A stretch of DNA of 64,000 nt from Neckera pumila. Its lineage: Eukaryota; Streptophyta; Bryopsida; Hypnales; Neckeraceae. Position 1 is the first letter of the stretch. Each line of letters starts with the position of its first letter. This document shows, piece by piece, positions 1 to 64,000 of this stretch. The notes beneath the pieces were generated by a model that was not told the origin of the DNA, searched no databases, and saw only the letters and a list, made by a program, of their open reading frames with translations. Where the stretch lies: assembly GCA_963969595.1 (NCBI GenBank), contig OZ018413.1, forward strand, positions 11,832,211-11,896,210, in the 5' to 3' direction. The position numbers were made by a program, and so were the translations under genes.

Positions 1-180
1 GTTTTGATTGTTGGTTCACCTAGAGACAACACTTTGAAATCTCATAACTTATTGATACAATGTCCAAAATAATGCATAGGCTAAAGTGTGTCAAAATCCT
101 CTTTGAATTGCCAATAAGATCCAATCCAAAAAAATTCATTAGTTCAAATTTAAATATTAGCGACTAAGCTTGGTTGTAAT

Positions 181-1245
181 CAATACCTTAAATGAGGCTG
201 TTTGTTTGTTTTGTTTTGTTTTGTTTTGTTTTGTTTGTAGCGTGGACAACTTCCTGACCGTGCGTCCCCTGGCCGCGTGATTGGTACCGTCGGAAAGCTC
301 TCGCCGAGGAGGGGTGCACCGGCTTGGTTTCGTGGCGTTTGGAGCGGTGGTGCAAAAGTTATTGAATTTCAAAGTATTTATTGATTAAAAAATTAGAAAA
401 TTACTTTTACTTTGATTTTGTGACGTTCTTGGTATTGGGAGTGGAACCGGGAGTAGAACTGGAAGTAGAATCGAAAGTAGAACCAGGAGTGGAACCGGGA
501 GTAGATGAAAATTGGGCCAACGGCACAGGGTTACACTAGTCAATACCTTAAATGAGGCTGTTTGTTTGTTTTGTTTTGTTTTGTTTGTAGCGTGGACAAC
601 TTCCTGACCGTGCGTCCCCGGCCGCGTGCTTGGTACCGTCGGAAAGCTCTCGCCGAGGAGGGGTGCACCGGCTTGGTTTCGTGGCGTTTGGAGCGGTGGT
701 GCAAAAGTTATTGAATTTCAAAGTATTTATTGATTAAAAAATTAGAAAATTACTTTTACTTTGATTTTGTGGCGTTCTTGGTATTGGGAGTGGAACCGGG
801 AGTAGAACTGGGAGTAGAATCGAAAGTAGAACCAGGAGTGGAATTGGGAGTAGATGAAAATTGGGCAACGGCACAGGGTTACACTAGTCAATACCTTAAA
901 TGAGGCTGTTTGTTTTGTTTTGTTTTGTTTTGTTTTGTTTGTAGCGTGGACAACTTCCTAACCGTGCGTCCCCCGGCCGCGTGCTTGGTACCGTCGGAAA
1001 GCTCTCGCCGAGGAGGGGTGCACCGGCTTGGTTTCGTGGCGTTTGGAGCAGTGGTGCAAAAGTTATTGAATTTCAAAGTATTTATTGATTACAAAATTAG
1101 AAAATTACTTTTACTTTGATTTTGGTGGCGTTCTTGCTACTGGGAGTGGAATCGGGAGTAGAACTGGGAGTAGAATCGAAAGTAGAACCAGGAGTGGAAT
1201 CGGGAGTAGATGAAAATTGGGCCAACGGCACAGGGTTACACTAGT
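181..1245. repeat. Three-copy tandem array, unit about 350 bp
   Basis: Copies start at 181, 541 and 889, each beginning CAATACCTTAAATGAGGCTG and ending near ACACTAGT, with lengths 360, 348 and 357 bp. Each unit contains a (TTTTG)n run, a GC-rich core (accgtcggaaagctctcgcc) and a run of 12-bp-like variants of GGGAGTGGAACC. Copies differ by few substitutions and by TTTTG number, so expansion is recent. The array lies inside the last visible intron of the GDSL relict. Related monomers occur in reverse orientation at 47680-48421. Confidence 0.95.
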
Positions 1246-2516
1246 TAGTGATGATTGGAGGTATTTGACTTTACATTCTTCACAATTAAGGGTTAAGTTT
1301 GAGCTCACCATGTTTGGTAGGATACTTAGAGATGTCGGAGATGGCGCCGTAGATGTCAGCAAAGACAAGTTGTAGACTCTCGTGCTCCATGCCCAAGGCG
1401 TTGTCGGTGTTGATTTGCGTCACAATGTGTTGCAACTGTTGGTTCAATTGTCGCAGAGCAGCGTCGACCAATGCGCACCACTTCCGCCCATCTCTGGTGG
1501 TCATTTTTTATGACCATAGCATTTCTAGTGGCAATTTTTGGATGGGGCTGACGCCAAACACTAGTATCTTCCGTGCACCTCCGCCATACAACCTCTGCCC
1601 ACCAACCAATCCATCAATACTATGAAGAAATTCAATTCTATTTACTTTATGATACATTGTTTCATTGAATATATTGGTGCACTTTTATGCGCCAAAAATT
1701 GTGACATTCATCTAAGGATAGTTCAATAAACTAGGATGGATATAGATTATACATTTCAAGTCATGTGACTTAAATAATGTCTCCATTGCAGATTTACGAA
1801 AGTTGACATTGGATTGATTTAATAGATTAATTAGGTAATGTGAAAGTAGAACTTTGTTATGAGAATGAACATGCTAAGTCATAGGAGTGGCAAAGGATGT
1901 TATCTCCATAACAAGGCTCTACTTTATATTATTAGACATACCAATAAAGAAAGAATAGTATTAAATTTGGTCAAACCAAGTATGCAATATGATTCCAAAG
2001 TGTCCCAATGACTTGGCGACCACTTATATATTTACAATGGTTGAAGTAAATCTTTCAAAACATTTCAAAGAAAATAACATAAGGAAGACATCCTACATTT
2101 ATGAAAGATAAGCAAGTAGCAACATCTTAAAGCAACAGCTACTTAAAACAAACATTTATTTTTTGCCTCATAGCAAACCAAATTTTTATGTGAAAACGCC
2201 AAGTCTCCTATAGACTTAGAACTTGAGTAAATTGACAAAGTGACTATTAATGGGTGCTTCTATTCATGCATCACTCTTTGTTTGCTTCAAGGTTTGAAAT
2301 GTGTTTGTTTCCTGATGAATTTGTAGGGCCTACATCATGTTGCTTTGAAAATTTTATAAAATATTCTCCATGTAACAAAAAATTCAAACAGCATCATTCA
2401 CTACAATTTGCTAATCTATTTGAATAAAAAATCAATATTTGGCTACACAAAAGATACTAAAACGCATACATTATTGCTTGTAGCTATTGCTACTTTAGAA
2501 ATATATTTGGAGGTCA

Positions 2517-2690
2517 CTACAACAGAACTTCTATAAAGTGCCGGGCCACGATTGATCTAACACATTATATTATGGAGGGGTGTTTGCATTCATGATGTTT
2601 GTATGTAAGCTGGGCTAGGACCGGCAATCAATTATACTTTAGAGAGGCTTATTACTTTGAGAGTGTTGCTTATTAGAAGTTCTATTGTAT
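2517..2690. mobile_element. Small inverted-repeat element (MITE-like), 174 bp
   Basis: Left end TACAACAGAACTTCTATAA matches the reverse complement of the right end (TTATTAGAAGTTCTATTGTA) with two or three mismatches. No ORF. It lies in GDSL intron 3. A related end occurs near 37815 (AGTAGAACTTCTCTTAGTGC). Superfamily not assigned. Confidence 0.5.
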
Positions 2691-2732
2691 ATATAATTAG
2701 TTGTTAGCTTCCTCATGTGGACTCTTTGTATT

Positions 2733-3660
2733 TTAACTCCTAAAGTCCCAAGGCATTTTTTTGTCAAAAAAACTCGAAACTGCCAGTTCTGCTACATTCA
2801 TCTAAGAAAAGAGAAAAAATAGTTTTTTTAATAATCTAACCATAAGATCTTGTACTTGACTTATCTCAGATCATGTAGTAAAAATTTCATAAAATTTGAC
2901 CATATAGATTAGAAGATATTAGCATTCAAAGTTGGAAACAATTGATTTTTTGAATACTGACTTGCAATTTCAGATGACTTTGACCCCCATTTGTAAAAGA
3001 AATTTGCATTACAGACTTTTAATTTAATTTTTTTTATGTTGAATAATTGAGTTGAGAATCTTAGAAAAAAATTCCAAAAAAATACACATACTTTTCATTC
3101 TTTAAAAAATTGTTAAGTAGAAGTAGGTCCAAGATTGAAAGAAAAACTAAATCGTCAATAGCTCTAAGATGGGATTAAAACACTATAATCCCAATGGTGA
3201 GATTGTTTTAGCAAGCAAACTTAGACGTGTCCAACAATTTTTTTTGAGAAATTGTGAAAATTATATTCAGAAATGAGTCCTACAAGTTATTTTTTCAAGA
3301 AGATGCTCTAATTGCCCAAAAAATAAGATTGTCCATAACTTTCACATAACAAACCCAAATGGAACGAATCAAAGCTTTCCATATAGATAAAAATACAATC
3401 TATGAGAAAATAGTTTTTAAATTTAAAAAAAAAAAATTGTGTGAGAAGATTCTACCCGCAGCACTGATAAAAAGGACCTTTTGTGCCATAACTTTTGCTC
3501 CCGGGCACCGATTGAAATAAGAGTTATATTCCCATAAAGCTAATGTGTTTTTCTATCTTCACAAAAAGTTTCAAAAAATAATGATGAACATTGAAGCCGT
3601 AGTAGCCTGCCCAAAAATCCATTTTGTCCCTCGAGGGGACAATGGGACTTTAGGGGTTAA
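2733..3660. mobile_element. TTAA-ended inverted-repeat element, copy A (928 bp)
   Basis: Left end TTAACTCCTAAAGTCCCA and right end TGGGACTTTAGGGGTTAA are inverted repeats, 17 of 18 matching. A near-palindrome around TTGTCCCTCGAGGGGACAA sits just inside the right end. The interior is AT-rich with no coding capacity and aligns by eye with copies B and C along its length. It is non-autonomous. TTAA at both outer edges fits a TTAA-target element such as piggyBac, but TSD and TIR cannot be separated without an empty site. Confidence 0.8.
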
Positions 3661-3688
3661 GAATGAAACTTAAAATTCAATTTCTTTA

Positions 3689-4618
3689 TTAACCCCTAAA
3701 GGACCAAGGTGATTCTCCTATCAAAAAGCACTCAAAACTGTCATTTCTATTGCAAAGAGAAAAGAGCTTTAAAACTTGTTTTTTCTTGCATATCCAACCA
3801 TAAGATCTTATACTTGACTAGTATGTAAATATGTGGAAGAAATTTCAGAAACTTTGACCTTGTAGAATGCAAGAGATATGCATTTAAAGTGAAGAAAATA
3901 AGTTTTTTTGCACCTTGCTTGACTAGATTTTCTAGCTTTGAGTCTTTTTAGTTAAAATCTTTTGCACTATGGACTTTGATTTTCTACTTCTTTATGTTAA
4001 GTAGTTGAGTCAAGAATCTCCCAAAAAATTTAGGATAAAAAGCACTTAATTTTCACTCATTGAAAAATTGTTAAATAGAGGTAGATTTAAGATTGAAGAA
4101 AAAACTAAATTGTTAATAACTTTTAGATGGAATTGAATCACAATAATCCCGACAGTGAGATTGTTCTAGCAAGAAAATCTAACTTTGTCTAAGAATTTTT
4201 TTTGAAAAATTCTAAAAATTGCATAGAAAAACAAATTCTACAAGTTATTTTTTCAAGAAGATACTTAGATTGCTTGAGAAACTAAGATTGTCCATAACTT
4301 TCTCATTATTAGTCCAAATTGAATGAAACAAAGCTTCACATGTAAACAAAAATATAATCTTTGAATCAAAAAATTGAAAAAAAATTATTTTGACTTTTTG
4401 TGATTTTTTTGGGGCTGCCCGCCGAACTTCAGTTTTGCTTATTGTGCCATAACTTTTTCTCCCGGACATCAATTAAAATAAAATTTATATATTCACAAAG
4501 CTCTTGCAAAAGTACACAACCTTAAAAAATCCCAAAAAATATTACAAAAAATGGAGACAGTAGACCTGCCTGGACCCGATTTGTCCCCCGAGGGGACAAA
4601 TGGTCCTTTAGGGGTTAA
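3689..4618. mobile_element. TTAA-ended inverted-repeat element, copy B (930 bp)
   Basis: Ends are TTAACCCCTAAAGGACCA and TGGTCCTTTAGGGGTTAA, a perfect 18-bp inverted repeat. Internal palindrome TTTGTCCCC-CGA-GGGGACAAA lies 15 bases from the right edge. It starts 28 bp after copy A in the same orientation. It is clearly more similar to copy C at 57619 than to A. The interior is non-coding. Both A and B lie in GDSL intron 3. Confidence 0.85.
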
Positions 4619-5879
4619 AGTTCATTTACTCACATACGAAAAATGATGGCACTACAAAACTCCATCTCCCGGGCAAATGGAAACAACATCATTAGAGAGG
4701 TTTGACTCACATTCACATAATAAAGATACTCTTTGGCAAGGCTGTTGACAAAGGTGGTGATGGAGCCAACGGAGGCAGCATAGCCGGGTTTGGTGAAGTA
4801 CGCCAAGATGTCCACGGTCCCAAAGGAGAGGTGGTAAATAGCGTCATTGAGGATGAGCAGTGCTTGGTCCACTCCAAACTCATAGATCACGTTTATGCCA
4901 TCCGTCTCGTACGCCGTCACTTGACTCTCCAATGTAATTGCATTCTTTACACCCTAGAATCACACAACACAAATCACAACTGAGTATGGTTGCTTCGATC
5001 AAAGTGGTTTACTATTCAAATTTTCAAAGCCAATTGAAGTTGAGCGCTTTGGCACAACCACAAACGGTGGCAGCTACATTCTTCATTCCATTTCAACGTC
5101 CATTTAAATTGGTGGAATTTCACATCTTTGGCACTTTTCTTTGGTGGGGCACGCAACCCACAACATAAATCTGCACCAATCCTAGTTTTTAGACTGCTCT
5201 GTGCAGATGAATGCCGCAGCAGTGTGTTGCAAAGAATTATTTAGCAAGGTGCTGAGAGTATGCAGTCAAGCTTACCAGAGCGATGCTGGAGGCCTTGAGG
5301 ATTGCTGAGCCTCCGGAGGCGTAGTTGACGCACTGGCCCTTCTGGTTGATGGTGAGGTTGGCCTTCAACGGCAACGCTCGCGGCAGTTTCATAATCACAG
5401 GCTGCAACACGACCAACAGCAAAAAAAATCACGTTAAATTGACGATATTCCACAAGCCAAAAATTGTGACACATATCGTCACAAAGGTCTAATGTCAGGC
5501 CATAAACTAGGACAGGTATAGATTTTGGTTTCAGGCCGCACCAAAGTCATGGAAAGCGCCAATTTAACGAAATTCACGTTAAAAACTCCATATATTTTCG
5601 ACAATTCTGTAAAGTCATTTTGGCTGCAAAATTGGCATGGTACAGTTTCAATCTTGGCCGAAACCTCCAATCGCCCCCACTGACCCTCTAATCTACACTA
5701 GAAATGAGGCTCTCTTCAACACTTCAACTCCCAATTCTTCACGTACATTGTAGTCGGACCACAATCACGGAGCTTTTAATTCGAATTCCAGAGACAATCA
5801 ATTGTCACATTCCTCTGTGAACTGAGATGGGCATGATTCACCCGACATAATGCTAAGAACACTATAGCAGGAAGTAGCG

Positions 5880-6225
5880 GTTGCAACACAATTTGCAGTG
5901 GTTTTGTAGTGGTTCCATACGTTGCCTAAAACTCATGGTCTACTGCAAAACCGTTGCAAAAATTGACTGCAAAAGTGTTGCAAGAGTATTGGCCACGGAA
6001 CTAATGCAAATCTATATATGCCTAAACTGTTGCAAAAAGAACTGCAATCCGAAACAGCTGCAAATACATTGCATAATGTGGTACTAAACCATTGCAAAAT
6101 TGTTACTAGGTATGTGTCATTGCAAAATTGTCACTACAAAATCATTGCAAAAGTGCTGAAAACTAGTTGCAAAGTCTTGGCCACGGAATAGTTGCAAACA
6201 CATTGCATAATGCTGAATGTACTAA
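5880..6225. repeat. TTGCAA-rich degenerate repeat in GDSL intron 1
   Basis: The motif TTGCAAAA and close variants recur many times at irregular spacing, and two longer segments (around ggccacggaa and cattgcataatg) occur twice. This looks like a decayed short tandem array and contributes no coding sequence. Confidence 0.6.
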
Positions 6226-6800
6226 ACAGTTCCAAAACTGTTAATAGATTTCTGGCGGTCACTTTGAAATTGTTGCAAACAGTAGTGCAACCTCAGCCTT
6301 GAAATTTGATGAGACTGAAGTAGCGAGCGAGCGAGCGTACCAAGCAAATCCGGGAAGATACGTCCGTCACTGAACCGCCCCGTGGGTGTCTTGAAGGTAG
6401 TCATTCCATACGGCTTGAAGTTCGCCTTGGGCACGTAGTTTCGGATGAAGTTGTTGTTGCCAGCGTCCATAAATGCGTCGCCCATTACGTAATAGGACGG
6501 CACTGGAAACCCAGAGCTCGTCGTCGTATTCGCAGTCTCCACTAGCACAGAAGAAAATCTCGAGAACAGCAACAACACCATCACCACTGCAACCCCCATG
6601 CGGGATCCGATGTTCATCGCCATCGCCACTTCAGCTGTGATTGCAATGGGACTATAAAAGCTTGAAGCTTGCTGCTGGACTTGTGAATACAATCTCGGAT
6701 TCAAGTGACGAGGTCCTGAGGACGATGAAGTGGGAGCGGGGGCCTCGTTGTGGGCCGCGTTGCAAGGAGCTTTTGAAGGCTTGGCGGCCTTGCGCTTCTT

Positions 6801-6810
6801 CTTTTTATAA
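6801..6810 (-). promoter_or_regulatory. Putative TATA box of the GDSL relict
   Basis: Read on the minus strand the site is TTATAAAAAG. It lies about 180 bases upstream of the exon 1 ATG at 6623, with no ATG in between, a reasonable plant core-promoter position. Position and motif only. Confidence 0.4.
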
Positions 6811-7285
6811 TGTGTTTTGGCTCTTGGAATTTAGAGTTTGGTACTGTTTGGGTGTCTTCCGGTGGAATTGGAGTAGGTCTGTACCTTGGAGAGTTGGAGG
6901 AATACTATGAGGCAATAGAGTTATATCGTAAAGTGAACCCCATTTTGTAGAAGGGGTGTTAGAGGAAGGTTTAATCCCTAAATGCCTCAATCCTTTTCTG
7001 AATTTTTGCACATTTTTGCTTATATATTTGTACAGAAACATTATTTACCGGAATCATGAATTTGGTCATTAAGAAAGGTTGTCTTAACTAGATTCAAGTA
7101 TTACATTGGATGAATGAGGACTTAGTTGGACGAAATAGTGCATCGAAGCCCTTTGTGCATCGCCCAAAATATGGATGTCGGAGCGCTTCAGGGTTAACTA
7201 AAAAGAGTAAAAAAGAAACACAACATCAAACTCCATCAGGCAAGCTCGCGGTCCTCGTTGCACACACTTTATAATTTACTTTAAT

Positions 7286-7477
7286 AGAATTAATTATAAA
7301 GTTGGTCCTATGTTTGGAAACCAATGTTAGAAGAAGGTTTAAACAAGAATAGTACAAAACAAACAGACCACTAAACTTTGTTAGACCTAAGTTTTGGTAC
7401 TCCAAGGAATTTTGTCCTATATTTTTGGTAATCTCCAACTCTTGGTCCCGCATTGCATACACTTTAGAATTAACTCT
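7286..7477 (+). mobile_element. MITE-like repeat, 192 bp, copy 1 of 3
   Basis: Bounded by AGAATTAATTATAAAG and a right end AGAATTAACTCT, an imperfect inverted repeat. It shares the core GTTGGTCCTATGTTTGG...CTCTTGGTCCC with copies at 30761-30953 (same orientation) and 31627-31813 (inverted). Non-coding; family not named. Confidence 0.65.
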
Positions 7478-7689
7478 AATGACCTCAAAGTGATTTTCAC
7501 AAGTAGCTGTAGTTGCTAAAAGCACTGCTAAATGTGCTAAAAATTTGGAAGTTTGCACTGTAGTGTTCAGTTTTTTTGTAGCTTTCCTAGTAGAACTTAA
7601 GCTAAATTTAGCCACATTTGAGAACCCCCAAGATTTTTTTTGAGCGATTTTTCGCTCAAAAGCGATCCTTTTTTTCCCAAGGAATATTA

Positions 7690-7850
7690 GGCAAAAATAT
7701 TCTTGCTTTCCAATGGATGAAATTGCGTACTTGCTACCAAATCTGGGGACGGTATCGCTCAATTTTGATGAACATACATCATTTTGGATGAAAAAATGAA
7801 ATTGCATCCTATTGATTGCAAATTTCATCCATTTCTATGGATGTAAATAG
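7690..7850 (+). repeat. GGATGAA-rich dispersed repeat, representative copy
   Basis: The segment reads ATGGATGAAATTGC, then CCAAATC..GG, then a TTTTGGATGAA block and a mirror CATCCA block. Diverged relatives are visible at about 19150-19250, 23320-23420, 32595-32700, 33080-33200 (inverted) and 56890-57000. It is non-coding, probably an old MITE family with eroded ends. Confidence 0.5.
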
Positions 7851-9731
7851 CTTCATTCTTCCAGAGATTATCACTTTCTGTACTGCCTAAAATAAATGAA
7901 AAAAAAACACCCTAAAAACACGGACTGCTTTGAGGTTGTGTTTGTTGCATTTGAGTTAATGGATTTGGTAAGTTTGGGAATTTGAAGGAGACGATTGGTG
8001 TAGGTGGGAGGACCTGAACAAATATGGTTTTAACGAAGGGCGTTGACTTTGGAGAAGAGGGTTGTTTTTTGTATATTGGAAGAGAGCATTGCCGCCAGCA
8101 TTAAAAGCCGGGCTTGCTGATTCGAGGGATTTGCTGGCCAAATTAGGAGGCCGAATGAGCAGGAGGAGAGGTCACTGCTTATCTATCCCCGAATCTGCCT
8201 CTGTGGCCGATTTTGCAGTTCTCAGGTGGGGAACACCCACCTCTTCACGCCAGGGACCGTTCCCTAGTACGTTTAAGGTAGGAGGTCCACAAAGCACCCA
8301 TTTAAGAGCTACAGTAAAAATTCATTGGGGCAGGTTAAACTTCTTCAAATATTTTTCAGTAAATTGTCCTTGAAAGACGAATGAAATTCACATGTAATCC
8401 ATGCAAGTTGTTTCACATTTTTTGGAGCTTTGTGGAATTACTTATGAGTTTTTGAAGTTGAAATGAAGTCGTCACTAAAAACATCCACTTCTTGAAAAGT
8501 ATACTAATTTGCACATTGTTGATGCAATGGGAACTCCAGATGTACAAATAGTGTTTATTTCAAGAGGTGGACACTTTTTAAATCCAAGCACTTTATAGAC
8601 CTTCTACTTGAAAAATACTTAAGGTAACTGCACCTTAAATCGCACAGTTAAGCAATTCAGCATGGTTTTCACTATTATATTGAAAAATAAATTGTAGGGT
8701 TCCATTGGTAGTCAAAACAGATTCTAAAGCTCATAGAGTCATATGAATAGTGGGAGTACATTTTAGGCAAGAATATCTGATGTGCGCTTTTAAAGACTGT
8801 GCAATTTTAGGTGTAGTTACCTTACTATCATTTGGCAAGTGATAAGAATTGATCTCCCCCAATTATAAAACAGAAGAAGAAGTGCTCACTTAGTTATTTC
8901 CGACCCCAGCGTGATCTAAAACTAGATTAAAAATGGGATGACCCGTGGACTTATCAACTTTAATCTCTGAGTTTATTAGGTGGAAATTGTGTAAACTTTT
9001 GGGAATATTATTTGGTCTTTCAAATCAATATCAGAAAAGCGGCCCTTCAAAGCAATTTTTCTTGCAACATGAACTTGTGAAAACCTGAAAATTAGATACA
9101 TATATTGTTACTTAGGTACTCACAATAGCATTGTTCAGACAGGCTAGTGGCTATTTGCCCCTCACATTAAATGGAACAAAGTAAAATATTCTTTTGGCAT
9201 CCATGTTTTCAAGATTGGATTTTGGCTCAAAAGTTTTGAAATTATAGATCATGTTGAAACTATGTTGAAAGGAAAGTACAAAATGGACAGTTGGCTACAT
9301 GGTGATTTAATAAATGTTAAGCCTTATTGACTCCTGAAGATTCCTCTAGCTAATTCATTGTTGAATAATGTTATTATTCTTTATGGACTTACTATACATA
9401 ACTTTCAAGAATTGGGATGCAGAACTTGGTACATCATGGTAACAAAAAACACCACATGATGATTATATAGGTTTCTAGGCTATGGTCTATCAAACTCACA
9501 TGTTGCTAATGAATTTTGCTGATCAATGTTGCTCTGCAAGCTCTCCTTTTGTAGCAAGTCAAAGAACTGTTGATTGCTCATAATCTCTCTCTACATCCAG
9601 ATAATTATACATATTCACTCTCTTCAGTCCAGTTGTTAAACCTCAATAAAGGCAAGATTGGTAGTAGTATGAAGCATGTATGTACCAGTTGCTTGTCTTC
9701 CTTGTAGTCTTTTCTTTTGGACATCAATTGA
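7851..9731. other. Intergenic, nothing recognised
   Basis: AT-rich sequence with only short shadow ORFs. The GC-richer stretch 7950-8350 has open frames on both strands (for example 8062-8373 plus) but no family resemblance and no codon-level support. A fragment at 8265-8290 (aaggtaggaggtcc) matches the end of the MITE at 36413. Confidence 0.6.
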
Positions 9732-9836
9732 ATTACATCACAAAGTTTAGAACCTGCGGTTTGTCAACAGTTTCATGTGGTTATTATTGTTTCATGGATT
9801 TGCTTGAACCGTAGGTTCTAAACCTTGTGATGTAAT
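9732..9836. repeat. Inverted repeat able to form a long hairpin
   Basis: Arms 9732-9762 and 9807-9836 pair over about 30 bases with three or four mismatches (core GTTTAGAACCT / AGGTTCTAAAC), around a loop of about 45 bases. It could be a tiny foldback element or a miRNA-type precursor. No transcript evidence is available from sequence. Confidence 0.6.
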
Positions 9837-10680
9837 AATGCACATAGTTACATCCATCTCTGGTTTAAAGAGTGCTTGGTCTCAACATCTGGAGAATGAA
9901 GGAAATCATTAGATTTGGCCAATTTGATCAACAAATGCCATTTGCATGTCACATACACAAGTCCACATCAATAAATCTCATTAGAGGAAAATGAGGGATT
10001 TTGCAACTACACTATACAATTGGTTTTTCAGTTGCATGGGACATTTACGACTGACTTGTGACTGGTGATATTTGGAAAACTTGTAGTTGCAGTAGACAAT
10101 CTTAGTCTCAAGGATTTTCTTTGTCTTGATCTTATTATTTTGTGAGGTGGAAAAAACCACATTCATTTGGCCAAGATCTTGTAGTAGAATTGTAGAGAAA
10201 TAAAGCATGTCAAATTGATGGGGGCTAAGGGAAGCACATTAGTTGTGGAGAGGGAGAATATTAGTGTATAGCTATGACAAATTGAAGGGACATTGGGAAG
10301 GAAAATCAAGCATCCCACCTACCTTGTCATCTCTAAACTTGCCAAATAGACTTTAGTTCATCAAAATTGGAAAAGTTGTCTGGACGATGCTCTAAACAAT
10401 AATTAAGGCCATGCCAAAGGCACAAACAAAGTTGGAGCTTGTAATAAATAAGTGATGAATTTTACTTGTTTTGTTTAATTCCACGTAAAGGACTCCATCA
10501 CCCCATAGTCAAACTTCATTTCTATGTTCAGTTTGGCTTTTAAAATTAGATAAAGAATTTGATTTTATATTTTCATTACATAAGAGTATATGTTTTCAAT
10601 TAATTGAAGATTTCAATTAATTTGGTTATAAAATAATGGTATATTTCTCATTTACATTGTAAAAGATGAATTTGTAAGTA

Positions 10681-12059
10681 TTCCTTCTGTCCCATAATAC
10701 TAATCTCCTTCACTTTTAGACATAATTTTAGGGTTAAAGATGGTTCTTTTGATATTGATGTTTACCAATGAAATGAACTACAAGAAGTTTAATTTATTAT
10801 CAACTGTACAAATCAAAAAAATTCTAAGAACTGAATATTTTATAGTTTCAAAGTTGATGGGGTCAAAGACCAAAAGGCATAGAACTTCAAATTGAATTCA
10901 TTGAATTCCAAGCTGTTTTTGTGCAAAGCAAAACAACACAAAGAGAGGATACAATAGTTGTATACGAAATCTTCCTTCTCTATAAATCCTATCTTTATTT
11001 ATATGTAGCACTTTAAATATATTACAACCTCCTACTTTCTAATCTTTCTTTGATTGCAATTAATAGCCACGTTCACTTGTTTTATACTTGAGAGGACGGA
11101 CATATTACACATTCACTATAGAGGGTGAATACAAAAAACACTTGTACTATTTTATGTCACACCTTCAAATCAAAAGTCGTTGTGTGGTATAAGTTTTTGG
11201 GAAATGATGCAAACAACTTGAAACTCATATCCAAGTTGGACGTACACGTCCCCAACACACTGCATTTTTTTGGATTCTTCCAAAATTAATTGTGGAGGAG
11301 AAAGCAAATTTCAAAAAAATGTCACAAATTCAATTTTGGAGGTTTCTAGTACTATAAAGTATCCATTCTGAAGTCATTGAAGTTGTTACTTGGCATGGTT
11401 GTTTGTATGACTGCCTTCCAACTTCTCAGGCAAGGGATTTTGAAAACATTGCTTCTAGTGCCGTCTAGAAGGTCCTAAAGTGTGATGACTTCAATTGTAA
11501 TTTCTGCAAAACTGAGAAAACAAATTCAATTTGACAGTTTCTAATTGTGCATATGCCTTCTTGAATGCCTTAGAAGAAATGGCCATTTTTTTCTTTAATT
11601 TTTTTAAGTCATTAAGTATTTATGAAAAATGAAAAACCAGAAAAGCCATTTTCTACAAATTATGGCAGTTTGTGGCTGAAAGTAGTACTCTAGCGTAGTG
11701 AGTAGCGGTGCATAGTATTGGTGGGGCCCAATTTGGATGGAAATTGCCCGGAAACCAAGGCGGTCAAACTGTCAGTCCTCTTAGTGAACAAATGAGAAGC
11801 AAACACGTGCCACCTAGGCATTGTATCCAACATTAAATCAATAGTTCCAAATTTCTTCTACGGTGACATTCCTAGTACTTACAGTACTTGTAGCACACAT
11901 AGTACTAGAAGAGAAAAACCCAAAACGCAACAAATAGTACAAGTGTTTCTTGCACTCATCCTAGAATCATTTGATTGTAACATGTATTAAAAAGTTATTG
12001 CCAAATCCAAAATACTTTCATTGCTACAAAAAAAGATTAGTATCATGGGACGGAGAGTG
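10681..12059. mobile_element. Stowaway/Tc1-mariner-type element, about 1.38 kb, degenerate
   Basis: Left end TTCCTTCTGTCCCATAATAC and right end GTATCATGGGACGGAGAGTG are inverted repeats resembling the classic CTCCCTCCGTCCCATAAT Stowaway terminus. TA dinucleotides flank both ends (10679-10680 and 12060-12061), as expected for this superfamily. The size would suit a transposase gene but no open frame remains. A second inverted-repeat pair lies inside (about 11124-11962). Confidence 0.7.
11124..11962. mobile_element. Possible element nested in the Stowaway-type copy
   Basis: AACACTTGTACTATTT near 11140-11156 is repeated in inverted form at about 11934-11950 (AAATAGTACAAGTGTTTC). The similarity extends outward to GGGTGAA / TCATCC. 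TAGA lies next to both outer edges and may be a target duplication. Ends are not certain. Confidence 0.45.
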
Positions 12060-12061
12060 TA

Positions 12062-13311
12062 TACCCAAAAGAAAATCCAATTAATTTGAAGTTTCTTTTC
12101 CAAAATGAATATAATGATACATAAGATTTTTTAATTTCCTTTGCAAGGTTCCAATTATATAGTAATCTTAAGTTTGAATGCAACGACATTTTTGGAAACT
12201 AAACTCTTTAAGTGGTAGAGAAATTATGTTTAATCAAACACCATATATAACTTTCAATACAATTTCTTGTCTACTCATTAAAAAAACTTTATTTCTTCAT
12301 CTATTCAAAACCAATTTCCAAAGCTAGAGTGTTTTTTGCGTTAAGATCTAGCAACAAATATCAAGAAAATTGCAGGTAATATAATTTTTGTAGAAGCAAG
12401 TAAATGAATTTCATATTCTTGCATTCTCAATAGGTCAAATTCTAGTAATGTAAATGAAGAGGTAATATAATTGTTGTAGAAGCAAGTAAACAGATTTCAT
12501 ATTTTTGCATTCTCAATAGGTTGAATTCTAATAATGTAAATGAAGGTGTTTAAATCTACATCTCAAATTTCAAATGCCAATTAGCTATTTAAATTCAAAT
12601 GCCAACCAATCAAATTGGAGAATAAAGCCAAAAACATGCAAAAACCTTCTCAATCATATCATTGTACCATTTGTTTATTTAAACACAATCTATCTTTAAT
12701 TATTATTCTAAATCAAAAATTAGTGTAGCTCAAACATGATATAAAGTGGATTTCTAGCCTATTTTTATTTGTTTAAAGGTTGACATACATATTACCATCC
12801 ATTAAAGAATTCCACCTTTATATAGCAACTAAACACATTTGTAATTTAAAATGTTTATAACTAGAGAATTAGGGCAAAACAAAAATGTGGTTGGTAGTGG
12901 AAATATCCATTTTGATCCTTTAATTTTTATATAGTCTTCAATTTCCATTTCCATGGCATACTAGCCAACTTATAGAAGTAATTCTTGAAGATTCCTTGAA
13001 AATAGCATGAATGTTCTAAGAAAGTAAATAACTATATTTAAATTATGTTAGGACCCAGTGAATTGATTTAAAAACAAAGTATTTTTGGTTTTTTATCTCT
13101 TTAACAAGTTCCAAACACAATCAAAGATTGCCATATGGCATGAACAACCTCAAAATTCATACACAAAGTTTGAGCTTGCACAATTTACAAAATCTTGAAA
13201 CTTCTATTCTTTGATTCTCTACCTTCACTCTGAATACACAAATTTTCAAAATAACCAAATTAATTTGATTTGTCCTAAACACTCAAATTATTTTTTATTG
13301 CATTATAGGAT
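12062..13311. other. Intergenic, AT-rich, short duplication
   Basis: No gene seen. A direct duplication of about 90 bp occurs at 12370-12460 and 12461-12545 (aggtaatataatttttgtag / aggtaatataattgttgtag, both followed by agaagcaagtaaa). The rest is featureless. Confidence 0.55.
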
Positions 13312-13314
13312 TTA

Positions 13315-14135
13315 GGGCCTCTTCACACTATGGCCGTCCAAGTCGAGAGGCCGTGGGATTGAGAGTCCAAGCTTTTGGTGAGAGTCCAAAGAAATGAGCA
13401 ATAAATGATAGGTTTTGGAGCCTTTGGCCAGCCATAGTGTGAAGCCTCCAAAGGCCAAGCCCAAACTCAAAGTCCAAACCTATACCATATGTGTGACTTC
13501 TATCCTTTTCTCTCTCCATTTGTCCATCTAATTCCTAAAATTCCCTATGAAGCCTCACTCATATGGCAAATTTTTCAAGCAAAAGCTAAAAAAACATGAG
13601 AAAGGGGTCATAAATGGCCTTGGGAAAAAAATCACAGCACATGCTTTCATCATCAAACTAGGAATTTGAAGGGTATAAATGGAATAAGAGGATGGCATTG
13701 GAACAAGAAGGGGACATCCTATGCCAAAGGGAATGCAAAGTGAAGTAGGTTTCAAACCCCAACGACGACAAATAACAAATAACAAATAACAAAGGGAGAG
13801 GCAAGATAACAAAGGGAGAGGCGAGAAAGAGGAAAACGGAGAAGCATTTCTGTCTTGCAAAAAACAGTCCACAGAGATCTAGCGGCTAAGATCTTGTCAG
13901 TTTCTTATTTTTATGAAATTTTTTTTTTGAAAAATTCGACAAACTCCGCTCGAGAGTCCGTTGAATTTTTCTGCCATGTAAGCATTTTTCTGCCATGTAG
14001 GCAATTTGGAGGGCGACGGACTTTGGACTGTGCTGCATAGTGTGAAGGCTCAAGAGGCCAAACTTTGGGGTTTTTGAAATCTGATTGGTGGAAACCCACG
14101 GACTCTCGACCGACGGCCATAGTGTGAAGTGGCCC
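13315..14135. mobile_element. Tourist/PIF-Harbinger-type element with TTA duplication (821 bp)
   Basis: The ends form long inverted repeats of about 45 bp: left GGGCCTCTTCACACTATGGC, right GCCATAGTGTGAAGTGGCCC, extending inward through CTCTCGAC / CCGTGGG. TTA flanks both ends (13312-13314, 14136-14138), the PIF-Harbinger signature. A second inner inverted pair (CATAGTGTGAAG at 13434 and 14036) also occurs. Internal ORFs (13555-13872 minus, for example) show no transposase motif, so the copy is non-autonomous. Confidence 0.8.
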
Positions 14136-14138
14136 TTA

Positions 14139-14950
14139 GAGTTTAGTGAGGGATATTTTTATTCAACATTAGACATGTACCACTATAGTGCTGTACATGT
14201 TGAAGAGCCTTCACAAATATCATAGGCCAAAGTATTCCTCCCTTGCAAGAAGGTATAACCATATGTTCATTTCATAGCATGCCCTAATAGGACAAATAGT
14301 GTTTTGCATTACAAATTGCCAATTTCAAATGGTACAATTTCAAATGGTACAACGAAATGTTTTGGAAGGTGTGTTTCGGAAGGGGAATCAATTTAGTGCA
14401 TTAGAAACTGCCACGATTCACAACCTTTATGCCAGTAAAATAATAAAAACTTGATACCCTCACATTGCCGTTCTAAAATTCTGACTTATGTCTCAAGCGT
14501 GAAGGAGTTCCAACCTCTTTTCAATGCCAATCCGAATCAAAAGAATGTTTTTTTCAAAAGGCAAAAGAACCTAAAACAATTACTCTTGCAATGCTAAAGA
14601 GTATCAAATCTTTTGACTTTCATCTATTAGGTTAAACCTTTCCACATTCACATGTTAGTGGAGGTTATACCAGAATTGAAAAAAGCAAGACAGAGCGTAG
14701 GAACAATGTCAACAGACTCGGTTCTTGCAAGTTACAAGTTAATGTTCGAAGATAATTGTTGATGATACAAAATGAATTGCGACTGTTAGAATGCAAGAAT
14801 CAGTAGAAGTACCCAACACGAGGGCAACCTACAAAATCTATCAGCTTGAAGTCTATCTGAACCACAAATGAAATCCGCCTCAATAATTACAATTGAGTCA
14901 GTGCGGCCATCAACAAACGCAAAAGAATTATCGTAAGAAACGAATTGGAA
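14139..14950. other. 3' flank of the PP2-A10-like gene
   Basis: No ORF of note. It contains a short direct duplication (caatttcaaatggtac at about 14320 and 14336). The minus-strand gene that ends at 14951 should use the right part of this stretch as its 3' UTR; I see no decisive poly(A) signal. Confidence 0.45.
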
Positions 14951-16627
14951 CTAATAGGGTTGAACCATTCTAACCCCGCCCACAACAGATTGCAAACAAA
15001 CTGCAACACACATGGTCATGAGCACCACTGATTTGTCCACGACTGTCTTGGTCGCATCTCCAACAGCCTGCAGCTTCTCTCCAAAACCAGACCTTCTTGG
15101 CGCTCCAGAAACCTGCTCCTTCGAAACCTGCTCTAGTCCATTTCCGCTGAAGACAGCTGAAACTTTGGCCAAAGAAACATCAATCGTTGACTGAACAGCT
15201 GAAGAAGTCATAGTCCTTGCAATATCCAGAATCAATTTCCGATTGTTAGGAACGGCGATCACTTTCGAAATATGTTCAATATAGTTCGTCTCAACTGGTT
15301 CTTTCTTCCCGACAATGGTCTTTCCTTTCCATTTGACTGGGGAATGGCTTGGAGATATAGGCTCCTGCTCTCCCATATCATAGAACACTTCCGAGCCTTC
15401 GTGGTCCTGAAACAATTCACCCAAGTCCGGACATGATGAAATAGTTGCCTTCGGCTCCGTCTTTGAGTCACTAGGATCGGACGTTAAGACCTCATGCGAG
15501 GTGCGCACAAAGCTACTGGTAGATGCTTCGCAGATAGTGGTCAGAAGGTCAGTAATGGGCCCTTGGTGTTCCGGCTTCCCTAGACTAGCAGCAAGTTCAT
15601 CAAAAGTATTGATATCCTTGGTCCGATCCAGATATACCGACACAGCAGTTCCGACAAAAGCTTGAATCCAATCCGTCAGAACTGCTCTGCCATCTGTGCT
15701 GCGTGCAAATGCAAATAAGCCTTTGACGAATTGACCTCCGCTTCTCGCCCCTTCGTCTCTATTGGGAGAATTACTGTGCTCTAAAACAGAAATCACGAAA
15801 CTTCGAGACGCAGAGGCCACCATAGCCGACGCAAAGCCCTTCCCAGGTTCAGAAAACAGTTTCTCAGCCAGCCTGTCCACCAAGTCTTCTTTGCCATTCC
15901 GTTCCTCAGACTGCATCCCAGCACCATCCCCGCTGGAGTTCCACTCAACTCCTAACCCTTCTTGCAAAGCTTCCTTCATGCCCCTCGCAATTGACGAATC
16001 AACCTGCTCTTTAACACCATCCAGCATATTTCCAGTACTGGTCCAAGCGTCAACGTCCAATACTCCATCGCATTCCCCGACATCTTCGTCATCATCCGGT
16101 GATAAAGCTCTGTCATCGAGAGTAGTAGAAGCCCCTCCTAGCAAAGCATTAATATCCTTATCACCCCACTTAATTACGTTTTTCATTTCCTCAGAAACCC
16201 CAGAAACTCTCTTTGGAGTCGATATTCTGGACTGCAACCTCCGAGGCTGCTCTTCTTCATATTTAAGGCTCGATGCAATAGACCTGCTACTGATAAAAGT
16301 CGACAAAAGTCCACGACTAACAGCGGCCGCCAGAGCTGAGATGCTCTCCTGAGCCTCAGATGAACGCGCGAGTTTCAAAAGCTGCTTGACGGTTTGCGGT
16401 ACCTCATCTTCTTCCGAGACAAGAAAACCGTGAAGGTCGTTCAAAACCACGGAAAAAGTGTTGCTCCCTCGCGCAAGAACTTCAAGAAGAGTCGCGAAAG
16501 ACTCAAAGAAAAGAAAAACGCGCAATCGTTTCCGGGAATAGTATAGCCGGTAGGTCACATAGCCACCAGCTGCTACCGCCCCGCACGCAAGAAGGATGTT
16601 CCTACTGCGGCGGGAAATTGGAAACAT
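14951..16627 (-). CDS. PP2-A10: PHLOEM PROTEIN 2-LIKE A10-type membrane protein
   Basis: Single uninterrupted 558-residue frame on the minus strand (ATG 16627, TAG 14951-14953), with GC-richer codons than the flanks. Residues 8-30 form a hydrophobic N-terminal segment (NILLACGAVAAGGYVTYRLY) followed by basic residues, so a membrane anchor is likely. A conserved helical block (FATLLEVLARGSNTFSVVLN, DEVPQTVKQLLKLARSS) follows, and then a long acidic variable linker. A second conserved region (DRLAEKLFSEPGKGFASAMV, AVLTDWIQAFVGTAVSVYLD, ITDLLTTICEA) and a C-terminal hydrophobic stretch (VVLMTMCVAVCLQSVVGGV) complete it. This order matches plant proteins annotated PP2-A10, whose biochemical role is unknown; despite the name no lectin fold is visible. 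It has no close gene neighbours and no intron in the coding region. Confidence 0.8.
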   Translation of the reverse strand: MFPISRRSRNILLACGAVAAGGYVTYRLYYSRKRLRVFLFFESFATLLEVLARGSNTFSVVLNDLHGFLVSEEDEVPQTVKQLLKLARSSEAQESISALAAAVSRGLLSTFISSRSIASSLKYEEEQPRRLQSRISTPKRVSGVSEEMKNVIKWGDKDINALLGGASTTLDDRALSPDDDEDVGECDGVLDVDAWTSTGNMLDGVKEQVDSSIARGMKEALQEGLGVEWNSSGDGAGMQSEERNGKEDLVDRLAEKLFSEPGKGFASAMVASASRSFVISVLEHSNSPNRDEGARSGGQFVKGLFAFARSTDGRAVLTDWIQAFVGTAVSVYLDRTKDINTFDELAASLGKPEHQGPITDLLTTICEASTSSFVRTSHEVLTSDPSDSKTEPKATISSCPDLGELFQDHEGSEVFYDMGEQEPISPSHSPVKWKGKTIVGKKEPVETNYIEHISKVIAVPNNRKLILDIARTMTSSAVQSTIDVSLAKVSAVFSGNGLEQVSKEQVSGAPRRSGFGEKLQAVGDATKTVVDKSVVLMTMCVAVCLQSVVGGVRMVQPY

Positions 16628-17340
16628 CGTTCTCTTCGCCAGCTACCCTACAAATTGCTACATGTTACCACTTCACAAGCCTAATTCCATCCACCATCCC
16701 TTCCAAGTAACACTTCTCCCTTCTCCCCTCCTTTCCACACTATCACGAGCAAATTCCACAATTCGCATTCCCAAAGCGGGCCGATCTCGCAATAAACCCT
16801 CTCAATTCTCCTCCCAACACCAACTGCTAGCAATCAAATTTCTTCTTACAAATCCGTGATCCTAAAACAATAAGCCTCTGTCGCTCAATCCGCACGACTC
16901 TCTACTGTAGATAACCTTCGAGACCTGCTTCTTACGTCATACGCAAGAAAAGCCATCGTGCAATTGACGTCAAAAGCTGCTCAGAAAAGAGAAATCCACC
17001 ATAAGACCAGAAAGATCGTCTGAATACAAAACTGCACGTCGATATTGAACCGCGATTTTACACGAATCGAATAGTCCGTCCAAATTCGCAACTCAACCTC
17101 GGTCAAAGGAACGCATTTAACACTCAAACTTCGACTAATTAAGCTTGAATGAAGTGATTCAAATTGGATAAAAGCTCGCGAAAGCAATCCCTAGCGCACC
17201 TTAGAGCGAAAATACTCTTGAATTCGATTTTCTATTTCGCCCCTCCGGAGCAGCCCCGTCGCAGGGGCAGACTGAAACCCTAGAACTCCATAGCCAAACC
17301 ACGTTGCAACGGCACGAAGCATCACACCGTCAGATAAGGA
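16628..17340 (-). promoter_or_regulatory. 5' flank of the PP2-A10-like gene
   Basis: Moderately GC-rich DNA without repeats lies between the ATG and the first transposable elements, ending near the GC-rich patch 17240-17300. It presumably holds the 5' UTR and promoter. I could not assign a TATA box or start site. Confidence 0.45.
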
Positions 17341-17620
17341 CGGGATCCGATTACTTTATACTACCGGTACGCTGATTTGTCTTACTGATGCGTGTGATAC
17401 CAGTTCAGCAAAGTTACAAAATATTTGTAAAATAACTACACAAAATGGTTAGTTTAGGTTGTCCCACACTAATTTCTCAACATTTGACACTATGTAAATA
17501 TATAGTGTTCTTGTATAAGAATGCACTATTTGTGAATTAGGTGTTGTTGTTATTGGACCTCCATGTGTACAAATGGAAATATTTGTAGAATATTTGTTGA
17601 CTTTGATAGTTTGTAATGTA

Positions 17621-18205
17621 TTCCCTCTGTCTCGAAATAAATTAATCCAGGGTTTCTAAATATACTTGTCCCAAATTAAATTCGACTTTGGCTCTCCTCA
17701 ACTTGATGGACAACAATTGAAGTTAGTTTGAACACCCTAAAGCAAAAGAGTCCGTAGATGTCATATTCCAAATACTATATAGCATTTCAATCCCTACAAA
17801 GGAATCAAAACACAACTTCTAACCAATCAAAGGTGAAGAATTCATCCCGAAATGATACAAAAAACTGCTACTAACAAATCTCTTGTTGAAAATTTCCTTG
17901 GATTGAATTACAAGACATTGTCGATATTGAATATAGAGGACATCAATGGACATCTTTGCATCAACGTTGTTTGGAGAATGATCAAAATTAATACCACTGG
18001 AGCAATTTCCAAAAGGGCAAAAATTCGTCACTTTCCCCGCCTGTTTTGAACATGTGCCGCTTTATTGTTGACTTCCATTTCTTTCACACCTAGTGGACTT
18101 TAATAGGAAACACAATAACTATACAATCCCTTAAAAATAGGAGCAACTCACGCATTAATATAGCTAGTTTAAAAAAATCCAAGATTTATTTTGAGATGGA
18201 GAGAG
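17621..18205. mobile_element. Stowaway-type MITE (585 bp)
   Basis: Left end TTCCCTCTGTCTCGAAATAA and right end TTATTTTGAGATGGAGAGAG are inverted repeats of about 28 bp with a few mismatches. TA flanks each side (17619-17620, 18206-18207). The internal overlapping ORFs at 17819-18049 show no known domain. Confidence 0.7.
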
Positions 18206-18770
18206 TAATTTTCTTGGAATAAAGCAATCTAATTCTGAAGACAACCTAATTTCACTATTTTGTATATATAGGGCTTTGGGAACGTCAGAATTTAGTTATT
18301 TTGTAAAAAAAATAAGTGCCACATATCATCTTGTGAATGATATGAGGTGATGTGGACCCCTAAAAATCTAATGTGGAAATTCAGTTTCAGTACTTGAGTG
18401 CCAAATTAGACCGTCACATGCGGTACATACTCATTATCATCAATGATTGTGTAAACCTAAGGTAATATTGATTCTATTTCTCTATAGATATGTAAACAAA
18501 GTCTAAAGAAATTTTAAGGTTTTAATTTTCTACCAATTAGTTACAAGTAGTGATGGTGGTTTCATGGAGGTTTTACAAACTGATGGATTTGGTCAAGTAT
18601 GTGAAAAAATTATGTGCAGTAATCCAAATACATAAGAATTCACACTCAATTATACTGCATTATAAAGATGGATACGCAAAAAACTAGAAACAAATTCCAT
18701 CTTCAAATGTCAAAATAGGAAATATTGTATAATTTGTTAAAAATAAAGATGTATAGAACCTTTATTAGAT

Positions 18771-19029
18771 GGGATTCGGGGGCCTTGGAGGGCCGTTTCA
18801 GGCCTGTTCTCCAATCTGGCCAAATTTAGCGAACGCAAATACAAGCATGTCAAAAAAAAAAAAAAAAAAAAAAATTTACCAAAATACCATTTTAAGCAAA
18901 TATATATATTCCAAAAATGATGTGGCAGTCGCTGTGCCACGTCAGCCAGCTGTTGTAGTTGCGTTCCCGCAGTTTAGAAACGTAGGGGAATACAGGGGAA
19001 CTCGGAGCCCTCCAAGACCCCCGAATTCC
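18771..19029 (+). mobile_element. GC-ended MITE, 259 bp, copy 1
   Basis: The terminal inverted repeat is about 23 bp: left GATTCGGGGGCCTTGGAGGG, right CCCTCCAAGACCCCCGAATT, two mismatches. A poly(A) run of about 24 lies inside at 18850-18873. A diverged, inverted relative is at 21254-21517. Non-coding. Confidence 0.75.
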
Positions 19030-19515
19030 TTTTAATGTGAACTTTTGGCTAGTGTATTTTTTAGGCATTTAAATGTCTAAAGTACCAAAAGTAATTGGTG
19101 TGCACCAAGCCTTAAAGAAAAATTTGAAGAAAAATTGGATGATGATGCCAAGATGTTCCAATCTTTGGAAATGATTTGGATGAAATTACCAATTTTAAAT
19201 TAAATTCATTCATTTATGTGGATGAAAAGATAGCTCTATCCAAAACTTAGATGAATACTAAAATATTTGACTACATTATTTTTTTGTATATTGCCACTTT
19301 AGCACTTTTCCATCTGCTTTTTGGCGATATCAATAGTGAAATGTCATATCTAAATGTTCAAACATTAGGATGCAAACCTACTTGCTTATCCAACAAATTG
19401 ACTACCGCACTAAATTGGCATATTCCAATTCTAATCTTGATACCAAGCTGAGTGGTTTCAAACCTACTTGCTTACTTAATATTAGTAAAAAAACAAAGTT
19501 GATATAACCTAATTA

Positions 19516-20816
19516 CACTACAAGAAAATGGGGGTATAAATTACTATGGAGTCATTTGTGCCCCCACAAAATGACTATGGCACGACTGCACCTATTTAAT
19601 TGCACCCTTTGGCTTCTTTTGAGAATGTCCAAATCATTTACTAGTCGTGACTAGGGGTGTGTATTTTCTTCGAGCGTTCATTTGTTTTACTGCTGTGGAG
19701 GTCTCAGACATTTTTTGCGACTTGGCCTCACTGATATGCGACTTGCAAATGACTGATCTGCGATTTGCAAATGACTTCTTTTTCACCAAAGGCGCATTTG
19801 AAGAAATTTGACATTGCCTACATAGATTTTGCTGCGCTGATGTGTTAGTGGTTTAAGAGTGAATCATTTCCTAGTCCCTTTCTAGCTGAACACTAGTTGC
19901 TTTTTAATCATTTCCTACACTACTAGAAAATTCAGCTTTTCTGTTGATTTGGTTGCATAGATTTGATTCACATTTTTGTTGATTTAGAGAGTAATTTATT
20001 TATTTGGATAGAAGTCAATAGAAAAGTGAACCAAATGATTGCAACCAAATCAACAAAAAAATTGAATTTCCTAATAGTGAAGCTAGTCATGTCCTAATTG
20101 CTTTTAAGTTGTACACTAGTTTTTTCTTAATCATTTTTGTGTTGTTTCCTAGTTGCTTCCAAAGTTCATTCCCATTTGTCTTATATTAGTTGTCCCATAT
20201 CAATTGTAAAGAGTACCATTAGGTTGGACATATAAGACTTGGAAGTTATGGTAGTCTTATAAAAAGATTTTTTTTTAATTTATTATAAAATATCTACAAT
20301 TTGTAGATTTCTGTAGACTATAGATTTCTACAATTTGTAGATTTCTATAATCTATAGAAATAAAAAATATTTAAAATCTTAGAAATTTTAAAATCTATAA
20401 AATTAAAAGGTTTTTAAACCAATGAAATCTATTAAATACCAATATTTGAATTTTTGAAATCTAGAAACAAGGTAGATATGGAATTTTGAAATCTTAAAAA
20501 AAGGTAGATTTGAAATTCAAATATCTAGGAAAAAGTAGATCTGAAATGACTCGCAAATGATTGCAAAATGACTTGCAAATGACTGTTGACGTGGCAAATT
20601 GAAAGCACTTTTCACCTCAGACTTTCTCATCCAATGCCCATCCAAGGAAAAAATGGATGGTGATAATAAACACTTTAGTCACTTAAAAACAACTTATCCA
20701 AAATGATAGCAAGGGGCCTCGGGTCATTTATCTTGTTAGTTTTGTCCAAAATGACTATTGGAAGTCATTTTGAAGTCATTTTTTGTAGTCATTTATACCC
20801 CCAATTTCTTGTAATG
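19516..20816. mobile_element. CACTA (En/Spm-type) non-autonomous element, 1301 bp
   Basis: The left end CACTACAAGAAAATGGGGG and the right end CCCCCAATTTCTTGTAATG are inverted repeats carrying the classic CACTACAAGAAA terminus. The inverted repeat continues through GGTATAAAT. TTA at 19513-19515 is repeated at 20817-20819, the 3-bp target duplication of CACTA elements. Subterminal repeats of the type TTGCAAATGACT occur near both ends. No transposase is encoded. A second small element is nested at 19918-20079. Confidence 0.88.
19918..20079. mobile_element. Nested CACTA-like MITE, 162 bp
   Basis: Left end CACTACTAGAAAATTCAGC and right end TTGAATTTCCTAATAGTG belong to inverted repeats of about 40 bp, including TGTTGATTTGGTTGCA and its complement. 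The short interior has a TTTATTTATTT run. It lies wholly inside the larger CACTA element, so it inserted later. I could not confirm a target duplication. Confidence 0.7.
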
Positions 20817-20819
20817 TTA

Positions 20820-23460
20820 CTTATTCAACATTAGTTACTATATTAAATTGATATATTCTAATTCTAATCTCAACTCTAAGCTATACAATAGCACCTTCAA
20901 ATTCATTTCTAATTCTAATAATTGTCTGCTTTCTCAACATGTCCAAAAATGGTGGCTTTCATTTACTTAGTAGTTGTAGGCCTTTAGTTGACATCATATT
21001 TTCCACAAGAATTGTGGAACTAGTAATTTTTGTTCTATTGGACACATTTTTCAAGAATAAATTATGTGGTATTCTTAATAGTCTTTAACAAGACCATCTT
21101 GATATTCAAGAATTTTATAATATATATTTTTCCCCTTAGTATATTAAAAAAGGAATTTATATAAAAAGCCTCAAAAAGAATGCACAATTGCAACAACATC
21201 ACTATTGTATCCATGTAGAATATCAATGTAGAAAAGATCTTCTACCATTAAAAGAGATTTGAGGCCTCTAAAAGATTGCGAGTTATCCTGTGTTCCCAGA
21301 CTACGGGAATGCAGGAAAGCTGCTGGCTGATGTGGTCGAGAGAGTGCTACGTCATTTTCAAAAATAAATAAATAAATAAAAATTGGCCTAAAATGATATT
21401 TGGGAGAGAATTTTTTTTTTTCTTAAAAATAAACTCTGACAGCCCGTACCGACTGTTCACAAATCTGGCCAGATTTGAGAACGGGTCTAAAACGGCCTTC
21501 TAATGCCCTCAAATCTCCCCTAATGAATTCTTTACTTGATAGTTCAATTTAAAGAATTTGATGTAAACTATTGTATATCTACTTGTAACCATTCAGAATG
21601 TACAATTGCAACAAAATCTCTATTGTGTCCATGTAGAATATCAATGTAGAAAAGATCCTCGACAATCTTTTACTTGATAGTTCAATTTAAAGAACTTGAT
21701 GTAAGATATTGTATACCTACTTGTAACCATGGGAGATGTTTGAAGCCACAACTAGAAAATTGATGATGGAATGAAGCTTAGGTGAAAACATTCGGGAATT
21801 TTGAAGCCATGACAAAAATAACAGAATTTTAAAGTCATTCAAAGTTCTAAAATTGAACCTTGTACAAAATTAAGTTTCTTTTCAGTGGAGAATTGAAAAG
21901 CTTTTTGAGGGAACCAATAGAAATCTTTGAGGTTCAAGTACTTTTGAAAACAAAGTCTTGAAGAATTTTGGATTTGAATTTGAATTTGGAAAATAATGAG
22001 AGTAAAAAGGATCTACTTTGCAACCATAGTGTGTCTTTTGGGATTTTGTATTGACAAATATAGAATTCAATGCTAGCTATTGGTCAATATACATCTCTAA
22101 GGCCCAACATAATGAATTTAAAGGTGCCAAGACTTCTATGAATTGAATTTTAAAGACTTTTAACCTTTAAAGACTAGTCAATAATTATTTTCTTAAACTT
22201 CATTTTGCAAGTATTCATAAGTGTAATTTTTGTATTGTTTTCTTAGAAATGTGACTACAAGTCTTCTATTGGACAAAAAATTTCACATTTATTTGCATTT
22301 ATTTGCATTTATTTTGAATTTATTGTGCATTTTAAAATAAAAAGTGAAACGATTTGAATTAAATGTTATTGGTACTCAAACTTTTTGAAAATTTCTCTAA
22401 GTTTATATTATAGTGCCAAACATCATGGGGCATACTTTATACTGTATCATTCTAAAATTGAAAAGTTAGCACTATGTTGCAAATTCATTTTTTGAAATTT
22501 TTGGTCAACATTAAAAAAAATTACATTTTCAATAGAATTAAAAATGAATTGCTAAAATATATCAATGAAAATCTGACTTCCAACCAAAATCTAATGCTTT
22601 CCAAGATCCAATATATATGTGGACATTTCCATCACCAAGGTTTTCCAATCAAAAAACAGGCCCCAAAACCTTTAGATGGTTTGTCACTTGTAGCACAGAG
22701 AGCATCATAGCCATAGTTGTAATGTTATAGATTATTATAAATCTATTAAAATAATATAGTGTAGATGAAATGACATAAACAAAAGTGATGCAAGCCCAAC
22801 AATGTATTTAGCAAAGGTAGTTAGTATGTAAAAGGAAACACAAATTATGAACCTTCAATCAAGTGACCTCAAATTTCATGGCTTTAGTATGTGGCCTCAA
22901 ATTTTTGTAACTTCAATTGTATCTATTCACACATAATACACCATATATTCTTTGATACAAGAAAAATATGAAAAAATATCACCTAAAGGTCATCACTGGA
23001 TTTACATAAGCATAATAAATGATAAAGATTCTTTTTACTTTTGAACTCAAAGAAACAATTACAACCGACTTGTTTTTCTTGCTTGAAAGAATTGCTTGGG
23101 TGCTTTAGACACACAAACAAGAAATTGAATAATCCATAGAAGTTAAATTAGGGAGTTTCACAGTAAAGAAGTGATCCATCCTTTATTTAGTGAACCCTTT
23201 TTTTTTTGGCAACAAGGGGCCAGATAACACCATTTCAGAATAAATGTCTACTTTTCGCCAAATAAAAGTAATCTTTTTTTGCCAGAAAATTTTCAGTTTC
23301 TATTGAAAATGTGGCTGAAGTTGCCAAATTTGGATGAAAAAGTGCATGAATATGATTGGAAAGTGTTTCTTGGTCCAAAATATGGATGAATGTAGAAATA
23401 CAATGCTTCGCCAAATTTTAAGTGATCGTCATCTTGGCACTTTCTCAAAAAGGAAAAAAA
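20820..23460. other. Intergenic, AT-rich, with duplicated block
   Basis: No gene recognised. A segment with gtccatgtagaatatcaatg is present twice (about 21209-21245 and 21627-21662), flanking the MITE copy at 21254-21517, and the two are separated by about 418 bp. The right part holds diverged GGATGAA-type repeat. The ORF 22474-22710 has no family resemblance. Confidence 0.5.
21254..21517 (-). mobile_element. GC-ended MITE, 264 bp, diverged inverted copy 2
   Basis: Ends GAGATTTGAGGCC and GGCATTAGAAGG-complement (right edge CCCTCAAATCTC) are an imperfect inverted repeat. Internally the strings around AGCTGCTGGCTGATGTGG and CTGGCCAGATTTG match, in reverse, copy 1 at 18771-19029. It is older than copy 1 judging by divergence. 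Confidence 0.6.
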
Positions 23461-23967
23461 AAGGAATGGCATTCACCCTTATTTTTGATGTAGCGAAATT
23501 TTGCGGTACCGCTGGAGATGCTCTTTTCCTGCAGCGTAGTACACTTTGGCTATCATGGAGTTCTAAGTTAGGGTTTCCTGTCGACGCGAGTAGTCCGTGC
23601 GACGAAGCAGTTTCGGATAGGCCGATTGTCGATGCGGATTGTCGATGCAGAGTACACAAGGTTTTCGCTCCAAGGTACGCTTGGATTTCTTTTGCGAGCT
23701 TTATTCTGCTTCAATCACTCCTATCCAGCTTAAAATTCGATTTGTAGTCGAGGTCGATATGTTCCTGTGACCGAAAAGTTGGAGTGACAATTCGATTCTT
23801 CTCAGATTGAGGTTGAGTAATCGAGGTGCGATTTCTTCAGACGATCTTTTGTGAGATTTTGTTCTCGTGTCGATTTGACGCAAATTGCTCGACTTCTTTT
23901 TTTCTTGCATCTAACGCAACAAGCAGTTCTCGAAGGCTGTGTGAAGAGTATGCTTTCATAAGTGCCT
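23461..23967 (+). promoter_or_regulatory. 5' flank / probable 5' UTR of SWC4
   Basis: GC content rises sharply at about 23490, just before the SWC4 ATG. The ORFs here (23334-23747 and 23826-24026) overlap in different frames and show no domain, so I read the stretch as promoter and leader. The ATG chosen at 23968 is supported by the conserved N-terminus. Confidence 0.5.
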
Positions 23968-26900
23968 ATGGGGGACGCCAAGGATATATTAGGGTTGCCG
24001 AAACTTGGGGAAAGGGGAAGCACTGAGAAGCGGAAGACACCCAAGGATGCAATCAAGAAGCCTGATGGCGTTCACAGAGAGGTACAATTATTGCGCCTCA
24101 TGTTGTTTTCGCGGTTTTGAGTAGGTCATTCAAGGACTTTGTTTGGGATTCATTTTGTTTTTGTTTTTTCGGGACCAGCATATGCAATGTTCTTAACAGA
24201 GTCTAGTGATATAGAATTTGGCTACTATCTGAATTTTTATTATTCACTACATGATCAATCGAATTAGTCATTGTAGAACCGTGAGTCCTTTGTCTTTTAG
24301 GGTTTAATTGTGTTCTCTAGCTGGAGGTAAATCAGAATTGTTAATTGGTCTCCGACTCTGCGGTCGATTGATTTGTTGGTTTGAACATGTGATGAATTGC
24401 GTTGTTTCTCCAAATTACGTATAAGAATCTAAATTGAGACCTGCTTCCTGTGCAGGTGTATGCACTCACTGGGGGTTTACCGCCTATCATGCCAACTTTG
24501 GACCCCGTGACTATAAAGAAGCGAGTGGTTAATACAAAAAAGGTTCACTAGCACTACCCTTGCATTTCACTCGATCGAATTTCCAACATTGAATGGAATC
24601 GAAACCATGTTGTGATTTGGAATTGTGATCGCCGAACCCTTCAAACTGATATTAGAATTGTAATTACAGATATCATGGCATTGGCTCCCCTTCTCGACAT
24701 CAGCTCGCGTGGACAATCTGCAACTTTGTCATTGGGTACACCTGCCTCCAACCCCAACCCCAACCCCCTCTAAGCTCCTGTGGATTCTCAGACGTTCAAA
24801 CTCCTCGCTGCATAAATTGATATGGTTTCATTGATATGCTCGATGGTTTTGGCATTTGATTTTGGTGCTTAACAGAAGTGATTTCTACTCACGATGCATT
24901 GTAACCTGCAGGTTCGAGTAGTTGATGGTTCGCAGCCCTCTGGGGATTATGCATTCGCTAAATACAACAAGGTTTGTTATACCCGGTTAGACGCATCTGC
25001 ATTTATGACATCTTTAATCTGTTGCCGAGTCTGATTTCCAGTGATGATTATTATAAACACGGTTCATGTTTTTTTTCAGGGTGTAGATGGTGTGCGGTAT
25101 ACCGATGAGGAGTATAGTCAGTTCCTTGTTGATTCGGTATGTATTTCCGCATCGAGTTCTCCTATCGTATCTGTGAAGATGTATTTTATTTCCTAAGCAT
25201 TGGTACTTTGACAAGATACGGATGTATTAGAATCGCCACATGTGATATTCTAACTCGGAAATTGGCCACATTGGCCCCTTAGAGAAGCAATTCTGTAGCC
25301 CACATCTTGGTCTCTTGAATCACCAATTGACTCTCCAGTGTCTTTTCTGTTATCTAGCTACTCGGGCGTGACAGTTACTTATGTGTCGTTCTGCTGAGTT
25401 CCTCCGGTGGTTAGCCTGCTGCGGATCAAATTTGTTCGTATCTCTATCTGACTTTGAGGTGATTTTTTAATTGAAATATTAGAATTGGAGCAGAGAAGAG
25501 ACGGATCAACTTTTTGATATGTGTGAGCGGTTTGACATGAGATTTATCGTCATTGCGGACCGCTTTTCTCCGCCACGTACTGTTGAGGAACTGAAGAACC
25601 GATATTACTCAGGTAAGGTAGTGAGTTTAATGCTAGTTCTTCCAGGTATGCAACGAACTGACCATTTGGATCTCGCTATCCTGTGTTCGGGATGATTTTA
25701 AACGCCGACACTGTTCACTTGTTTTTCTAACTTGTCGTTATTATGCAGCTGCCAAAGCTATACTTCAGGCCAGGGCAGGTCCCAATGACGATCTGGGTGA
25801 CGTTCCGCTTTTTAAGGTACGAAGATTGATGTATTGTGGCCTTAGTTTGAACTGTGAACACAGCGCATGTTTTTCCCTTCCTAAACTTTTTTTTAGTTTA
25901 TTCTTCGTATCAGTGTGCTTAAGTTGTATCACCCCAACAGTTCTTCCTCGTTAATGTGCCCCTTCCGCCTTCATGTATCTGTCCCGCTGGAATGCAAAGT
26001 CCAATACCTCGTGTGTCTTGATTTTTGCTATTTATCTGAGAGGTGGGCAATTGATTTATACAGGATTCTTACAATTTTAATTATGAAGTGGAACGGAAGA
26101 AAGCATTGAACATTATCCTGTCTCAGTCACGACAGCAAGATCGTGAAGATGCAGAGGTCGTTCTCAATCTTTTATGTGATGACTGGACAAAGGGAATGTT
26201 ATGGTTTGCTGCTTCTTATGAAACATGTATTGTATGTTTTCTTGAACCCAACGCTTTAAAGGAATTTGACAGTTTGTTATTGACAATTTGACAGTTTATT
26301 ATATGTGATAAGTACCAATGTCCATGCCTTCCTTGTTTGTCAGTTCCTTTGAGAGATCTTGTTACCTAGCTTTTCTTGTGGCTGATCTGTTTTCGGTCCC
26401 CCTTGTTGATGTACTTTTAAACCTACAAGTCAATTTTACAAAGAGTTCCTTGGGAACAAAGAAGTTGTCACTCCGTATTCATGTGCATCATCTTGTTTAA
26501 GTTAAAAATTTGTCCGTACATTCTGTAGTAATTACTGTGCCTCCTTATAAGGGTCTTTTGTTAACTAGCCATCTTTTCATTCGTGTAAAAAAACTGTGTG
26601 CATTTCGTGGACAGGTTATTGCTGAAGCAAGGCGTATACAAGAAGCTCGTCTAAAAGCAAAGGTAAGAAAAACTGCCAATTGCATCTTTTTCAAGCGATG
26701 TTGTGAAGGGCACACAATGAATCAAGCCGTTCGCCGCTGAGTGACCAGAGCAGCATAGCAAAAGAAAAGTTGGCAAAACATTTTTCCTTCGTCCGTTCGT
26801 ATTGTTTCTCGACTTGTAATTTTCGTGGTTTGGACAGACTACGAATACCGAGCTGTGTGAGAATTTTATTGCGATCATGAAGCCTTCTCTGCTATTGTAG

Positions 26901-29366
26901 TTGTTTTTTAGTGGTAAAAGATGAAATGTCGAATGAATATGGTGTGGATTGTTGTCAACTATGTAGGGGTTGGACGAGTCACAAGTTACGACAAGAGCTG
27001 CACTTCATGTGGATACAACACCTGCAAGGCATCCTTCTCCTTCTCCGGCAGCCACTGGGGATATGTCCTATTTGTCTATTCCTGTTACTGTTGCTGCCAC
27101 GACCTCTGTACAAGTGACTCCTGGGTCTACACCTGCATCTGCTCCTGCTTCGACTGCTATTCAAACACCCGTATCTATACCTGCTCCTACTCCTTCGTCT
27201 GCACTGGCTGCTCCCCTTCCAGTTGGACCACGACCAGTAAGCTCTTTCTTTGATGCCTGTTACTGATTTTTTCAGTTGGATTTCTAATTGCTTCGAATGA
27301 AACGCATGTTTTGAGGGTTATGGATCTTGGTCGTATTACCAAACAGGATTTATCTTCTCCTTTGTACTACAGATCCTTCAGTGAAAGACTTCTGATCTGT
27401 ATTAGTGTTTTGTGCTTTCCTAAGTATGAAGTGATTTTGGAAGAGTCTGATTGTTGGATTGTGTGAGCAGCCGCGAGTGTACTTGAGAGGAGCTTGGTTG
27501 AATCAACAAATTCATTCCGTAGTTTCACCAGCTGGTGTGAGGGCTTCAAAGCGCGTGGATCAGATGCTGGAGGAGTTTGGGGTAATGTCTCATCAACACA
27601 TTGCCCTTATTTTTTTGTCTGAAAATTGAGGTCCGCCTTGTCGATGTAGTGTTTACCTCTTAGATTCTATGTATTGACTTTTGCAATTCCAAAATATAGT
27701 CAAGTTCAAATTAATTCTAATCAGGAGGTAATGGAACCTCTAGGTACGTTCCAAACCTAAAGTTCCGACGGCGACAGTGTGTGCTGAGCATCTGGAGCTT
27801 CGTAGGGAACTTCTCAATCTGATTCAACTCCAGAAGCAGGTACTCATTTGCAGTTTCTTTCTAAAAGATGGGATGTCTTTAACCAATATTGTTTGTTATG
27901 AGATTTTATTCTTTGTTATTGTGTCTCTCAGATTAGCACTCCCGGACATAACTAGATGTGTGAATATGAATATGAACAGGTACAATATAAGGAAAACGAG
28001 CTGGCTATCTTGCGGGATAATCCTTATGCTGAAATTCCTGCTACTCCAAACACCCCAAAGGTCAGTTTGGATAGGAAACCCTATTCTTGAATGCGTCGTA
28101 ATTCATTTATGATTGTTTTCCTGCTCCTCCGATTTGGAGTCCCTTGGCTAGCAGGAGCACTTGGTCAAATTTTGAATGAAATATTGGGGGTCAACTTTTT
28201 CGAAGGTTGCATTTCTGCCCTTGTGTATCGCACCCTGGACCAGCTTCGAGTGAGGAAACTTGTTACATAGCCGATAGCCTGTCTTACTTAACTGGGAATT
28301 TTTGTGAGGCAATTACATACGTTTAGCGTCTGATGACAAAAGCATGCTGCTACGGTTGTAGCGTTTTAGTTGGTTATTCACATAATGAAGCTATGCATTA
28401 TGTTCTTTTATAGGTGGGAAGGATTAATGTATTGGATAGAAAGGACTATAATTTTTCATTATATGTCGTGTGGTTCACATTGGGTATGAATCTGGATGCA
28501 GAGACCTCATCGTGGACTTGAAAATGAACGGGTTTCAACACGCGCAACCGCCATTGGTACAGAGTTTGAAGGTTTTCCTAGTAGTGGTGAGTTTTTATAT
28601 GCTATTGTTACTTCAAGCATGCTTCATACTACGATGTTGCCAAGTGAGTTTCTTGCCAATATATTTTCAAAGACATGACCTGTCATGCCAAGTAGTCTGA
28701 GTAAAGCTTGGCAGAGTTATTCTCACGCATAGCTTTACAAAGCTACTTGTAACTGGTATTTTTTCTCGTCGTGTAACCGATTTAGTTCTCACATTGCAGG
28801 TGAACGCGTTGGCAAGCGTGAGCAGAAGCGAAAGGTATGTGTTCTTGACTTTTACTGCACCCGAATGATTCTCTATTCCCTGCCTAGACTTATGTTACCT
28901 TATTATGTTCACTTACTGTACTGTCACCAGAGGTTATGAAGCCTTCAAAGATTTGAAAATCGTATCTCATGGCTACAATATTCTGTCTAGTTACATGTAC
29001 ATCTCAAGACTTTCGGTTTTGAATCAATGAATCGGAGTCTTTGTACAATGGATGTGCTTATTGCTCAATACTTTATAGCAAGTTCTGAACATATGATTTT
29101 GACAAGCTATGATCAATTGATTTTTATCTGTGTTTAAAAAACTTGGTTAAAATATGGTATACAGTTGTACAGTTTGACTCTAGTGTAATTCCTAAGTTCA
29201 TTTACTTTGGCTTTTGAGTTTCCAGAGTAGGTTAATTTATCGCCGGTATACTAGATTTATTGATTTGTTTATATTGAAATTACAGGCTCCCGCAAGGTTT
29301 CAGGAAACGCCGACTTCGCCACCCTACCATAAGCGAGCACGTAAATTGAAAGGTTCAGAGAGTTGA
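23968..29366 (+). CDS. SWC4: SWC4 / DMAP1 homologue, 16 exons, 493 aa
   Basis: Nuclear subunit shared by SWR1 (H2A.Z deposition) and NuA4 acetyltransferase. Exons: 23968-24081, 24456-24542, 24670-24735, 24912-24971, 25080-25136, 25483-25612, 25749-25816, 26064-26156, 26615-26662, 26967-27236, 27471-27581, 27744-27839, 27980-28060, 28502-28586, 28800-28834, 29286-29366. All introns are GT-AG and phases join. The protein starts [14 protein letters not shown], the conserved plant SWC4 start. The SANT/Myb-like domain (residues about 129-195) includes [20 protein letters not shown] and [11 protein letters not shown]. The DMAP1 region (about 195-245 and 332-430) includes [18 protein letters not shown] and [20 protein letters not shown]. 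The basic C-terminus ends [12 protein letters not shown]. Exon 10 (residues 242-331) is a Pro/Ser/Thr/Ala-rich linker that looks longer than in flowering plants. Length is near the family norm. No ORF spans more than an exon, so this is easily missed in frame scans. Confidence 0.93.
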
Positions 29367-30760
29367 TGCTCTGGCTTTGCAAGAAAACCATCGAGGCTGT
29401 AGGGTTTGATCCCTTCCTTTTGACTAGACTAGTGTACAAAAGTCAGGTCTTGGCTCTCTTTGATGAGCAGGAGAGAATTTTATCCTCTTTACACTCTACT
29501 CTCGTGCACTAATGTGCACTCTTGGCAGATTGTGCTTTCAGTGGAGTAAGTATTTTTTGACAGATTCTGCTGATGTTGTGTCGACTCTGGGGCCAGAGAT
29601 GGTGCAATCACCAGTTTAGTGGCCTCTTTGTATGTTCTTATTCCATTTATGTGAGTTAGATGAGGTTTTAAACCATGGGTTTGTCGTAGACTTTAAATTT
29701 TTAAATTGCAAACAACGAAGTAGATTTTCCCCAATTGTGCACGAAGAGTAGTGGGTCCAAAAACACAAGAAACTTGTTATACAATTGGTGATGCCTTACC
29801 CCCTAAAAGTGCTTGGAGTCGAGCTCAATATGCTTTGCTTTTCAAAATTTTGGGTGAAAATCTGGAGCAATTGTAACTCAAGGGAATTTGTGTTGAATAC
29901 AAATGAACCTCAAAATTTTGAAAACTTTCCTCCAGATGCATATTGTATTCCAGAAACATTGTCTCCAGAACATTATAGTGTGAACCAAAATTTTGAGCCA
30001 TTTTATTATTGGGATATCAATAGACCATGCTCCAAGGTTCAAATTACAAGAAAAATTTCAAAGTAAAATTCAAGTTAGATGTGATGACTTGATTTCATTA
30101 CTTGGAAATAAATTCGAAAGTGATCATTTTATGGCTAAATTCACATCAAGACCATAATTACAAAAGTTGTCAAATCACTCTGTTAGGTGATCCATGACAC
30201 AAGAAACTTCTTTGGGATGAAACTTTGTCAACACCATCCATTGCTTACACATTAAAGTCAAATTGCATAAAAAATTACAATATTTCATCTTGCATTATTT
30301 ATGCATTTGAAACCATTCACATGCCACTTTTGGCCACCGTTTTAGGAGGGCAAGTATGTCAGGGTAATGCAAAGAGTAAACAATTCTCCTAGGCTCTCAT
30401 ACACTTTGATGTTGGAAATAGTTCTAATACCTAAGTTATATGGACCAAATATTCCAAGGAGCATTCCAAGGCATCACCTAATGTACCAAAAAAATGCAAC
30501 ATACCGTTTAAAAAAGTTATGAAAGGTCAAAGTTTTTTTTGGTAGAGGTTTTGAAATCATTTCTTCAACGAACATGCATATTGATTTTGGAGATGTATAG
30601 TATATAGAGTATTGGTGGCAATTTTAGACATGGTGCAATTTTGGATGTATCAACCTTTATATGGACTTATAGAATATTGCTTAGTTTAGAATGTTAACAA
30701 TTAAGTTATCCTATGTTGCGGCATCATATTTTGTCATTTGTTTCCAATGTGCCCTGCCCC

Positions 30761-30953
30761 AGAGTTAATCATGAAGTTGGTCCTATATTTGGGAACCACT
30801 AAGAGAAGAAAGTTTAACTAAGAATAGAACAAATAAAACATGGCACCAAATTGTCCATCATACCTAAGTTTGAGTGCTCCAAGGAGTTTTGTCTTGTGTT
30901 TTTCCAAACTCTGGCTCTTGGTCCCGTGTTGCATGCACTTTACAATAAACTCT
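30761..30953 (+). mobile_element. MITE-like repeat, 193 bp, copy 2 of 3
   Basis: Starts AGAGTTAATCATGAAG and ends CAATAAACTCT, an imperfect inverted repeat. It is colinear with copy 1 at 7286-7477, including AAGTTGGTCCTATATTTGGG and GGCTCTTGGTCCCGTGTTGC. Confidence 0.65.
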
Positions 30954-31626
30954 ATTCTCGCTTCAATTTACTAGCCCTTTGTAACCATGCCATAGTCTAG
31001 ATTTCAAAGCTCGTCTAAATTGCTTCCAGTTTGGAAGCAGGAGCCTTGAACTAACACTCTCAAGTTGGATTTGGTGTCCATTGTCTCCTTGAGTTTTGTT
31101 GTCTGCAGTTTTGTAAACCGCCACTGGTTTGTAGTCTTTGGGATATAGCATAAAACAACCAAAATTGGAATCTGGATATCATGGACATTGCATAAACTCA
31201 AGTGGTAGCTTGAAATTGGATGATGTCTAGCTTGATAACGCATAGAGCAAAACCCATCGTTTTTCATTCAAGAGATTTGGAGCTGTGTTGCTTCTCACTA
31301 AAAATGATCTAATGTTAGTATCCAAGTTGGCTCCACTCCTTGATTTGTCCTTTGTGACTTTTTTCACTCACTCCATGGTTTGTAGCTATTTCAGGGAATT
31401 AAAAGTGACTAGGTTCACAATAGTGTGAGTTATTATACATGAGTCAGACCTTCACTTTCACAAAGAAAAGGTTAGGCAACAATTTTATGCAAGACTACAC
31501 AATCTTCGGCAAACTCCAGTACGGGAATGTCTAAGCATGTCTTGTTCAAGAATTGAGTGATTTGTAGAATGCAAGAAGAAGATTGGCATAGAGAAATCAT
31601 GGTACTTTACAAAATAAAGTAATATT

Positions 31627-31813
31627 AGAGTTAGTGGTAAAGTGTGTGCAATGAGGGACCAAGAGCCCGAGTTTGAGAAAAATACAAGACAAAACTCCTT
31701 GAAGCATAAAACTGGGGTGGATTTGATAGAGTTTGGTGGTGGGTTTTTTTTGTGCTATTCTTAATTGGTTAAGCATGGTACAAATCAGGGAGAACTTTAT
31801 AATTAACAGCTCT
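31627..31813 (-). mobile_element. MITE-like repeat, 187 bp, inverted copy 3 of 3
   Basis: Reverse complement of the 7286 and 30761 copies: GAGGGACCAAGAGCC and CTCCTTGAAGCATAAAACT align with their reverse strands. Ends AGAGTTAG and TTAACAGCTCTT are mutually inverted. Confidence 0.65.
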
Positions 31814-32703
31814 TGAGAAGTTTCAATGGTCTTCAAATTGTCTTCCTAGGTTAGATACATTTGGAGGTTTCAATTGAAATGAAAGGTTGGTCTCCAAATG
31901 GATTGAAGCAGAAGAGGTTTTGTATTGATACAAGCTACATAAGAGAAGTGTATTCATAATTGTCACTAATAGCAAGTGAGCATAGTTATTATTATGAGAC
32001 ATAAAATAAATTATTTCTACTAAATCCCTTTGGTAGTTGATAGAAGATTTCAATGTACTTTAGCATGCATTGTTTGGACACTATGAATAAATGATCAATT
32101 TTCAAAGTATTGTCTCCAAAAGTATGTAAATATGAAAATATGTAAATTTTCTCAATTTATGCTTGCTAATTTAGGAGACAATAGTTTGAAGTATTTCATG
32201 ATTCAAAATGTATGTATATGAGAGCCTAGGGTCAATTTTAACTCAAATTTAGAAAAATGAAGCCTGATATGTTATCTTTTAATTCTTTTTTGAAACTTTG
32301 AAGAAATTTAAATGTTCAATGAGTTATTACAACTAGAAGCCTAATAAGAGATCTTTCTAATTTTTTTCTTAAACTTTGAGAAAATCAAAATATTTTATGA
32401 CTTATTGCAATTGGAACCTTTATGTGTTAGAAATCACAATAATTTGATTCATCCACGCCCTTGGATGTAAATGTCTCCAATTTGCGAAGACAAATTTAGG
32501 ATTCTGACAGAAGAAACTACCTTTACACCACATAAATCTTTTAGAATAATTTATCGTTCAAAAGCAATACAATTTTTTGCTGAAGAAATCATATGTTATG
32601 GATGAAATTGCTTAATTACTTTAAACCGTTGGAAAGTATCGTTCCACTTTGGATGAATACATGCACATTTGGATGAACAATCAACTTACCATCCACATTT
32701 TAT

Positions 32704-32926
32704 GCCACATTTAACTACTTCTGGACTTTCAACTGAATTCTAGACAAAACGATCAAAAATCTCTAGATAATAACATCTAGAGATCTCCAGATGTTTGTAT
32801 AGATCTTTGGATGCTTTTTATAGATCTTTAGATGTTTTACACGATCTCCTAATGATTATTACTTGATGTTTTTTCTCCAGACATTAATTTTGGACTCTTC
32901 AAAAGTCCAAAAGTAGTTAAATGTGG
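32704..32926. mobile_element. Inverted-repeat MITE with TAT flanks (223 bp)
   Basis: Ends CCACATTTAACTACTT and AAGTAGTTAAATGTGG are perfectly inverted, and TGGACTTT / AAAGTCCA extend the arms to about 24 bp with single mismatches. TAT flanks both sides (32701-32703 and 32927-32929). The centre has four or five variants of GATCTTTAGATGTTT in tandem. It is embedded in GGATGAA-type repeat, so it is a later insertion. Confidence 0.75.
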
Positions 32927-33584
32927 TATATTTTGTTTGTTTCATCCATATCTTTGGATGTAAAAGAACTCCCTTATGAAGATCGATTCAATTTTTTTCT
33001 CATTTACTTTAAATAGTGCAGAAAGCAATCACCAGTAGAATGATGAAGCTAATTACATCTACAACAATGGATGAAACTTGCAATATGTGGATGAAAATTT
33101 ATATATTCATCCAAAAAAGTGTAAATTCATCCAAATTAGAGCAATATTGTCCCAAGATTTGCTAGCATTTTGCGATTTCATCCACATAAAAAGGAAAAAT
33201 ATCTCACCAAATATTCCCTATAAAAAAACTATCCCTTTTTTTCGAAGAATTTGCTAAAAAAAACCTGGATAACTTGTTGCATTGCACCCCTCCAAAAAAT
33301 GAAATAAAAAAACCCTGCTTCACAGTTGTCAGAAATCGTGACACTCGCTGTTGTCACCTAAACCCGGACGATGATGCCACGTGGGTCACCACAGTCTGCC
33401 ACGTGGGACAGGGTCCAAAGTCCAAGCCTGCCTGCTGAAGTTGGTGAAGGCAGTCCTTGGGCCCAGGAACTTACCTGGCCCAGCCAGGTCTGCGTAGCCA
33501 CCCCAACAACCACATTAGAAACACATCCTCAAAAAATTCAAAACAATCAAAGTATCAAACCCTTCCCGCAAATTTCCCCGTACT

Positions 33585-33814
33585 TTAACCCTTGAACAAC
33601 GGGCCGGTGGCCGTGGAAATCACCCTTTTGCAAAACCGTGGGAACAATTGGCTTAAAAAAATGAAAAAGTACTCATTGGAAGTCAAACTACTGTAAAGGA
33701 CCTTCCTTTTCACAACAAAATTTGGAGGTTGAATAGTTGCATTTCTGTCCTACACAGGAGATTCTCTTGTCATTCATCGGACGCAGAACGTCCGCCTCGA
33801 CGTTCAAGGGTTAA
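33585..33814 (+). mobile_element. Short TTAA-ended element, 230 bp
   Basis: Ends TTAACCCTTGAACAACG and CGACGTTCAAGGGTTAA are inverted. The interior (ACTCATTGGAAGTCAAACTA, CCTTTTCACAACAAAATTTG) is shared with 38562-38769, with a 5'-truncated copy at about 37518-37645 and with an inverted copy at about 33828-33990. Confidence 0.75.
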
Positions 33815-33827
33815 CGACGCGGCGGCG

Positions 33828-33990
33828 GCCTAGAAGTGTCTCATGGATGGCATAGAAACCTTCTATACAAGACAAAAGTGCAAATGTTGACTTTGTCCTT
33901 GGAATTTTATGTAAAAAAGAGAGGTCCATACTGATAGTAGTAGTTTGATTTCCAATGAATGATTGGTATTTTTTTAAGCAAATGATTCAT
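33828..33990 (-). mobile_element. Inverted, end-eroded copy of the short TTAA element
   Basis: The reverse complement contains CATTCATTGGAAATCAAACT, GCACTTTTGTCTTG and ATGCCATCCATGAGAC, matching the 33585 and 38562 copies in order. It lies just 13 bp from the 33585-33814 copy in opposite orientation, and no clear TTAA ends remain. Confidence 0.6.
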
Positions 33991-34388
33991 ACCGTACTAA
34001 AATGGATGATGTCTATGGTGACCAGCCTAGTGTTGCAGGGATAATCCTAACATCAACTCGAATAGTTCCCTCATTTGAAAATAGTTATTGCTTTTTGGTA
34101 CTACTTCAGGTGGTGTTATATAAAATCTGACCTCTAATGAAAGTATATAGTCCTAAGAGCATCCCCATCGCAGGGTGCCAAGTGGACCTAACTCGTTGAA
34201 TTGGTGCGTCATGCCAAATTGAATGCCCCATTGCAAGAACACGGACTTACTAAAAATGCTCGGCCGCACTTCAATTTTTGAAGAGTATGTGGGCAAATGG
34301 TGAGTCCCTCACGTGACTTGCCATGGTTTTTGACTGTACTTTTAACCTAATTTTGAGGTACCAACCCCACCTAGCACTCAAATGAGAT
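33991..34388. other. Intergenic
   Basis: No gene seen. At 34155 a motif TAAGAGCATCCCCATCG resembles the terminus of Harbinger-like plant MITEs. A similar but opposite end (CGGAGATGCTCTTA) lies at 38921-38934. Pairing these into one element is not supported. Confidence 0.4.
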
Positions 34389-34929
34389 TTAACCCCTAAG
34401 CGCTCAAGTGACCATTTTATGGTTGCTGCCTAACTTCGGGCAAAATTTTCGGGCAAAAAAAAAAAAAAAAAGTTTTTTTTTTTTTTTTAGCAAAAGATTG
34501 GGTTGTCTATTAATATTTATACTCAAAACTCAAATCACTACGATCAAACAAAACTATAAGAGAAATAGCACAAAGTGTCTAGATTTGCCTAATGTTGAAA
34601 AATTTACTATTTGGGGAAAGTATTGGTGTTTTCATTACTAGATCTCATACATTTTTTCATAAATCAATAAAAACCACAATTTTGACCAATCAAAAAACAA
34701 TTCAAATGCTAAAAATAAAAATTGTATTTTTGGTAAATTTTTGAAGTTATATATTCAAAATTCATTTAAAAAAAATCTAAGAATAATTTTACAACTTTGA
34801 CCATACGGATACTTTCTACTTTCATGCTTCACATTATCTTCTTTGATGTAAACTTTAAAAGAGTTTTAGAACTTATATTTTATAATACATTTGTATTTTG
34901 TCCAAACCCCTTGGGCTTTTAGGGATTAA
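34389..34929. mobile_element. TTAA-ended element, 541 bp
   Basis: Left end TTAACCCCTAAGCGCTCAAG pairs with the right end CTTGGGCTTTTAGGGATTAA at 16 of 20 positions. An A17-G-T16 run (34455-34488) forms a perfect AT hairpin just inside the left end. No coding sequence is seen. It shares the TTAA-CCC(C)TAA end type with the 930-bp family but has a different interior. Confidence 0.65.
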
Positions 34930-36412
34930 AAACCCATTTTCAACTGTAGTGAAGTTTATACTTGACTAGGGATAAATTCATGAAGCTTGGCATTGTCTAT
35001 ACCTTAGACTTCAATTAACTCTAGTCTAGACCCTTGATCAACTTAATTACTAAACAACTCTTATAAATCTAAAATGATTTAGGGGTGTTTGGAGCATCCA
35101 AAGTAAAGTATCAGATTTTGATTTTTCTCTCTCTATTTCTTTAGAGATTGAAAAATCTCTAACAAACCTTCTAGGGAATCTCAGACAACCTTCTAAGGAA
35201 TCCCATTTTTACACAGATCCGATGGTTGATTAAAAAAATTACAATAAAAAGGTTTGTTTGTTTTGACCTCCAATTTGGGCACATTGAGCAAGGCATTATT
35301 TTTCTATGAAAATTTGCACACTTCTTCCTAACTTGAGGCTATACTCAAATTTGAAATCTTTAGACCTTTTTGCAAAGTAGTATTTGAGTTATGGGGCTCA
35401 AAAGCCTGACAATGCCACATTGTCAAAAGCTTGGGCAACCTTGAAAAAAACCTTTGTGTTCTTTATTCACTTGGTCATATCTTACACATTCATTATTTTG
35501 AGACCTCAAATTTTTTAGACAATAAGACCCTTGCACTAGTTAAGAATAAGATCCTACTATTACAAATTCTAAAAAGCTGATAAATTTTGATTTACAAATC
35601 TAATTTTGAAAAGGTGTTGTTTTTTCGGCAACTTTGGTATTAATATTTTCTAATTCTTGGCACACAAACTTTAGGGGTTTAGAAACACGAAACTCCTATA
35701 CATGATGGCTCAAAATTCTTTGAAAGTTGTGGGGTTTGTTCTGAATTACATCCCCTAAATCCTCAAAAAAAGTTCTGGAATTTCTTGGACACTCCGTCTG
35801 TCATGGAGACTGAATTTACAATTCTTAGAGCTGGGTCCGCTGCTCATGAACGAATCTGAGTCCAAAAGAGGATTTTGTATTAGATAACCAACAAGCCGCG
35901 GTAGCAGCGAGTAGGTTATCAGATATAACCGGTTGTTCACTTTTCAATCACAACCTTTTTTTCTTCATGATCCAAGGGTGTAGGAAGCAAGTTGAAAGGA
36001 GAGAAGGTTATGAGTTACAACTTGTAATGGCAATGGTGATGGCTTGCCAATGGGACGGTGCCACGTGAGTGTTGAAAACTCAACAACCGGTTATGACGTA
36101 AGAATATCATTGATTCCTTTGTGGAAAACCGGCTGTACTGTACAGTGTAGAACTAGGTTCGGTACCGGTGAACCGGCAGTCCAGCAGTGTTATAGTGTTA
36201 TACTGTAGTGCGCCCTGTACTGTACTGTACAAAGGCTTACCTCAGATAGGTCAGCTGATGGGCACGTAAGTTATGTTTGACCTAAGATATAATGTGCATG
36301 GCATGAATCCCGCGTTTCACTTCACAATTAAAAATGTTTGGCAGGTTCTCCCTCCATGACATGTCTTTCTCTAATTAAAAACAAAAACAAAAAACATGCT
36401 TTCGCTAAACAG
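34930..36412. other. Intergenic, with CCGG-palindrome cluster
   Basis: No gene recognised; the frame 35755-35940 (minus) is too short to judge. Between 35925 and 36180 the string ACCGGTT or close variants (AACCGGTTGT, ACCGGTTATG, AACCGGCTG, GTACCGGTGAACCGG) recur, with CTGTACTGTACAGTG and TGTACTGTACTGTACAAAG runs. Confidence 0.45.
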
Positions 36413-36553
36413 TAAGGTAGGAGGTCCATATATCGACCATTTAAGCTCACCTACCTCATCAATGACTGTAGTAGGTTTTTCAGAGAATATGTCATGCATT
36501 CCTAGATACGGGACGCATTTAGAACCTGCTCCATTTAAGGACCTCCTACCTTA
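36413..36553. mobile_element. MITE with perfect 15-bp TIR (141 bp)
   Basis: Left TAAGGTAGGAGGTCC and right GGACCTCCTACCTTA are perfect inverted repeats, each followed internally by an ATTTAAG motif. A partial relative is at 8265-8300. Non-coding. Confidence 0.75.
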
Positions 36554-38561
36554 GACCATCTGCAATGCAACAACGGCAAAAAGGCCCTGTAACAATACAT
36601 CGCAGGCCATTCCACGAGGCCTCTAAAGTACCAATTCTTTCTTTGGAAAATTTGACCCAATGCAAAGTCGGCATCCAAACGTCAAATGGAATTTATGGTA
36701 TTATAAAAAGAAAGGAAGAAAAGAATCTACATTAAAGAAAAGACTTTTCATGGAAACAAGGAAGGTTGAATTGATTAGTGCACATACCAATAAACTTTTC
36801 TTGGCATCCATTGAAAATTTTACCACAATAACTAGACCTTAAGGGGTACAAAACCCAACACATTTTATTGAAAATGAGCATTTTTGGACAAAGATACAAG
36901 CCCCCAAAGTTGCATTTATCACAACGCAGCATGTTGAACAAAAATTGACCCTGTAAACTTCGAATGGCTCTAGAAAACTCAATTCATCTTGGATTGATCT
37001 GAAAATTTTACCATAAAAATTAGATTGGTATGCGCAATTTTTTTGACAATTTTTATTGAATTCGAACATTGGATGCAACAGTTATAGTGCTTCAAAGTTT
37101 GTGTGTGGACACTTTTTGTCCTCTTGGGCGGTGAGGGGTTAAGAATGGCCCCTATAAATGGTTGTGAAATGGACATGAGCTGGTTCTGAAATTGACCAAT
37201 ATAGTCATTGATTGAATCAAGGAAAAAAATATTACTAATTGCAAGAGCCAATCATTCTCTTTGCTGTCCCCATTTTTATTTAGAATTGCAAGTGAACCGT
37301 TTATAAAAGACCTAGGCTCACAAATAGGGACCTACGACCCAGCTCGTTTGAAAATTCATTAGTAATTAAAAAATGCTTGAAAAAATACAAAACCAGTTGG
37401 ATTAGATTCCTCATCAATTTCTCTTTGTCTAAAAAATGAGCTAATAATATTCCCGTCCAAGGAAATACATGAAAAAGGCGGACCAGCCCTTAGATGCTCC
37501 ATTTCTGAGCCTCGTACCTTACTGTAGAAGACCTCCCCTTTTCGCAACAAAGTTTTGAGGTTGAATAGTTGCACTTGTGTCCCACTAGAAGGATTCTATA
37601 TCATCCATTTGACACAAATTGTCTATAGCATTGTTTATGGATTAAAGTCAACCGATTTTTTTTAATTTTTTTCTTTTTGGGTGGGATTTATGTCTTGATG
37701 GCTCTCAACTCCCTCCCCTATCTGCTGCAGTTATTTATAGTATCTGTTATTTACAGTTATATACAATGTCTGTTTTCAATAAAAAAATTTAGAAAAATTG
37801 CACATAATATAGTAGAACTTCTCTTAGTGCATACTCTCTCTTAGTGCATAATATGCAGTAAGAGAGATTGTACTTTGAAGCATTTATTTGTGAACAATAG
37901 TTGGAGGTCCCATAGTAAGCGGCCATGTTAGCCAAAGTTTGGTATAGAACCTCTTCAATTGCATAAACCATATGCACTAGTCCAAGAAGTTCTAAGTGAC
38001 TAAGAAGTACTTTAGTAGAAGGAGGTTCAACCTCATATGAGTTTTTGGCAATTTTTCTTGCTATTTTTTGAAATTTCAAGGCCATTTTGCAGACCTTATC
38101 AAAGTTAGGTCTTTACTAGGAGCAAAATCACATATGATGGTGACCCATATCATTTGTTCAATAGTCTAAACGCACACACATGGGATGGCAATTTCTCACC
38201 ATACAAAATCACTTCCATTTCTACATCCGTTGTGGATTGTTTTGGATACTTCTATAGGGGCGGAGTTACTGATGCCTGAACTGTTTTCAAGCCTCCTCCT
38301 ATATATGACAGTTTCAATGATCTAGGGAGCTTCCACTTTGAAAATTCATAGAAATTACATGCCATGTCCGAATTTTTATTTTATTTTTTAAATTCATGAT
38401 TTTCAATTGCTAATACTACAAAAGTATTATTTTTAGGAAAAGGTGCCTCTAATTATGCTGAATTGTTTATTTTGACAATTTTAGGCATTTCCGCCTTGTT
38501 GGTCCAATAATTGGAGCATGTTGATGACTACCTTGATAATTGGGGTCGTGTCCTTTGAGGG
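36554..38561. other. Intergenic with repeat debris
   Basis: Nothing resembling a gene. It contains a truncated copy of the short TTAA element ending at 37645, and repeat ends near 37815. The minus frames 36732-37251 overlap and carry no motifs. Confidence 0.5.
37518..37645 (+). mobile_element. 5'-truncated copy of the short TTAA element
   Basis: TACTGTAGAAGACCTCCCC through ATTGTTTATGGATTAA aligns with the right two thirds of 38562-38769, including the TTAA right edge (37642-37645). The left TIR is missing. Confidence 0.65.
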
Positions 38562-38769
38562 TTAATCCTTAAAAGATGGGTTGGTTACTATGGGAAACAC
38601 TGGCTTAAAAAAAAGCACAAGTACTCATTGGAAGTGAAAATACTGTAGAAGACCTCCCCTTTTCACAACAAAATTTTGAGGATGAATATCTGCACTTTTG
38701 TCCTACTAGAAGGATTCCATGTCATCCATTAGACACAAAATGTCCATAGTGGCATCGTTTATGGGTTAA
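38562..38769 (+). mobile_element. Short TTAA-ended element, 208 bp
   Basis: Ends TTAATCCTTAAAAGATGG and CATCGTTTATGGGTTAA are inverted with four mismatches in 18. The interior aligns with 33585-33814 and 37518-37645. Non-coding. Confidence 0.7.
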
Positions 38770-40450
38770 AGTCAACCGTTTTTTGTTTTTTTTCTTCCCG
38801 GATGAGATTTCTGTCTTGGTGGCTCTCAACTCCCATCCCCTGCCTGTTGCAGTTACTTACCCCAGGCTGACCTAGGACGCGGCAGTTTGCCGGTCTCAAG
38901 GACCGGCCTCGGGTATCCCAACGGAGATGCTCTTAACCCTGGAATTGTAGACTTGTAAACTGTCGTCGCCATGCCAGTTCCAGAGTCCGTGAGCCCGTGC
39001 ACATGCCAATTTCCTGTGGCGGGTGCCGGCGGCCCATGGTGGTTTTGGCCTGGCGTCTGGCGGATCTGGCCCTAGCGGAGTTGAGCACCGCCAGGCGCGT
39101 CGCGGCTTGTTTTTAACCCTATGGAAGTTGCTTTAACCCTACGCAAGTAAAGGGAGGTGATTTTGTAGCAGGTTGTTTGGGAATTTGTGAGGTCCACAAC
39201 TTCATCGCAACTTCTTGCTAATTTGCCTCCTCTAGGTGGGCTCCAGCATGCACCACAACAATGTTTTATAATTAGCTAGGGTATTTGCATGTGATTTTGA
39301 TTTCCCACGAATCGTTGTGCATGATTTAGGCTTCGCAAGTGAGGTTGGTATTGCAGTTCATTTTCGTTTGGATGATTTTGGTGCATGACTAAGGCTTCAC
39401 AGGTGAGGTTCGTATTGCAATTGCTTTTCGTGTGGAAATTTTTTCCTTGCATGTCGACAATTCACATGTGATTTTCAGATTGCAGGTGATCTTCTGTATA
39501 TGGATTTTATGAAGCACCCATTCCATCTCTAAAATTACTGTGAAATTGCTGCAAATTTCTTAAGAAAAAAGTGAAGAGAAGTCATATACAATACAAAATG
39601 TACTCAATAGAATCTGAAATTTTCATTGTAGATGTATTTACATTAGAATGCAAAGAAAACAAACTTGTCGTGTCTGCAATGTTTTGCTACAATGTCAACC
39701 AACTTTTGACCCTAAATCCCTAAAACTCAAGACACATGCACTCTCTTGGCCACAATGGAAATGAATATGAAAAAAATCAAAGACATAACCTGTGAAGAGA
39801 GGTGGGGAGGTGACGAAGAACAAGTTGTGAAGAAAAATATTGTAAGATTTTTGGGATCTGGAATTTGGACGTCCTCTGACTTCTGAAATTCACCTGCTGT
39901 GGCAGGACGTGGCAGGGCATGGCGGAGCTTCATGTGCGCAGCAAAGGCAGCGGAGCGTAAACTCGCCATCGAGTATCCCGGAGCAGCAAGTAACGACCCG
40001 CCACCTCGCCCGGCGGATGGCGGGTGGCGGGTGGAAAACTTGGCGTGTGCGCGGGCTCCGTAACTGCAGAGGCAGCCAGCGCGCAGCCCTGCCAAACCAC
40101 CGACCAAACCAGCGACTAGGTCCATCAGAAGCAGTCCCCAAATCCCGAGTTTCCTCACAAAATTCCAGATGCGATACCTGCTCCCTCAGTGCTTTCGGAA
40201 TGGATTGCATGGAGATTACCGTGACTCCCGTCACCGGAAAGGCCGTGTTGAAAATAGTAAAGAAAGAGACTGGGTCAGCCCTTTCCCTCACAGGGTTCTC
40301 CATAGCTAGCTTTGCCACCTGCTACCATCTCAAATGTGCAGCTGGCCGTACCACTTTACAGTTAACTTCGATCGCCAGTTCCCCCCCTCCATGTCCTGCA
40401 GATCGGCTCACGTTCTGCTCATCATTTCAGGTCCGATTGCGTGACTACTG
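38770..40450. other. Intergenic to GC-rich flank upstream of PLD
   Basis: A GC-rich patch at 38860-39130 has no ORF. A second GC-rich patch at 39890-40450 is open in several frames on both strands at once, as expected of GC-rich DNA with few stops, and I recognise no protein in any of them. The right part presumably holds the PLD promoter. Confidence 0.5.
39312..39435. repeat. Two-copy tandem repeat, unit about 65 bp
   Basis: GTGCATGATTTAGGCTTCGC...GAGGTTGGTATTGCAGTTC is followed by GTGCATGACTAAGGCTTCAC...GAGGTTCGTATTGCAATTG, each ending TTTTCGT.TGG. Divergence is about 15 percent. Confidence 0.7.
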
Positions 40451-40525
40451 ACGCTTGGAGCATCAATTGGAGCTTTTGGTGTGGAGATTTGAGCTTGGTA
40501 GCTAGCTTCGATCGATCGGAGGCAG

Positions 40526-41010
40526 GTATGGAGAGATGTTGAACATGTTGCGGTGTTTTAGTGTTTGTTTGATGGCTAGATGGTGTTGATAGAGTAGGTC
40601 GGAGGTGCGGGGATTCAATTGCTGTTTGGAAATTGCGTGGTGGAGGTATCTGGGGGAGTAACTGTAAGAGCTTGGGTGTAGTTAGATCCTGTACTGTAGC
40701 GAGGTGAGCTTGCGAGGTGAAGTGTAATTGTATGAACTTGCGCGCGACGACGTCGTGAAGTTGCTGTTGCTTGAGAATCTGGGTTTGGGGATGGAAGTTG
40801 TTGAGAGTCCGTTTGGGTAGATTTCGGGCCGTTAGAGAGCGTTACATAGACGTTTGGAAGTTGTGTGAAGGTGATCGTGTTTCGTTTCCTCTTTGTGAGC
40901 TTGAAATTTGTGAAATTTTTCTTGCACTTGATGGCGATGGGACCTTTGTCGACCGACAAGTTTACTGTTTTGTGTGGCGATGTATTGACGAATCTGTGAG
41001 TGTTGTGCAG
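40526..41010 (+). other. Probable 5' UTR intron of PLD
   Basis: A good donor (GGCAG|GTATGG at 40525/40526) and acceptor (TTGTGCAG|GAACGG at 41010/41011) bracket 485 bases just before the ATG. Leader introns are common in plant PLD-alpha genes. The ORFs reported on either strand across it read intron sequence. Confidence 0.5.
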
Positions 41011-41023
41011 GAACGGTACCACC

Positions 41024-44000
41024 ATGGCGAAGGTTCTCTTGCACGGGACTTTGCATGTGACGATCTTCGAGGGTCGCGGCATGGCGACCCCATCAGAAAA
41101 GAAACACCACCCAGTTGGACGGTTCTTCAGATCGGTGAGCATTGCAATGACTGTTAGGGTACTTTCCTTCCTTGTTAGTTGGGAATGTCTCGAGTTCTTT
41201 GGAAATCTTCCAACTGACATTACCGATGTTTCCAGTTGTTGGATACCGCCCAAGACGCCATCATGGGCGACAGCGAGTACTACGCCACCGTCGATTTAGA
41301 AAAATCCCGCGTGGGTCGCACTCGCATTCTCAAGGAACAAAAAGGGGAACCCATCTGGAACGAGTCCTTTCGCATTTACTGCTGCCACACGGTCGCCGAG
41401 CTCACGGTCTCCGTCAAGGACGCATCAGTGCCCGGTACGGTGGTCGTCGGTCGAGCGAAGCTTCCCGCCGAAGCCCTACTTGCAGGAGAGGCCGTGGAGA
41501 ATTGGTACCAGCTCTACCGCGGGAAAGACGCGGTCGACGGGGAGATCCATTTCAAGCTCCAATTCTATGAGGCTTCTCATGATCCTCACTGGGGAGAAGG
41601 GGTTGCCGATCCTCGATACAAGGGCGTCCCGTATTGCTACTACCCGCAGCGGAAAGGATGCAAGGTGACGCTCTACCAGGATGCGCACATGGAGGACGGG
41701 TTCTTGCCGCAGATTTTCCAAGCGGGTGGGCAGCTGAGGGAACCCACGCACTGCTGGGAAGATGTCTTCAACGCCATCAACAACGCGCGCCATTTGGTGT
41801 ACATCACAGGTCCGTGAATCAAAACACATTGAAATGATTCACAAGTGTTCTGATTTCCTATAGATTGATTGAAGAAATCGGTCAGCATAAGCTGAAGAAT
41901 AAGAAACCCTACCCGAATTCCCCCCCCTACAGCAACGTTTGTAGCAATGTTTGAGCGTTGTTGATTACACTAAAATATGGTCCCAAAGGTGACGTTCAAC
42001 GCTGCTAAAGTGAACTACGTTTTGGAATCTGTTGGCTGAAAAACGTGGCATGTTCCCTGAAGCATATTGGAAAGTTTGCATGTTTGCTCAAGCATGATTG
42101 TTCCAAACTGTTGAGTGTAGCTCGAAACATTGCTGAAACACGTTGCTCAACGTACTGTCCAAATTCTTGATAGTGAAATGTACTAAATTCCTACAAATTG
42201 ATCGATGAAATCGAGCATCAAAACCTGAAGAATAACAAATGCTGGAAGACGTGCATGTTTGCTAAAGTATGTTGCGAAATTGCCATGTTTGCTGAAAGAG
42301 ATTGCTCAAGCATGTGCCTAAACGTTGAGTGTTGCTCGAAACGTTGCTAAAAAATCTTCCTGAACTCTCCAAAATCTAGTAGTGGTATATTAAATGTAAA
42401 TTTACTAAAGTCCTACAAGTTGATTGAAGAAACCGGCCACCAAAACCTATAGATTTGCCCAAATTTTCCCATTTTTACAAATCGTTGTCACAGGTTGGTC
42501 CGTGTACTGCGAGATTCTCCTCGTGCGCGACCCGAATCGACCTGTTCCCGAGTCGCAGGGCGTGACACTTGGTGAGCTTCTGAAGAAGAAAGCCGCGGAG
42601 GGCGTGCGCGTGAACCTCTTAGTCTGGGACGACAGAACCTCCGTCGAGGTCTTCCACAAAGACGGTTTGATGGCCACTCACGACGAGGACACTGAGGCTT
42701 ACTTTGAGGGCAGTCAAGTGAACTGTCACCTCTGTCCTCGTAATCCTGACGACAGCTTGAGTGTAGTCCAGGGCCTTGCGATCGGCAACATGTTCACGCA
42801 TCACCAGAAGACGATCATTGTGGATGCGCCTCTTCCAGGGACCGACACGGGCAGGCGGAGGATCATGAGCTTCGTGGGCGGGATTGATCTCTGTGATGGT
42901 CGGTATGATAATCAGAACCATTCGTTGTTCCGGACGTTGAATGATCTCAATATGAATGACTTCCACCAGCCGAATTACCCTGGAACCTCCACGGCAAAGG
43001 GAGGGCCGAGGGAGCCGTGGCATGATATTCACTCGCGGGTGGAAGGACCTGTCGCGTGGGATGTGCTGTGGAATTTTGAGCAAAGGTGGCAGAAGCAGGC
43101 GAAAGCGGAGCTACTGATTCCGATTAAGGATATCGATACAATTGATCCGCCGTCGGCGGTGGCGGAAGAAGACGATCCGGATACGTGGACTGTGCAGCTG
43201 TTCAGGTCCATTGATGCAGGTAAAGAATTTTGCCATATCAGTCAATGTCGGTCTGTGCACGTCCTTTGTAAACACTTTTGCTTCTATGAGAGGTAAGACG
43301 GAATCCTTTCCGTGGGACTGTGTTTTGTCCCCGTTTTGGAAGGATTCAAATGCACGATAACGTGGGGTATTTGGATATTGTATGAATGATTCTAGAAGCT
43401 TGAAGTAGCAGGCTCCCTGGAATCACGAGCCTAGACTACGTTTGAACCATAAGGATTCCATCTCTGAGGTTTCCATGGAAGACTCTTTGATGGACTGTGA
43501 TAGAATCCAGAAGTCACCTCTGCGTATGAAATTGCATTGTAAATCCAGTTCTACGTGTGCCCTTCCTATGTTTGCTTAGACTGCACAATGTCTCCTGTTA
43601 CCTGTTATGTGGACATTTCCAATTTTGAAACATATCGGAAGTAGAAAACTGAAGGAAGGCACTATTCTAAACCTTGGTAGACATTCCTCCTTTCCATGAA
43701 AGCATCTTTGCCTGTGATAGAATCTAGAAGTATCTCACTTCTTGCAAGTCACTTCTGTGGATGGCACTTGCATTGTAAACCAGTTCTACTTTACTTCCTA
43801 CTTTGCATAGGCTCCATAACGTGAACTGCTCTCCATTTTTTGGGTGGCCGTCACAAAATGGGACAAAAGTGGAGAACTAGAAATTGGGACACACTTAGAA
43901 GTGGTCGCGTCCATTGTATCTGGAGGAAATCTTCAGCCACGGGACTGGAAAATTACAAACCATACATTCAAGATTCTTTAGTTCAAAATTTTGCTTGCAA

Positions 44001-45815
44001 GACTTGACATTCATTTCTCCTTCTTTGATGTCACAGGTGCGGCCTTCGGTTTCCCCGACGACCCCGAAACCGTCGCCCGCGCCGGTTTGACCTGCGGCAA
44101 AGACAACACGATCGACCGCAGCATCCAGGACGCATACATCAACGCCATCCGCCGCGCCAAGAACTTCCTTTACATCGAGAATCAGTACTTCTTGGGAAGC
44201 TGCTTCGCCTGGAAACAGGACCAAGATGCCGGAGCTCTCCATCTCATCCCCATGGAGATCACGCGCAAGATTTGCAGCAAGATTGAGGACGGCGAGCGGT
44301 TCACTGTCTATGTGGTGGCGCCCATGTGGCCGGAGGGCATCCCGGAGAGCGGGTCCGTGCAGGCCATTCTGGACTGGCAGCACAACACCATGGAGATGAT
44401 GTACACGGAGATTGCGACGGCGATAAGGGCGGCCGGGGTGGAAGCGCATCCTAGGGACTATCTCACGTTTTTCTGTTTGGCGAATCGGGAGACGCATGAG
44501 GAAGGGGAGTATCAGCCAACGGAGAAGCCGGATGAAGGGAGCAATTATGAGGCAGCGCAACAGCATCGGCGATTCATGATTTACGTACACTCCAAGATGC
44601 TCATTGGTAAGCAACCGGGAAGCTCTCTCTTCTTCACGGTTTTACTTTTCAAGCTCAATACTGTGAAAACTCTGCGTCTGTAGTTACAAATTTCTTTATT
44701 GAAATACTAAGGAAGAAAAGCGAAACCTTATGTAACAACTACGACATTTTAGCAAAACCATGTTTAAGAACTGCAACTGGGGGGTAGGAACCTCTTCTGC
44801 TAGAAATTCCTCGTCCATTTTGTGCTTGTCCATGGGCTGGACAAGCCTCGAGTTTTCTCTATTTAACCTCCACAAGTCACCTTACATTCTCCCGAAGTAT
44901 GGCCATTAACATACTGGTCTACTTGTTAACTACTCTTGTTCCCTCGTACATGAGCATTGTCTCCACAGTATTCTCAAGTGTCCCAACTGTATGCCTGTGG
45001 GAATATAGCGTTAGCTCGTCCCTCCTAGCACAAATATTCCCATTTCTTGATATCCAAACCCCTCACGTTCTGTGGACCCAGTGTATTTCCTCTGAATTTC
45101 CGATTGAAGTAGAAGCATAGGGATGTCCATTTACTTCATCTAAAGAAAATCACTTCCACAGGCGAATTCAACCCAAAATCGTCACCTAAACTTTGGTTCT
45201 AATTGATGGAACCCTAAGATTTTTTCGTCCCTATTTCGGCAGTGCGAATTTTCACTCTTCTCAATGCAGGAACGCTTGAAATGTTGTTTTCTCCCCCCTG
45301 ATGAAGCTCAAGAAATGCTTTTTTTTGCTTTGCAAACTTCTGCGAGCTAACACACGCATGATTTCGCTCTGTGCTTGCTTGCAGCGGATGACGAGTACAT
45401 CATCATCGGCTCCGCCAACATCAACCAGCGTTCTTTAGACGGCGCCCGCGACTCCGAGATTGCCATCGGTGCATACCAACCTTTCCACCTGTGCGCCCAG
45501 CGTCCCCCGCGCTCTCACATCCACGGCTTCCGAATGAGCCTGTGGTACGAGCACATCGGCAGGCTGGACAACGCCTTCCTGCAACCTTGGACGGAGGACT
45601 GCATCCACGAGGTCAATGCCGCAGGGGATCGGCACTGGGCCATGTGGGCTGGGGAGGAAGTGGTGGACATGCCGGGGCATCTGCTTAGCTATCCTGTGCA
45701 AATTGATCAGGATGGGACGGTGTCCAACCTTCCGGGGTTCGAGCATTTCCCGGACACGCAGGCCAAGATTTTGGGGACGAAGTCGGATTCTTTGCCTCCC
45801 ATCCTCACCACTTGA
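41024..45815 (+). CDS. PLDalpha: Phospholipase D, alpha class, 5 exons, 803 aa
   Basis: Hydrolyses phosphatidylcholine and related lipids to phosphatidic acid, with Ca2+-dependent membrane association. Exons: 41024-41134, 41236-41809, 42494-43219, 44037-44606, 45385-45815. Phases join exactly. Residues 1 to about 155 form the C2 domain ([19 protein letters not shown]). The first HKD motif is [10 protein letters not shown] (His332, Lys334, Asp339), and the second is [20 protein letters not shown] (His655, Lys657, Asp662). The PLD-specific FLYIENQYF is at residues 514-522. There is no PX/PH domain, so it is the plant C2-type, and its length is close to the usual alpha-PLD size of about 810. The ATG in ACCATGG context gives the conserved start. 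Codons are strongly GC-biased at position 3 (for example exon 4), unlike the AT-rich introns. The catalytic apparatus is intact. Confidence 0.96.
41840..42450. repeat. Degenerate tandem repeat in PLD intron 2
   Basis: The block TTGATTGAAGAAATCGG plus CAAAACCTGAAGAATAA appears three times (near 41863, 42199 and 42420). Between copies the motif GTTGCT(G/C)AAAC recurs many times. The last copy runs almost to the exon 3 acceptor. Confidence 0.65.
43488..43825. repeat. Duplicated block in PLD intron 3
   Basis: TGTGATAGAATC(C/T)AGAAGT...GCATTGTAAA(T)CCAGTTCTAC occurs at 43497-43553 and again at 43716-43788, followed in both by a Tcctactttgc-like string. Diverged tandem duplication, period about 220 bp. 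Confidence 0.65.
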
Positions 45816-45819
45816 GAAC

Positions 45820-46030
45820 CTCCTAAACGCTAACCCTGGAGCCCTAAACCCTAAGTTTTTCTTAGGTGTCGTTGTGCGTAGATACGTTGTGTTTGGGATA
45901 TAATTGGGCACCAAGTCTGAGACTTTGCCCTCCATCCTCACCGCTTGAAAACCTCCGAAACCCTAAGGTTTACCCCCTTAAACCTCAAACCCTGAACCCT
46001 AAAATCCTAACCCTTAAATCTAAAATCCTA
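45820..46030. repeat. Degenerate telomere-like CCCTAAA repeats
   Basis: About ten CCCTAAA/CCCTAA-like words (GCCCTAAACCCTAAG, AACCCTGAACCCTAAAATCC and others) follow the PLD stop codon. They match the plant telomere unit but are interspersed and diverged. Parts are probably in the PLD 3' UTR. Confidence 0.6.
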
Positions 46031-46131
46031 TGTATCCCTATGTCTTCTTAGTTATTATTGGTGGGCGTTTCAAGTGTGTTCCTATCTCTTCTTAGGTATC
46101 ATTGTACATACCGGTGGTGTGTGTTTCAAGC

Positions 46132-46225
46132 GTTTTGCAAGGTTTTGTAAGGTTTTGCAAGGTTTTGTAAGGTTTTGCAAGGTTTTGTAAGGTTTTGCAA
46201 GGTTTGCAAGGTTTTGCAAGGTTTG
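46132..46225. repeat. 10/20-bp minisatellite
   Basis: GGTTTTGCAA alternates with GGTTTTGTAA, giving a 20-bp higher-order unit for three full rounds, followed by shortened GGTTTGCAA units. Near-perfect, so recent slippage. Confidence 0.95.
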
Positions 46226-47679
46226 GGCTCATGATCTCTTGGACTGAATTACACTGGACATTGAGTAATTAGTAGTATTGCAGGTGTGGAGTTGTGGACT
46301 GGTAATGAGGTTCTTCTGTTGGGTTGCTCAATTTGGTTGACGAGATGCGGTGAAGATTATTTATTATGCTTGATCAGTGATGGTCTGAGTTCCTGTTCAA
46401 TACTGAGTCCGAAATGGAATGAGCTTTTTCTGCTGGCCTGTCGATGTTTGAAAGCGGAAGGAAACGAAAGTGGTTGTTGTATGTAAGTTAGGATTAGAAC
46501 TGGAAGCACGTTGTTTCATGTGTTGATGACTTGTTTTTTTGGGTGGTTTGCCGTGAGGAATGTTCTCCTAACAATTTGGAGACAGATGCAGTCAAGAGGC
46601 TAATTTTCAGACTTCGCATTCCTTTTCACTCGTTTTATTGCATTTCCTCTGTTTACTGCCATAATGTTTACATATATGAATGAAATTTTTTATGTTCAAG
46701 ATTTGCAGATGAAATCCTATGTTTCCAAATCAATTAGAAAAGAGTCAAGAGTTTTTTCGGAAAACTTGAAATTACAGTGAAGAAAATGTGGGAAAATTGC
46801 ATATTAAACACAAAATGTAGATTACTCTACAATTCTTTCTCACCATTCTGTTCTTGCACACAGATTTAGCAAGCGACTCCGAGCAGTGAACCCTAACGAA
46901 TCACTGCAGCCATGCTCTTATCCTAACAGGAGTCGAACGCGTGACAGAGATCATGGACGACGTTGTCGAACGCCTTGAGCAGCAGCGCAACCTCTCCAAA
47001 GTTCTGGCACTGTTGGGCGCGAATCCACAAGCCAGGGTGGAGTGACACAAATTTTTGACCGTCACATATCCATAAGCCCTTACAATGAAATCCAAAAACA
47101 AGAACTCGTCGAAACAACATTAATACTTAAAAAAAATACTAGGGTGCCCTGTGCCCTTGCCACAGCCAAAATCATACTCCATCTGTCCCACAAAAATCTT
47201 CTAAATCAGGCAAAATTATTGTCTCACTAAAAAGCTCTGTTTTCTAAATTCGACTGTTGAATAAGTTTTGGCCATGTTGGGCAACCGTGTGAGGCAAGTT
47301 AAGCAATCAGGGAACATTCTTCTCCTAGATTGCTCAACCTTGTCCATGTAAAGCACCTTGTACTTGCAGTGAGACAATAGTATGACAATGTATTTGGTTG
47401 TATTTGGTGACCACTTAGGCGCTATGAAGATTTGTACATGAAGTGGTTTAGATTTCTTTGTTGCAGGTACTTAGGTTGGGGCACATATTTCTAGTATCTC
47501 ATTGTTGCCACCAACCTTTAAAGCATCAACAATAATGGAGCTGGCAACATTAACAAATTATGTTCAAAAGTGGTAGTTTTGAATGCCTGTAGCACTAGCA
47601 AAAAGACTAAAATTGTAGTTAATACCTCGTTGGGAAGCTTTTTGGAGGTTCTTAGTTGGATAGAGGGAGTAGTAAAAAT
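46226..47679. other. Intergenic, one possible coding relic
   Basis: Mostly featureless. GC-rich 46920-47044 looks coding on either strand: plus gives MDDVVERLEQQRNLSKVLAL before a TGA at 47042-47044, minus gives WIRAQQCQNFGEVALLLKAF. I do not recognise a family and see no convincing flanking exons, so this is at most a gene fragment. Confidence 0.35.
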
Positions 47680-48421
47680 AATTTTCTAATTTTCTAATTC
47701 ATAATAAAAACTTTAAAATTCAATATCTTTTACACTTTCATTCCAAATGCCACAAAACAAAGCCCATCCACCCCTCCTCGCCAAGAGCTTTTTGACGGTA
47801 CCAAAAATGTGATCAAAATCAAAGTAAAAGTAGTTTTCTAATTTTTTAATCCATGAATATTTTGAAATTCAATGACTTCCACACCATAGGTCCAAACGCT
47901 ACGAAACCAAGCTTGTGCACCTCTCCTCGCCGAGAGCTTTCCGATGGTACCATGCACTTGGCTGGGGGACGCACGGTCTAAGAGATCTCAGCGTAACAAA
48001 ACAAAACAAACAGCCAAACTTAAGGTATGGACTAATGTGCCTGTGCTATTGCCATAGCAAAAACAAAAGAAAAAGTTATTTTTTTATTTTTTTATTCATA
48101 TAAAAACTTTGAAACTCAATAATTTTCACACCATAGTTCTAAACGCCATGAAACAAAGCCCGTGCACCCCTCCTCACCGAGAACTTCCAACAGTGCCAAG
48201 AGCAACCAAAATCAAAGTAAAAATAATTTTCTAATTTTGAATTCAATAAAAACTAATAACTTTTGCATTGTAGTTCCAAACGCCATGATACCAAGCCCGT
48301 GCACCCCTCCTTGCCAAGAGCTTTCCAACAGTATGAAGCACGTGGCCAGGGGACGCAAGGTTCGGGAGATCTCAACATAACAATACAAAACAAAACAAAA
48401 TAAACAAACAAACAACCTGTC
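47680..48421 (-). repeat. Inverted array of the 350-bp repeat family
   Basis: Four diverged monomers in reverse orientation to 181-1245, with boundaries near 47835, 48050 and 48215. The shared core includes CCCGTGCACCCCTCC, GAGAGCTTTCC and the CAAAACAAAACAAACA run at the right end of monomers 2 and 4. Monomers are much more diverged than those at 181-1245. The array directly abuts the TTAA-ended element at 48422. Confidence 0.85.
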
Positions 48422-49069
48422 TTAATCCCTAAACTAAATGCCCAAGGCCTGTTTTGGGCTTCCTGGAATTTGCTCTAAATTGAACAAAATGCCAACATTT
48501 GATAAGTTGTATCAATTTTTTTTGAATTGTAACCATACAAATTCAAACTGGACATGTTAGAGATCTCATAGGAAAATAAAATACAACAATATCACTTATG
48601 GAGTGAAAGATTATAATATTTGACCATGAGGGTGCTAAAACTGCAAAAATCTTTCATTCTTCTTTACACAAGTCAAATCTAAAAAGCTGGTGATCAAAAA
48701 AATATAAGGCTAAAGGGCCTAACTTGTATAACCACAGTCAATTTTTGGTTTTGTAAAATCTACTATACAATTTTTTTAAATGAATTTTGAATTTGGTTTT
48801 TTTTCCAAGATCTAGTGTATTTGAGGCTCATTTCCAAGAGCTCTCAACACTACGGGAAGTCAAGATTGCAATGGGTACCCTTGTACAAAAACTTGAATAG
48901 AAAAATCAATATCATTTATTTTCAAGATCGGATTTTGGTGCTAAAATTAGACTTCAAGAAGAACTTTCTAAAAATATAGACTACTAAAAATAGCAATTTG
49001 ATCAGGTTTTATTTAACTTCAAAGTTTTGCAAACACCAAATTTGGGTGCCTTGGGCATTTAGGGGTTAA
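48422..49069. mobile_element. TTAA-ended element, 648 bp
   Basis: Left end TTAATCCCTAAACTAAATGC and right end GCATTTAGGGGTTAA invert onto one another after allowing a 4- to 5-base insertion, extending through CCCAAGGC / GCCTTGGG. The interior is AT-rich and non-coding. End type is as in the 930-bp and 541-bp elements. It lies 311 bp before the NLE start codon. Confidence 0.7.
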
Positions 49070-49380
49070 ACCCTAGAAGTCTGGAATCCACGCTCCCAGC
49101 GTCCCCCGAGCTCCCGGGCCGTCCCACAAGTCCACAACGTCAACTTTGATAAGGGAACCATGAGAACGCTTATGCCGACCGACGGTGAAGGATCCTCCTT
49201 CCAGATCGGCGGCTTACAGGGCTAGAGGCCTTAAACCCTCAGTCCGTCCCTTTATGAGTTTCATCGCCTCATTCCCCTCACTGCCAGGGTTTAAGCCGGG
49301 TTTTACAGGAGCTGAGATTTCAGTTGGAGTCTCTGAGTGAGAGCTCAGTTGAGAAGAGAATTGTGAGTGAGCTCAGGAAG

Positions 49381-52300
49381 ATGGGGACAACGAATCCGCT
49401 TGCAATACCTGCAAATAACATTATCTGCTCGCTCGCCGACCCGGAGGGTCGTAGTTTGGGAGCTCCGCTTGACCTTCCGCAGGATGCAGGTCCCAAGGAG
49501 CTTTACCTCCTCATCAACAACCTTCTTCAAAATGTAAGTTTTTTCAAATCCTCGAGTTCTCGTTGTTGCGAATTGCTCCATAGTTTATGAATTGTGCGCG
49601 ATCTTGCAAGGAGCACTGTGAATGGGGAATGAAGGGTTAGGGTTTGTAACGCTGCTCATGCGCTTTCTCGGAACACTGCTCTTGGAAATGTAAGCTCCTC
49701 AAGTCTTCTAGCTCTCCTTGCGAATTGCTCTATAGTTTATGAATTGTGCGCAATCTCGCGAGGAGCATTTTGAATGGAAATGAGGTATTAGGGTTGTGAC
49801 ACTGGTAATGCGCTTCCTCTGAACAGCGTTCTTCAAAATGTAATCTCTTGAATGTCCTCTGGCTCTCCTAGCGAATTGCTTCATACTTGATGAATTGTGC
49901 GCGATCTTAGAAGAAGCGCTGTGAATGGGGATGAGGGTTTAGGGTTTCTCACACTGCTCATGCGCTTTCTCTGAACACCCTTCTTCGAAGTGTAAGATTT
50001 TTTAGTCCTCTTGCTCTGCTTACGAATTGCTCCATACTTCATAAGTTGTGCGCAATGCTGCAAGGAGTGCTGTGAATGGGAATGAGTGTTTAGGTTTGTA
50101 AAACTGCTCATGCGCTTTTTCTGAACAGTCTTCTTCAGAATGTCAATTCTTGAAGTCTTCTCGCTCTGCTTGCGAATTGCTGTATACTTGATGAACCACA
50201 AGGAGTATTTGTGAGTGGGATTGAGAGTTTAGGGTTTGTCACACTGCTCATGTGCGTTCTCTGAACACCGTTCTTGGAAAATGTAAGCTCTCCAAGTCCT
50301 CTCGCTCTGCTTACGAATCACTACTTCATGATCGCGCGATCTTTTCTTTGTTGACAAGGGGCACCGTGAATGGAAATGAGGGTTTAGGGTTTGTCTCACT
50401 GCTCATGTGCTCTCTCTGCTGTTTTCAGGAAGAGAAGCTGCCTTACGCGTTTTACATCTATGATAAAGAACTCGTTGGAAGCCTGGGTGCCCATCTGCTG
50501 CAAAATAAAGGTGGCTTCCAAATGCTTCGCTGCCGTCTAGCAATTGTGATTTTGATTTTTTTCAGGAGGGATTCATCTGCGTTTCTAATTATTTAGGGTT
50601 AGCACTTAGGCGTCTGTGTTTAGATCGACTGTCGTGAATTTAGGCTACAATTCCTTAATGCAGAATTCCAAGAGGCATAAACCTTGCACAAGGTTTCTAA
50701 GAGAATGCAGAGGGCTATACTCTAACCCTACGCAAGATTTTCAAGAGGATACAGAGGTCTAACATTTCATGGTTGTTGCAGTGTCCGTGGAGCAGGTGCT
50801 AAAAATTGTGTACCAACCACAGGCTGTTTTTCGTATTAAACCTGTAACGCGTTGTTCTGCTAGCATCCCTGGTGAGTGTCTACATCACAGAAGGATTGGA
50901 TTTAGGGTTCAGGGTTTAAGGGCACTCTAACTCCTGTTTTAATGTGTTTTTGCTGCAGGTCACTCGGAAGCAGTGTTGTCTGTGCAATTTAGTCCAGATA
51001 GTCGTATGCTAGCCAGTGGGTCAGGCGACACTACCGTGCGATTTTGGGATATTTATACACAAACGCCACTCTTCACTTGCAACGGTAAGGTTTGGACTCT
51101 GCATAATTATATTTACTAGGAGTACGTGTTGCTAGAGCTGTCTCTTAACTCTCTTTTTCCTCAATCAATGCTGTAATTTTACTTTTGCGGCCCTGACTTC
51201 CTGTTGAATTTTCATGAGGCAAGGTAGAGTATGCTATTTACGTCACCCTATGCATTTCAGCACGGTAGAAGTTTGATTTTTGGGAGGTCACTATATAGCT
51301 TTGGAGACATCACTTGGGTAAATGAGCAAAATCTGTTGATATCAACTTTTTATCACAATGTATGAGTTTCTTATGCAATTTTTATTTGGGAAGTTGTAAA
51401 CCGCTATAAGTGACAGTAAACAACTCCATTTCAAAGATCAGCGTCCATAGACGTTTAGCTAATTCATGCTTACACCACTCCTAATAAGTCCAACCAAGTG
51501 TATGAATGGATGAGTTGCTGTTGGCAACAAGGTCAAGTATAGAAACGGGAGCAGGCCCCTAAAAGTTTTAGTATCCATGCATTATGTGATTGAGATCAGC
51601 TGTGGTGGTGGAACAGGACATAAGAACTGGGTGCTATGCATAGCATGGTCACCAGATGGCAAGATGCTTGTAAGTGGAAGCAAAGATGGTGAACTGAGGT
51701 TGTGGGAGCCTACAACAGGCAAGGCTATTGGCAATCCCTTGACAGTATGTTTCTCCTTCTTCATTGACCCGTAGTGAGGAGTTTGGAAAGGTACTTGTGT
51801 TAAGGATAGGCCTCAGACATGATTTATTATCCTTTCAGGAACAAGTGATGCCTACTTTGAGTTGTGGGCCAGATGTGTGCACTTTCTGTGCCGAGTACAG
51901 AAGCAGTCTTCATGTGCTGGAGGAATTCTTATTTTTTCCTCATTTGAGAAGCTATGTGTGATTCAGGGGCACAAAAAATGGATAACAGCAGTTGCATGGG
52001 AACCAGCCCATCTGCAGTCTCCGAGTCGACGATTTGCCAGTGCTAGTAAAGATGGTGATATTCATATATGGGACACCACCCTGCACAAAACAATTATGTG
52101 CCTTACTGGTCACACGCTTGCTGTAACGTGTGTCAAGTGGAGCGGCGAAGGTTTCATTTATTCTAGGTGCGTCTCTGAATGGATCTCATACTGGAAAGCT
52201 CTTTCACTTCGTCCGCTGCCTAGATCTGAGTGAATTAAAGTTAAAGATACTTTATGACGTTTGATATGCAGTTCTCAAGATTGTACTATAAAGGTTTGGG

Positions 52301-55178
52301 AGACGACACAAGGGAAGCTTATTCGGGAGCTGAAGGTATTTTTATCTTTAGATGCCATGGTTGAATACATATAGACTGTATCAGTCCTGGAGGTTGTGGG
52401 AAATTATTTCCAGATTATGATTGCATGGAGCACATTTAGATGAGATTGTTCTAGCATGCGTATGATGGAAATTGGTGACGGTGCTGTTTGTGGAAATGGT
52501 GAATCTAGCACTTGGGGTGAGTACTATATGTATAATTGGAGATTATATTCTGAATGTTTCATTTTGTTAAACTTTTGTTGAATCAGGGACACGGTCATTG
52601 GGTTAACACATTGGCACTGAGCACGGAGTACGTATTGCGAACTGGAGCATTTGATCACACTGGAAAACAGTACAATTCCGCAGAAGAGATGAAAGAGGTA
52701 ACTCTCTAAGTCATCACCAGTGACTTGTTTGTTTTTCCAGTGATAGGATGTCAGAGTGACTAAAGGCATGTCTTGTTCAGCCTCTGCTTGGCGTGTGTAC
52801 CATATCCTGATTGGAAGCTTTTTACACAGCTTATTAGAGGTCGGATTTGCAAGGACTCCTGCTTGGTATTATGATGCTGGAAGTTGTGCCTAGAGCACTC
52901 TCGTACAGGTGATCTGGAACTTTCTTGTGACACTGGGTTCATTTTAGGCAGCATTGGTTCGATACAAAGCAGCGAAACGTGATTCCCACGAGCGTTTGGT
53001 ATCAGGATCAGACGACTTCACTATGTTTCTGTGGGAGCCAGGAACCAGCAAACAACCAAAAGCCAGAATGACAGGCCATCAACAGGTAATGATGCGTCCC
53101 TTGCCTCTGATACCTTGGGAAGTGGCATTTTTGTATGTAGTTGCATTTTACATTTAGAGAATTTCAGGAATTTGTAGATTTCATCATAAAGAGAATCGTG
53201 CCAATGGGTAGGTCTCCTTAAGGTCACAATGATGACAAGGAGGCCTGTGCACAATACATCGAAAGACCTTTGTATGATCATTGTGACCATGGGAATCCTC
53301 CACTTGAATCATGGGCAAGTTCTCTGTATGATGTTGTGTAAAGTTCCTGAAAATGTCTAATTTTACTGAAATCTCTGTGAATTGTGATTTTTTTTTCCAT
53401 GTAAGAACTCTAGTGTCCTCTGTCCTGAAAGTAGAATCATAATGGTGTCCTCTTGAAATCAGTGGCCCACATTTGACTGGAAGGTCTGTTGCGCAGTTGG
53501 TCAATCATGTGTATTTCTCTCCTGATGGACGTTGGATTGCTAGTGCTTCATTCGACAAGTCTGTCAAGCTCTGGGATGGATATTCAGGAAAATTTATTGC
53601 CACATTCCGCGGCCATGTGGGCCCTGTCTATCAAATCAGGTCAGCTGGACTCTTGATCTTCCTGGACCTAATTTTGTAGTTTTGATATGCAAAATTGGAG
53701 TCTGAGTCAACTCATTGACCATGATCTAGATTAATTTCCCAAGTACTAAGAAAAATCCAAATTGGGTCTCATGCTGTTTTTTTAGTTTTGCGTAGGTCAT
53801 GCAGATGCTTTTGTTGTTCAATCTTATTTCTTTATTGAATAATGAGGACGATGTTCACTGGTGGTAAACAATTTGGCCCTTTTCAATCAAATGGTCATTT
53901 AAGCCATCCCGTTGTGCCTGTAGATCTTGGAAAAGAACTTGGCCCCTTCGCCTGATTTTATAGCTGAAGTTCAGAATGGAAGCTTATTATGCTCGGGTCG
54001 CTAATCTTTTTGAGTGGTATGCAACAGTTGGTCTGCTGACAGCAGGCTATTAGTCAGTGGGAGCAAAGATTCGACTATGAAGGTGCACACCTGAACTTCA
54101 TCAGTTTTGTGTATGGCTCTTAAGATACTGAGTACCTAAATGGCCAAGAGTAGCAGCTGTAGGAGTTGAAATGGATCGTTTAGGAATCTTCGAGGAAGGT
54201 AGCACTATGTTTCAATATAAGGAAGAGATCTTATACTACACTTTCATCAATAGAAATATATTTGAAAGTTATTGCTGGTATTATTAATTTTTACAACAGA
54301 AGGATGTTACTTCCTTAAATGATTCATAGAATCAAAGAAGGTTAAGAAACATTGGAAAGAAAGAAGAAACTTGCTCTACATTTTTGAACAGTGAGAAAAT
54401 GCTTTGAAAGTTATTGGCTATGAGCTTCCAATTTGGAATTTCTATTAATAGTTTAGGCATTAAGGAATTGAAGGATACGCACTATTCTGAACTCATTTTA
54501 ATTATCTTGCTTTTGCATTACTATTTCAGAGTATGACTTCAGAAATGAGCAGTTTAGCGGAATTTTGAAGGCTTTTCATGTTTTTGCAGATGTGGGATAT
54601 GAGGACACAGAAGCTACGAGAAGATCTTCCAGGCCATGCTGATGAGGTACATTCTCCAAAGAGTAAAGAAATTTTGGTTAATACTCTTATTTCAATTACT
54701 ATGCCCTGCATTAATAATATTGACTTTCACTAATCTGGAATTATGTGCATTTGTGAGGCGCATCAATATGAGAGTTTGATGTATTTTAGATAGACCAGAG
54801 ATAACAAATGTTTGTTAACTCCTAAAGGTCTCCTGCATTCAAAAACTGGATGCGCCTTAGTCAAACTCAATTGTAGCATTCTTTTTTTGGATTTGATTTA
54901 TAACAAATATCAATATTCAACTGGATTATTGTTGTTTGAATATGATTAAATTAGTATGTTCACTTTAGTTAAAGCCAAGATGAGGGAGGAAACTCAAAAA
55001 TTTAGACTCTTGCATTAATTGAAATAAGTGGCGTGAAGTGCTGTGATCAGACTCATTCTCATGTCTGTATGAATGACAATTAATTGGCTTTCAGGTTTTT
55101 GCTGTGGACTGGAGTGCTGATGGTGAAAAGGTGGCCTCCGGAGGCAGGGACCGTGTTCTGAAGTTGTGGATGAGCTAA
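49381..55178 (+). CDS. NLE1: Notchless (NLE) WD40 ribosome-assembly protein, 13 exons, 476 aa
   Basis: Nucleolar/nuclear WD40 protein (yeast Rsa4 orthologue) that binds the MIDAS AAA-ATPase during pre-60S maturation. Exons: 49381-49533, 50429-50510, 50782-50871, 50959-51084, 51617-51744, 51967-52166, 52272-52335, 52587-52697, 52948-53085, 53497-53639, 54028-54082, 54590-54646, 55095-55178. Phases join throughout. Residues 12-80 form the NLE domain ([39 protein letters not shown]). Eight-bladed WD40 repeats follow, with signature strings [95 protein letters not shown] and [20 protein letters not shown]. Length and gene-wide identity match plant NLE (about 473 aa). The frame is open upstream of 49381 but has no earlier ATG. 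Intron 1 is a tandem array described separately. Confidence 0.96.
49522..50428 (+). repeat. Tandem array in NLE intron 1 carrying duplicated 5' splice sites
   Basis: About six units of roughly 150 bp. Each repeats the exon 1 end plus donor (CTTCTTCAAAATGTAAG or a variant), then GCGAATTGCTCCATA, GAATTGTGCGCGATCT and GGGTTTAGGGTTTGT...CTGCTCATGCGC. The donor-like GT falls at 49534 (real), 49690, 49840, 49991, 50142 (GTCAAT, decayed) and 50283. Spacings are 156, 150, 151, 151 and 141. The last unit runs into the true acceptor at 50427-50428. Confidence 0.92.
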
Positions 55179-55813
55179 ACACCCATATGGGTACCCTTAC
55201 TATTGCTTTGAGTTAGTTATACTTGCAGTTGTTCCCTTGGAAAGCTAAAGGCCTGATGAGCAGTTACTTCGTTTGAAGCCAGTTTTAAGTGAATGAATAG
55301 CCCATTCATAGATTTAATGGCCAGATGTAATTGAATTCAATGATGGCCTGCTTTCTTTTCAATACTGAGTAGATAATGCTTGAGAGGTGAGAGTCTCGAG
55401 TGTTATGTGATATTAGTGAGGGAATGACTAGTGGGACTTCAAGACTAGATGCTAGAGTGAGTTTTCAATAGGTTGAATTTTCAGAATTATCTCTGGTTTC
55501 AAGGAGAGGCAATCAACTAGTTCAGTTTGCGTTTTTAGAAAAAAATTGGAAAAAAGCAACCAAGGAGGCAAGATTTTGAGCATCTTCTTTGGTTTTGGTA
55601 TCTTTTTTTATACGAGCCTCTCTCTTGGTTTTTGATGTGTCAAAACAAACAATTGGAAACCTATACCAAATTCCAATTCTTGACGTGCATTGATGCACTA
55701 TTGCCAAACTATTTTCTTTTATGAAGAATTTTTTAAAATGTACTTTTGGATGTATCAAAGGGGTTGGAGTGAGAAGGATTATAGATTATGATTTGAATTT
55801 TTTATGTGACAAC
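55179..55813. other. NLE 3' flank
   Basis: Non-coding; likely contains the NLE 3' UTR. The 78-codon minus frame at 55522-55758 shows no recognisable domain. Confidence 0.5.
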
Positions 55814-57617
55814 TAGTGGTTGGCGCTTGCTATGCTACGCATTCATCATTAGAATTTTATTAGAATTTTATGTATTAGATAAAATGCAGAACAAAAATTT
55901 CAATAAATCTTCAAATAAAAATTACTAAAATCTTTGTATAAATTTGTTTATAAGTAAGCATATATTGAAATGTACAATAGAAATTTATTGAATGATGAAT
56001 GAAATATATGCAATGGTGAATACTATAAAAGATACACATTTATTGTAATGCATTCAAAAGTTGACTCAATTGTTACGAACAATGGTAACCCAAAAACTTC
56101 ATGAATTGAAAAGAAAAACTTGTAAATTTCAAAAACTTCATGAACAACTTAATTGTTGTGAAGTCCAAAACTGCTTCAATAGAATAAATTTCTCAAATCA
56201 TTTGGTAGTAGCAATAGAATTTTGAAATTATAAAAGCTATAAAAATGATATTACAGAGGTGATTGCAAACTACTACTCTATTTCTGTAATATAAGATTGT
56301 GTGAAAATATTATTTTTATGTATGCATGATTGAAAATGTTTTTATAGAATATTAAAATTAATTATTTCAAAGACTTATTGAAATCAATATCATGCATTCT
56401 ATTCAAATATATCAGAATTTTACTAATATTTGATACAATGAATGCGTAGCAGAGCAAGCATGAGCCCCTATTATTAATGGTAGCATTTGTGATATTACAA
56501 AGGGAGTTATGATTTTAATAGTATGATGAAAATGAAATAGTTGTCTTGACTCGTTAAGGTGACAAATGACTTGGCAACATATTTAAAAGTTTGATGCAAT
56601 ATGACATGTTCAACTTCAAGTACATTGTTTTCAAGGTTTGAAATTATAAAAAGGTATTAAATTTGAAATGTTTTGTTTTCATATAAGGCTTGGAATTGTA
56701 GAGTCAAGAAGGTGGTATAGAATCCATTTAACACTTATTAAACTATTTGTTATCACATTTATATGCAATTTATTGTAACATAACAATGTGGTAGTGAAAG
56801 AAAGTACAATGTGACTTTCAGATTGTAAACTAGGATTCAAACAAGGTACTCAGATTTTTCAAAAGAGATATCAAAAAAATGATAGGGAATCTTGGAATTA
56901 CATTTGGGATGAATGCATATTTTTGGATGAATATATAAAAACTATCAACCTATTTTGGCATGTTTCATTCATTCGTATGGATGCATAGTACATAGATTCA
57001 TCACTCTATTGAAGGTCATTGTTTATAGTGCAAAAATAAATGAAATAAAAATGTTGCCAAGTGTATCTAATTCTTGAGGTTATTGGCCTTCTTATTCAAT
57101 AATGAGTTCACGTTGTGGAATAGTTGTTAGTTAAACTTGGTAAAATAAGGCCATTGTGATAGGGCAATTTTATCAAATTCTTGAATGAATTGCTTCATTT
57201 TTTTGGCAATACTTCAAAAAATCATTCATCAAATATTTTTTGTCCTTGAACAACATTTTAGAATTAACCTTTAGATATATGTGGAGATCCATACATATGG
57301 TACCATGTTTGATTCCTACAATACAAATCATATAAATACAGTCATACTACTAAAATCACAATGACCTTTGTAATATCACATTTTTACATAGTGTGGTCTC
57401 ATAGAGGTACATTAGCCATTGGTGATATTATAGAATATCAATAGAATGATATTACGAAGGTCGCAATATGGTGAGTGACCTTTGTAATATCACATTTTTA
57501 CATACTGTAATATTACAAAGGTACATTAGGCGTTGGTGACATTAGAGAATATCAATAGAGTGGTATTACAGAGGTCGCAATCTGGTGAATGCATAGCATA
57601 GCAAGCGCCAACTGCTA
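55814..57617. mobile_element. Inverted-repeat element, about 1.8 kb, or composite
   Basis: GTTGGCGCTTGCTATGCTAC (from about 55819) and its complement GCATAGCATAGCAAGCGCCA (57591-57610) anchor terminal inverted repeats of about 32 bp, running inward to GCATTCA / TGAATGC. A third, inward-type end (GAATGCGTAGCAGAGCAAGC, 56441-56460) could make the left 658 bp an element by itself. No coding sequence; the interior is very AT-rich and contains GGATGAA-type repeat. It directly abuts TTAA copy C at 57619. Target duplication not evident. Confidence 0.65.
57356..57590. repeat. Two-copy tandem repeat, unit about 117 bp
   Basis: ATCACAATGACCTTTGTAAT...GATATTACGAAGGTCGCAAT is followed by GTGAGTGACCTTTGTAATAT...GTATTACAGAGGTCGCAATC. 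ACCTTTGTAATATCAC inside each unit pairs with the unit end, so each copy can fold. Confidence 0.75.
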
Positions 57618-57618
57618 A

Positions 57619-58550
57619 TTAACCTCTAAAGGACCAAGGTGATTTTCCTATCAAAAACCACTCAAAACTGTCATTTCTATTGCAAAGAGAAAAGAGTTTT
57701 AAAAGTTGTTTTTTCTTGCATAACCAACCGTAAGATCTTATACTTGACTAGTATGTGAATATGTGGGAGAAATTTCAGAAACTTTGACCATGTAGATTGC
57801 AAGATATATGCATTTAAAGTGAAGAAAACAAGTTTTTTTGCACCTTGCTTGACTAGATTTTTTGGCTTTGAGTCTTTTTAGTTCAAATTTTTTGCACTAT
57901 AGACTTTGATTTTCTACTTCTTTATGTTAAGTAGTTGAGTCAAGAATCTCCCAAAAAATTTAGGATAAAAAGCACTTAATTTTCACTCATTAAAAAATTG
58001 TTAAATAGAGGTGATTTCAAGATTGAAGAAAAAACTAAATTGTTAATAGCTTTTAGATCGAATTGAATCACAATAATCCCAATGGTGAAATTGTTCTAGC
58101 AAGAAAATCTAACCTTGTCTAACAATTTTATTTGAAAAATTCTAAAAATTGCATTGAAAAACAAATTGTACAAGTTATTTTTTCAAGAAGATGCTTAGAT
58201 TGCCCGAAAAACTAAGATTGTCGATAACTTTCTCATTACTAGTCCAAGTTGAATGAAACAAAGCTTCATGTGTAGACAAGAATATAATCTTTGAGAAAAA
58301 AAATTGAAAAAGAATTATTTTGACTTTTTGTGGCTTTTTTTGGGCTGCCCGACGAACTCCAATTTTGCTTATTGTGCCATAACTTTTTCTCACGGGCATC
58401 AATTAAAATAAAAATTATATATTCACAAAGCTCTTGCAAAAATACATAACCTCAAAAAATCCCAAAAAACATTATGAAAAATTGAGACAGTAGGAACCTG
58501 CTCAGACCCAATTTGTCCCTTGAGGGGACAAATGGTCTTTTTGGGGTTAA
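57619..58550. mobile_element. TTAA-ended inverted-repeat element, copy C (932 bp)
   Basis: Ends are TTAACCTCTAAAGGACCA and TGGTCTTTTTGGGGTTAA. It is colinear with copy B (3689-4618) along its length in the same orientation, for example AACTGTCATTTCTATTGCAA, GATTGAAGAAAAAACTAAAT and GGGCTGCCCG, with roughly one difference per 15-20 bases. The subterminal palindrome is retained as TTTGTCCCTTGAGGGGACAA. Confidence 0.85.
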
Positions 58551-58814
58551 ATACTAAAATATGGCACAATATACATCTGTCAATTGACAATTGAACAATT
58601 AGCATCTTCCATTTCAATGTCATTTGAAGTTGAACCTTAATATGCTCAAATAGGACACCATAAAATACATGACCAATTCATAGCTTCTAAGACATGTGGG
58701 AGGAGCAACACTTGATGATCCGAATTGGGAGTGCCATATATCATTGAATTCAACTTAGCGTGATGATGACAAGAAATGCAGAGGGCGGAGGGAGGGTAAG
58801 GCAGCCGTTGGCAA

Positions 58815-58882
58815 TACCGGTAACCGTAGTTACCGGTACAGTAGTTACCGTAGTTACCGGTACAGTAGTTACCGTAGTTACC
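58815..58882. repeat. 24-bp minisatellite upstream of SMG7
   Basis: Two perfect units (58831-58854 and 58855-58878: TACCGGTACAGTAGTTACC plus GTAGT) with partial units on both sides. Units are rich in GTTACC/GGTAAC and can self-pair. In the promoter or 5' UTR of the gene starting at 59122. Confidence 0.9.
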
Positions 58883-58924
58883 AGTCCAAGCCAGAGCTTC
58901 CCCTTGCCAATTCGTTTCGGCTAT

Positions 58925-58958
58925 GGCATTGCAGAGATTTTCGCTTCTCTGCAATGCC
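58925..58958. promoter_or_regulatory. Perfect 13-bp hairpin upstream of SMG7
   Basis: Arms GGCATTGCAGAGA and TCTCTGCAATGCC flank an 8-base loop, 164 bases before the ATG. If transcribed it lies in the leader of an NMD factor, a gene class often feedback-regulated through its UTRs. That role is inference. Confidence 0.55.
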
Positions 58959-59121
58959 GTTACTTCCAGACAATATTTGCGAGACTCCCATTTCTGTCCG
59001 AACAATTTCTGTCCATTTCTATTGTGGTAACTGATGTAGACAATCAGCTGGTGGTCAGAGTCACCTTGCTCCAGCTGAAACCAGCAATTTCTGCAACCGG
59101 AGAAGAATCTTCAGAAAAACA

Positions 59122-62100
59122 ATGGCTGCCGGGAGCCATGAGTCGGAGCGTGGATCTTTTCTTCAATCTCCTCTCGATCAGGTGATTCTTTGCTTTTCTT
59201 TTTCCTTTCCTTTCGCGATCAATTTGCTTACTCTGATTTTCAGTGGGAAAACAACGAGTTAACGGTTTTCCCACGATTTGGAGTGCTGGAGTGGAGTGGG
59301 TCGTCAGGGTTTACTGCTAAATTTGTGTGCAAGAGCAGAACGTTGTAAATAATATTTGCAGCTGGATTGCGTACTCTGATTTTCAGTGCGAAAAATGAGT
59401 TAACTGTTTTTACGGTTTGGATTGCTGGACTGTTGATTAGGGGTACTGGTCGCATTCGCTTTCGAGATTTATGAAACGAGAGTAGAATGGTGAAACAAAG
59501 AATTGTAGAGGAATTGGGTATTTTGAATTTCTTTGTGAGAATGGTTTTTTGGGAGTTTTTTGGTTTAGGGTTTGGATAGTGAGAATGCTGGAGTGTTTTG
59601 TTAGGCTTGAGGTTAAATGCTCGCCTTCACTCCCAGATTCATGAGCAAGAGCAGAAGCTGGTTGAGTTGCGACGCAGCAAGGGCCCGTTCGATCGAGCCG
59701 TGCGAGCTCTCACGACTAACATTCGGGAAAGCTATGAGAGCATGATTTTGGAGAATGTGTCGAGCTCGGAGTCGATAGAGCAGCAATTGTGGCAGCTTCA
59801 CTACAGTTTTATCCAGGAGTTTCGGGCGCGGTTGGGGAAACTGAAAGCGGCTGCTGTGGCTGCTGCCAATGTTCCTAACAAGAAGAAAGCCGTTGAAAAG
59901 CAGAAATTCGAACGTGTCGGAGGTCAGTACAAGTGTTTTCTTGATGAAGCGACGGGTTTCTACCATGGGCTCATTGCCAAGCTCGGGGCTAAGCATGGAC
60001 TCGCTGGAAAGTTCTCTTCTCCCGGCAACAGAACTGGTATTTTATTGCAGCCCTTGACCTCATCCTCCAGGTTTAAAGTTATTAGCAAATTTGAAATTTG
60101 TGTGAAATGAATGGAAACTTCCTACAAACTATCAACGCTTGATTCTGGAGGAGGGGAATGTAGAGCTGGAGTATTTTTTGACTTTCAGAATAAATTATGC
60201 CGTTGAAGAATCTAGTCATAAGATTCTACGGCAATTCATAACAATATAGAATAAAACTCATTTTTCAAGTTCCCATCCCTATAACCCTACCTGACCTATT
60301 CTGAACCTTGCACGAAATTCTTGAAGCACCGTGTGACCTAGTTCATCACATCGCTGACGAGTAGACAAAATTTTCTTTTTTCAGCGTTCGTGTTGCCCCC
60401 GCAGTAAGCTGTTGAAAATAGTTATCATTCACTCAGTGGATGCCGACTCTCTCGGGTTAAACCTTCCACAAATATATGATCCGAGAGTCATAGGTATATT
60501 GTAAATGATGCTGCATTTAGGAGTGCATGTCCAAAACCTCATTAAAATAAAATTGCTTCCCCGTCATAGCACATCCACTGTGCATCGTTATCCTCTCTTG
60601 CTGATCATACAAGACAGTTCCTTGCAATTCTACAGTTGGTAATGTGGAGAGATTTCACTAGACAGCAGCCAACTCTGTTATATTGTAAACGATATTTTTT
60701 TGTATCATTCCGCGCGGTTGGTGTGCGGTTGGTGTGCGGAGACTTGGAAGCGTACTATCCATGACATGTCTATGTCTCTGCAACTAGCTGTCTTTTGTAT
60801 TCTCCTGCTGAACTCCTTCGAGGGTGAGGGCTTTGATTTTTCGTGTGTTATTTTACTAAGGCTGTTGTTTGGAAATGGAGTGGCAGAGATTAGCAGCAGC
60901 AGCAACAAACGGTTCAGAAGGTGCCAGTGTGTCTGTCACAGGTGCTACATCTATTTGGGAGATTTGTCTCGCTATAAAGAGCTTCACCTGGTTGTTGAAG
61001 GAAGAACACCCGACTGGCATGTAGCAGCGAATTATTACCGACAAGCTTCTGCTCTGTGGCCTGCTGGTGGCAATCCTCATAACCAGGTTCTTGTATCAAC
61101 CCAGGTGGTCTTTATGTCATCTGAAAACATGAATTTCTCAGTGGAAACATAAGCATTTCGTTTCGTGATCTAGTGCAATTCCTCAGATCCACATTGATCG
61201 AAGCTTCCTAGTACGTCTGCGAATTTCTTGTCCAGATTTTCCTTATCAAAGCTGATGTGGGATACCATATTGGTGTTGCAGCTGGGTGTGCTGGCCACCT
61301 ATGCGGGGGACCACTTGCAGGCTTTGTATCATTATCTGTATAGTTTAGCTGTGCATGTTCCCTTTTCTACTGCCCGTGCAAATGCTAAGCTTCTGTTTGA
61401 AAAGGTACTTACACGTTACGCTACCTTGAGAACACACTTCTTTAATTTGTAAGTGCCGAAGTGGTGGCGTATTGATATATTATTGGGGTGTTGAAATAAA
61501 TCATCTGGGATGCCTCAAGAACGTTAACAAATGTACGTATAGAAGCATACACAAGAGGAAAGCATACACCACATTTTTGAACGATAGCAATATGTTTTGA
61601 GAGTAACTATAATCAACAATTAGTAGACTGGGTACTGCAGGGTTTTCATATCTCAGTTCAACAATGAACGACTACTTGTTCCTTCAAAATATGGTGCGGA
61701 GCTTTGTGCGTAGTCCAAGCACGATTTTGACGCAATTTCATGAGTTGCGGGTTTCCTTGTTTGGAATTTTTTTCTTTTCAAATGTCCAATCTGATTCGTG
61801 TATTATAACTCGCAGAATCAACGCCACAATACACAGCTGTCGAATTCACCTGATGACGATGTGGCTATTGATATTGAAATGGCGCAAGCGTTTGAGAGCC
61901 ACAAGTCCAGCACAGAGTCTCATCCAGAGTGCCCTCTTGCTCGATTGCAAAGACGATTTCGTGTGCATTTCATCACGCTCATTGGACTTCTTTTCAACAA
62001 ATCCGGGTTTGACTCTTTTTCTGCCACTGCTGTTTAGCTTCCGAAATTGGTTGATTATGTGATCAAATGATGCCTATTAAATATGGCAGGGCTGCCTTGA

Positions 62101-64000
62101 TTCCTGGCCAACCATAAGCACGACTGACCCTTCTATCGTCCTCTTGGGCAGGTTGGAAGATTTCTCGGAGCTTTCTACGCTCGTGCTTCGAGAAGCTCAA
62201 CTTCTGCTCTCCCAAGAGAACGCGCTGATTACTTTTTCTTTCACCCTCGAGAAATCTAATCGTTTCAAGAATCAAGCGTTCAGCGTCATGCAACTCGTCG
62301 TGCTATTGATCTTTTCCGTTCACAATGTCGGGCCTAAGAAAGACAAGAGCAGTCGCAGTTCTCAGCGGCTGGAAATGTCACCCGTCGTCATGCAAGCCAC
62401 TATATTTGCATTTCGATTCATGACTGGCATGTTGCAGGATTGCACGAGAACGGAAGAGCCATGTTGCAGCCCCTTGTTTCCTGCAGTAGTGGTCTTCTGC
62501 AATTGGCTGTCCTGCTACCCGGACTTTTGCCAACAAATTCAGGGTGATGAGGAATGTGAGAAACTGCAATGCAGTTTCGTGAAGGAAGCGTGCATGCTCT
62601 TATCAAAGTGCGTGCAACAAATTGGCATGGCGAAACCCCACGGCAGTGACTCTATAGCTTATTCTGAAAAGGAAGGTCATCATGGAACTGAAACCGTTTT
62701 ATGGGAAGACAAAGAACTGGGTGGTATAGTCCCTTTGAAGCATCTAGAAACTTCGGAGACTGCTTTGAAATTATCGGTGTTGGCCAAGGGAGCCCACAAT
62801 GTGCCTGAGTCTGCGTGTGTTGTGCGTGCGGAGCGCCTTATGAAGGCCTTGACGTTCCTTTGTTCTGTGCTCAAGTTGGATTCTTCAGAACTTGACGCTA
62901 TTACTGCGCTCAGCAAGTCTGCATTTGGTTGGACCTCTATGAGAGCTAGTCCTTCTGAACGGATCAGATGCTCCCAATCCTCTGGAGGTTCGGTTAGGAC
63001 TGCAGATGGATCAATGCAGTTGAAAACTCAAGGCCCGTGTATTGTCCAGCGGAGTATTGAGAACACTCTATCAAGTCCTTTCAGAAAGGATGACTGCCTA
63101 TTTCCGCAGGCCAGGGACCGGAACTCTGGTTCTGCTGATCCAGCCAAACTTGCAAGCCTCTTCTGTGGTAAGCTACGCCAGCTTCAAAACGGAATTCTGC
63201 TCCCGGGTTTTCCAATTTCTTCTGCATTCTTTGATTAGACTCTGAGGTTTCGCTGTATTTAATAGTTCTTTAGTATTTGCTTCAGAGGCCTGAAAATATG
63301 TATTTTTATAGCAACCATTCTGCTCTTGAAGTTCCTCACGAAGCTTGTGAGCATTAGACCTCTGAGCACGTATCTTCCTTGAATCAGTACTGTAGAAGGT
63401 GAAAAGTCCTACACATTTTCGTAAGTCCAATCTTCGTAATGATATTCCAGGATGATCTGTAGACCACGACCGCTGACATTCTTGTTAATGTTACTGCAGA
63501 AGCCTCTCATCAGCACAAAGTTATCTCTGAAAGAGAGCTCAACGTTTCCCGCTTCTCAGAAGGAAGCGCCTTACAACAACCAGAAAGTGAACCTTGTGAC
63601 AACAACGTAGAAAGCATCTTAGAGGATCCCGTGCGCAACAATGTAGAGCCTAAAGATGATGGCACCTTGTGTTCCGTTGGTCGGGGAGCGCTGTCACTTG
63701 GAGACTGGGTGAAAGCTCCTCCTGGTGGCGATGGAAATGCTGATGCAACCCCAGCTTTAGAGAAGCGAACGAAGTCTCTACCGGGGGCTTCACAACAAGC
63801 TCAGACTCACTCATCAGGTGAAGAATCATTAAATCCAAGTTTGAGCTTCAAGGCAGTCTGCGGAACACCGACACCTCTTCTTGTTCCCTTGAGCAGAAAT
63901 GCCGAAGTAAATGATCCAAGAGAGAATGAGCAGCATATCGATTTGTCCGCGGTCCGTAAAGAGACCGACTCCCATGCATCCTTATCATTAAATCGCCCAG
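59122..64000 (+). CDS. SMG7: SMG7/EST1-type NMD factor, 3' end outside window
   Basis: SMG7 binds phosphorylated UPF1 through an N-terminal 14-3-3-like TPR domain and acts in nonsense-mediated decay; in plants it also acts in meiotic exit. Exons: 59122-59181, 59637-60036, 60887-61086, 61282-61404, 61816-62006, 62152-63167, 63500 to the edge (frame open at 64000). About 830 residues visible. The domain shows EQQLWQLHYSFIQEFRARL, FLDEATGFYHGLI, CHRCYIYLGDLSRYKELH, ANYYRQASALWPAGGNPHNQ, LYHYLYSLAVHVPFSTARAN and RFRVHFITLIGLLFNKSGLE, all in SMG7 order, then the EST1 C-terminal part (VVLLIFSVHN, LWEDKELGGIVPL). Exon 7 is a Ser/Glu-rich tail with SLGDWVKAPPGGDG, typical of the disordered half. The exon 3 acceptor is less certain (60887 by phase; 60889 is an alternative). 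Exon 2 uses TCCCAG|ATT because the upstream TTAG would break phase. Confidence 0.9.

Follow-up and report, generated by a model that had tools for sequence, protein, structure and literature searches.

MITE-like elements in the genome of the moss Neckera pumila are very probably non-autonomous members of the piggyBac superfamily

Natural copies of piggyBac are known mainly from animals, fungi and protists, and the element has become a standard tool in animal genetics. Cut-and-paste DNA transposons named Lanisha have been described from a moss, presumably Ceratodon. These carry an EnSpm-like transposase and have mostly CA..TG termini (Maumus et al. 2020, cited in an excerpt of PMC12730594). Many piggyBac elements of bees start with CAC instead of CCC (excerpt of PMC10140906). 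As for plants, a review includes PiggyBac among the MITE superfamilies of angiosperms (excerpt of PMC10004981), two papers on animals state in general terms that piggyBac occurs in plants (excerpts of PMC10813416 and PMC10140906), and a table of fern repeats has a PiggyBac row of 1,230 entries amounting to 122 kb, or 0.00% (excerpt of PMC6890710). The insect element has been used as a tool in rice and, according to an excerpt of PMC5505980, was yet to be tested in Physcomitrella. A search confined to openly licensed papers, and hence weak evidence of absence, found no bryophyte piggyBac; in the same literature nothing was found on the end sequence of the family described here or on TTAA MITEs in angiosperms, and a match in PMC10619864 was, in the excerpt available, to 'expression piggybacking'. 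The original prediction had held that no well-described piggyBac-type MITE family was known from land plants. This has to be qualified by the mentions in the available parts of PMC10004981, PMC10813416, PMC10140906 and PMC6890710.

The stretch of N. pumila DNA analysed here, referred to as the window, is 64,000 nucleotides long and carries on its forward strand three AT-rich (30% GC) elements: copy A (2733..3660, 928 bp), copy B (3689..4618, 930 bp) and copy C (57619..58550, 932 bp). Copies A and B are separated by a 28-bp spacer (3661..3688) that belongs to neither. Copy A has A-type ends, TTAAC[C/T]CCTAAAGTCCCA, with TTAA at both edges, its first bases being TTAACTCCTAAAG and its last CTTTAGGGGTTAA; both ends of copy B are perfect B-type ends, TTAACCCCTAAAGGACCA; copy C, of the B-type subfamily, begins with TTAACCTCTAAAG and finishes with CTTTTTGGGGTTAA. 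Direct reading thus bore out the three predicted elements of 928-932 bp, with their ends and their stops at TTAA. Aligned end to end, B and C are 92% identical over 933 positions, A and B 70% over 960, and A and C 71% over 957. The longest stop-to-stop frame is 61 aa in A and 75 aa in B, so that neither holds a long frame, as in C (61-75 aa). A subterminal palindrome adjoins the right TIR of each copy, reading TTGTCCC...GGGACAA in A (3624..3642) and ATTTGTCCC...GGGACAAAT in B (4579..4601) and lying at 58511..58533 in C; in copy A this side corresponds to the 5' end of the autonomous element described below.

Other features of the window were noted in passing. Just left of copy C, at 57400-57600, degenerate direct repeats ATATCAATAGA...GGTCGCAAT... 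can be made out by eye. A PP2-like A10 gene at 14951-16642(-) (14954-16627 in the protein comparison) has 20 relatives, the organism-named ones being from Ceratodon purpureus (72%), Physcomitrium patens (62%) and Sphagnum (42-44%), as befits a moss host, and an unnamed one reaching 92%. Further ordinary plant genes encode a protein with a C2 domain at 41218-45815(+) (phospholipase D by eye), a WD40 protein at 51823-52233(+) and EST1 at 59583-63238(+) (SMG7-like by eye).

The end motif TTAACCCCTAAAG, allowing at most 2 mismatches, occurs 18 times in the window, whereas 100 shuffles gave 2.18 occurrences on average and 8 at most; six of the 18 matches are the ends of A, B and C. Throughout the 339.5-Mb genome, at most 1 mismatch being allowed, the B-type end TTAACCCCTAAAGGACCA gave 23,177 matches (11,530 + 11,647) and the A-type end TTAACCCCTAAAGTCCCA 8,832, the two counts overlapping because sequences one step from both patterns are counted twice; reversed-pattern controls of both end types gave 0 matches genome-wide. 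The core CCCCTAAAGGACCA, which excludes the TTAA, has 11,486 exact matches in the genome. If two ends are taken as one copy of about 0.6-0.9 kb, the family would make up, as an order of magnitude, some 3-5% of the genome. In four MITE groups with at least 5 copies, the median pairwise K2P distance ranges from 0.09 to 0.21 and the smallest single distance is 0.026, a pattern that suggests several bursts.

Palindrome arms of at least 8 bp were present in 9 of 45 elements and in 0 of 90 shuffled ends, with the reservation that one of the nine, copy A, is counted for an AT-rich arm at the opposite end (the perfect arm of its palindrome being 7 bp) and that two of the 45, at window positions 34389 and 48422, are probably chance end pairs. 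The latter, at 34389-34929 and 48422-49069, came from a loose search and have no similarity to A or B. The palindrome was rejected as a feature of the whole group: A/B/C-like copies and the autonomous elements on contigs C9 and C5 have it at one end, and it is absent from a TTTCA-ended subfamily. One 747-bp family copy elsewhere (L023/L024, C1:879076-879822) is itself a near-complete palindrome, 91% identical to its own reverse complement.

A genome search with PF13843, the piggyBac transposase profile, returned 116 scored matches, which lie on contigs C1-C11 and reach an E value of 4.6e-80; by a hand count of the table, some 30% of them lack an internal stop. The 14 control genomes gave no match. 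The original prediction had proposed looking for such a transposase flanked by the same TIR, and it was found in near-identical copies that end at TTAA. The bounded autonomous elements are 5.4-5.6 kb long. Those on C9 and C8 are 98.9% identical over 5,645 aligned positions (5.63 kb) and those on C5 and C3 98.8% identical over 5,372, which points to recent movement; in both pairs similarity halts at the TTAA edge instead of extending past it, and the flanks differ.

The sequence of the C9 element runs TTAACCCCTAAAGTCCCATTGTCCC...GGGACTTTAGGGGTTAA. It shares with the right end of copy A both the terminal 18 bases, TTAACCCCTAAAGTCCCA, and the subterminal palindrome; in both bounded elements, C9 and C5, the palindrome occurs at the 5' end only. 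Copy A runs in reverse of C9, its bases 1-313 resembling the C9 3' end (73%) and its bases 832-928 (97 bases) the 5' end (77%), and copy B matches in the same order through bases 1-202 (67%) and 784-930 (69%). In copy C, bases 1-202 resemble the 3' end at 70%, and on the other side only 784-828 match. Since A and B match both ends of C9, each appears to consist of the terminal parts of such an element with a non-coding stretch between them. C, being 92% identical to B, goes with it; all three can accordingly be read as non-autonomous, MITE-like piggyBac derivatives. With only 73-77% identity to the ends of A, the C9 element is a relative of copy A and not its direct source.

A second lineage is represented by the C5 element, which starts with TTAACCCCTTGGGGACT... 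and has the terminus CCCCTTG in both C5 and C3. It directly adjoins another MITE copy at the TTAA of that copy, which is what insertion into a TTAA left by an earlier element would produce, and MITE-like sequence also lies upstream of the C9 element. In this second lineage, at L045/L053-L054 (C5:7,607,389-7,612,759), a single stop separates the 570-aa transposase frame from a 428-aa frame that lies upstream in the same phase. An unnamed protein of 931 aa (P0141) aligns with the 570-aa frame at 73% over its whole length; the native protein of this lineage may therefore be longer. The partner transposase of B and C has been traced in part. For a third transposase (L042/L088), a B-type 3' end with homology to A, B and C9 lies 1.9 kb downstream of the profile match; no B-type 5' end was found for it, the B-type ends next to a transposase being 3' ends only. 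Around two other transposases (L047 and L048) no ends were found within the stretches examined, and a candidate long autonomous element, L017, was rejected, as the end in question is part of a short element close to a thiolase gene (named by eye).

These linked elements bear on the alternative that the MITEs derive from another TTAA-duplicating superfamily and that the piggyBac loci are unrelated neighbours. Sola3 and Kolobok also duplicate TTAA, and the duplication alone cannot tell these superfamilies apart. An origin from either is nevertheless highly unlikely, because the PF13843 gene is bounded, exactly at TTAA, by ends that have the identical 18 bp, the palindrome and on each side some 100-300 bases of homologous sequence, and because the ends start with CCC, as in many animal piggyBac elements (excerpt of PMC10813416).

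The target itself was assessed from the element edges. TTAA was counted in two samples of ends: in a first set of loci, anchored on the inner core only and biased in that the TTAA pattern had been used to pick many of them, TTAA was present at 63 of 69 ends, and among the window and loci picked without the TTAA pattern it was present at 29 of 31. The bases directly outside are not conserved. In the first set the outermost T is kept in 68 of 69 ends and the inner A in 66 of 69; the former being as conserved as the latter, the target is taken to be the whole TTAA.

Empty sites were sought by comparing the joined flanks of 56 end-paired elements with 348 kb of sequence including the window, which gave junction-spanning matches for 10. 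At four of the 10 sites, uninterrupted paralogs have exactly one TTAA at the junction: in 19 of 37 spanning matches at L080, 23 of 31 at L077, 2 of 2 at L006 and 2 of 2 at L060, the last at an identity of only 73-75%. At the other six (L014, L015, L021, L027, L031 and L058) none of the spanning matches has an exact TTAA; the letters there are TTCAA, TTTGAA, TCAA, CAAA, TTGG or similar, mostly one or two changes from TTAA, with TTCAA in 29 of 36 matches at L027. An uninterrupted paralog of the L027 target near window position 37,370 has TTAA and after it one extra A compared with the joined flanks. It lies in a copy of a high-copy repeat (37140..37510) that forms an empty site, with TTAA where the L027 family copy sits. 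The sites without TTAA would represent insertions into diverged host copies that had mutated to TTAA. A genome search with that repeat (loci L057-L086) started from 1,702 first-look candidates and scored 40 matches, 89-94% identical over some 140-148 bases. For copy C, a pattern search with the joined flanks returned two genomic places with three mismatches each, one having a single TTAA (AAGCGCCAACTGCTAGTTAAATTATAAAAT) and the other TTAT; a genome search listed further places of matching length for C and found no empty sites for A and B. The empty-site check, which the original prediction had also proposed, thus comes out in favour of a TTAA target, with a single TTAA at four of 10 sites and at one of the two places matching the copy C target, the remaining six sites differing.

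A single TTAA at an empty site reads the same for a 2-, 3- or 4-base stagger, which leaves room for MITEs of the Tourist or Stowaway kind that duplicate TAA or TA and whose targets are TTAA by chance. Such a family is hardly credible here: the counts of 68 and 66 out of 69 show that the outer T is not a free outer base, on which ground a Harbinger/Stowaway-type duplication was rejected, and the linked transposase is of the piggyBac type.

The transposase ORF of the C9 element (L039) is intact and encodes 638 aa, with a PF13843 E value of 2.1e-81. It matches T. ni piggyBac (PDB 6X67) over residues 150-618 with E 8.4e-36 and piggyBat (9C0F) with E 5.6e-24. The four residues of 6X67 that we take to be the catalytic aspartates of T. 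ni piggyBac (Asp268, 346 and 447, with 450) all align to Asp in the moss ORF (TIDEMM, TMDNFF, GVDVADQ). Its tail is rich in Cys and His, CVVC...C..H...C...C, without a Pfam match to PF13842. Protein searches returned 152 relatives of the 638-aa ORF, 120 of them listed, and 52 relatives of the second-lineage transposase. Heading the matches listed are unnamed proteins from metagenomes, read archives or ENA; identities are 45-68% for the first 20 of the 638-aa ORF and 73% for the first of the second lineage, also unnamed. Listed relatives that bear an organism name come from animals and, for the second lineage, from one fungus, and are 27-37% identical; none of the transposase matches listed (120 of 152 for the 638-aa ORF) bears a plant name. 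A quick, midpoint-rooted tree of 93 rows (five own sequences and 88 of the 120 listed relatives, 420-800 aa long) grouped the five moss transposases with 45 unnamed metagenome, read-archive or ENA proteins in a clade of 50 rows (SH-aLRT 100), with the three organism-named animal rows outside. Within this well supported clade they occupy three separate places, as expected for long residence.

The identity of the organism-named relatives would also suit assembly contamination or a dead recent import unconnected with the MITEs, a reading that can be discounted almost entirely given the spread of the 116 matches over contigs C1-C11, the abutment of the C5 element and a MITE copy at a common TTAA, the MITE-like sequence upstream of the C9 element and the long residence that the three places in one clade fit.

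Copies A, B and C are hence very likely non-autonomous, MITE-like members of the piggyBac superfamily in a moss genome, shortened forms that lost the gene and were multiplied in trans; the bounded autonomous elements of 5.4-5.6 kb encode a DDD transposase. The superfamily assignment, itself an inference in the original prediction, is supported by the linked PF13843 gene, the shared ends and the TTAA edges. The autonomous elements combine a PF13843 transposase and aligned aspartates with a TTAA target and CCC-starting repeats, CCCCTAAAG being present in C9 and C8 as well as in the MITEs; A and B in turn are short and non-coding, with ends that occur in thousands and with both ends homologous to C9. 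By analogy with piggyBac elements already characterised, the transposase would bind the CCCCTAAAG terminal repeats and pair the ends, perhaps also binding the asymmetric subterminal palindrome, and would excise the element and insert it into a TTAA, which then flanks it on both sides. Copies A, B and C would have kept the two outer ends and, with the gene lost, have been multiplied in trans. The anatomy, with its TTAA edges, CCC ends and one-sided palindrome, fits the piggyBac mechanism; biochemical activity, seamless excision, a role for the palindrome and the pairing of transposase lineages with MITE subfamilies are inferred.

Elements of this kind are already known, and a recently mobile piggyBac system on such a scale in a moss appears to be undescribed. 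Whether land plants, or at least mosses, host an old and diverse piggyBac clade of their own, resident and still moving in this genome, where each of several transposase lineages drives one MITE burst after another and the bursts together amount to several per cent of it, is in our judgement evenly poised. If so, piggyBac would be a regular and overlooked member of the bryophyte mobilome. An endogenous and apparently recently active moss system widens the range of natural hosts of a transposase that is well understood, and offers native ends and transposase for moss genetics. The dense set of TTAA insertions would allow tests of how, in haploid-dominant plants, MITEs come to outgrow their autonomous parents, and the elements provide one concrete family for checking TTAA-only assignments of plant MITEs.

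Among described systems, T. ni piggyBac (6X67/6X68) shares with the moss elements a DDD transposase, the TTAA target, CCC-starting ends and a subterminal repeat structure that is asymmetric between the ends. The moss elements differ in their host, in their length of 5.4-5.6 kb against 2.5 kb (excerpt of PMC10140906), in an 18-bp terminal repeat, TTAA included, and in a subterminal palindrome at one end in place of 19-bp subterminal inverted repeats. Animal piggyBac-like elements and their MITEs (e.g. piggyBat, 9C0F) likewise have a TTAA duplication, often CCC termini, and non-autonomous derivatives, whereas the organism-named animal rows fall outside the moss transposase clade in the quick, midpoint-rooted tree. 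Lanisha elements are also cut-and-paste DNA transposons in a moss, but are not piggyBac, and were rejected as the identity of the present family on account of their EnSpm-like transposase (excerpt of PMC12730594). The PiggyBac MITEs of angiosperms resemble the moss copies as TTAA-type MITEs assigned to piggyBac in plants; they appear as a category name only in the available part of PMC10004981, whereas the moss MITEs have linked autonomous elements with an intact transposase.
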